DNA of 32,802 nucleotides. Origin: Eubacteriales bacterium (lineage in GTDB: Bacteria; Bacillota; Clostridia; Oscillospirales; Acutalibacteraceae). The stretch lies in NCBI GenBank assembly GCA_030533225.1, contig JAUNJO010000016.1, forward strand, positions 1 to 32,802, read 5' to 3'. The notes under the pieces were generated by a model that searched no databases, was not told the DNA's origin, and was given only the letters and a program-made list of their open reading frames with translations. This document shows positions 1-32,802 of the stretch, piece by piece (the first letter of the stretch is position 1; every line of letters begins with the position of its first letter). Made by a program: the position numbers and the translations under genes.

Positions 1-515
1 GGAAAATAGTACATGAATCCGATCAAAGAGATTACGAGGGGATAAAGTATTCATTTGTTGAGTATAGTAATATTGAACATAAAAAACTAGAATTTAAGTC
101 ATTATGTTCAAATATGTCTTGCTATTTCAAGTCGAAAGAATATATTGACATAAATCTTATTGATTTTGAAAATGATGTTATTAATTATGAAGAAGAAAAA
201 TATTTAGTTGAGTTACGGGATATATTACATGCATTTTTTAGACCAATAGAATATGGTTTTAACTCAACCGATATTCTCCATTATTTTGAAGAAAAAAACT
301 ATTTATCATATTCATTTGAACAGTACCTGAAAATTAAGCGTTACATAGCGGTTGAACAAGATTTTAAAGATTTATTCAAAAAATATAATCCTAACAATAA
401 TATGAAAACTAATACTCTGCGCATATATAAAAATCAATTAGATTTGTTTGAAAAATACATAGACTCATTTTCTTCTAAAGAGCAGATAATAGAAAAATTC
501 GGATACACTCCATAA
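1..515 (+). CDS. C-terminal part of an unknown protein (cut by window edge)
   Basis: The reading frame is open from base 3 to the TAA at 513-515 and has no start before the window edge, so this is the 3' end of a longer gene. About 170 residues are visible. They are rich in Lys, Glu, Asn, Ile and Tyr, with several predicted amphipathic helices, no membrane segment and no motif I recognise. The DNA is markedly more AT-rich than the V-ATPase or dockerin genes further right, which fits mobile-element cargo. An in-frame ATG at 114 has no clear ribosome site, and the frame continues upstream of it, so it is probably internal. Function unknown. Confidence 0.6.
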   Translation, partial: KIVHESDQRDYEGIKYSFVEYSNIEHKKLEFKSLCSNMSCYFKSKEYIDINLIDFENDVINYEEEKYLVELRDILHAFFRPIEYGFNSTDILHYFEEKNYLSYSFEQYLKIKRYIAVEQDFKDLFKKYNPNNNMKTNTLRIYKNQLDLFEKYIDSFSSKEQIIEKFGYTP

Positions 516-836
516 AAAATTCAATAGCATCAATGAATCAACAATGTAACCTTTGATGATTTAAATATTGGGTCAGGATGGCTTTAAAATAGTTTATCTA
601 TTAGAACTTGAGACCGTCGAAAAGTTTGTGTAAAAGTGAATAGAAACTTTCTTTTCAAGCAATAATAGAAATAGAGCCTTTTTTTGAATAGGGCACTTTT
701 GCATTTTTGGTTATAATTCAAACCAATCCATAATTCCATTCAATATTGTCAAATCTCTTTTTTGTAATACAATTATGTAATTTCAGAGATTGTATGTCAG
801 ATTAAATCTGTAGCTTATCGTGGGGTTGGGGTTAAA
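516..836. other. AT-rich intergenic DNA without a recognisable gene
   Basis: No frame longer than a few dozen codons with a ribosome site is visible. At 610-636 the sequence reads gagaccgtcgaaaagtttg followed by tgtaaaag, which resembles terminal sequences of IS256-type insertion sequences as I remember them. No transposase or partner end is present, so it is at most a scar. Confidence 0.4.
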
Positions 837-1108
837 GATTTTATTGTACCGTCCTCCCGCTTTATACTGTTGACAAATTTGTTGCAACGGGATGACGAAG
901 TGAGTGCAGAACTTTTGTTTCTATATCTGCGGCTTTGAGGATTATGCAATAGTGTTTTCTGAAATTTACCAGTTGGGAAAGTTGCCGCTTTCATCGGGTA
1001 TCAGTATTGAATCCTCGCCGAAGTAGAGTTCTTTTCTCAGGTTGAGTATCATTTCTATTGACATTTCGTTCATCGGAATATCTCGTTTGTTTGTGGTACT
1101 TTTCAGCA
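837..1108 (-). pseudogene. Tyrosine-integrase fragment, decayed
   Basis: Read on the minus strand, about 43 codons stay in frame and closely match the better-preserved integrase at 7356-7880. Both carry KRD(I/V)P(M/L)N, EMIL(N/D)LR, YFGEDS and LIPDE(S/N)GNF. After that point (near 970) a frameshift and stops break the frame, although DNA similarity continues through the region of the LHSLRH box, here LHSLRHPVATN in another frame. Both ends of the gene are missing: the N-terminal core-binding half and the Tyr-containing tail. It is therefore a dead remnant of an integrase of the same family, presumably from an older element inserted at the same tRNA site. Confidence 0.85.
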
Positions 1109-1137
1109 CCTGTCCGTAATCCTGTTATTTTCGGACA

Positions 1138-1276
1138 TTCAATGGGTATATTCAGTTATGAAAAGAAAACTCTTGACGAAATGCACTCATAGAAATTATG
1201 ATAATAGACGGAGTAATCAAAGCACGAAATTCTATTATTAAGAAGTTAATAAAAACAGGCAAATACAACGATTAAC
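1138..1276 (+). pseudogene. Tail of a decayed gene ending at a terminator
   Basis: A short frame (codons at 1201-1275) gives IIDGVIKARNSIIKKLIKTG and a few more residues before TAA. It is followed directly by a strong terminator. Just upstream, another frame gives FSYEKKTLDEMHS before a stop; joining the two needs a small frameshift. The placement against a terminator suggests the 3' end of a real gene that has decayed. I do not recognise the protein. Confidence 0.3.
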
Positions 1277-1312
1277 GGGAGAACGTTTGACAGTGTTCTC
1301 CCGTTGATTTTT
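1274..1312 (+). terminator. Rho-independent terminator
   Basis: AACGGGAGAAC (1274-1284) pairs perfectly with GTTCTCCCGTT (1295-1305) over 11 bp with a 10-nt loop, followed by GATTTTTG. It would end the decayed plus-strand gene just upstream. Confidence 0.75.
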
Positions 1313-2068
1313 GAGTAAACAATTTTCGTTGATTTACAGATTCAAATATAATCCGTGCGCCTAACCGAAATCTCTCTATTGCGGTTCGTGTGTTTTTCAA
1401 AAGTTTATTTCTGTTGAGCGTTTTAATATTCGCTTATTTACAAATCAGCTTGATTCAACCGGGATAACTGCACCGTCGTAATCTTTTCGATAAACTGCCT
1501 TGTCGGAGAGACTCAACAAGAGTCTTTATGGTTGGATTGTCATTAACCTCACAACGAACAGTTATGATGTTTGCGTAAGGATTGTTTTCATCACATTTTC
1601 TATGTGAAGCTTTGTTATGTTCTCCAAACAAAAATGTTAACCTTAGACTTATTTTTTCAATCAGTGGACGGAGAACAACAAAGGTTTTCCGTCCGTATTT
1701 ATGTTGGTATAGTTTAAGAAAAACAGTTGTCTCATAAACAAATAAATGCAGGCGTGAGTCCTGCTGTAGGCTCAAGAGGAGTTATGCACGAAATCTCATT
1801 AAGGAGACATCGGAATTATGAATTTAATATTTACTAAGATACTGGGGCATAATTTCAGATTCCGACGAATGTTCCGATGCTGTAATTAAAGAAGTGCTGA
1901 TTTAATCAGTAAATACTTGAATTTGACATGACATAAAATCAGTTATTTGCGGCAACTAAAATTTGCCTGACTATACTGAATCTGATTAATAGCTTGGATT
2001 GAAGATTCAGTGTTTTTACATTCAGATTTTTATCAGTTTGAAATATTTATCCTTACGAGCAGTCAGCA
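1313..2068. other. Long stretch of degenerate DNA, no supported gene
   Basis: A minus-strand frame of 106 codons (1455-1775) has no ribosome site, no recognisable motif and a biased composition, so I do not call it. At 1801-1905 on the plus strand, AAGGAG is followed by an ATG at 1818 and the start MNLIFTKILGHNF. A one- or two-base shift would continue it as DSDECSDAVIKEVLI and a stop, so a small dead ORF may be present. Otherwise I see nothing definite. Confidence 0.35.
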
Positions 2069-2087
2069 TCCTTCTGCCCCTGCCAAA
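2069..2087 (+). other. tRNA-Trp 3'-end scar (att site), copy A
   Basis: The 19 bases match the acceptor end of a tRNA-Trp with encoded CCA (core CCTTCTGCCCCTGCCA), which recurs at 5610-5654 and 5914-5934. No tRNA 5' part stands before it. Tyrosine integrases commonly target tRNA 3' ends and leave such duplications, so this is read as an att scar. A terminator and repeat copy 1 follow. Confidence 0.7.
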
Positions 2088-2092
2088 CGTAT

Positions 2093-2120
2093 GGAGTACA
2101 TCACACGATGTACTCCTTTT
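2093..2120 (+). terminator. Terminator after att scar A
   Basis: GGAGTACATC (2093-2102) pairs perfectly with GATGTACTCC (2107-2116) around a 4-nt loop, followed by TTTT. Its position 6 nt after the CCA is that of a tRNA-gene terminator carried along with the tRNA end. Confidence 0.85.
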
Positions 2121-2123
2121 GTT

Positions 2124-2277
2124 TTGCACACAAAAGCCGCTTTAACTCTTGTTAAAACGGCTTTAATTGTTCCTATTCGGTTTTATCTGTTTCTACAGCT
2201 ATATATTTAAACATAAGCACTACATACGGTCTGAATACACATCCGCAGCAGGAATTTAGCAGGGGATTGAAAAAAAT
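2124..2277 (+). repeat. ~150-bp element repeat, copy 1
   Basis: This is one of three diverged copies (others at 5971 and 8193). It opens with a 14-bp hairpin, AAAGCCGCTTTAAC (2133-2146) against GTTAAAACGGCTTT (2151-2164), with one mismatch. A conserved AT-rich tract follows (CTATATATTTAAACATAAGC) and the copy ends in a box like CATCCGCAGCAGG plus TTTAGCAGGGG. No coding frame is shared between copies. It is probably a non-coding end of the integrative elements, perhaps an att-flanking or integrase/excisionase binding region. Confidence 0.75.
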
Positions 2278-2550
2278 TAAGTTAGTTTTCCTAAGGTAAC
2301 ATACCCACACTTAAGGTAGGGATTATGAATTTCACCTCTGCCTGATGCACTTTGACAACTGAAAACGTAAACATCGGTTCCAATCGTAAACCCACCCTAA
2401 ACCACCCGAAATTGTGGCACGGGGTTTCCTCTTCATCACAAATTCCACAAATGCAAAAATTATATCCCGTGCCGCTACTCAGTTTTCTTTGATTAGCCTT
2501 AACACTTTGGCGAGGATTCTTCAATTTGTAAATGAATACTGATATAGCAA
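2278..2550. other. Gene-poor DNA between repeat copy 1 and the AbiE operon
   Basis: A minus-strand frame crosses this stretch but begins inside the 184-aa gene in another frame, so it is not called. An 8-bp inverted repeat, GGCACGGG near 2415 and CCCGTGCC near 2466, encloses about 40 nt. The end of the frame (around FGWFRVGLRLEP) could be debris of a mobile-element gene, but I cannot name it. Confidence 0.35.
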
Positions 2551-2584
2551 AACACCGAAAAGTTGAGTTCAACTTTTCGGTGTT
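2551..2584 (-). terminator. Terminator of the AbiE operon
   Basis: AACACCGAAAAGTTGA (2551-2566) and TCAACTTTTCGGTGTT (2569-2584) form a perfect 16-bp stem. It lies 16 nt past the stop of the last gene of the minus-strand operon. The stem itself ends in a short U run on that strand. Confidence 0.8.
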
Positions 2585-2600
2585 TAGTTTTTTCATCTCA

Positions 2601-3155
2601 TTACTTTGAATTTTTATATGATATGATCGCATCCAGGTTATCAACCACAAACATCTGCGCGTTTTTATTGCACACTGTAACGGTGTACTCCCCTCTTTGG
2701 CCAGTACGTTTCTCGGTAAACATACCGATATTCTCAGCATTTTCAGTGGGCATTTTTGCAGTTTTACCATCAGGCTTTGTAATCACACAAAGCATATCCA
2801 CAGACACAAGCCACTCTGCAATATCTCTATAAGCAATCTTTTTCATGTTTTCATTGGTAACAAGTACGTTTAGGCGCTTTGCAATTTCACTTATAGGTAT
2901 AGGCTTGTCAGAATATTCAAACTTTGATCTTGCCTCTAATGTTAAATCAAAAGGAATAAAAGCTCTCTTTTTGCTTATTCCACCATTATCAATCATCTGC
3001 CTGAGAACATCTGACACATAAAAGAAGCAACGACTGATTCTCACATTATTTACAATATCATCATCTTTAATCACAGAATCATCAATAGGATTTATTCCAT
3101 TTGCTAACTTATCTATAAAAGACTTTGCATAAGCAATTTTTTCCAACTCTGTCAT
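2601..3155 (-). CDS. Unknown 184-aa protein, last gene of the AbiE operon
   Basis: The protein is soluble and mixed alpha/beta, with no signal peptide and no membrane segment. It opens with MTELEKIAYAKSFIDKLANG. Recognisable stretches are VRISRCFFYVSDVLRQ (about residues 38-53), PISEIAKRLN (86-95) and AQMFVVDNLDAII near the end. The middle could be a small winged-helix-like fold, but that is a guess. I remember similar hypothetical proteins in Lachnospiraceae and related clostridia without assigned function. The ATG is 2 nt after the stop of the upstream gene, whose last codons contain the ribosome site GGAGGAG, so the two are translationally coupled. A strong terminator follows. Gene real, function unknown. 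Confidence 0.85.
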   Translation of the reverse strand: MTELEKIAYAKSFIDKLANGINPIDDSVIKDDDIVNNVRISRCFFYVSDVLRQMIDNGGISKKRAFIPFDLTLEARSKFEYSDKPIPISEIAKRLNVLVTNENMKKIAYRDIAEWLVSVDMLCVITKPDGKTAKMPTENAENIGMFTEKRTGQRGEYTVTVCNKNAQMFVVDNLDAIISYKNSK

Positions 3156-3157
3156 TT

Positions 3158-3757
3158 TTACTCCTCCATAAACTGTTCAAAGTACGAATACGCATCTTCA
3201 ATCCGTGCGATTTCTCCCTTTAGCAAACCATTATCTAAATCCAACCTGTAATCTCGATAGTCCCAAAACTGCGAACCATACTTTGTTTGTACAGAGTGTT
3301 CAGATTTTCCTGTTTTGTCAATTTGTTTAATAATTTCAAGGGTCTCCCACGCAGAAACATTATCCAATACTCCTCTGCCTTCACCACGCAATATTTTGGG
3401 ATAAGCTGTTCCTGTACCTCTTGGCATAGGCGATATATCTGTAACCTCTATATCGAAAACTTGCTCACAGCCAAAATCATAAATCATCTGAAGTTTATCA
3501 CCGATATTTAAATTCAAATCCTTGAGTTTTACATAAAAAAGGCACTCCTCAGGTTTTATCCTTCTATCATCCGAAGGTAACTCAAAAAGCACACCATTGT
3601 ACTCTATACTAAACAAATTATATGCGAGGGTATCGAAAGTAGCAAGCACCATATACCCAAGTTTGTTAAGGTAAGAATTATCTGAAATTTGAGCTTCTCT
3701 CCATATTCTGTTGTCACAATCTGCGCATGTAATTTTTAAAGTTATCACCTGTGCCAT
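3158..3757 (-). CDS. pRiA4b ORF-3 / IS1096 passenger TnpR-like family protein
   Basis: The 199-aa protein fits the family known as plasmid pRiA4b ORF-3-like (also labelled IS1096 element passenger TnpR-like). The N-terminal half has ITLKITCADCDNRIWREAQI and a two-strand/helix repeat pattern. The core has LQMIYDFGCEQVFDIEVTDI (about residues 88-107), followed by YPKILRGEGRG (119-129), which corresponds to the family's YDFGD..W.f.i and YP.vl.G.g boxes. The biochemical role of the family is not settled. Despite the name it is not a resolvase. ATG at 3757 has GGAGGG 7 nt upstream. It lies 43 bp after abiEii and 2 bp before the 184-aa gene on the minus strand. The single CxxC (CADC) is too little to claim a zinc site. 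Confidence 0.8.
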   Translation of the reverse strand: MAQVITLKITCADCDNRIWREAQISDNSYLNKLGYMVLATFDTLAYNLFSIEYNGVLFELPSDDRRIKPEECLFYVKLKDLNLNIGDKLQMIYDFGCEQVFDIEVTDISPMPRGTGTAYPKILRGEGRGVLDNVSAWETLEIIKQIDKTGKSEHSVQTKYGSQFWDYRDYRLDLDNGLLKGEIARIEDAYSYFEQFMEE

Positions 3758-3800
3758 AACTCATCCCTCCAACTCATCCTTTCTGTATATATAACCCTCG

Positions 3801-4625
3801 TCACTCCGTCAACGTTTTCAATGCAGTTATAATCTGACTGTATTCAATGTCCGCAGCATAAGCGAATTGCTTACGGTACTTATCCCACATTGTTACAAGT
3901 TCCTTGCTTTCTTCAATATTTTTCAGAATACCAGGCACATCTGCAATCTGCTGCGTAGTTCCACGATGGTTTGCAGTTGCCCTAAGTACGTCTACAAAAA
4001 CATCCTTGTCAAAATTCTGTGTTTTAGACAGTATGTAGGTATCGTAAAAATCTCTGGGACGAGTATTGAACACACCACGCCTTAAAACTGTTTCAACCTT
4101 CTCAGCCAAAACAGTTTCGATGTTGTATGCCCACAGTTCGTAGGATTGTTCACCATCAAAGATTTCGGTAAAACTGTACTGCACTGCATAAGGCGTAATA
4201 GCATCTCCGGTAGACACATCAATACTGAGCGGTGTCAGCAGAGTATCAAACTTTGCACTGAGCATAACCCGGTACCCACCATAAATATCATCTTCACGAA
4301 TAGGAGAAATTGCGCCTATCTCAAATAAAACCCCATCATCAAATTCGATGTTACAAATATCTTCCAATGCACTGCGGATCGCTTCGGGCGTGAGAGGAAG
4401 ATTTTTGAGAGTAGTGTCCATATCCATAGTTGCACGATTATCCAGCCCCACAATAGCCGCTACCAACATACCGCCCTTTAGCACAAACTTCTCTTTATAT
4501 TCAGAAACAGATAGACGAACAAGCAGACGCTCAAACATATAGTTTTGTAAAATAACCTGTGCAGGTATGTTTTTCTCCTTTGCAACATTGCGAATTTTTG
4601 CTTTTAAGCTCATTGCATTACTCAC
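3801..4625 (-). CDS. abiEii: AbiEii-type nucleotidyltransferase toxin
   Basis: This is a toxin of the type IV AbiE toxin-antitoxin and abortive phage-infection system. The 274-aa protein shows the DUF1814/AbiEii fold markers in order: KGGMLV (50-55), R.T.D.D as RATMDMD (64-70), the strand IDVSTGD (135-141), the helix ETVLAEKVETVLRR (170-183) and RPRDFYD (189-195). These are the nucleotide- and metal-binding elements expected of an active nucleotidyltransferase, and none is missing. Family members transfer nucleotides to RNA substrates such as tRNA ends; the target here is not known. The start is GTG at 4625, overlapping the abiEi stop by 4 bp (GTGA) with GGAGG 7 nt upstream. An alternative ATG lies 12 nt later. 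Expression is probably coupled to and repressed by AbiEi. Confidence 0.93.
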   Translation of the reverse strand: MSNAMSLKAKIRNVAKEKNIPAQVILQNYMFERLLVRLSVSEYKEKFVLKGGMLVAAIVGLDNRATMDMDTTLKNLPLTPEAIRSALEDICNIEFDDGVLFEIGAISPIREDDIYGGYRVMLSAKFDTLLTPLSIDVSTGDAITPYAVQYSFTEIFDGEQSYELWAYNIETVLAEKVETVLRRGVFNTRPRDFYDTYILSKTQNFDKDVFVDVLRATANHRGTTQQIADVPGILKNIEESKELVTMWDKYRKQFAYAADIEYSQIITALKTLTE

Positions 4626-5215
4626 AGAAGCACCTCCAGATACTGATGCAGAACATTTGACACACGCATTTTCTTTGCATAAGCATTTAATTTATTTAAA
4701 TCCTTTTTAGGGTTAGCTGCATATAGCTTTAAAGCTGAGAGGAATGTTTCCGTTCCAATTCTATTGCGACTGCGAATCACATCGCAGATGGTTCGCTCTA
4801 AATCGTATGTGGGAACATCATTACCGGCAGGTGTTTTCAGTACTGTTTTACCAAGCTCAAATAGTTCCGGTTTGATGTAATACACCTTGCATTCAGATTT
4901 AATTGAAGCAGAAGGAATACAACCCGATGGTGCAGTAATAGTATGTTCAAAAGGAGTTCGGTCTGAAATTCCGTGAAGAAAAAGTGCAGTTTCATGAGAA
5001 AAAATAATATTCGCGGAACGCTTGCTGATAGACAGTAACTCGTCCTGCATATCATCAGGCAGTATGTACTGGCCTTTCACAATGCGATGTATTTTATTTT
5101 CTTTGCATAGTTTACAAAGCATCGCTTTAGAAATCCCATGCTCAGCCGCTATTTTTGTTTCAACAATTCCGCCATGAGATTTCGCGATTGCGGTTAATTC
5201 AGCTATATAATCCAT
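4622..5215 (-). CDS. abiEi: AbiEi-type antitoxin and transcriptional repressor
   Basis: The 197-aa antitoxin partners AbiEii. The N-terminal winged helix spans about residues 3-55 (IAELTAIAKSHGGIVETK, then HGISKAMLCKLCKEN and HRIVKGQYIL). The C-terminal antitoxin domain contains FSHETALFLHGISDRTPFEH and YDLERTICDVIRSRN. In characterised AbiE systems this protein neutralises the toxin without a tight complex and represses its own promoter through repeats. I start it at the ATG at 5215 (MDYIAELTAI), because GGAGGTG lies 6 nt upstream; the frame stays open 20 codons further but would overlap the promoter. It is the first gene of a four-gene operon. Confidence 0.92.
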   Translation of the reverse strand: MDYIAELTAIAKSHGGIVETKIAAEHGISKAMLCKLCKENKIHRIVKGQYILPDDMQDELLSISKRSANIIFSHETALFLHGISDRTPFEHTITAPSGCIPSASIKSECKVYYIKPELFELGKTVLKTPAGNDVPTYDLERTICDVIRSRNRIGTETFLSALKLYAANPKKDLNKLNAYAKKMRVSNVLHQYLEVLL

Positions 5216-5246
5216 ACATTCACCTCCGACGACTCCATTCAATAAT

Positions 5247-5275
5247 ATTGTACCCACAATTACGACGAAAGTCAA
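5247..5275 (-). promoter_or_regulatory. Promoter of the AbiE operon
   Basis: On the minus strand, TTGACT (5275-5270), a 17-bp spacer and TACAAT (5252-5247) form a near-consensus sigma-A promoter about 32 nt before abiEi. The 8-mer GTCGTAAT lies in the spacer (5266-5259) and again at 5321-5314. Such direct repeats are candidate AbiEi binding sites. Confidence 0.8.
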
Positions 5276-5609
5276 TAACCTAAAACCACTTTGATTATAA
5301 TATCAACAATCATATTACGACTATAGTTAAACGCACACAAAGCTAATGTTAGCAAAAACACCGCCTTTGAATTTTTAAGCATCAAAATAACATCTGTTAT
5401 TAATATAAGTAAGGGCAGAATTTTCAGAAAGCATCAAAAAAGCATCAAAGTGTGAGCATAGAAAAGCATCACGGAATCACGGCACGGGGTATTTTTGAAA
5501 AGCGAATTGCAGAAATGGCTTTAGAATGCGGGTTTCGGGATTTTGACGCTTCACAGATAATGTGCCGCAAGTCCAGTGTTCATCAGGGTTTTCGGGCTTT
5601 CTACATTGG
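5276..5609. other. Intergenic DNA upstream of att scar B
   Basis: A plus-strand frame runs through here into the att scars and the structural repeats, so it is not a credible gene. The visible content is the GCATCA repeat cluster (listed separately) and AT-rich DNA next to the abiEi promoter. Confidence 0.5.
5377..5470 (+). repeat. Cluster of AAGCATCA direct repeats (possible integrase arm sites)
   Basis: AAGCATCAAA or a close variant occurs at 5377-5386, 5429-5438, 5440-5449 and 5463-5470 (AAAGCATCA), all in the same orientation, 140-230 bp before att scar B. Short repeated sites beside an att core are what arm-type sites of tyrosine integrases look like. No binding evidence is available from sequence alone. 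Confidence 0.45.
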
Positions 5610-5654
5610 CTCCAAAACCGCGTGCCGAGGGTTCAAGTCCTTCTGCCCCTGCCA
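5610..5654 (+). other. 3' half of tRNA-Trp as att scar, copy B
   Basis: From 5610 the sequence fits a clostridial tRNA-Trp from the anticodon loop to CCA: loop CTCCAAA with anticodon CCA, then ACCGCG, the T arm GAGGG-TTCAAGT-CCTTC with a matching stem, and acceptor strand TGCCCCT-G-CCA. The bases before 5610 cannot form the 5' half: there is no D arm, no AGGGGCA acceptor strand, and one base of the anticodon stem is missing. It is therefore not a functional tRNA gene. A duplication starting in the anticodon loop fits integrase strand exchange there. The identity rests on my memory of tRNA-Trp sequences. Confidence 0.8.
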
Positions 5655-5664
5655 AAATAAAGAT

Positions 5665-5695
5665 GACCATCCGATTGGATGGTCGTTTTTATTTT
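5665..5695 (+). terminator. Terminator after att scar B
   Basis: GACCATCC (5665-5672), loop GATT and GGATGGTC (5677-5684) form a perfect 8-bp stem followed by GTTTTTATTTTT. It stands 10 nt after the tRNA CCA and has no sequence similarity to the terminators after scars A and C. Confidence 0.9.
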
Positions 5696-5708
5696 TACTT
5701 GGAATATT

Positions 5709-5913
5709 GAAGGACTTGAACCCAAAGTGGGCTTGCGCCGTTAAGAAAAATAGGCTCACGGCCACGTCCCCCTTTGTCGGCATCGCCGACATTTCCCCCA
5801 CACTGTGGGGGAATCTTCAGTGGACTGTTTTTTAGGTGCAAGGTGCGAAGACGGGTACCAAAATCAACAAGATTTTGGTCGTCGAGCAGTGCAAAAAATC
5901 TTTGTTTTATTGC
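5709..5913. repeat. Structured spacer with inverted tRNA piece and three hairpins
   Basis: Four items occur in order. First, 15 bp (5709-5723) are the exact reverse complement of the T-arm segment at 5629-5643. Second, TGTCGGC-ATC-GCCGACA (5775-5791). Third, TTCCCCCAC-ACT-GTGGGGGAA (5793-5813), adjacent to the previous hairpin. Fourth, CCAAAATC-aacaa-GATTTTGG (5858-5878). No gene is credible here. The paired GC-rich hairpins resemble interspersed palindromic repeats. Confidence 0.6.
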
Positions 5914-5934
5914 GTCCTTCTGCCCCTGCCAAAA
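5914..5934 (+). other. tRNA-Trp 3'-end scar (att site), copy C
   Basis: GTCCTTCTGCCCCTGCCAAAA repeats the end of scar B (5637-5657) at 20 of 21 positions. No T arm or anticodon arm stands upstream, so only the acceptor end is duplicated. A terminator and repeat copy 2 follow, in the same order as at scar A. Confidence 0.72.
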
Positions 5935-5937
5935 CAC

Positions 5938-5970
5938 AGGACATCACATTTCGTGGTGTCCTGTTTCTTT
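5938..5970 (+). terminator. Terminator after att scar C
   Basis: AGGACATCAC (5938-5947) pairs with GTGGTGTCCT (5953-5962) over 10 bp with one G-U pair, followed by GTTTCTTTT. Confidence 0.8.
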
Positions 5971-6119
5971 TATGTCAAAAGCCACTTTAACACTTGCTAA
6001 AACGGCTTTCATTGTTTCTATTCGGTTTTATTCCCTATCGTGCCTATATATTTAAACACAAGCAATACACACTACTTGTATACACATCCGCAACAGGAGT
6101 TTAGCAGGGGAATGGAAAA
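5971..6119 (+). repeat. ~150-bp element repeat, copy 2
   Basis: This diverged copy of the repeats at 2124 and 8193 has the same hairpin at its start (AAAAGCC and CTTTAAC against TAAAACGGCTTT), the tract CTATATATTTAAACA and the closing boxes CATCCGCAACAGG and TTTAGCAGGGG. It directly follows scar C and its terminator. Confidence 0.75.
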
Positions 6120-6244
6120 GTAAAACTGTTGGTGTTCATTAATTATTTATCTCAAAACATTGATTATTACTATGGTCTACGAATCATAGGTTGAATTATG
6201 TCGTGGATTCAGTTATACTTTTTAGCGTAAAGGATGGTGTTTTT

Positions 6245-7312
6245 ATGGATCCTAACAAAACAGGGTGTCTTATCGCAAAACTAAGAAAAGAAATGAATTT
6301 AACCCAAAAAGATTTAGCTGATAAATTAAGCGTTACTGCAAAAGCCATATCCCGTTGGGAAACTGGCAGAGGTTATCCTGATATTGAAATTTTGCCTGAA
6401 TTATCAAGGATACTTAACATTTCGATAAATGAACTTCTTAATGGAGAACTCTCACCTAAAGAAATCGATAAACATACAGAAGAAGCACCGATACTATACA
6501 TTTGTAACAATGCAGCAAAAAAGCAGAAAAAAAGCCGCACAAAAATTATTTGGCTTTCAGTAATTCTTGGTCTGACCATTCTTTCCTTCGTACTATACAT
6601 TATATTATCCGCAGCATCTATAGTCACAAGCATAGATCCAAACTGCGTAATCGCACATGACTATTCATATATAATTTATCAAAACGAAAAGTATCTGCCA
6701 ATTGAAACAAATGGTTTCACATTTTGCGATAAAGACGGACTTGTAGACGAAGCTACAGTTGAAGGAACAAGTGTCTTTGATAAACTCTTGTTTGGTGACA
6801 GTATTTGTTCAGTGGTTGGTGCCGATAACAATTCTGTTATACACTTGGAAACCGACTATGATTTTCCACCATCTGAATATTACGCAAAAGAAGGTGAACT
6901 AAAAAATATAGAGGATTACATTGAACATTTTAATGAAATCAATGTATATACAATGGATCTCCCCTATGCACTGTTTTCGGATAACGAATTAGTAAATGTA
7001 TCAAACCTGTCAAGCATTGAGTTTTGGGAATCAATCTTTAGCCTTCCAGAACACACAACTCCCGATACATCTTTGTATGCCGATAACCTGACTATTCACA
7101 ACAGTATTTCAGTTGTGGCGAGCAACGGAAACAACCTGTTATACAAAGCAAAAGGTGAAATCTTCTGCAAAAATAATAAATACTATTGGGTAGAATGCAA
7201 AAGCAATTCATTTGACGAAACCTACAATCCACATTTGCAAAATCCATATCTTATTAGCGAAGAATTCTATCCCACAATAGAAGCACTATTTCTGACAACG
7301 CTTCCACAATAA
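6245..7312 (+). CDS. Membrane-anchored XRE-family regulator with unknown outer domain
   Basis: The 355-aa protein has three parts. Residues 8-63 are a Cro/CI (XRE) helix-turn-helix: LIAKLRKEMNLTQKDLA, then VTAKAISRWETGRGYPD and LPELSRILNISINELLNG. Residues 80-99 form a basic linker (KKQKKSRTK) and 100-127 a single hydrophobic membrane segment. The remaining ~230 residues, probably outside the cell, match nothing I recognise. This HTH-linker-TM layout is common in clostridial regulators that may sense an outside signal. I start at the ATG at 6245 with AAGGATGG upstream; a TTG at 6191 has no ribosome site. The gene is AT-rich and flanked by repeat copy 2 and a terminator, so it is likely cargo of the second element. 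Confidence 0.85.
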   Translation: MDPNKTGCLIAKLRKEMNLTQKDLADKLSVTAKAISRWETGRGYPDIEILPELSRILNISINELLNGELSPKEIDKHTEEAPILYICNNAAKKQKKSRTKIIWLSVILGLTILSFVLYIILSAASIVTSIDPNCVIAHDYSYIIYQNEKYLPIETNGFTFCDKDGLVDEATVEGTSVFDKLLFGDSICSVVGADNNSVIHLETDYDFPPSEYYAKEGELKNIEDYIEHFNEINVYTMDLPYALFSDNELVNVSNLSSIEFWESIFSLPEHTTPDTSLYADNLTIHNSISVVASNGNNLLYKAKGEIFCKNNKYYWVECKSNSFDETYNPHLQNPYLISEEFYPTIEALFLTTLPQ

Positions 7313-7317
7313 ACATA

Positions 7318-7349
7318 ACCCCTTCTACACAGCACAATGTAGAAGGGGT
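7318..7349. terminator. Bidirectional terminator between converging genes
   Basis: ACCCCTTCTACA (7318-7329) and TGTAGAAGGGGT (7338-7349) form a perfect 12-bp stem with an 8-nt loop, followed on the plus strand by ATTTAATT. It sits between the XRE gene and the integrase remnant, which point at each other. Confidence 0.85.
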
Positions 7350-7355
7350 ATTTAA

Positions 7356-7880
7356 TTATATCTCAAAGCTATCCGTTATACCCACAAGCCTTGAGTTATC
7401 TCTTTTCACATAGTACATCTCGGTAATCTGTGAAGTACTGTGTCCGAGAAGGTCACCTGCTTGTCTTGGTGTGAGGCATTTTATTGTACCGTCAGGTTGC
7501 TTTACACCATTAACAAGATTGGTTGCGAAGGTGTGGCGGAGTGAGTGTAATCCTTTGGTTTCTATTCCTGCGGCTTTGAGGATTCTGTAATAGCGTTTGC
7601 GGAAGTTGATCGGTCGGGTGAAGTTACCATTTTCATCGGGTATCAGCGGTGAATCCTCACCGAAGTAAAATTCATTCCTCAGGTCGAGTATCATCTCTAT
7701 TGCCGTATCGTTCAGCGGTACATCTCGTTTGCTTGTTGCGCTTTTGAGTTTGCCGACCTTCACTTCTCGTCCTTTTTCTGCTGTGACGCCGTCACGCTTT
7801 GATATTTCTATTACACTCCTGTTCAGGTGCATAACCCTGTTTTCAAGGTCGATGTCGCTGTTGAGCAGTCCGAGCATTTG
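7356..7880 (-). pseudogene. Tyrosine recombinase (integrase), C-terminal fragment
   Basis: About 175 residues of a phage-type integrase catalytic domain remain. Visible are LHSLRHTFATNLV (the H-x-x-R box), DLLGHSTSQITEMYYV (the His and the nucleophilic Tyr) and KRDVPLNDTAIEMILDL. The first catalytic Arg box, usually G-L-R-R-S-E, is degraded to S-Y-H-R-S-Q right at the breakpoint near 7880. The N-terminal SAM-like and core-binding domains are gone. Upstream of the break the DNA is a group II intron in the opposite orientation. The fragment has no own start with a ribosome site and should be inactive. Its frame has no internal stop, so the loss is younger than that of the copy at 837-1108. Confidence 0.9.
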
Positions 7881-7881
7881 A

Positions 7882-8192
7882 GAACGATGATAAGAGTGAT
7901 AATTTGGAAGCAATGGAAAACAGCAAAGAAAAGAGAATGGGGATTACTCAAACTCGGAGTACCAAAATGGATTGCACAAAAAGTGGCAAACTGGGGAGAC
8001 CATTACCAATTTGTAGCAACAAAATCCGTTTTGGCGAGAGCAATTTCAAAAGAAATACTGACCAAGCGAGGCTTAATCAGTATTTCGGACTACTACCAAA
8101 AGGTAGCACATATTTAATTTTGAATTGAACCAACCTGTGCCGAACGGCACGCACGGTGGTGTGAGAGGGCGGTTAACTCCGCCCTACTCGAT
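7882..8192 (+). mobile_element. Group II intron 3' fragment (maturase end plus domains V-VI)
   Basis: The frame 7882-8114 encodes the tail of an intron reverse transcriptase/maturase: RVIIWKQWKTAKKREWG, LGVPKWIAQKVANWG, then ISDYYQKVAHI and a stop. The IWKQWK and LG.PK.(x)A...AN boxes are typical of the thumb/DNA-binding end. It is followed by a short stem GTGCCG-aa-CGGCAC (8135-8149), the string CGCACGGTGGTGTGAGAGG, the stem GGGCGG-ttaact-CCGCCC and CTACTCGAT, which I read as domains V and VI ending at 8192. The 5' part, including domain I and most of the maturase, is missing, so the intron cannot splice or move. Immediately after it, repeat copy 3 resumes at the point where copy 1 follows its terminator. 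Confidence 0.82.
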
Positions 8193-8339
8193 TTTGCACA
8201 CAAAAGCCGCTTTAACTCTCGCTAAAACGGCTCTTTCTATCTTATATTCAGTTTTCTCTCATTGCACCTATATATTAACCATAAGCACACCCTACTGCTT
8301 GTATATATTTCCGCAGCAGGCATTTAGCAGAAAATGAAA
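8193..8339 (+). repeat. ~150-bp element repeat, copy 3
   Basis: The copy begins TTTGCACACAAAAGCCGC, identical to copy 1 at this point. It keeps the hairpin AAAGCCGCTTTAAC against GCTAAAACGGCT, the tract CTATATATTAA and the box TTCCGCAGCAGG with ATTTAGCAG. The tRNA scar and terminator expected before it are replaced by the group II intron fragment. It is the rightmost trace of the elements, since the next gene is chromosomal in style. Confidence 0.75.
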
Positions 8340-8347
8340 AAGGTTTA

Positions 8348-8372
8348 CCCCTCTGCGTATTTTGCAGAGGGG
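8348..8372 (-). terminator. Terminator after the dockerin/LRR gene
   Basis: CCCCTCTGC (8348-8356) and GCAGAGGGG (8364-8372) form a 9-bp stem 26 nt past the stop of the minus-strand gene. The tail on that strand is TAAACCTTTTTC, so the U run is a little distant. Confidence 0.65.
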
Positions 8373-8397
8373 TTGATTTATTATAAAAGTTTAAGCT

Positions 8398-10548
8398 TTA
8401 TTTTATTTTAGGTTCGCCGATAGGATAACCTGTTCCGATACCTGCGATGTGTTTCTGAATTGCGGTTGCGTCCTTGACATTGACGGAACCCGAACCGTCA
8501 ACATCTGCCACCTCATAACCTTTATCGGAAAGAGCGACAATTTTTGCTATGTGCTTCTGAATGGCGGTAGCGTCTTTGATGTTTATGTTTCCGTCAAGGT
8601 TTACATCACCGCATTTGACATTTGCCGGGTCAACAAACTTAATATTATTAGCTTGTGCATATTCTTCTGCATAGGAACCTGTGCTTCCGAGGATAAGCAT
8701 ATCCTCAGGACACCAATCAAATGCGTTTTCTCCTATATATGTCACAGAATCCGGGATTGTTATCTCGTCAAGTGAAGAACAACTGCGGAATGCGCCTTCG
8801 TCAACGGTTGAAACTGTATCAGGGATAACCACACTTGTGATATTGGTGTTATCAAAGGCTTTGACGCCTATATAAGTGAGATTCTGAGGCAGTAAAAGCG
8901 TTTCAAGTCCGGAAGACCCAAAGGCTCTGTAACCGATTTCGGTGATACCCTCGGGAAGAATTGCCTGAGTAATGCCGCTTGCGGCAAAGGCTTCATCTTC
9001 AATAACCTTAAGATTTGCAGGGATGTTTACCTCTGCAACGCAACCGTAGAAAGCCCTGTAAGAGATTGTCTCAACGGAATCGGGAAGCGCAACCTCATCA
9101 AGACTTGAGCAAGACTGAAAAGCTTTCTTGCCGATTTTTGTAACTCCGTCATATACTGAGTAGTTTGTGATTCCGTTTGCCATGGGGAAGTAAATAAGTT
9201 CAGTTTTGTCTTTGTTATAAAGAACACCGTCAACACTGCAGTAGTTCTTGTTGTCTGAAGCTACATTTACCGCTTTCAAACTGCGGTTCAGTTCAAAAGC
9301 TTCGCCGTCAATATATTTTACAGAGGAAGGAATGTTCAACTCTTTCAGCCATACACAATTGGAAAAAGCGTTTGCACCTATGTTCTCAACGGAATCAGGC
9401 AGGAGGATTTCTTCGAACATTCCGCCATAAAAAGCATAGTCACAGATGGTTACTGTTGCTTCATCTACTGTGCAGACTTTGTCCGTCTTGTATCGGGGAT
9501 ATGAGACAAGAGTTTTCTTATCCTTGCTGTAAAGTACACCATCAACGCTTGTGTATGCGGGATTGTCCTCGTGAACATTGAAAGCATCAATAGGAACCAA
9601 CAGGTATTTCCTATCAATCACGGGCATAGTGATTTTGGTAACACTTGCAGGGATATTAATGGTTTTTTGATTTGAATACAGACCATAGAAGAAACTGTCG
9701 CCCTCAATACCTGTAACAGGCATGCCGTCGATAGTATCGGGAATGTTCACTTCTGTGCCTTTTGTCTTAAAGCCCGTGAGGATTACATTTCCGTCAACTA
9801 CCTTGTAAGTCCAATCGATGACGGGTTCTTTAATATCTCCGTATCCGTTTCCCCAATCAAGGGTAAAACCGTCAATATCTCTGATGATTCTGTCTGCTGT
9901 CTGCTCGGAAATACCGAGAGGTCCGATAATATCATCAATTAGCTGTTGGTCGGTTTTACCGGATTTTTCCTGTGCGGTGGTCAGGTCATTTTTCAGAAAA
10001 GAGGCAAACATTTTCTCGTTTGTCTGGGAATACTCGGATTTGCATGTACCCACAATATTACCTGTGGAAGAAATCATCATAACGGGACCTAATTCTTCAG
10101 GGGCTTTGTTTTCCCAAAAAGCAACATAGGCAGTTGTTTTGAGGTAATTGTACGGATGTTCGTAGAGTGTGCCGTCACAATAGGCTGTGAGTCCAAGGGT
10201 GTCATTTCTCAGCATGAGAGGATGAGTCTGTTTTCCCGTGTCTGAACTGAAAGTTACAGCACATTCATCCGTGATTTCAATACCCGCCTCGGATAAATCA
10301 TAAGCATAAAGATTACCCTCAACCTGTGTGCATTTTTCTTTCTTGTGCTGCCAATCGTAAAAAGCAACGCCCGTATCCAGCTTGGATATATGACAGTAAA
10401 CACGGTTTGTGTATTCCCAACTGTCGGGGACTCTGAAATACAGGATGTTGCCGGAGCTTGAATCTGTGTCAGCAGCGCTTACGCCTACAACGGCACAGCT
10501 CATAATACAGAGGATTGCCAGCAGAAAAGCCAATAATTTTTTGTACAC
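8398..10548 (-). CDS. Secreted BspA-type leucine-rich-repeat protein with C-terminal dockerin
   Basis: The 716-aa protein begins with a signal peptide (residues 1-25, hydrophobic core LLAFLLAILCIMSC, cut near VSA-AD). Residues 30-235 form a beta-rich module (ILYFRVPDSW, VYCHI, YAYDLSEAGI) resembling starch-binding-like modules of Ruminococcus dockerin proteins, by memory only. Residues 245-640 carry BspA/LRR_5 repeats of the type IP.SV..I...AF..C..L....IP. Residues 646-704 are a type I dockerin with two calcium loops, DVNLDGNINIKD and DVDGSGSVNVKD, each followed by ATAIQKHIA. A dockerin plugs the protein into a cohesin-bearing scaffold outside the cell. I start at the GTG at 10548, with AAGGAG 8 nt upstream; a GTG at 10557 overlaps that site. 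It probably binds rather than cleaves glycans, since no catalytic domain is seen. Confidence 0.9.
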   Translation of the reverse strand: MYKKLLAFLLAILCIMSCAVVGVSAADTDSSSGNILYFRVPDSWEYTNRVYCHISKLDTGVAFYDWQHKKEKCTQVEGNLYAYDLSEAGIEITDECAVTFSSDTGKQTHPLMLRNDTLGLTAYCDGTLYEHPYNYLKTTAYVAFWENKAPEELGPVMMISSTGNIVGTCKSEYSQTNEKMFASFLKNDLTTAQEKSGKTDQQLIDDIIGPLGISEQTADRIIRDIDGFTLDWGNGYGDIKEPVIDWTYKVVDGNVILTGFKTKGTEVNIPDTIDGMPVTGIEGDSFFYGLYSNQKTINIPASVTKITMPVIDRKYLLVPIDAFNVHEDNPAYTSVDGVLYSKDKKTLVSYPRYKTDKVCTVDEATVTICDYAFYGGMFEEILLPDSVENIGANAFSNCVWLKELNIPSSVKYIDGEAFELNRSLKAVNVASDNKNYCSVDGVLYNKDKTELIYFPMANGITNYSVYDGVTKIGKKAFQSCSSLDEVALPDSVETISYRAFYGCVAEVNIPANLKVIEDEAFAASGITQAILPEGITEIGYRAFGSSGLETLLLPQNLTYIGVKAFDNTNITSVVIPDTVSTVDEGAFRSCSSLDEITIPDSVTYIGENAFDWCPEDMLILGSTGSYAEEYAQANNIKFVDPANVKCGDVNLDGNINIKDATAIQKHIAKIVALSDKGYEVADVDGSGSVNVKDATAIQKHIAGIGTGYPIGEPKIK

Positions 10549-10586
10549 AAAAAACACTCCTTTGATATTTTTATATTTTTATAATT

Positions 10587-10615
10587 AATATACCATCCAA
10601 ATTCTACGGTTTCAA
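10587..10615 (-). promoter_or_regulatory. Promoter of the dockerin/LRR gene
   Basis: TTGAAA (10615-10610), a 17-bp spacer and TATATT (10592-10587) on the minus strand, 39 nt before the GTG start. Confidence 0.65.
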
Positions 10616-10624
10616 CGATAATGA

Positions 10625-10657
10625 CAAAATTGACATCGTTTATTGCAAAATGACATC
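10625..10657 (-). promoter_or_regulatory. Direct-repeat operator candidate upstream of the dockerin/LRR promoter
   Basis: On the minus strand GATGTCATTTTG (10657-10646) and GATGTCAATTTTG (10637-10625) repeat with a 20-bp period, just upstream of the -35 box. A similar pair stands between the two other dockerin genes (22468-22500). Paired repeats two helical turns apart suit an activator dimer such as a LytTR-type regulator, but the regulator is unknown. Confidence 0.45.
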
Positions 10658-10753
10658 AGTTTCCGCCGTGGTTTTCATTTTGACTGTCAGAGCATCCTGC
10701 AGAACAGGATAACGCTAAAATCAAAGAAATAATCATTGCAATTGACTTTTCAT
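10656..10753 (-). pseudogene. Possible frameshifted small lipoprotein
   Basis: After GGGGGAATGAAC an ATG at 10751 reads MKSQLQ and stops. One extra A in its run of As would instead give MKKSIAMIISLILALS, then CSAGCSDSQNENHGGN and TGA at 10656. This is a lipoprotein-like signal with a Cys, truncated to 32 residues. As it stands the gene is broken, or never was one: -3 of the supposed lipobox is Ser, which is poor. It lies directly after the ncRNA terminator. Confidence 0.25.
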
Positions 10754-10765
10754 GTTCATTCCCCC

Positions 10766-10988
10766 AAAAAATAAAAAGTGTGTACAACCGAAGCCGCACA
10801 CACCGAAAAACGCAAACTCCGATTGTTGTCACACAAAACTTAACAAGCATAGAGAAAACTCTACTCATTCGTCAAGTGGAATTTGCATTTTTACCAAATT
10901 CATTATTGACGAATAAGCATAGGGATTAAACCCTCTATAATAAACAGAGAGTCCTCTCGCATTGCTTGTTGCTTTAGTTTTGTGTGAC
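10766..10988 (-). ncRNA. Structured non-coding RNA gene, 6S-like rod
   Basis: Transcription from the promoter at 10995-11023 would start near 10988. The RNA folds end to end. Closing stem: TTGTCACACAAAAC (10990-10977) with GTTTTGTGTGACAA (10839-10826), 14 bp perfect. Then AACAAGC with GCTTGTT, and a large internal bubble whose 3' side holds a small hairpin TAGAG-aaaa/tttt-CTCTA (10864-10851). The end stem is ATTCGTCAA with TTGACGAAT (10914-10906 with 10875-10867), capped by GAATTTG with CAAATTC. A terminator stem ACACAC/GTGTGT and a T-rich tail follow (10803-10766). A closing stem, a central bubble with a small 3' hairpin and a terminal stem are the layout of 6S RNA, the RNA polymerase inhibitor. 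Sequence consensus was not checked, and the 5' side of the bubble can also form hairpins. It has no coding frame. Confidence 0.65.
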
Positions 10989-10994
10989 AATAAT

Positions 10995-11023
10995 ATTATA
11001 CCGCTTAACTTTTTGTTTTACAA
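10995..11023 (-). promoter_or_regulatory. Promoter of the structured RNA gene
   Basis: TTGTAA (11023-11018), exactly 17 bp, then TATAAT (11000-10995) on the minus strand. The predicted start falls at the first bases of the closing stem of the RNA, which supports a dedicated RNA gene. Confidence 0.75.
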
Positions 11024-11067
11024 GAGGAATTATGAAAAACAGGTTAGAAATCCTCCGCAAAAGAGAA

Positions 11068-11105
11068 AGGACTGCCCGTTTATTTGCGGAGCAGTCCTGT
11101 TTTAT
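11068..11105 (-). terminator. Terminator downstream of the V-ATPase operon
   Basis: AGGACTGC (11068-11075) pairs with GCAGTCCT (11091-11098), extended by CCG/CGG inside. On the minus strand it is followed by TTCTCTTTTG and on the plus strand by GTTTTATG, so it could act both ways. CTCCGCAAA (11053-11061) can alternatively pair with TTTGCGGAG (11083-11091), which would disrupt it. Confidence 0.65.
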
Positions 11106-11150
11106 GGGTGTTTTCGAAATTTATTTGATGCTTTTTGATGCTTTTGATAC

Positions 11151-11810
11151 TTATTGCTTGGCTGAATAGTTATATGTCTTTTCGAGGAGCATATCCTTGA
11201 CCTTCATGAGCCGTGTGCGGCTGCTTCGGTCGTTTTCTTCAAGCTTCATGGCAATGTATTTGATTGTTTCCTGATACCTGGGTATCATAACATGTTCCAG
11301 GGAATTAACTCTGCGGCGGGTTTTTTCAATTTCTGCCGACATAAGCTCACAGCTCTTTTCGATTTCGGCAAGCCTGATTAAGTCGGGCAGCAGTTCATAG
11401 AGGGACATCACCGCGTCGTCAAGCTCAAAGGAGGTAAAGGCAAAGCCGTAGGGAAAAATATCTCCCTCATCTGATGTACGGCTTTCGGCGGTGAACTCGG
11501 GGATGTTTACGCTCATTACATTTTTTCGGTTCACATTGAGTTTTACCTGCTGTTTCGGCATCATAAGGGAAGCGTCAAGGCTTTCCTTGGGCATGACCGC
11601 ACACACATTTTCAAAGTGAGCGTTATACTGTGCAAGCCTCTCTTCAACCTTTTCCCGCAGACGCTTGTTCTCCTGTACAAGGTCGATAAAACGCCTCATA
11701 AGCTCGTCGCGTTTGTCCTTTAGCATTTTGTGTCCGCGCACCGCAGTAGTAAGCTGTTTTTTAAGCTTGGTAAGCTGCATCCGCGTGGGATTAACATTCA
11801 TTATAGCCAC
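11151..11810 (-). CDS. ntpD: V-type ATPase subunit D (central stalk)
   Basis: The 219-aa subunit D forms the rotating central shaft with subunit F inside the A3B3 head. It opens with MAIMNVNPTRMQLTKLKKQL, where the NPTRM.L..LK start is diagnostic of the family. Long N- and C-terminal helices (about 5-75 and 130-205) would make the coiled coil, with a short beta hairpin between. The length is normal for the family. GTG at 11810 is preferred over the ATG 9 nt later because GAAGGTG is 7 nt before it. It is the last gene of the nine-gene operon, 18 nt after ntpB. The Enterococcus ntpH and ntpJ genes that follow there are absent here. Confidence 0.95.
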   Translation of the reverse strand: MAIMNVNPTRMQLTKLKKQLTTAVRGHKMLKDKRDELMRRFIDLVQENKRLREKVEERLAQYNAHFENVCAVMPKESLDASLMMPKQQVKLNVNRKNVMSVNIPEFTAESRTSDEGDIFPYGFAFTSFELDDAVMSLYELLPDLIRLAEIEKSCELMSAEIEKTRRRVNSLEHVMIPRYQETIKYIAMKLEENDRSSRTRLMKVKDMLLEKTYNYSAKQ

Positions 11811-11828
11811 TGATTAGCACCTTCAATG

Positions 11829-13202
11829 TTATTCTTTACCGTAGTATTTATCAAGCATATCGTCCTTGACACGCTTCAGCTCGCTTCTGGGAAGGATATG
11901 GAGCAGTTTCCAGCCGATGTCCAGAGTTTCCTCGATAGAACGGTTTGCGTTGTAGCCCTGAGATACATATTCTCTCTCAAAAGCTTCGGCAAATTCGGCG
12001 TACTTTTTGTCCATTTCCGTCAGGGCGGCTTCGCCGAGAACTACCATAAGCTCTCTTGCGTCCTTGCCGCGGGCGTAAGCCGCAAAGAGCTGGTTCATGG
12101 TTGAGGCGTGGTCCTCTCTTGTTCGTCCCGGGCCGATACCCTTGTCCTTAAGACGGGACAAAGAGGGGAGCACATCAATGGGCGGTGTGATGCCCTTTCT
12201 GTAAAGCTCTCGGGAAAGAATAATCTGTCCCTCGGTAATGTAGCCGGTAAGGTCGGGGATTGGGTGAGTTTTGTCGTCCTCGGGCATGGTGAGGATGGGG
12301 ATAAGTGTGATAGAGCCGTCCTTGCCCTTGAGACGGCCTGCCCTTTCGTAAAGGGTGGCAAGGTTTGTGTACATATATCCGGGATAACCTCTGCGGCCGG
12401 GAACTTCCTTTCGTGCGGCGGATACCTCACGCAGAGCGTCGGCATAGTTGGTGATGTCCGTCATGATAACCAGCACATGCATACCTAAGTCAAATGCAAG
12501 GTACTCGGCGGCGGTAAGAGCCATTCTCGGTGTTGCGATACGCTCAATAGCAGGGTCGTTTGCAAGGTTTACGAACATTACCGTTCTGTCGATAGCGCCG
12601 GTTTCCTTAAAGGACTGAACAAAGTAGTCGGACTCCTCAAAGGTGATACCCATGGCGGCAAATACAACGGCGAACTGCTCGTCATGTCCCCGAACCGCTG
12701 CCTGACGGGCAATCTGCGCCGCAAGCTGTGCGTGGGGAAGTCCCGAAGCCGAGAAAATAGGAAGCTTTTGGCCTCTGACAAGGGTGTTAAGTCCGTCAAT
12801 AGCGGAAACACCGGTCTGAATAAACTCCTGGGGATAGTCGCGGGCGGCAGGATTCATGGGTGTACCGTTGATGTCCATTCTCTTTTCGGGAATCAGAGCA
12901 GGACCGTCATCAATGGGGTTGCCCAGGCCGTCAAATACTCGCGAAAGCATATCGGGAGATACGGGCAATTCCATTGAACGCCCTAAAAAGCTGACCTTGG
13001 AATCTGCAAGGTTGATGCCTGCGGCGGAGTCAAAAAGCTGAACAAGAGCGTTGCTGCCGTCTACTTCAAGAACCTGACAGCGCCTTACTTCTCCGTTCGG
13101 AAGCTTGATTTCCCCAAGCTCGTTGTATGTGACGCCTTCGACATCACTTACCATCATAAGGGGGCCTGCAACTTCTCTTATTGTGCGGTATTCCTTTGGC
13201 AT
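11829..13202 (-). CDS. ntpB: V-type ATPase subunit B (non-catalytic head subunit)
   Basis: This is a 457-aa subunit of the A3B3 head, homologous to F-ATPase alpha. It starts [20 protein letters not shown] and has [20 protein letters not shown] where a P-loop would be in subunit A, so the usual GxxGxGKT is absent, as expected. [20 protein letters not shown] and [18 protein letters not shown] are typical B-subunit boxes. The head couples ATP turnover to rotation of D/F. ATG at 13202 overlaps the ntpA stop by one base (TGATG), indicating coupled translation, with GGAG 9 nt upstream. Confidence 0.96.
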
Positions 13203-14968
13203 CAGTCCTCACTCCTTTCCAAAACATCTTTGATTTCGCTGTCGAGCTGAGACAGAATTGACTCAAACTCGGCGTCGGTTTTTGCTTCTTCAACATATTT
13301 GAAACGACCGATTCTTTCACGGACAGGGAGATTTACAAGCATTTCAATATCTGCGCCCTTGCCGAGAGACTCCAGAGCCTTGTCGTAGAAGCTCAGGATA
13401 GAACGCATCATAAGCACCTGCTTTTTAAGGGAGGTGTAGGTATCTGTGGGGTCAAAGGCGTTTTGGTGCAGGTAGTCCTCACGAATCGAACGGGAGGTTT
13501 CAAGCTTCAGTCTGTCGGGGGAGGAGAGAGCGTCCATACCCACAAGGTTTACTATTTCCTCAAGCTCCGCTTCGTCCTGAAGCAGGGAGAGAAGTCTGCC
13601 TCTCAGCTCCATAAAGTCGGGAGAAGCGTTCTCGCTGAACCATTTTTCAAGCTGGTCGGTATAGAGGGAATAGCTTGTGAGCCAGTTAATAGCAGGGAAG
13701 TGACGCTTGTATGCCAGGTTTGCATCAAGTCCCCAGAACACCTTTACAATTCTGAGAGTTGCCTGTGAAACAGGCTCAGAAATATCACCGCCGGGAGGTG
13801 ATACAGCGCCGATAACCGACAATGCGCCTTCAACATCCTCCTTGCCGTTTACGATAACTCGGCCTGCCCGTTCATAGAATTGTGCAAGACGGCTTCCCAA
13901 ATATGCAGGGTAGCCTTCCTCACCGGGCATTTCCTCAAGACGGCCTGACATTTCTCTCAAAGCCTCAGCCCAACGGGAGGTTGAGTCAGCCATAAGAGCA
14001 ACCGTGTAGCCCATATCACGGAAATATTCAGCGATGGTGATACCTGTGTAAATAGAAGCCTCTCGGGCGGCAACAGGCATGTCCGATGTATTGGCAATGA
14101 GAACCGTGCGTTCCATAAGGGAATTGCCTGTGCGTGGATCCTTAAGCTCGGGGAATTCGTTGAGAACATCGGTCATTTCGTTTCCGCGCTCACCGCAGCC
14201 GATATAGACGATAATGTCGGCGGCTGCCCACTTGGCAAGCTGATGCTGAACAACTGTTTTACCTGAACCGAAGGGGCCGGGAACAGCGGCAACACCGCCT
14301 TTTGCAAGGGGGAAAAGTGTGTCGATGGGTCTTTGACCGGTTGTGAGAAGAATATCGGGGGAGAGTTTTCTCTTGTAAGGTCTGCCCACGCGGACAGGCC
14401 ACTTTGTCACCATTGAAATGTCTTTGTCGCCGTTTTCAGAGGAAAGCACTGCAACGGTTTCGTCAATGGTGAAGTCACCCTCGCTGATTGACTTCACGGT
14501 ACCCTCTGCCTTGTTGGGCACTAAAATCTTGTGCAAAACGGCGTTTGTTTCGTTTACCGTACCCAGCACGTCGCCTGCGCTCACCTTGTCGCCCACCTTG
14601 GCAACGGGGGTGAAGTGCCACTTTCTTTCGTGGTCAAGGGAGGGAACATCAACACCTCTTGTGAGGTTTGTGCCGGCAACCTTCATAATCTCACTCAGGG
14701 GACGCTGGATACCGTCGTAAATTGAGCCGATAAGTCCGGGGCCAAGCTCTACGGAAAGGGGAGCTCCGGTGGACTCAACAACCTCACCGGGGCCAAGGCC
14801 GGAGGTTTCCTCATAAACCTGAATGGAAGCTCTGTCGCCGTGCATCTCAATTATTTCGCCTATAAGCCGCTGGCCGCTTACACGAACAACATCAAACATA
14901 TTTGCGTCGCGCATACCGTCGGCAATTACCAAGGGGCCTGCAACCTTTGTTACTATACCTGTTTTCAA
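13202..14968 (-). CDS. ntpA: V-type ATPase catalytic subunit A
   Basis: The 588-aa catalytic subunit hydrolyses (or makes) ATP. It has an N-terminal beta barrel (residues 1-70), the A-specific insert (about 110-180), the P-loop GPFGSGKT at 231-238 and [13 protein letters not shown] just after it with the catalytic Glu. Further boxes are [20 protein letters not shown] and [19 protein letters not shown], with a helical C-terminus. Length and motifs are complete. I start at the TTG at 14968 ([14 protein letters not shown]), since GAGGTG lies 6 nt upstream and family members begin at this point; a GTG at 14977 overlaps that ribosome site. It is the seventh gene of the operon. Confidence 0.96.
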
Positions 14969-15004
14969 AATATACACCTCAATTATTGGGTATTTTTCCG
15001 AAAT

Positions 15005-15325
15005 TTATCGGAAAAGAATATCAGAACCAACCGCCTGCTCTACAAAGGAGGATAATCTTTTTGCGCCGATTCCCGTGTTGCCTTTTACACCGGGAATGGG
15101 AATAACAGCAGGTGTTTCTTTATCTTCGTAGCGTTTGCGCTCTTTTTCCGTTATTGCGAAAATTTCCTCGGTCAGGAAAATGACCGCATAGTCGTCTGTG
15201 TCTGCAATTCTGCGGAAAAGCTGAGCCGCCTCGTCATTTGCTTCGCAGGGATAAATTTCAAATCCCACTACGCCGAAGCCTTTTATACTTTCGCTGTCGC
15301 CGATAACGGCAATACTTTTAGCCAT
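15005..15325 (-). CDS. ntpG: V-type ATPase subunit F (central stalk)
   Basis: The 106-aa protein begins MAKSIAVIGDSESIKGFGVVG and contains DYAVIFLTEEIFAI and VIPIPGVKG, the Rossmann-like pattern of subunit F (called NtpG in Enterococcus). It binds subunit D in the rotor. Start at the ATG at 15325, overlapping the ntpC stop by 8 bp (ATGGCTAA); a GTG 9 nt earlier is possible but less likely. Confidence 0.93.
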   Translation of the reverse strand: MAKSIAVIGDSESIKGFGVVGFEIYPCEANDEAAQLFRRIADTDDYAVIFLTEEIFAITEKERKRYEDKETPAVIPIPGVKGNTGIGAKRLSSFVEQAVGSDILFR

Positions 15326-16289
15326 AAATCTCACGCAGCCTTTCCCTTATGGTTTCTTTATCTGTCTTTGTACGCAGACCGCTTGCAACAATGTGGATAA
15401 CCTTGTTCTGTGCTTCACAGCCGAGATAATATCCCAACAGGGGTTCACACCCGCTGCTTGCCCGCTTGCAGACTTCCTTTGCCGCTGAAATCAGCTTGTT
15501 GTCTACAAATCTTTCAAACGCAGTGGGAGAAATTCTGTAAGCCTCCATGGCTTTTTGGAGTTCGTATGCGCTGAACTTCGCAAGGGTGTCAACAAGATTA
15601 TCAATGCCTTTTTGGGCGGCTTTCACCACGGTTGTCATGGGAAATTCGGGCACTTCGCATAAGGCTCTTTTGAGGAAATCCTCTGTGGCACCGATTTTGG
15701 CAGACCTTAAGGCAATTTTGATGTTGCTGTAAAACACAACCGTTCTAAAGTAATCGCGTAAAAACAAAGAGCCTGATTTTTCCCCTGCTTCAAGGATTTT
15801 TTTCATTACTGCCTTGTCGAGTATGGCGTCGCTGAGCCTTGCGTCCTTTGTGTGAGCAAGAATTTCGTAAGCCTCGTCAGCTTCCTTTGAGAGCCACTGA
15901 GGGAGCAGGGAAAATTTGCGGTTTTCCACTGCACCTTTCAGGGTGCCGAAATCTATGGTGTAGGGGCTCAGAAGCAGACGGGTGCAGTCTCTTCCTGACA
16001 TTGTACCCTTGAGTATTGCCTTAAGATTATGGATATCATTAAGGTAAAAGAAAGGGTTAAATACGCTGAAGTCGGGGGCAACGCTTTTGATGTAATCCCA
16101 CATTTTTGCGGTGCTGTCTCTGAGCACTTCCTCGGTGGTGTCGCCCTTGCCGTAGCCCTTGTCAACGAGATAGCTTACAAGCTGTGCTTCATCGGTAAAC
16201 CCCAGCATTTGCTCAACCTCTGCGTTTGTAAACAGAGAGGTTTCCTTAACTCTTACGGAACCTATGGAATATTCGTACGATTTAGCCAT
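15318..16289 (-). CDS. ntpC: V-type ATPase subunit C (rotor-membrane ring adaptor)
   Basis: The 323-aa, largely helical protein (subunit C/d family) links the central stalk to the membrane ring. Family-like features are the N-terminal YSIGSVRVKETSLFTNAEVEQML, FNPFFYLNDIHNLKAILKG (typical Y-D-NLK box; about residues 100-118) and the C-terminal helices YYLGCEAQNKVIHIVASGLR. ATG at 16289 has GGAGGA 6 nt upstream. It sits between ntpE and ntpG, the standard order. Confidence 0.93.
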   Translation of the reverse strand: MAKSYEYSIGSVRVKETSLFTNAEVEQMLGFTDEAQLVSYLVDKGYGKGDTTEEVLRDSTAKMWDYIKSVAPDFSVFNPFFYLNDIHNLKAILKGTMSGRDCTRLLLSPYTIDFGTLKGAVENRKFSLLPQWLSKEADEAYEILAHTKDARLSDAILDKAVMKKILEAGEKSGSLFLRDYFRTVVFYSNIKIALRSAKIGATEDFLKRALCEVPEFPMTTVVKAAQKGIDNLVDTLAKFSAYELQKAMEAYRISPTAFERFVDNKLISAAKEVCKRASSGCEPLLGYYLGCEAQNKVIHIVASGLRTKTDKETIRERLREIYG

Positions 16290-16300
16290 ATACTTCCTCC

Positions 16301-16882
16301 TTACCGGGTGAACAGTTCACGGTTAATGAGGTCCTCAAGGCTGTCACGGTTTGAGGAAAGCAAAGCCGAAAAACTCATATTTTCCTCAATATCGCCGTTT
16401 TTAAGAATAAAACCGCCGTCAATATCAACAGGTTTTTCGGAAAGTGTTGCTTTTGTCCCAAGGCTTTTAAGCTTTTGCGAAAAGTCAGCAGGGAGTCTCT
16501 GCAAGTCCTTTTGATTAAGATACAAAACTCCCTGACTGTCCGTGAGTTTCTTAAGCAGTTTATAAATTATATCAAAGTATTTTTCACCGTCAAGATCTAA
16601 GAGATATTCGTAAACTTTTTCGTAGGTTTTGTTGATTTCAAGGCGGCGAATTCTCAGCAGAGCGTTTCTCTGCTCCAGTTCGCCGCGGCTTTTGTTTGCA
16701 GCCTTAATCTGTGAGGCTTTCTGCTGAGCTTTGAGGTCAATATCAGCCTTTGCGTTTGCGGCGTCCTCTTTTCCCTTTGCAAGTATTTCTTCACAGATTT
16801 TTGCAGAGTCGGAAGCTATGGCTTCGACGGTTTTGTCGCAGTCACTTCTGATGCTGTCTAAAATCATATCCGAGCTGCCCAA
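16301..16882 (-). CDS. ntpE: V-type ATPase subunit E (peripheral stalk)
   Basis: The 193-aa peripheral-stalk subunit has a long Ala/Lys/Glu-rich N-terminal coiled coil (about 8-85) and a C-terminal globular domain ending in GGFILKNGDIEENMSFSALL, which matches the family's GG(f/v)...g.i..n.(t/s)f box. It pairs with the G/H-type subunit encoded first in the operon. The start is TTG at 16882 with AAAGGTGG 8 nt upstream; an ATG 15 nt later lacks a good site. Confidence 0.93.
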   Translation of the reverse strand: MGSSDMILDSIRSDCDKTVEAIASDSAKICEEILAKGKEDAANAKADIDLKAQQKASQIKAANKSRGELEQRNALLRIRRLEINKTYEKVYEYLLDLDGEKYFDIIYKLLKKLTDSQGVLYLNQKDLQRLPADFSQKLKSLGTKATLSEKPVDIDGGFILKNGDIEENMSFSALLSSNRDSLEDLINRELFTR

Positions 16883-16921
16883 ATTAAGCCCACCTTTCTG
16901 TTAAGATATGTTTCACTGAAA

Positions 16922-17398
<477 letters not shown>

Positions 17399-17426
17399 TT
17401 ACCTCCTGAATTTAGCAAAATCTGCT

Positions 17427-19412
17427 TTATTTGCTGTTCTTTGTTCTGAAATATTTGCTGTTTAATGAGAAAGGCTCAAAGGGTTTGCCGCCGCCCTCAT
17501 AAAACTTACTGAACATTTCAACATACTGTAATCTCATTGTGTGCACATAGGAGCCAAGGGCGTTAAGTCCGATGGTGACAAGATGGCCTACAATGAAGAT
17601 AACTACCATAAATACAATTCCCGGGATACTTGTGCCGAGCATTGTGGAAAGCATATTGAACACCTGCGCCATAACGCCTGTCGTAAGACCCAAAGCGAGA
17701 AGTCTTGAGTAGCTCAAAAGGTCGCTGATGTAACTTGTGATGTCATAGAGGGAGGCGATGCCTCCGATGGCTTTGCCCAGGATACCCTTTTTGTGTCTGC
17801 CCTGGGTGAGCACAAGGCCTAACGCACTTGCCGCTGCAATACCTACGCCGATATACATAACAAGTTTGGTTGTAATCATACCCACGGCAAGGATTGCAAA
17901 GCCTGCGAGCATCAGCATCCACAGTCCCGTGTCGCAAAATGCTCCCATATAATCCTTCCGCCTGAAGCAGATGTAGAATTTGCATCCCATACCGATAAGG
18001 ATGTGGACAAGGCCGAAGGCGATTGACACAACCATCAGCAGAAGCGCATCCTTCTGCGGGTCTAAGGTGGGCCAGGGGAGAAGCTCTGCCATAGTGATGT
18101 CGGCACCTGTGAAAGCATTGTAAAATGCCGCAGGGGCATCACCGAATATACTTCCGAAAATCAGTCCCCATATTACGGTTGAAACACCGCAATACTGGAA
18201 AAGTTTTAGGTTGTTGTGCATATTTTTCTCAGGCTTAAATACCTTGAGTATGATGCCTATTGCCACAATCATCACAAGTCCGTAGCCTGCGTCGGAAAAC
18301 ATCATTCCGAAGAAGAAATAGAAGAAAAACGCAAGTATGGGAGTGGGGTCAATGTCCCCGTGAGATGGGGTGGAGTACATATTTACTATACTCTGGGCAG
18401 GCTCCGAGAACTTGTTGTTCTTGAGCTTTACGGGAGTGTCCTCCTCGTCAACCTCATCAAATTCAATATAACAGCAGGCGACTCTCTCGCACATATCCTT
18501 GAGTGCCTTGCAGTCCTCCTCGGGAACATAGCCCGAAAGTGCAAAAACGTGTTTTGTCTGGTCAAGTTCGCTTATCACATTGTACTTGTCTGCCCTGATT
18601 CTGAAGTAGTCCTGAGTGTTTTTGATGTCCTCGCGCCTATTGGCATAGGAAATAATCTGCGCCTTTGCCTCTTCGCTCTCCTCGAAAAGCTTTTGGCTTT
18701 TCATATTAAGCCGTTGAGTTTTTTCCTTCGGTGTATGACTTGTGTGTGCCAATGGCTTTGCAAAGCCTAAATTCCTCAGCACTTCCTGAGCCATAGCCTT
18801 TTGGGAAAGGGGAGTGAACAGCACTATGCAGGTCATGTCCTTGGAGCTAAACTGAATTTCAAAGTCGAAAACAAGCTGTGGATTTTCCTGTGCAAGCTCA
18901 CCGCTTAAGGTGATTTCGTCATACTGCTTCGGAAGTGAACCGATAAACACCGCCGTGGTTTTTGTGTCGTCGGTGCTGAGGGGTATGTCAAGCTTTTGCC
19001 AAGGCTCAAGCTGAACAAGAGCAGTTTTGATTCTCACCTGCTCGGCGGTATTATCTGCAAGCTGTTTATTAAGACGGTTAATTTCGTTGCATATTTTGAT
19101 AATCTCACCGGCACCTGTGGCTATAACTCCGATTTCGTCAGGGTCAATCTCCCGTCTGCCTGCAAAGGAGGACAGCAGTCCCTTTTTCTCGGGTGCAAAG
19201 CTTTCGAGAGTTTTCAGTGCCTGCTGTGTCACGGTGACATTCTTTTCGAAAATCTGCATCTGAGAGGACATATCGGTTTTTGAGAAACCCTCTGCCGGCT
19301 TATCGCTTTTCTTAATCATCATAAGTCCGCTGTTCTGCAAATGCTCCAGCAGGGCCTTTCTGTCCTTTTTGAGTCCGACAATATTGACGGATTTCATTTT
19401 TACTTTTGCCAA
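17427..19412 (-). CDS. ntpI: V-type ATPase subunit I (stator membrane subunit a)
   Basis: The 661-aa stator subunit has a cytosolic half (1-345) with coiled coils and DEEDTPVKLKNNKFSEP before the membrane. The membrane half follows (about 355-640) with eight or so segments, including PILAFFFYFFFGMMFSDAGYG. LSYSRLLALGLTTGVMA (566-582) holds R570, the arginine expected to face the ring glutamate. HLVTIGLNALGSYVHTMRLQ and FSKFYEGGGKPFEPF are classic C-terminal boxes. The start is a TTG at 19412 giving MAKVKMKSVNIVG, matching family starts; an ATG 15 nt later is an alternative. The length is normal. Confidence 0.95.
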   Translation of the reverse strand: MAKVKMKSVNIVGLKKDRKALLEHLQNSGLMMIKKSDKPAEGFSKTDMSSQMQIFEKNVTVTQQALKTLESFAPEKKGLLSSFAGRREIDPDEIGVIATGAGEIIKICNEINRLNKQLADNTAEQVRIKTALVQLEPWQKLDIPLSTDDTKTTAVFIGSLPKQYDEITLSGELAQENPQLVFDFEIQFSSKDMTCIVLFTPLSQKAMAQEVLRNLGFAKPLAHTSHTPKEKTQRLNMKSQKLFEESEEAKAQIISYANRREDIKNTQDYFRIRADKYNVISELDQTKHVFALSGYVPEEDCKALKDMCERVACCYIEFDEVDEEDTPVKLKNNKFSEPAQSIVNMYSTPSHGDIDPTPILAFFFYFFFGMMFSDAGYGLVMIVAIGIILKVFKPEKNMHNNLKLFQYCGVSTVIWGLIFGSIFGDAPAAFYNAFTGADITMAELLPWPTLDPQKDALLLMVVSIAFGLVHILIGMGCKFYICFRRKDYMGAFCDTGLWMLMLAGFAILAVGMITTKLVMYIGVGIAAASALGLVLTQGRHKKGILGKAIGGIASLYDITSYISDLLSYSRLLALGLTTGVMAQVFNMLSTMLGTSIPGIVFMVVIFIVGHLVTIGLNALGSYVHTMRLQYVEMFSKFYEGGGKPFEPFSLNSKYFRTKNSK

Positions 19413-19451
19413 ATTTGTATCACCACACTTTAAGTGAAAAGTCTGTTCCTC

Positions 19452-19763
19452 TTAGGAGGTCAGTTTTTCTACTACCGCTTCAATTACTTTACTGCGGTTT
19501 TCTTCTGCCCTTTTTGAAATTTCGGCGCATTGCTCCCGGGCGGTCTTTATTGACTGCTCAAGTTCCTCGGCGCCTTCCTTTTTAAGTTCTTCAAAGAGGA
19601 GTTCTGCTTCCGCGTTTGCCTGAGCTTTAGCCTCGTCAATGAGCTTTTTTGCCTCGGCTTTGGCGTTCTGTGCATCCTGTGAGGCCTTGGCTTTCGCCTG
19701 AGCTTCCCGCGTCTTACATTCCTCTTCTGCTTCAAAAATGGCTTTCATAATATCCTTTGCCAT
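19452..19763 (-). CDS. ntpF: V-type ATPase peripheral-stalk subunit G/H
   Basis: The 103-aa protein is almost all Ala, Glu and Lys in one long right-handed coiled-coil pattern (AKAKASQDAQNAKAEAKKL and similar). It corresponds to the subunit called NtpF in Enterococcus or AtpH/G in archaea, the partner of subunit E in the outer stalk. ATG at 19763 has AAGGAG 7 nt upstream. It is the first gene of the operon, 39 nt before ntpI, and follows the operon promoter. Confidence 0.88.
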   Translation of the reverse strand: MAKDIMKAIFEAEEECKTREAQAKAKASQDAQNAKAEAKKLIDEAKAQANAEAELLFEELKKEGAEELEQSIKTAREQCAEISKRAEENRSKVIEAVVEKLTS

Positions 19764-19826
19764 ATTTCAGCTCCTTGAATTTATTACCTTTAGATGCGTT
19801 TTGCATATAAAGATGTATATTAGTCT

Positions 19827-19855
19827 CTTATACCATATTTTTCTCAATAAATCAA
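19827..19855 (-). promoter_or_regulatory. Promoter of the V-ATPase operon
   Basis: TTGATT (19855-19850), a 17-bp spacer and TATAAG (19832-19827) on the minus strand, 63 nt before ntpF. The space up to the upstream dockerin gene also holds the 12-bp palindrome TTTACTAGTAAA (19910-19921), of unknown role. Confidence 0.65.
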
Positions 19856-19939
19856 CGGACAAACCATACATTTTGTGGGATAGCGTAAAATTTGTTGCGG
19901 ATGACGGGTTTTACTAGTAAATATTTCACTAAACTTTCC

Positions 19940-22372
19940 TCAGTTTTGTTCCTCTGAGCAGTAATACCACTTTCCTCCGGTCTTGTTGCCTGCATTTGCA
20001 CGGTAGCAGTTCATATCCTCCTGAACAACCATGTTTTCCGTTTGATTTTCCCAACCTGTTTGTGTATCCTTAAACAGGAAACATTCCGTTCCCGTCATAA
20101 GAGGCTCCGAAAAGGTGTAGTACCAAAGGTCTGTGCCTTCGATATTCGTCATCATGACGGCTTCCCCCTCAAGACCGCTTCCCGTCCAGCCGTAAATGTA
20201 CACATTCTGCCATTTTGCGACGGAATTATCAAAATAAACCCTCGACAGTGTGTAGTCGGAAAGAGGCTCATCACAGTACGGCTCAAACCAAACTGCTCCG
20301 TCGGTTGTGAGCCTTATGCAGTTCAGGTCTTGGGAGAGTACGGCGTCCCAAGCGGTATAGACATTTCCGCCGTTTTCGGTGATTGTTACGGGCGGCTCCT
20401 CCACAACACCGCCGAAGCGGTAGAGTGAAACATCTTTAAGGGACTTTGGCACCTCTGTTTTGTATGTGTATGGCTGCAAAGCGGAAATCTGCTGAAACTC
20501 GTAGCTTTTTCCGGTACTCAGGTCATAGACATAGAAATGCACTCCCTGTTGTGTTATCCAGTTGAGACAGGTCTTTATATACAGGGTAAATGTTTCTTCC
20601 TCAATAGGACTTTCAGGCTCATAAATCTGACCTGTAAGTCCGCATCCCTTGTCAAAATCCGCCAGATACTTTTGAATACAGGTAACATCCCGAACAGATG
20701 TAACTCCGTCCCCGTTTACCTCGCAAAGAGGCAGAAGCTCCTCGGGAATCCTTACAATTTCGGCAAGGTGCTTGCTCAAATGTGTGCAGTCTTTGATGTC
20801 AACTTTTCCGCTGCCGTCTGCGTCACCGTAAATCATCTTTAAGGCTTCGTCGGGGGAGGAGATACCGGTATCAGAATGGCTGACGAAGATTGCTTTCGCG
20901 TTTTCGTCACCGAAATTTTGCAGTATCGTTTCACCCACATCCTTTGTGAATCGGGCACAGTAAAGGGTTTTACCGTTTCTTCCCAGATAACGGTTAGAAA
21001 ACTGTAAATAAGTGTTAGAGTCATACTCGGCGCCTTGATTTTCTATGGAGCTGTAGGTTTCGCAAAGGTATGTTTTTGCCATTGCAAACAGATTGTTGCT
21101 TATATGAAAATTTCCTTTATTCTGATTTGCATGAGTCCAGCTCTTTATGTGAGCGTCTCCGCCCTTGTCGGGCCTTTGTGAGCAAAGTCCGTAGCCTGCA
21201 TACCACATGTGATTACCGCTTACGGTAAAATTCCCGAAATCGTTGGCGTTATTCTTGCCGTAATCCAAAAAGTACTCGATAGAATAGTTGCAGTATTCCA
21301 TAACATTATTTGTGAAATTAATGTTGTCGCAGTGCACCTCGTTATTCGACTCTCCCGAAAATTGGAAAGTCACCGCCGCATCGTAAATCTGACTGAAATA
21401 GCAGTTATCCACGGTAAAGTTTTTGGCTTGTCCCCAGATCTGAACACCGTTTCCGAAGCGGACGGAGCCGTACTGAATCGAACCGCCAATCCAATAAAAC
21501 TCGCAGTTTTGTACAGTTAAACCCTCACAGGCCAGTGCGCTGACCGCAAAATTTCCGCTGTAGCGGAAGGTGAGATTGTCTACGGTAATGTTGTTGCTCC
21601 ATTTTGTTTCGATAATATCTATGCCCTCGGCAAATTCAATGCTGTCATACAAATCTGCCGGATTACCGCCGGAGCAGTAAAGATAAAGCTCCTTTGTACC
21701 GCTTGAATCATGAAAGAAATGCAGATTATCTTCAAGGTCTTTATAGGAATAAAACTTTTTATCCGTGGTTCTGTTATAGGTCACTCCGAATTTTTCTTCC
21801 ACAACACACTTGATGCCGCAAAATTCTCCGTTGTTAAATATTATGTTGCCCACATCTTTGCTGATTTTTTCCGAATATTTGTAGATGTTCGGCACATCGG
21901 TTTCTATCCACTCACCAAACTCGGCATAATTGTGTGACGAACCGTAGAGTTCGGGCTTTTTTCCTTCACCGTATGCCGAATAGGAAATCCCGGAGGTATA
22001 GGCCTTAATACTGCCTCGCCAAACACCGCCGCGCTCAAAATATACAACATCTCCTGCCTTCAGATTGAGTCTGTTTACCGCAGAAACGGTGGCTATTGGC
22101 TCATCGGGAGATAATCCGTTATTATTATCGTCACCCATGCCCGAGACATAATACGCAGTACCTCCCTTTGAAGGCTTAATTTCTGTGTCGGTGTTATGTA
22201 TATTGTTTATTCGCGTCTCGGTATCTTTGTAGAAGTTATCCAATACTTCCTTTTCGCTCAGTGTTACATTGCTCAGCTCATCAGACGAACTGTCCTCGGC
22301 AAAAACTGTTGTGCCGAGCAGTGCCGATTGCAGTAAAACAAGGACTGAAATTACGCTTATGATTTTCTTCAT
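19940..22372 (-). CDS. Secreted beta-helix protein with internal dockerin and starch-binding-like modules
   Basis: The 810-aa protein has a signal peptide (residues 1-25, MKKIISVISVLVLLQS, cut after VFA). A right-handed parallel beta-helix region follows (about 75-480; YYVSGMGDDNNNGLSPDEPI, ITVDNLTFRYSGNFAV, LTVQNCEFYWIGG), as in pectate-lyase-like or surface glycan proteins. A dockerin sits inside at 515-575 with loops DADGSGKVDIKD and EVNGDGVTSVRD (the second starts with Glu). Two C-terminal modules (about 592-690 and 710-805) look like CBM26-type starch binding (VYFDNSVAKWQNVYIYGW, LFKDTQTGWENQTEN). An internal dockerin is unusual, since most are terminal. I start at the ATG at 22372 rather than the GTG at 22381, which touches the ribosome site AAAGGAG. 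No catalytic residues could be assigned. Confidence 0.88.
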   Translation of the reverse strand: MKKIISVISVLVLLQSALLGTTVFAEDSSSDELSNVTLSEKEVLDNFYKDTETRINNIHNTDTEIKPSKGGTAYYVSGMGDDNNNGLSPDEPIATVSAVNRLNLKAGDVVYFERGGVWRGSIKAYTSGISYSAYGEGKKPELYGSSHNYAEFGEWIETDVPNIYKYSEKISKDVGNIIFNNGEFCGIKCVVEEKFGVTYNRTTDKKFYSYKDLEDNLHFFHDSSGTKELYLYCSGGNPADLYDSIEFAEGIDIIETKWSNNITVDNLTFRYSGNFAVSALACEGLTVQNCEFYWIGGSIQYGSVRFGNGVQIWGQAKNFTVDNCYFSQIYDAAVTFQFSGESNNEVHCDNINFTNNVMEYCNYSIEYFLDYGKNNANDFGNFTVSGNHMWYAGYGLCSQRPDKGGDAHIKSWTHANQNKGNFHISNNLFAMAKTYLCETYSSIENQGAEYDSNTYLQFSNRYLGRNGKTLYCARFTKDVGETILQNFGDENAKAIFVSHSDTGISSPDEALKMIYGDADGSGKVDIKDCTHLSKHLAEIVRIPEELLPLCEVNGDGVTSVRDVTCIQKYLADFDKGCGLTGQIYEPESPIEEETFTLYIKTCLNWITQQGVHFYVYDLSTGKSYEFQQISALQPYTYKTEVPKSLKDVSLYRFGGVVEEPPVTITENGGNVYTAWDAVLSQDLNCIRLTTDGAVWFEPYCDEPLSDYTLSRVYFDNSVAKWQNVYIYGWTGSGLEGEAVMMTNIEGTDLWYYTFSEPLMTGTECFLFKDTQTGWENQTENMVVQEDMNCYRANAGNKTGGKWYYCSEEQN

Positions 22373-22395
22373 ATCCGCCACATCTCCTTTTTCCT

Positions 22396-22425
22396 ATCAT
22401 ACATGATATTCTGTGTCCCGGTCAA
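22396..22425 (-). promoter_or_regulatory. Promoter of the beta-helix dockerin gene
   Basis: TTGACC (22425-22420), an 18-bp spacer and TATGAT (22401-22396) on the minus strand, 23 nt before the ATG. Confidence 0.65.
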
Positions 22426-22467
22426 TGGTTTTCGGATGCTTCGCACGGTGTTTTTTTTGCGGTATCG

Positions 22468-22500
22468 GTGTCGTTTTACACCGCTTTAGTGTCGATTTAC
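22468..22500. promoter_or_regulatory. Direct-repeat operator candidate between divergent dockerin genes
   Basis: GTGTCGTTTTAC (22468-22479) and GTGTCGATTTAC (22489-22500) repeat with a 21-bp period, midway between the divergent promoters. They resemble the GATGTCATTTTG pair upstream of the third dockerin gene (10625-10657). A regulator that binds paired half-sites two helical turns apart, for example LytTR-type, is a possible reader. Confidence 0.45.
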
Positions 22501-22565
22501 GCTTAACTGTTGAAACGAACGCAAAACTGTATTACCATGTCACTGCAAAAAATCAGTAATGATTA

Positions 22566-22594
22566 TTGACTTTTTATAATATAGGTATTATCAT
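22566..22594 (+). promoter_or_regulatory. Promoter of the 1290-aa dockerin gene
   Basis: TTGACT (22566-22571), a 17-bp spacer and TATCAT (22589-22594), leaving a leader of about 85 nt before the ATG at 22687. Confidence 0.55.
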
Positions 22595-22686
22595 AGTATT
22601 ATCCGAAATATGTCCATAAATATAAGTAAAATACAAGTATTCGGTTTTAAGAATTACCTATAAATTGTCATAGGAGGTTCGTGGAG

Positions 22687-25600
22687 ATGAAAAAAACAAA
22701 AAGGCTTTTTTCCTTAATCCTTGTTTTGGCGTTGTTTTTCTCAACCTTTGCAACGGCGAAATTCAGTGCGGCAACAACCGACACAAGGTATTCGCTAAAG
22801 CACATTCAAAACGGCGGCTTTGACGAAAATGTAGTTAATTACACATTTTCATCAAATTATTCTCAGCCGAAAAAAGAAGTAGTTCCCTATTGGGACACCA
22901 CGGCTTTTGAGGGAAAATTTGAGTTCTTCAAGGCCGGTTCTGCGCATTTTGATGTAACACGGAAAAAATATCCTAACAATCCCGAGTATATTAATGTAGC
23001 AGAAGGCGAGGTAGCCGCCGAGCTTAACGCCGATGAGGTAAGTACTATTTATCAGCTTATCAGCGAATCAATACTGTTGCAGGCTCAACCTACACCTGGG
23101 GACTTTACCACAGGGGAAGGGATGTTACAGACAGAATGGTGCTTATTATCGGTCCCGAACAGCCTGTTGATCCCTCAAAGCCTTCGAAAGCAGGAAACGA
23201 TCAGTTCGTAAGAATTACTAACTGGCTCAAGGCTCAGTACGGCATTGAATATCCTGAAATAGGCTGCTCACAGAAATTCACGGTTTATTCAAAGCCCTTT
23301 GCCGCCTCGGGAAAATTTGTGAACGAGGACACCAAGAATGAAAATAATAATATTTCCTTAGTTGAAACAGAGGAAATCAATCAGGAGTGGAGCGTTTGGG
23401 TTATCTCCTCTCCCTACTGCAACACCGCCGAGGAATATACCAAAAACGGCTGGTCTGCATACGGTATAAATGCAAATAACGATTTTGATGATATTATAAA
23501 GGGCGCCAGCAGCTCTTTGGGTTACGACTGCACCTATACCGTTCCCAAAGGACAGACTAATACAATCTTTGCATTCTGTTCTTACGCATCCGGCAAAGCA
23601 GACGGTACGGTAAACTCTACATACGGAAACCTTTTGGACGGAATTAATTTTGAGCTTTATCAGCCTTTTTCATCATCGACTACCCCCGGCGGTATCGGCG
23701 GTGCTGAAACCGACAATATAAAAATCACAAGCGGTATTACCCATAATAACTCTATGCATTCTGTTGTTCGTGACGGCGAGAACTGCACACTGTATACAAA
23801 AGCACACGATGATAAGCTTACAGACTGTACCTTCGTCGGAGCCTATGTAACAACGAGTAATTCCGACGGTACGGCTGTCACGGTATTTCGCGATATTTAC
23901 CAGGGAAGCATTGAAAATCTCACCGAGGAAGAACTGGACGAGCTTTCAAAAACATATTTTATAGAGAAGCCGTTTACTGATACGGATGGGGAAACATGGA
24001 GCTTTTATACCCAGATTTCCGTGGAATCCCCTATATCTATCCACTTGGTTTATACAAAGGCTCCCTATGTTTTGTACGATGCAAACGGGGGTATGGATTA
24101 CCGCTTCTCGCCCGATAACGAAATGGGCGGTAATTTGGTGGGCTTTGCCTACGCCTATCAAACCGTAGAAGATGAGAATGGCAATCTCATCGACACCTCC
24201 GACTATTACGAAAACTGTGTACACTCCACCGCCTCAAGTCCGGATGAACTGGTAGAGGTTATAAAAGAGGGCACATATAAATCTCATGCCGCATTGCCTA
24301 ACGAAAACTGGGAAAAGGACGAGGACGGCAGCAGCTGTGCCGAGTTCTGCGGCTGGAGTGTTTCCGACATAAACGGAAACAAAATCATACTTGACGGAGA
24401 ACACACAATAACATACAGCCCTGAAACAGGAAACGGCGGTATTATCAAAATAACAGACACCAAAAACAACATAAGCGATTTACAGCTGGACGCTACTCAC
24501 GGCGTAACCCTGTCTGCTGTGTGGAAATTTACAAACAGAGCACAGGCACAGACACTTAACGCAAGCGGTGAATTTGAAAACTCCGCTGTGGGCGGTACTG
24601 TTAAGGAAACTCTGATTTCCGATGACAAGAGAGACGAAGAGGTACGGGAATATGTTGACGGCAGCGGAAAAGTTGAGCGCGTTGACGCTTCCTGCACCGC
24701 CGGCGAAAAAATAATGTTCAAGGCAACTCCGGATTATCAGAACAACTATGCCTTTATCGGATGGTATTACAGAGAAAAGCAGGCTGACGGAACATACGCC
24801 GAGAAGCTTAGAACTACCTCAACCTCAATCGCAGTAACGGTTGAGGAGGGCAAGCTCAACACCTATTACGCAAGATTCCAGAAGCAGACCGTTTCCGTGG
24901 TATTCAAATATACCGAAACCGGAAGCAAGGATAACTACGATTTCTATTGCAAATCAGCCGAGCATCACTACGGTGCGTATTATCAGGAGGTTTTCCTGGG
25001 CAAAACCGCTGTGAAGCCTGACGGCGACCCCAAAAATGTTCAGAACTGGTTTACTTCTCCCACAGAAAGAAGTTCTGCCTATGTCTTTGATTTCAGCACT
25101 CCCATAACCAAAGAGACGGTGCTCTATGCCGGCCCGACATTCAGTTACAACTACTTAAACGGTTTTATGATAACAGAGCCGTGGAGAGTGGAAACATACG
25201 GAACAGTTAAGGTTGACGGCAAGTATATAGACTTGCTGAACAACCCGGATGTTTCGGATTACAATGTTTATATGCTCAAGGGAACACTGGGTCAGCAGAC
25301 ACCCACAGCCTCGGCTGTCAAGGGCAATAAGAACACAATCAAAGTCGGTAAGTCTGTAAACGCCGATAAGCTTCTCTATAATTCCCTTACTGCGGTAGGT
25401 TACAACTTTAACAGAGCGGGTGCCGCCTTCAGTGATTTCTATCTGTTTGATATGAAAACTCCTTTATGGGTTGTGTTTGATTTCACATATAAGGGCATTA
25501 GGTACACAAGTACGGTAAAAGACAGAAGCCTTTATAATGATATCACAACTTATATGGATGAAGGTATCAACGGATATTACACCACATTCCCCTATGATAC

Positions 25601-26567
25601 ACAGGTAGAGCTCAGAAAGGCGCAAACCGATTTGCTTTACTGCATCCAGGGCTTGTACGATGCGTCCCCGAAGGATATCACCGCGCCCTCCGTTTATGCT
25701 GACGGCGTTAAGGTAAATGAGTTAGCGTACAGTGAGTCCGGTGCAGGGGCATATACATTTGCATCAACAACCGCTATCAGAAACATCGAGCCTTGGGGCT
25801 TTAAGTATTCCTTTACGGTGGACGGCCATGATTTCTCGGAATTTTCCGACTACGGCGCAGTAGTGCTCACAGACAAGACAGGACTCTTTGAGGGAACACT
25901 CGGTGTGAACGACTTGCTAAGTAACGAAGAGTCGCTGATGTATTCAAAGTCAAACGGCAATATTTACAGCGATAACGGAGCAGCGGAAGTATATTATGTG
26001 AACAATTTGTTCGCAGTTGATTTCGATAAGAATACTTATGTTGTATTCTTCGTGAAGGATTCAGCAGGCAATGCTTATTTCTCCAACATCGTTTCGAATT
26101 CCTACAACGAACTTGCAGGTGATGACGGCTCAAGCGTCAGTACGGCGATTACTGCATATTCAGAGGCTTTAATCGTATATACCAACCTGATTGAAGAGGC
26201 AGAAAATGCCAAAGCCGAAGCAAATAACACAGCGAGCGTTTCTGCTCTGTCAAATACTCCTGTTGCAAAGATATCTGCTGCCCGAACGAGTGAGTTTGAG
26301 CCGGGTGATGTTGACCTTGACGGTAATGTAAATATCAAGGATGCAACTCTGATTCAAAAGGCTGCTGCCCATCTTGTGCAACTGAACGATGAGGCGCGCG
26401 GGCTTGCCGATGTCAATGCAGACGGCAAAGTTAATGTTTTGGACGCTACAACCATTCAGAAGTATTTAAGCGGAATCATCAAGGATTTAGGAGGTTCAGG
26501 CAAGCCCTCCGAACCCTCAAAGGCACCTGCCCAAAACGGTGAATGGGGCGAAGCAGTTGAGAATTGA
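22687..26567 (+). pseudogene. Large dockerin surface protein split by an 8-bp tandem duplication
   Basis: Two frames cover one gene: 22687-23211 (signal peptide MKKTKRLFSLILVLALFFST and the first module) and 23136-26567 (the rest). The break is TTATCAGC repeated exactly at 23049-23056 and 23057-23064. Dropping one copy joins STIYQ to RINTVAGSTYTWGLYHRGR and gives an unbroken 1290-aa protein. Residues 35-310 then form a CBM-like module (NGGFDE, VVPYWDTTA, AAELNADEVSTIYQ, YHRGRDVTDRMVLIIG). The middle has InlB-like beta repeats (TYYARFQKQTVSVVFKY). Residues 1203-1260 are a dockerin with loops DVDLDGNVNIKD and DVNADGKVNVLD, and a Pro/Ser-rich tail follows. The rest of the frame is clean, so the break is recent or switchable. 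AGGAGG is 9 nt before the ATG; a GTG at 22681 is too close. Confidence 0.88.
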
Positions 26568-26629
26568 TTTTGTGAGGATGGGTAATCTCCCGATATCAAT
26601 ATTTAGCTTCAATCCAATAAACAAAACAA

Positions 26630-26665
26630 CAGCACTTCAGAAGAAACCTGAAGTGCTGTTTTGTT
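26630..26665. terminator. Bidirectional terminator between dockerin gene and murE
   Basis: CAGCACTTCAG (26630-26640) and CTGAAGTGCTG (26648-26658) form a perfect 11-bp stem extended by A-rich and T-rich flanks (AACAAAAC before, TTTTGTT after). It serves the two converging genes. Confidence 0.9.
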
Positions 26666-26725
26666 ATCTCTGTGTGGGAAAAGTTGTATTTCGCCGGCAT
26701 ACTGCCTTGAACTTTCCTTATATAT

Positions 26726-28183
26726 TTATTTTTCTGCGAGGATTGATGCGATTACTTCTCTTTCGTCAAGGTGGTACTTGACACCTTTGATTTCCTGATA
26801 GTCCTCATGTCCCTTGCCTGCAAGGACGATGATGTCGCCTTCCTCGGCGTTTTCAATGCAGTAGCGTATTGCGTCTACTCGGTTGGGAACTATAACATAC
26901 TTGCCGTCGGTCTTGTCGATTCCGACCTTGATGTCGGCAATGATGTCGTTGACATCCTCAAATCGGGAGTTGTCCTCGGTGATAACGGAAAGGTCGGAGA
27001 GTTTTCCCGAAACTTCGCCCATTTCATATCTCCGTGCTTTAGGTCTGTTGCCGCCTGCACCGAAGAGGGTAACAAGGCGGTGGGGTTTGTACTCTCTGAG
27101 GGTGGTGAGCACATTCTCCATGCTCATTGCGTTGTGAGCATAGTCAATCAGCAGGGTGTAGTTGTGGGGAGTGGGGTAGACCTCAACTCTGCCCTTAACG
27201 GAAACTGTATCAAGCCCCTTTAATATATATTCATCCTCTACCGATAGCTCGGAGCAAACGGAAATAGCGGCGAGGGCGTTGTAAACAGAGAATCTGCCGG
27301 GGATAGCAACGTCTACGGATAGATTTTTCTCACCCTTTGTTTCAAAGTGCACACCGATGTAGCCGGGCCTTGCAATAAGAGAGTCATCTGAGCCTACAAG
27401 GTCCGCTTTCTCCGAAAAGCCGTATGTCTTTACCTCACAGGTGCTGCCCCTCAGAATCTCCCCGCACTTTTCGTCGTCAATATTCACGATTCCCAGCTTG
27501 CACTGCTTAAAGAGCATAGCCTTGCAGGAGAGGTATTCCTCCATATCTTTGTGCTCGCTGTCGCCGATGTGGTCATGGGAGAAGTTGGTGAAAACGCCTA
27601 TGTCAAAGGTGATATTATCGGTGCGGTGCTGCTTGAGGCCGATTGAAGAAACCTCCATCACAGCCGCCTTACAGCCGGCTTTTACCATTCTGCGTAAAGC
27701 CTGCTGAATTTCGTAGGATTCGGGGGTGGTGTTGGCGGTCTTGAAGATTTTATCCTCCAGAACTATGCCCAAGGTTCCGATTGTGCCGGTTTTTATGCCT
27801 GCACTTTCCAAAACAGAGCGAATCATGGCAACCGTGGTGGTTTTTCCTTTAGTGCCGGTGATGGCGACGGTCTTTAGCTCCTTGGAAGGATTGCCGAAGT
27901 ATTCCGCACTCATTTTTGACAGCGCCGGACGGGTGTCCTCCACCTTGATAACCGTAATGTTTTCGGGCAGGTCAATATCGTCGGAGACAATAAGTGCTCC
28001 TGCACCCTTTTCGGCTGCGTCCCGGGCATATTTGTGGCCGTCGGTAACAAAACCCTTTAGGCAAACAAAGGCGCAATTCTCGATAACCTTACGGGAATCG
28101 TAGATTACATCGCTTATATCAATGTTTACATCTCCTTGGAGCAATGTGTAGTCAAGTCCGTTTAGAAGTTGAGAGAGCATCAT
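26726..28183 (-). CDS. murE: MurE, UDP-MurNAc-tripeptide ligase
   Basis: The 485-aa cytoplasmic Mur ligase adds the third residue of the peptidoglycan stem peptide to UDP-MurNAc-L-Ala-D-Glu with ATP. It shows the P-loop GTKGKTTT (110-117), NTTPES (151-156), MEVSSIGLKQHR, FSHDHIGDSEH, the carbamylated-lysine position in SCKAMLF (K221), the ligase box DYAHNAMSMENVL (from 347), GAGGNRPKARRYEMG and LAGKGHEDYQ (455-463). The substrate motif that reads DNPR in meso-diaminopimelate enzymes is DNSR (404-407) here. The Arg is kept, so meso-DAP is the likelier substrate. I start at the ATG at 28183 with GGAGGT 10 nt upstream; the longer frame runs through the promoter. It stands alone, not in a mur cluster. 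Confidence 0.93.
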   Translation of the reverse strand: MMLSQLLNGLDYTLLQGDVNIDISDVIYDSRKVIENCAFVCLKGFVTDGHKYARDAAEKGAGALIVSDDIDLPENITVIKVEDTRPALSKMSAEYFGNPSKELKTVAITGTKGKTTTVAMIRSVLESAGIKTGTIGTLGIVLEDKIFKTANTTPESYEIQQALRRMVKAGCKAAVMEVSSIGLKQHRTDNITFDIGVFTNFSHDHIGDSEHKDMEEYLSCKAMLFKQCKLGIVNIDDEKCGEILRGSTCEVKTYGFSEKADLVGSDDSLIARPGYIGVHFETKGEKNLSVDVAIPGRFSVYNALAAISVCSELSVEDEYILKGLDTVSVKGRVEVYPTPHNYTLLIDYAHNAMSMENVLTTLREYKPHRLVTLFGAGGNRPKARRYEMGEVSGKLSDLSVITEDNSRFEDVNDIIADIKVGIDKTDGKYVIVPNRVDAIRYCIENAEEGDIIVLAGKGHEDYQEIKGVKYHLDEREVIASILAEK

Positions 28184-28259
28184 AATTGCCTGTACCTCCG
28201 AATATAATGTAATATAAATGAAAAGAAACGATACCAAAGATATCAGTGAATATATGCTA

Positions 28260-28288
28260 AATTTACAACTTTTATGCTCAATTGTCAA
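28260..28288 (-). promoter_or_regulatory. Promoter of murE
   Basis: TTGACA (28288-28283), a 17-bp spacer and TAAATT (28265-28260) on the minus strand, giving a leader of about 70 nt. Confidence 0.65.
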
Positions 28289-28591
28289 TCAAAAACCAAG
28301 GGCATTTTTTCGGATGGGAACAATTTGTTTGTGTAAAATACCCTGTTTTTTTGAAAAATCGGAAAAAATTACCGATTGAGCACCGAGAGGACATACAAAA
28401 TTCAAAAATTCCGTTAAATTTGTGAGTTTTTCGAAAGTCTATTTGTCATAATACACAAAGAGGCTATGGGCAAAAAGCATAAATAATGATAGCAAAAATT
28501 GACGCATTTAACAAATGTCTGAAATTTTGTTAGCAAAGTAACCAAATTACTGCTCGAAAATTATTCTTTTAGATAAAAAGTACAAAGGTAG
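28289..28591. other. AT-rich intergenic DNA between murE and the sugar importer
   Basis: No ORF with a ribosome site and no strong hairpin are visible. The stretch consists of A- and T-runs upstream of the two divergent promoters. Confidence 0.4.
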
Positions 28592-28660
28592 TTGAAATTG
28601 TGGATACATTTGTGGTATTATTACTTTAGTGAAAACGCGTACTTAATAAGTATTGCGAGA
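28592..28660 (+). promoter_or_regulatory. Promoter and possible operator of the sugar importer
   Basis: TTGAAA (28592-28597), an 18-bp spacer and TATTAT (28616-28621). Just downstream, TGAAAACGCGTACT (28630-28643) matches the catabolite-response consensus TGWAANCGNTNWCA except at two positions. TACTTA-A-TAAGTA (28640-28652) is a 13-bp palindrome. A LacI-family repressor (CcpA or MalR type) at this spot would suit a sugar importer; this is inference. Confidence 0.5.
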
Positions 28661-28715
28661 TGACACTCGGCGCATACGGTTGCGCTGAAATTTATTTTAG
28701 AAGGAGTTTTTCAAC

Positions 28716-30068
28716 ATGAAAACAACAAAGATTCTTGCTCTGATTCTTGCTGTTCTTATGACAGTAGGCTGTCTCGCAGCTTGCACAAACGGCGGCGGCG
28801 ACACCAACGGCACAACCGCACCTCAGGGCGCAGTGGACGCAACCAAGCTTGCTATTGACTGGAACGACCCCGCTTCCATCGCAGCTTGGAACGAGACAGT
28901 TAAGTCCGAAGCAACAAACGGCGTTATCACCCTCAAGCTTTGGGGACCTGACGCAGCACAGGATGTATTTAAGGCAGAAGCAGAGGCTTTTGCAGAGCTC
29001 TTCAAGGATGCAGCTGAGATTAAAATCGAAGTTGCTGTTCAGGGCGAAGGCGACGCAGCAGCTCAGGTTGCTACCGACCCCAAGGCTGCAGCAGACGTAT
29101 TCTCTTTCCCATCCGACCAGCTCAACAAGCTCGTTAACACCAACTCCATTCTTTCTCTTGATGCTTTCGCAAACGACATCAAGGCTATGAACTCCGAGTC
29201 TTCCGTTAACGCTGCTACTCTCAACGACAAGATCTGGGCATTCCCCGAAGTTGGCGACAACTCCTACTTCCTTGCATACGACAAGAGAGTTGTATCTGCT
29301 GACCAGGCTAAGTCCTTTGAGGCTATCCTCGAAGCTTGTAAGACAGCCGACAAGAAGTTCATCATGAACGCAGGCGACGGCTTCTTTGCTTGCATGTACC
29401 TCTACACCGGCGGTCTTGAGACTCTCGGCCTTGAGGATGACGGCATCACTCAGAAGCTCAACGATTACGATGTTGACAAGGTTACTGCTTCCGTAAAGGC
29501 TTTTGCTGATCTCTTCAGAACTTACAAGAACACATTTGAAAGCGGAGACACAAAGCTCGTAGCTGACGGCTTTAAGAACGATCCTACAACTGTAGGTGCA
29601 GGTGTAGTCGGTTCCTGGAACGTAGCATCAGTTAAGAGTGCACTCGGCGACAACGCAGGTTTCGCTATCCTTCCCACAATCAATATAGACGGTACCGATA
29701 CTCAGATCATCAACATGTTCGGTTACAAGTATCTCGGCGTTAACAGCCAGTCCGCAACTCCCTTCACTGCACAGCTCCTCGCTTCTTACATGACAAACGA
29801 AGCTTGCCAGCTTGAGAGAGCAGAGCAGCTCGAGTGGGGTCCTGCTAACACAAATGCAGCAAACAGCGATTTCGTTAAGAACAACGAGTCCATGTCTGCT
29901 ATCCTTGCACAGGCTCAGTATTCAATGCCTCAGACAGGTATTGCTACTACATTCTGGAATCCCATCGGCGGTCTCGGCACCTACATGGTAGACGCTAAGA
30001 GCGACCTCTCCACAGAGGCTCTCAAGGTTCAGGTTGAGGCTTGTATCTCCGGTATTCTCGACGAGTAA
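28716..30068 (+). CDS. malE: Sugar ABC transporter substrate-binding lipoprotein (maltodextrin type)
   Basis: The 450-aa binding protein has a lipoprotein signal (MKTTKILALILAVLMTVGCLAAC) with Cys23 as the lipid anchor, then a Gly/Thr-rich linker (NGGGDTNGTTAPQG). The mature part follows the family 1 extracellular solute-binding fold: VITLKLWGPDAAQDVFKAEA, AADVFSFPSDQLNKLV, KIWAFPEVGDNSYFLAYDK and GVVGSWNVASVKSALG. The last parts resemble maltose/maltodextrin binders. The protein captures oligosaccharide outside and hands it to the permeases encoded next. AAGGAG is 9 nt before the ATG. Codon use is strongly biased, as in a highly expressed gene. Substrate and gene symbol are inferred from similarity and the neighbouring permeases. 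Confidence 0.85.
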   Translation: MKTTKILALILAVLMTVGCLAACTNGGGDTNGTTAPQGAVDATKLAIDWNDPASIAAWNETVKSEATNGVITLKLWGPDAAQDVFKAEAEAFAELFKDAAEIKIEVAVQGEGDAAAQVATDPKAAADVFSFPSDQLNKLVNTNSILSLDAFANDIKAMNSESSVNAATLNDKIWAFPEVGDNSYFLAYDKRVVSADQAKSFEAILEACKTADKKFIMNAGDGFFACMYLYTGGLETLGLEDDGITQKLNDYDVDKVTASVKAFADLFRTYKNTFESGDTKLVADGFKNDPTTVGAGVVGSWNVASVKSALGDNAGFAILPTINIDGTDTQIINMFGYKYLGVNSQSATPFTAQLLASYMTNEACQLERAEQLEWGPANTNAANSDFVKNNESMSAILAQAQYSMPQTGIATTFWNPIGGLGTYMVDAKSDLSTEALKVQVEACISGILDE

Positions 30069-30106
30069 TTTCGGATAATTCAGGATTTTTTTGACTAACA
30101 AATACA

Positions 30107-30135
30107 GGAGCAGTCCGAATAGGTCGGACTGCTCC
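30107..30135 (+). promoter_or_regulatory. Intercistronic hairpin between binding protein and permeases
   Basis: GGAGCAGTCCGA (30107-30118) and TCGGACTGCTCC (30124-30135) form a perfect 12-bp stem with a 5-nt loop, followed by GTTACT and not a T run. Such a hairpin can protect the 3' end of the binding-protein message or let only part of transcription through, giving more binding protein than permease. Confidence 0.7.
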
Positions 30136-30196
30136 GTTACTACCTGATATGGCAGTAAATATCTAAAGTTTTAGATAAAGGAGCGTGAGCTGGAGA

Positions 30197-31723
30197 ATGA
30201 CATATACCGAATATAAAGCCCTGAATCCGTTTCAGAGATTTTGGTATAATTTCGTAAACTTTATTAAGTCGATTCCCTCCGGCATAGTAAAGTTTTTCTG
30301 CGCCATAGGCACAGCAATAAAAAAATTCTTTGTTGGCATCGGCAAAGGCATTGCAGAATTCTTTGTAGGCTTTTTCCGCGGCAACTTACTCACCAAGGCT
30401 TCCTATCTGATTATGGGCCTTGGCAACATATTCAGAGGCCAGATAGTAAAAGGCATTGCCTTTTTTGCGATTGAAGTCGGCTATATTCTCTTTATGGTGT
30501 TCTTCGGTTCAACATATCTGGGTTTGTTTACAACCTTGGAGGCTGTTAAGGTTCCGGGCGAGGCTATTCAGACACCTGTAGGTGTCATCTACGGCCCCGA
30601 ACAGTATCAGCACTACAGTTATCAGATTCTTCTTTACGGTATTCTTTCAATCCTCGTTACCGTAGCATTTATCGCAATTTACGTTGCAAGCACCAAGTCC
30701 TCAAGAAAATGTGAGGCAATCATCAAAGCAGGCGGCAAGCCCGCAACCTTCAAGGAGGAAATGCAAGAACTTCTGGACTCCAAGTTCCACACAACCTTGC
30801 TTGCAACTCCTATTGTACTTATCTCCGTCTTTGTTATCCTGCCCTTGGCATTCATGATTTTGATGGCATTCACCAACTTCGACGGTAACCATCACTACAC
30901 TGACTTTACCTGGGTAGGCTTCCAGAACTTTGCTGAAATCTTCAGCTCCTCCTCCGGCAGTGCCGCATCAATGGGTATGACCTTCCTGCGTATAACCGGA
31001 TGGACTATCGTGTGGGCAATAGCAGCTACCTTCTCTAACTACATTTTAGGTATGGTATTCGCCCTTATGATTAACAAGAAGGGTATCAAGCTTAAGAAGC
31101 TTTGGAGAACCATGTTCGTTATGACCATCGCCGTTCCCCAGTTCGTTACACTTCTTCTTATCTCTCAGATGCTGGGCAGCGTTTCCAACAGCCCCATTAA
31201 CCTTATCCTTGCTATGTTCAACCTGGGACCGGTTAACCTTTTGGGCGATTTGAGCAACAGCGGTCTGCTTCCCAGAATCACAGTTATTGTTGTCAACTGT
31301 TGGGTAGGTATCCCCTACACAATTCTCATGACAACAGGTATTCTTATGAATATTCCCGAGGACCTCTACGAAAGTGCGCGTATTGACGGTGCAGGTCCTG
31401 TTAGAAGCTTTATGTCAATTACACTTCCTTACATGCTCTTCGTAACCACTCCTTACCTCATTACAACATTCATCGGTAACATCAACAACTTCAATGTTAT
31501 TTACCTTTTGACGCAGGGTGGTCCTACGGTAAACACAGCATACGCAAAGGGTGCAGGTCGCACAGACCTTCTCATTACCTTCCTATACAAGCTGTCAATC
31601 GACCAGAACCTCTACGGCCTGGGCGCTGCAATCGGTATCTTGGTATTCCTTGTTTGTGCATCTGTTTCACTTATTACCTTCAACATGACTAAGTCTGCGA
31701 AGGATGAGGAGGCGTTCTCATGA
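30197..31723 (+). CDS. malF: Sugar ABC transporter permease, MalF type
   Basis: The 508-aa membrane permease has an N-terminal stretch (about 1-70) with amphipathic repeats around KFF, AIGTAIKKFFVGIGKGIAEF and VGFFRG. Two hydrophobic segments and a loop follow, then the BPD_transp_1 core from about residue 200. The EAA loop that docks on the ATPase reads YESARIDGAGPVRSFMSITL (about 391-412). The C-terminal NNFNVIYLLTQGGP box is typical of MalF. ATG at 30197 is chosen; AAGGAG lies 13 nt upstream, a little far, while a GTG at 30185 is too near it. The gene overlaps malG by 4 bp. No ATPase gene is seen, so a shared MsmX-type subunit from elsewhere is likely. Confidence 0.88.
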   Translation: MTYTEYKALNPFQRFWYNFVNFIKSIPSGIVKFFCAIGTAIKKFFVGIGKGIAEFFVGFFRGNLLTKASYLIMGLGNIFRGQIVKGIAFFAIEVGYILFMVFFGSTYLGLFTTLEAVKVPGEAIQTPVGVIYGPEQYQHYSYQILLYGILSILVTVAFIAIYVASTKSSRKCEAIIKAGGKPATFKEEMQELLDSKFHTTLLATPIVLISVFVILPLAFMILMAFTNFDGNHHYTDFTWVGFQNFAEIFSSSSGSAASMGMTFLRITGWTIVWAIAATFSNYILGMVFALMINKKGIKLKKLWRTMFVMTIAVPQFVTLLLISQMLGSVSNSPINLILAMFNLGPVNLLGDLSNSGLLPRITVIVVNCWVGIPYTILMTTGILMNIPEDLYESARIDGAGPVRSFMSITLPYMLFVTTPYLITTFIGNINNFNVIYLLTQGGPTVNTAYAKGAGRTDLLITFLYKLSIDQNLYGLGAAIGILVFLVCASVSLITFNMTKSAKDEEAFS

Positions 31724-32586
31724 TAAAAAGCTATAAACTCAGAAGAGGCATTGCCAATGCTTTTATTTACCTCTTCCTTACTGTAATGTGCCTTATCTGG
31801 ATTTTCCCCCTTGTTTGGCTTATTGCCCATTCATTCAGAATTGACCCCAACGGCGGCACTCCCCAGTATATGGCATCTACACTTTTCCCCAGAATCAACG
31901 AGCTTGGACTTGATAACTACATTGGTCTTTTCACCAAGACCCTGTTCCTGCGCTGGTTCGGAAACACACTTATCGTTTCTACCTGCAGCTGTATCATTTC
32001 CACACTCTCGGTTTTGATGGTTGCTTATGCATTCTCAAGACTTCGCTTCAAGGCTCGTAAGCCTTTCATCAATGTTGGTATGATCATGGGTATGTTCCCC
32101 GGATTCATGACAACAATCGCTCTTTACTACATCCTTAAGATTTTGGAACTTGACCAGACACTCTTAGGTCTTATCCTTTGTTACTCCGGCGGCGCAGGTC
32201 TCGGTTACCTTGTTGCTAAGGGCTTCTTCGATACTATTCCCAGAGCTCTTGACGAGGCGGCTACCATTGACGGCGCTAACAAGAACCAAATCTTCTGGAA
32301 GATTATCCTCCCCATGTCTAAGCCTATTGTTGTTTACACCGTTCTTACCTCCTTTATCGGACCTTGGTGTGACTTCATCCTGGTTAGAATTATCATGGGT
32401 ACAAAGTCTGAACTGTTCACGGTTTCAAGAGGTCTTTGGAGATGGACCGACGCTGAGCTTATCGACGAGAACTTCAGATACTTCCTTGCCGGCTCGGTAA
32501 TCATCGCTATCCCCATTACTGCACTGTTCCTTTACATGCAGAAGTACTACGTTGAGGGCGTTACCGCCGGCGGCGTTAAGGGATAA
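31720..32586 (+). CDS. malG: Sugar ABC transporter permease, MalG type
   Basis: The 288-aa permease has six membrane segments (first at about 12-35). The EAA loop DEAATIDGANKNQIFWKIIL is at about 177-196, and the C-terminus KYYVEGVTAGGVKG is a hallmark of MalG-like proteins. It forms the channel together with the MalF-type protein. The start ATG overlaps the malF stop (ATGA), indicating coupled translation. A strong terminator follows 22 nt after the stop, so the operon ends here without malK or a hydrolase. Confidence 0.9.
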   Translation: MIKSYKLRRGIANAFIYLFLTVMCLIWIFPLVWLIAHSFRIDPNGGTPQYMASTLFPRINELGLDNYIGLFTKTLFLRWFGNTLIVSTCSCIISTLSVLMVAYAFSRLRFKARKPFINVGMIMGMFPGFMTTIALYYILKILELDQTLLGLILCYSGGAGLGYLVAKGFFDTIPRALDEAATIDGANKNQIFWKIILPMSKPIVVYTVLTSFIGPWCDFILVRIIMGTKSELFTVSRGLWRWTDAELIDENFRYFLAGSVIIAIPITALFLYMQKYYVEGVTAGGVKG

Positions 32587-32608
32587 TAAAACTTTACTAA
32601 TACGCTTT

Positions 32609-32642
32609 AGGGCTGCGACTTTTGCCGCAGCCCTGTTTTGTT
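32609..32642 (+). terminator. Terminator of the sugar importer operon
   Basis: AGGGCTGCG (32609-32617) and CGCAGCCCT (32626-32634) form a 9-bp stem, followed by GTTTTGTTGT. Confidence 0.88.
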
Positions 32643-32719
32643 GTCTTTAGACGCGGAAATCTCACTCGGCTTTTCGTGGAATAATATAGTAGTATAAAAG
32701 AGCGAGCAACAGCAGCAAG

Positions 32720-32802
32720 CCAAAAAGCCTCCCCTGTGCCAAAAGGCAAGGTTGAAGCAAGAATAAACAGCCACCCATGTGCCAAAAGGCAAGGTTGAAG
32801 CA
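32720..32802. repeat. Tandem copies of a short interspersed repeat, cut by window edge
   Basis: A 25-bp unit containing TGCCAAAAGGCAAGG and ending TTGAAGCA is identical at 32735-32759 and 32778-32802, a 43-bp period. The bases before each unit are also alike (AGCCTCCCC and AGCCACCCA). The unit holds the hairpin TGCC-aaaa-GGCA. The array may continue beyond the window. Confidence 0.7.

What the first reader, a model, noticed from the sequence alone, without database searches (positions are those of the whole stretch)
10766..11023. Promoter-to-terminator RNA gene folding into a 6S-like rod
A perfect 17-bp-spaced promoter places the start at the first base of a 14-bp closing stem whose partner lies 140 nt away. 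Inside are a second stem, a large bubble with a small 3' hairpin and a capped end stem, then a terminator. No coding frame explains this. It is either the 6S RNA of this lineage or a new structured RNA.
Basis: partly seen in the sequence, partly recalled or inferred. Interest (0 to 1): 0.75.

Follow-up and report, generated by a model that had tools for sequence, protein, structure and literature searches.

The report
Portable RNA switch before secreted-protein genes
The window holds one copy of an RNA family that matches nothing in the Rfam catalogue, occurs in up to 20 copies per genome in many Clostridia, and sits mostly just upstream of genes for likely secreted proteins, where it is predicted to turn the gene on or off by choosing between two folds that break or make a transcription stop signal.

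Summary
It lies on the minus strand: promoter 11023-10995, closing stem from 10990, a rod, and a terminator ending at 10766. The genome's 6S RNA is on another contig (81.8 bits, cutoff 46.4) and no Rfam family fits. A model of the 3' end finds relatives in 50 of 60 genus, 47 of 147 order and 55 of 243 class genomes, but in a phylum sample only the window's own (1 of 199). In 181 copies four helices recur: an apical hairpin (1:2) and antiterminator (3:4) exclude a pseudoknot (2:3) and terminator (4:5). Strand swaps and closest-pair contrasts show coevolution. A gene with a ribosome site starts within 160 nt in 96 of 116 and 46 of 60 copies, against 3 of 38 control terminators; 99 of 136 downstream proteins look secreted. 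Near-identical units sit between unrelated flanks. Best reading: a portable attenuator leader with unknown trigger. The window copy has no intact gene directly behind it, and there are no transcript data.

The parts
10995..11023 (-). promoter: -35 TTGTAA (11023-11018), 17-bp spacer, -10 TATAAT (11000-10995)
   Evidence: In relatives a TANNNT hexamer ends 3-6 nt before the closing helix in 140 of 181 copies (no chance control for this offset was run).
10976..10990 (-). P1, 5' strand of the closing stem; start of the RNA predicted here
   Evidence: Contiguous closing helix of 10 bp or more in 170 of 181 copies, 68 of 181 with shuffled upstream sequence.
10841..10975 (-). rod with junction and side hairpins; largest interior loop has arms of 13 and 35 bp here
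   Evidence: Fold; arms.
10895..10901 (-). strand 1: 5' arm of the apical hairpin (GAATTTG)
   Evidence: Hairpin -4.9 kcal/mol, 2 of 200 shuffles as good; hairpin of 5 bp or more in 120 of 121, 59 of 60 and 18 of 19 copies.
10878..10892 (-). strand 2 (A strand): AAAAATGCAAATTCC; its 3' part is the 3' arm of the apical hairpin, the whole pairs with the tail
   Evidence: 15 contiguous pairs with 10820-10806, -18.5 kcal/mol, z -4.9.
10826..10840 (-). P1, 3' strand of the closing stem
10821..10825 (-). linker CAATC, part of the antiterminator
10806..10820 (-). strand 3 (tail): GGAGTTTGCGTTTTT; pairs either with strand 2 or, with the linker, with the terminator's apical half
   Evidence: Pseudoknot. 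Antiterminator: 10824-10811 with 10798-10786, -9.7 kcal/mol in the window copy; family test.
10777..10804 (-). strands 4 and 5: terminator hairpin with UUCG loop
10766..10777 (-). U tract of the terminator
10656..10765 (-). ribosome-site-like GGGGG and ATG, then a frame that stops within eight codons; a lipoprotein-like stretch follows in another frame, so no intact gene directly behind this copy
   Evidence: no ORF by the rule used.
8398..10557 (-). next gene downstream: protein with BspA-type LRR and dockerin domains, about 210 nt after the terminator, with a promoter-like site of its own at 10615-10587

Best explanation
Window 10990-10766 (minus strand) encodes one copy of a multicopy leader RNA family that is predicted to work as a transcription attenuator: two mutually exclusive sets of helices would decide whether RNA polymerase stops at the terminator or reads into the downstream gene. 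Five strands can pair in two ways. In the read-through state the apical hairpin (1:2) and the antiterminator (3:4, linker and tail with the apical half of the terminator) form. In the stop state the pseudoknot (2:3) and the terminator (4:5) form. Shown by sequence comparison: the helices are present, share strands and coevolve, and genes usually follow. Inferred: that they exchange during transcription, that the early local hairpins make read-through the default, and that a pause at the tail's U tract or an unknown effector favours pseudoknot and stop. Also inferred: promoter, RNA and terminator travel as a unit and put unrelated, mostly secreted-protein genes under one signal.
For: Pseudoknot: energy more than 2 SD below shuffles in 110 of 122 training rows, 56 of 60 later copies from other genera, 19 of 19 from the class search; own strands -15.3 against -12.6 +- 0.22 swapped (n=121) and -16.5 against -13.3 +- 0.34 (n=60), no swap of 200 reaching either. 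Antiterminator with linker: -17.0 against -14.5 +- 0.24 (n=121) and -18.1 against -15.3 +- 0.32 (n=60), no swap of 300 reaching either. Closest-pair contrasts, own better: pseudoknot 37 of 45, apical hairpin 47 of 55, terminator 52 of 57, antiterminator 41 of 53; controls 30 of 57 and 32 of 57, 25 of 50 and 24 of 56. ORF with ribosome site within 160 nt: 96 of 116 and 46 of 60 against 3 of 38 control terminators. Signal-like downstream proteins 99 of 136 against 37 of 171 other ORFs. Largest rod loop central in 81 of 165 copies, 43 expected.
Against: No transcript or probing data. The window copy has no intact gene directly behind it, its antiterminator taken alone is matched by 23 of 200 shuffles, and its rod arms are unequal (13 and 35 bp), so tail and tip would be hard to join in cis. 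A straight rod of about 35 bp (median) is too long for a linker of about 7 nt unless it bends. By the ORF rules used, 20 of 116 and 14 of 60 copies lack a gene within 160 nt. The antiterminator tested without the linker is only weakly supported, and the longer form was chosen after looking at copies. One contrast control was positive, its window overlapping the A strand. Two of four tandem modules in L219 have no pseudoknot partner. Downstream genes share no pathway, so no ligand suggests itself.
Confidence: 0.72

Rival explanations
1. A stand-alone small RNA: the product is the stopped RNA of about 220 nt, which acts in trans (or pairs between molecules, tail of one with the A strand of another); nearby genes are incidental.
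For: Each copy has its own promoter-like site and terminator; some copies have no gene behind them by the rules used (20 of 116 and 14 of 60); the straight rod would keep tip and tail apart within one molecule.
Against: Genes follow far more often than behind control terminators (46 of 60 against 3 of 38), often 15-35 nt away; tail and linker coevolve with the neighbouring terminator, which a trans role does not need.
Confidence: 0.15
2. A constitutive or processive antitermination element, or an RNA-stabilising leader, in which the helices do not switch.
For: Structured leader directly before a terminator and a gene; downstream genes too diverse for one metabolite.
Against: The same strands are conserved for two exclusive pairings in training and later copies, which a fixed structure would not need.
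Confidence: 0.08
3. A dispersed repeat (miniature mobile element) whose long inverted repeat only looks like an RNA gene.
For: Multicopy, several copies at contig ends; 82-92% identical units between unrelated flanks.
Against: Coevolution of overlapping helices in closest-pair contrasts shows selection on the RNA; bias to genes and to signal-like proteins. A transposase link or target-site duplications were not looked for.
Confidence: 0.04
4. The 6S RNA of this lineage or a second 6S copy.
For: Rod shape with start at the closing stem.
Against: 6S lies on contig C86; no 6S match here at E <= 10; up to 20 copies per genome elsewhere.
Confidence: 0.01

Closest known systems
6S RNA (RF00013)
   Same: About 200-nt rod with its own promoter, a closing stem at the start and a terminator.
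   Different: No match to the 6S model; true 6S elsewhere in the genome; multicopy, mostly before genes, with a switchable terminator.
Orphan riboswitch candidates with terminator platforms (for example the folate-linked weak candidate in PMC11109978, one passage seen, where a pseudoknot might block a terminator)
   Same: Structured leader, pseudoknot and terminator before a gene.
   Different: Here the pseudoknot would free the terminator rather than block it; the genes share no pathway; the unit is multicopy with its own promoter and moves between unrelated flanks.
trp-type attenuators (recalled)
   Same: Alternating pairing of neighbouring strands decides terminator or antiterminator.
   Different: Five strands instead of four, one pairing being a long-range pseudoknot across a rod; no leader peptide was seen (not systematically tested).
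EAR/epsC, put and LoaP-type antitermination RNAs (recalled)
   Same: Structured RNAs near the start of surface or exopolysaccharide transcripts that act on termination.
   Different: No Rfam family matches the element; here the RNA pairs with its own adjacent terminator.

Membership tests
6S RNA (RF00013) | Match at or above the family's gathering score | tested here: not met
   No match at cutoff in the window, none at E <= 10 in 10550-11150; the genome's match is G000:C86:6149-6336.
6S RNA (RF00013) | Long rod with a central bubble and closing stem | tested here: inconclusive
   Rod and closing stem present, but the junction here carries side hairpins and the tip pairs with the tail.
6S RNA (RF00013) | Binding to housekeeping RNA polymerase and product RNA synthesis | not testable with these tools
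   Needs biochemistry.
Transcription-attenuating leader (riboswitch-like) | Lies between a promoter and the gene on the same strand | tested here: met
   96 of 116 and 46 of 60 copies, 3 of 38 control terminators; not met by the window copy itself.
Transcription-attenuating leader (riboswitch-like) | Terminator with a mutually exclusive antiterminator | tested here: met
   (swaps in two sets and closest-pair contrasts).
Transcription-attenuating leader (riboswitch-like) | Condition-dependent read-through | not testable with these tools
   Needs RNA-seq or in vitro transcription.
Riboswitch in the strict sense | Direct binding of a small ligand or ion | not testable with these tools
   No ligand suggested by the downstream genes.
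Any RNA family of Rfam 15 | Match at or above gathering score to a copy of the element | tested here: not met
   Window and 20 loci at gathering score, 7 loci at E <= 0.5: the matches found lie outside the copies.

The most novel reading that the evidence does not exclude
A new class of regulatory RNA that is itself the mobile unit: a cassette of promoter, sensor and switchable terminator that has spread through Clostridia and plugs unrelated surface and secreted-protein genes, up to 20 per genome, into one signal, read by a five-strand relay in which the sensor's tip reaches back to capture the strand that would otherwise open the terminator.
Probability: 0.45. Interest if true: 0.88.

Novelty: new variant of a known kind. 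Interest (0 to 1): 0.76.

Why it matters
If right, one unknown signal sets part of the surface and secreted repertoire (LRR, dockerin, CHAP, lectin and lipoproteins) of many poorly cultured Clostridia, through an RNA that matches no Rfam 15 family. With hundreds of matches listed in these searches, the class is large enough to make its ligand or protein partner findable, and a portable regulator would show how bacteria can build a regulon by moving the control element from gene to gene.

Tried and rejected
6S RNA: rejected. Known Rfam families: none on the element. A first antiterminator model with only the tail and the 5' arm of the terminator was weak (some swaps reached the own mean; 36 of 53, p 0.013; better as a hairpin, 0 of 200 swaps). 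The window copy showed that the linker and the terminator loop plus 3' arm also pair; the extended model is strong, but its form was chosen after looking at copies. Triple-helix reading of the U-rich strands: dropped, because the tail is antiparallel-complementary to the A strand with G-C changes. A third contrast control was positive (35 of 50, p 0.007); its window overlaps the A strand in many copies, and two clean controls were null. A first hinge measure was confounded by apical loops (median arm difference 16 bp); one search replaced it. The closing-stem search picks the best register, so its swap score is inflated; one search has the shuffled control. Virus contigs: 0 exact matches to one strict pattern. 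Literature: listings and passages of PMC2864571, PMC11109978, PMC8632094 and PMC7266159 showed no such motif; PMC5737381, which I recalled as the id of the 2017 paper on 224 motifs, is not held.

Rows and overlaps: one search found 134 copies, 122 after removing duplicates; L099_1709, a stray terminator, was dropped later (121). L020 was lost by the pattern but is the same place as L060. The independent set is 60 of the 102 matches listed (the 70 best minus 10 already held or of the window's genome); one of the 60 (L184) is the same DNA as training copy L130. The four rows of L219 are left out of that count; two of the four show no pseudoknot. ORF rules differ: 40 codons or more, 80 or more and for the control terminators; tandem copies share a gene. 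One search stopped with an error and was replaced.

Full report
What is in the window. The element is on the minus strand. TTGTAA, 17 bp and TATAAT (11023-10995) precede a 15-bp closing stem (10990-10976 with 10840-10826), a rod with a junction, an apical hairpin (GAATTTG/CAAATTC), and a terminator hairpin (10804-10777) with a U tract to 10766. The RNA folds with z -10.3 (225 nt) and -11.0 (167 nt), 0 of 200 shuffles as good. The other strand folds nearly as well (z -9.8), as a long inverted repeat would, so promoter and terminator decide the strand.

Not 6S. The 6S covariance model finds one match in this genome, on contig C86, at 81.8 bits against a cutoff of 46.4. No Rfam family reaches its cutoff on the element, and at E <= 10 the nine matches to 10550-11150 are all below their cutoffs and do not include 6S.

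It is a large family. A DNA search found relatives in 19 of 59 genomes, the window's own included; the 3' end is conserved best. A model of that end (R1, 66 positions) matches 50 of 60 genomes of the genus at E <= 0.01, with up to 17 copies, and at E <= 1e-5 47 of 147 of the order and 55 of 243 of the class, with up to 20 copies. Of 199 genomes across the phylum only the window's own matched, a useful control against generic terminators. These samples overlap in the window's own genome and some relatives. An exact-pattern scan of named genomes gave 38 stretches; their titles name Ruminococcus, Eubacterium, Monoglobus, Clostridia, Eubacteriales and the like, several from goat, deer or reindeer samples. 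This genome holds one whole copy and one cut by a contig end; two weaker matches (22.2 and 21.1 bits) cover only the terminator part of the model.

The pseudoknot. In the window, AAAAATGCAAATTCC at the rod's tip (10892-10878) is fully complementary to GGAGTTTGCGTTTTT (10820-10806), just before the terminator. The pairing of tail and upstream region is more than 2 SD below shuffles in 110 of 122 rows, in 56 of 60 later copies from other genera and in 19 of 19 from the class search. Pairing each tail with the A strand of another copy costs 2.8 kcal/mol (n=121) and 3.3 kcal/mol (n=60); no swap of 200 reached the own mean in either. At tail position -2, A-U (57), G-C (47), G-U (14) and C-G (1) make up all 119 anchored copies.

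The apical hairpin. The same A strand is also the 3' side of a local hairpin of at least 5 bp in 120 of 121, 59 of 60 and 18 of 19 copies, so hairpin and pseudoknot compete for it.

The antiterminator. Linker and tail (CAAUCGGAG...) can pair with the apical half of the terminator (...CUUCGGUUG). Tested with the tail and 5' arm alone the result was modest. The window copy then showed a longer helix (10824-10811 with 10798-10786, -9.7 kcal/mol, although 23 of 200 shuffles do as well). With linker and loop included, own strands give -17.0 against -14.5 +- 0.24 (n=121) and -18.1 against -15.3 +- 0.32 (n=60), no swap of 300 reaching the own mean; 179 of 181 copies are at or below -10 kcal/mol. This would explain why the linker and the CUUCGG loop are conserved. 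Partner changes read: CAAAUGGGG with UUCCGUUUG, CAAACGGAG with UUCCGUUUG, CUAUCGGAG with CUUCGGUGG.

Relatedness. To keep shared descent from faking coevolution, 89 closest pairs were formed and strands exchanged only within a pair. Own strands fit better in 37 of 45 informative pairs (pseudoknot), 47 of 55 (apical hairpin), 52 of 57 (terminator), 36 of 53 (short antiterminator) and 41 of 53 (extended antiterminator). Unrelated strand combinations gave 30 of 57 and 32 of 57 and 25 of 50 and 24 of 56. One control was positive (35 of 50); its window includes the A strand in many copies.

The closing stem. A contiguous helix of 10 bp or more joins the start region to the segment before the linker in 170 of 181 copies and in 68 of 181 with shuffled upstream sequence (mean 14.3 against 9.4 bp). 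A TANNNT hexamer ends 3-6 nt before it in 140 of 181, as expected if transcription starts at the stem; this offset has no chance control.

What follows the RNA. An ORF with a ribosome site starts within 160 nt in 96 of 116 training copies (73 within 60 nt; ORFs of 40 codons or more), in 46 of 60 later copies (38 within 60 nt; 80 codons or more) and 14 of 19 of the third set (8 within 60 nt), against 3 of 38 (1 within 60 nt) control terminators in the loci of the second set. Of 90 downstream proteins, 31 have BspA-type LRRs, 8 a dockerin, 6 CHAP, 6 Big_2; ricin-type and C-type lectins, zinc-ribbon proteins, AMP-binding enzymes and PadR regulators also occur. A simple signal-peptide rule marks 99 of 136 downstream proteins and 37 of 171 other ORFs of the same kind of loci; the rule is home-made and approximate.

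Portable unit. Pairs of copies with 82-92% identical RNA over more than 200 nt often show no similarity on either side (for example L064/L104, L122/L146, L121/L142, and the window copy with L003). Identity begins near or a little upstream of the -35 and ends at the terminator or at the ribosome site. How it moves is unknown. L058 and L067 carry extra 3' halves in tandem and L219 extra tail-terminator modules.

Mechanism. Strands 1 to 5 pair either as 1:2 and 3:4 (read-through) or as 2:3 and 4:5 (stop). Shown: the helices, their exclusivity through shared bases, coevolution, and gene proximity. Inferred: exchange during transcription, the default direction, pausing at the tail's U tract, and an effector. 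A straight rod of about 35 bp (median) would keep the tail from the tip. The largest interior loop divides the rod into arms within 6 bp of each other in 81 of 165 copies (43 +- 5.5 expected for a random place), which would let many rods fold back. The window copy's arms (13 and 35 bp) are unequal, so pairing within one molecule is not proven; pairing between two molecules of the same locus is not excluded.

The window copy is not the best working example. Directly after its terminator stand a ribosome-like site and ATG, but the frame stops within eight codons and a lipoprotein-like stretch lies in another frame. The next gene, with LRR and dockerin domains, starts about 210 nt on and may have its own promoter. 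A 92% identical copy in a genome of another family (L003) has an intact 311-codon lipoprotein-like gene 18 nt after the terminator.

Print. Six full-text searches (listings seen) and passages from four papers show no such motif. Most subscription papers are not held and PMC5737381 was not available, so this is no proof that it is unpublished.

Noticed in passing
window 3801-5275, minus: AbiEii-type nucleotidyltransferase gene (PF08843, E 1.2e-41) with an upstream ORF (4622-5275) whose tested part has no Pfam match; looks like a type IV toxin-antitoxin pair (the pairing is recalled).
   Followed up: partly
window 7356-7913, minus: Phage-integrase-type recombinase ORF (PF00589), 185 codons, matching only the profile from position 39; possibly a fragment.
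   Followed up: partly
window 1703-1772, plus: tRNA-like match of 35.2 bits (cutoff 29) with unusual arms; could be a degenerate or unusual tRNA. ARAGORN was not run.
   Followed up: no
window 19940-26567: Two large dockerin proteins (19940-22381 minus, 23136-26567 plus) besides the LRR and dockerin protein at 8398-10557.
   Followed up: partly
L219:1524-1664 and 1868-2008: Two successive tail-and-terminator modules 7 nt apart, twice in a row; the second module of each pair has no partner for its tail upstream (z 1.2 and 0.6), as if a second terminator with the same design had been added.
   Followed up: partly
L058:1925-2234 (minus), L067:2233-2424 (minus): Units of about 120 nt (A strand to terminator, without a new promoter or 5' strand) repeated in tandem, three in L058 and two in L067, before a PadR-like gene (PadR among the matches).
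   Followed up: partly
L087:2330-2406, plus: A Gut-1 RNA (RF01706, 73.2 bits), listed in the 2010 paper as 'human gut only', lies near a copy of this RNA, on the opposite strand and not overlapping it.
   Followed up: no
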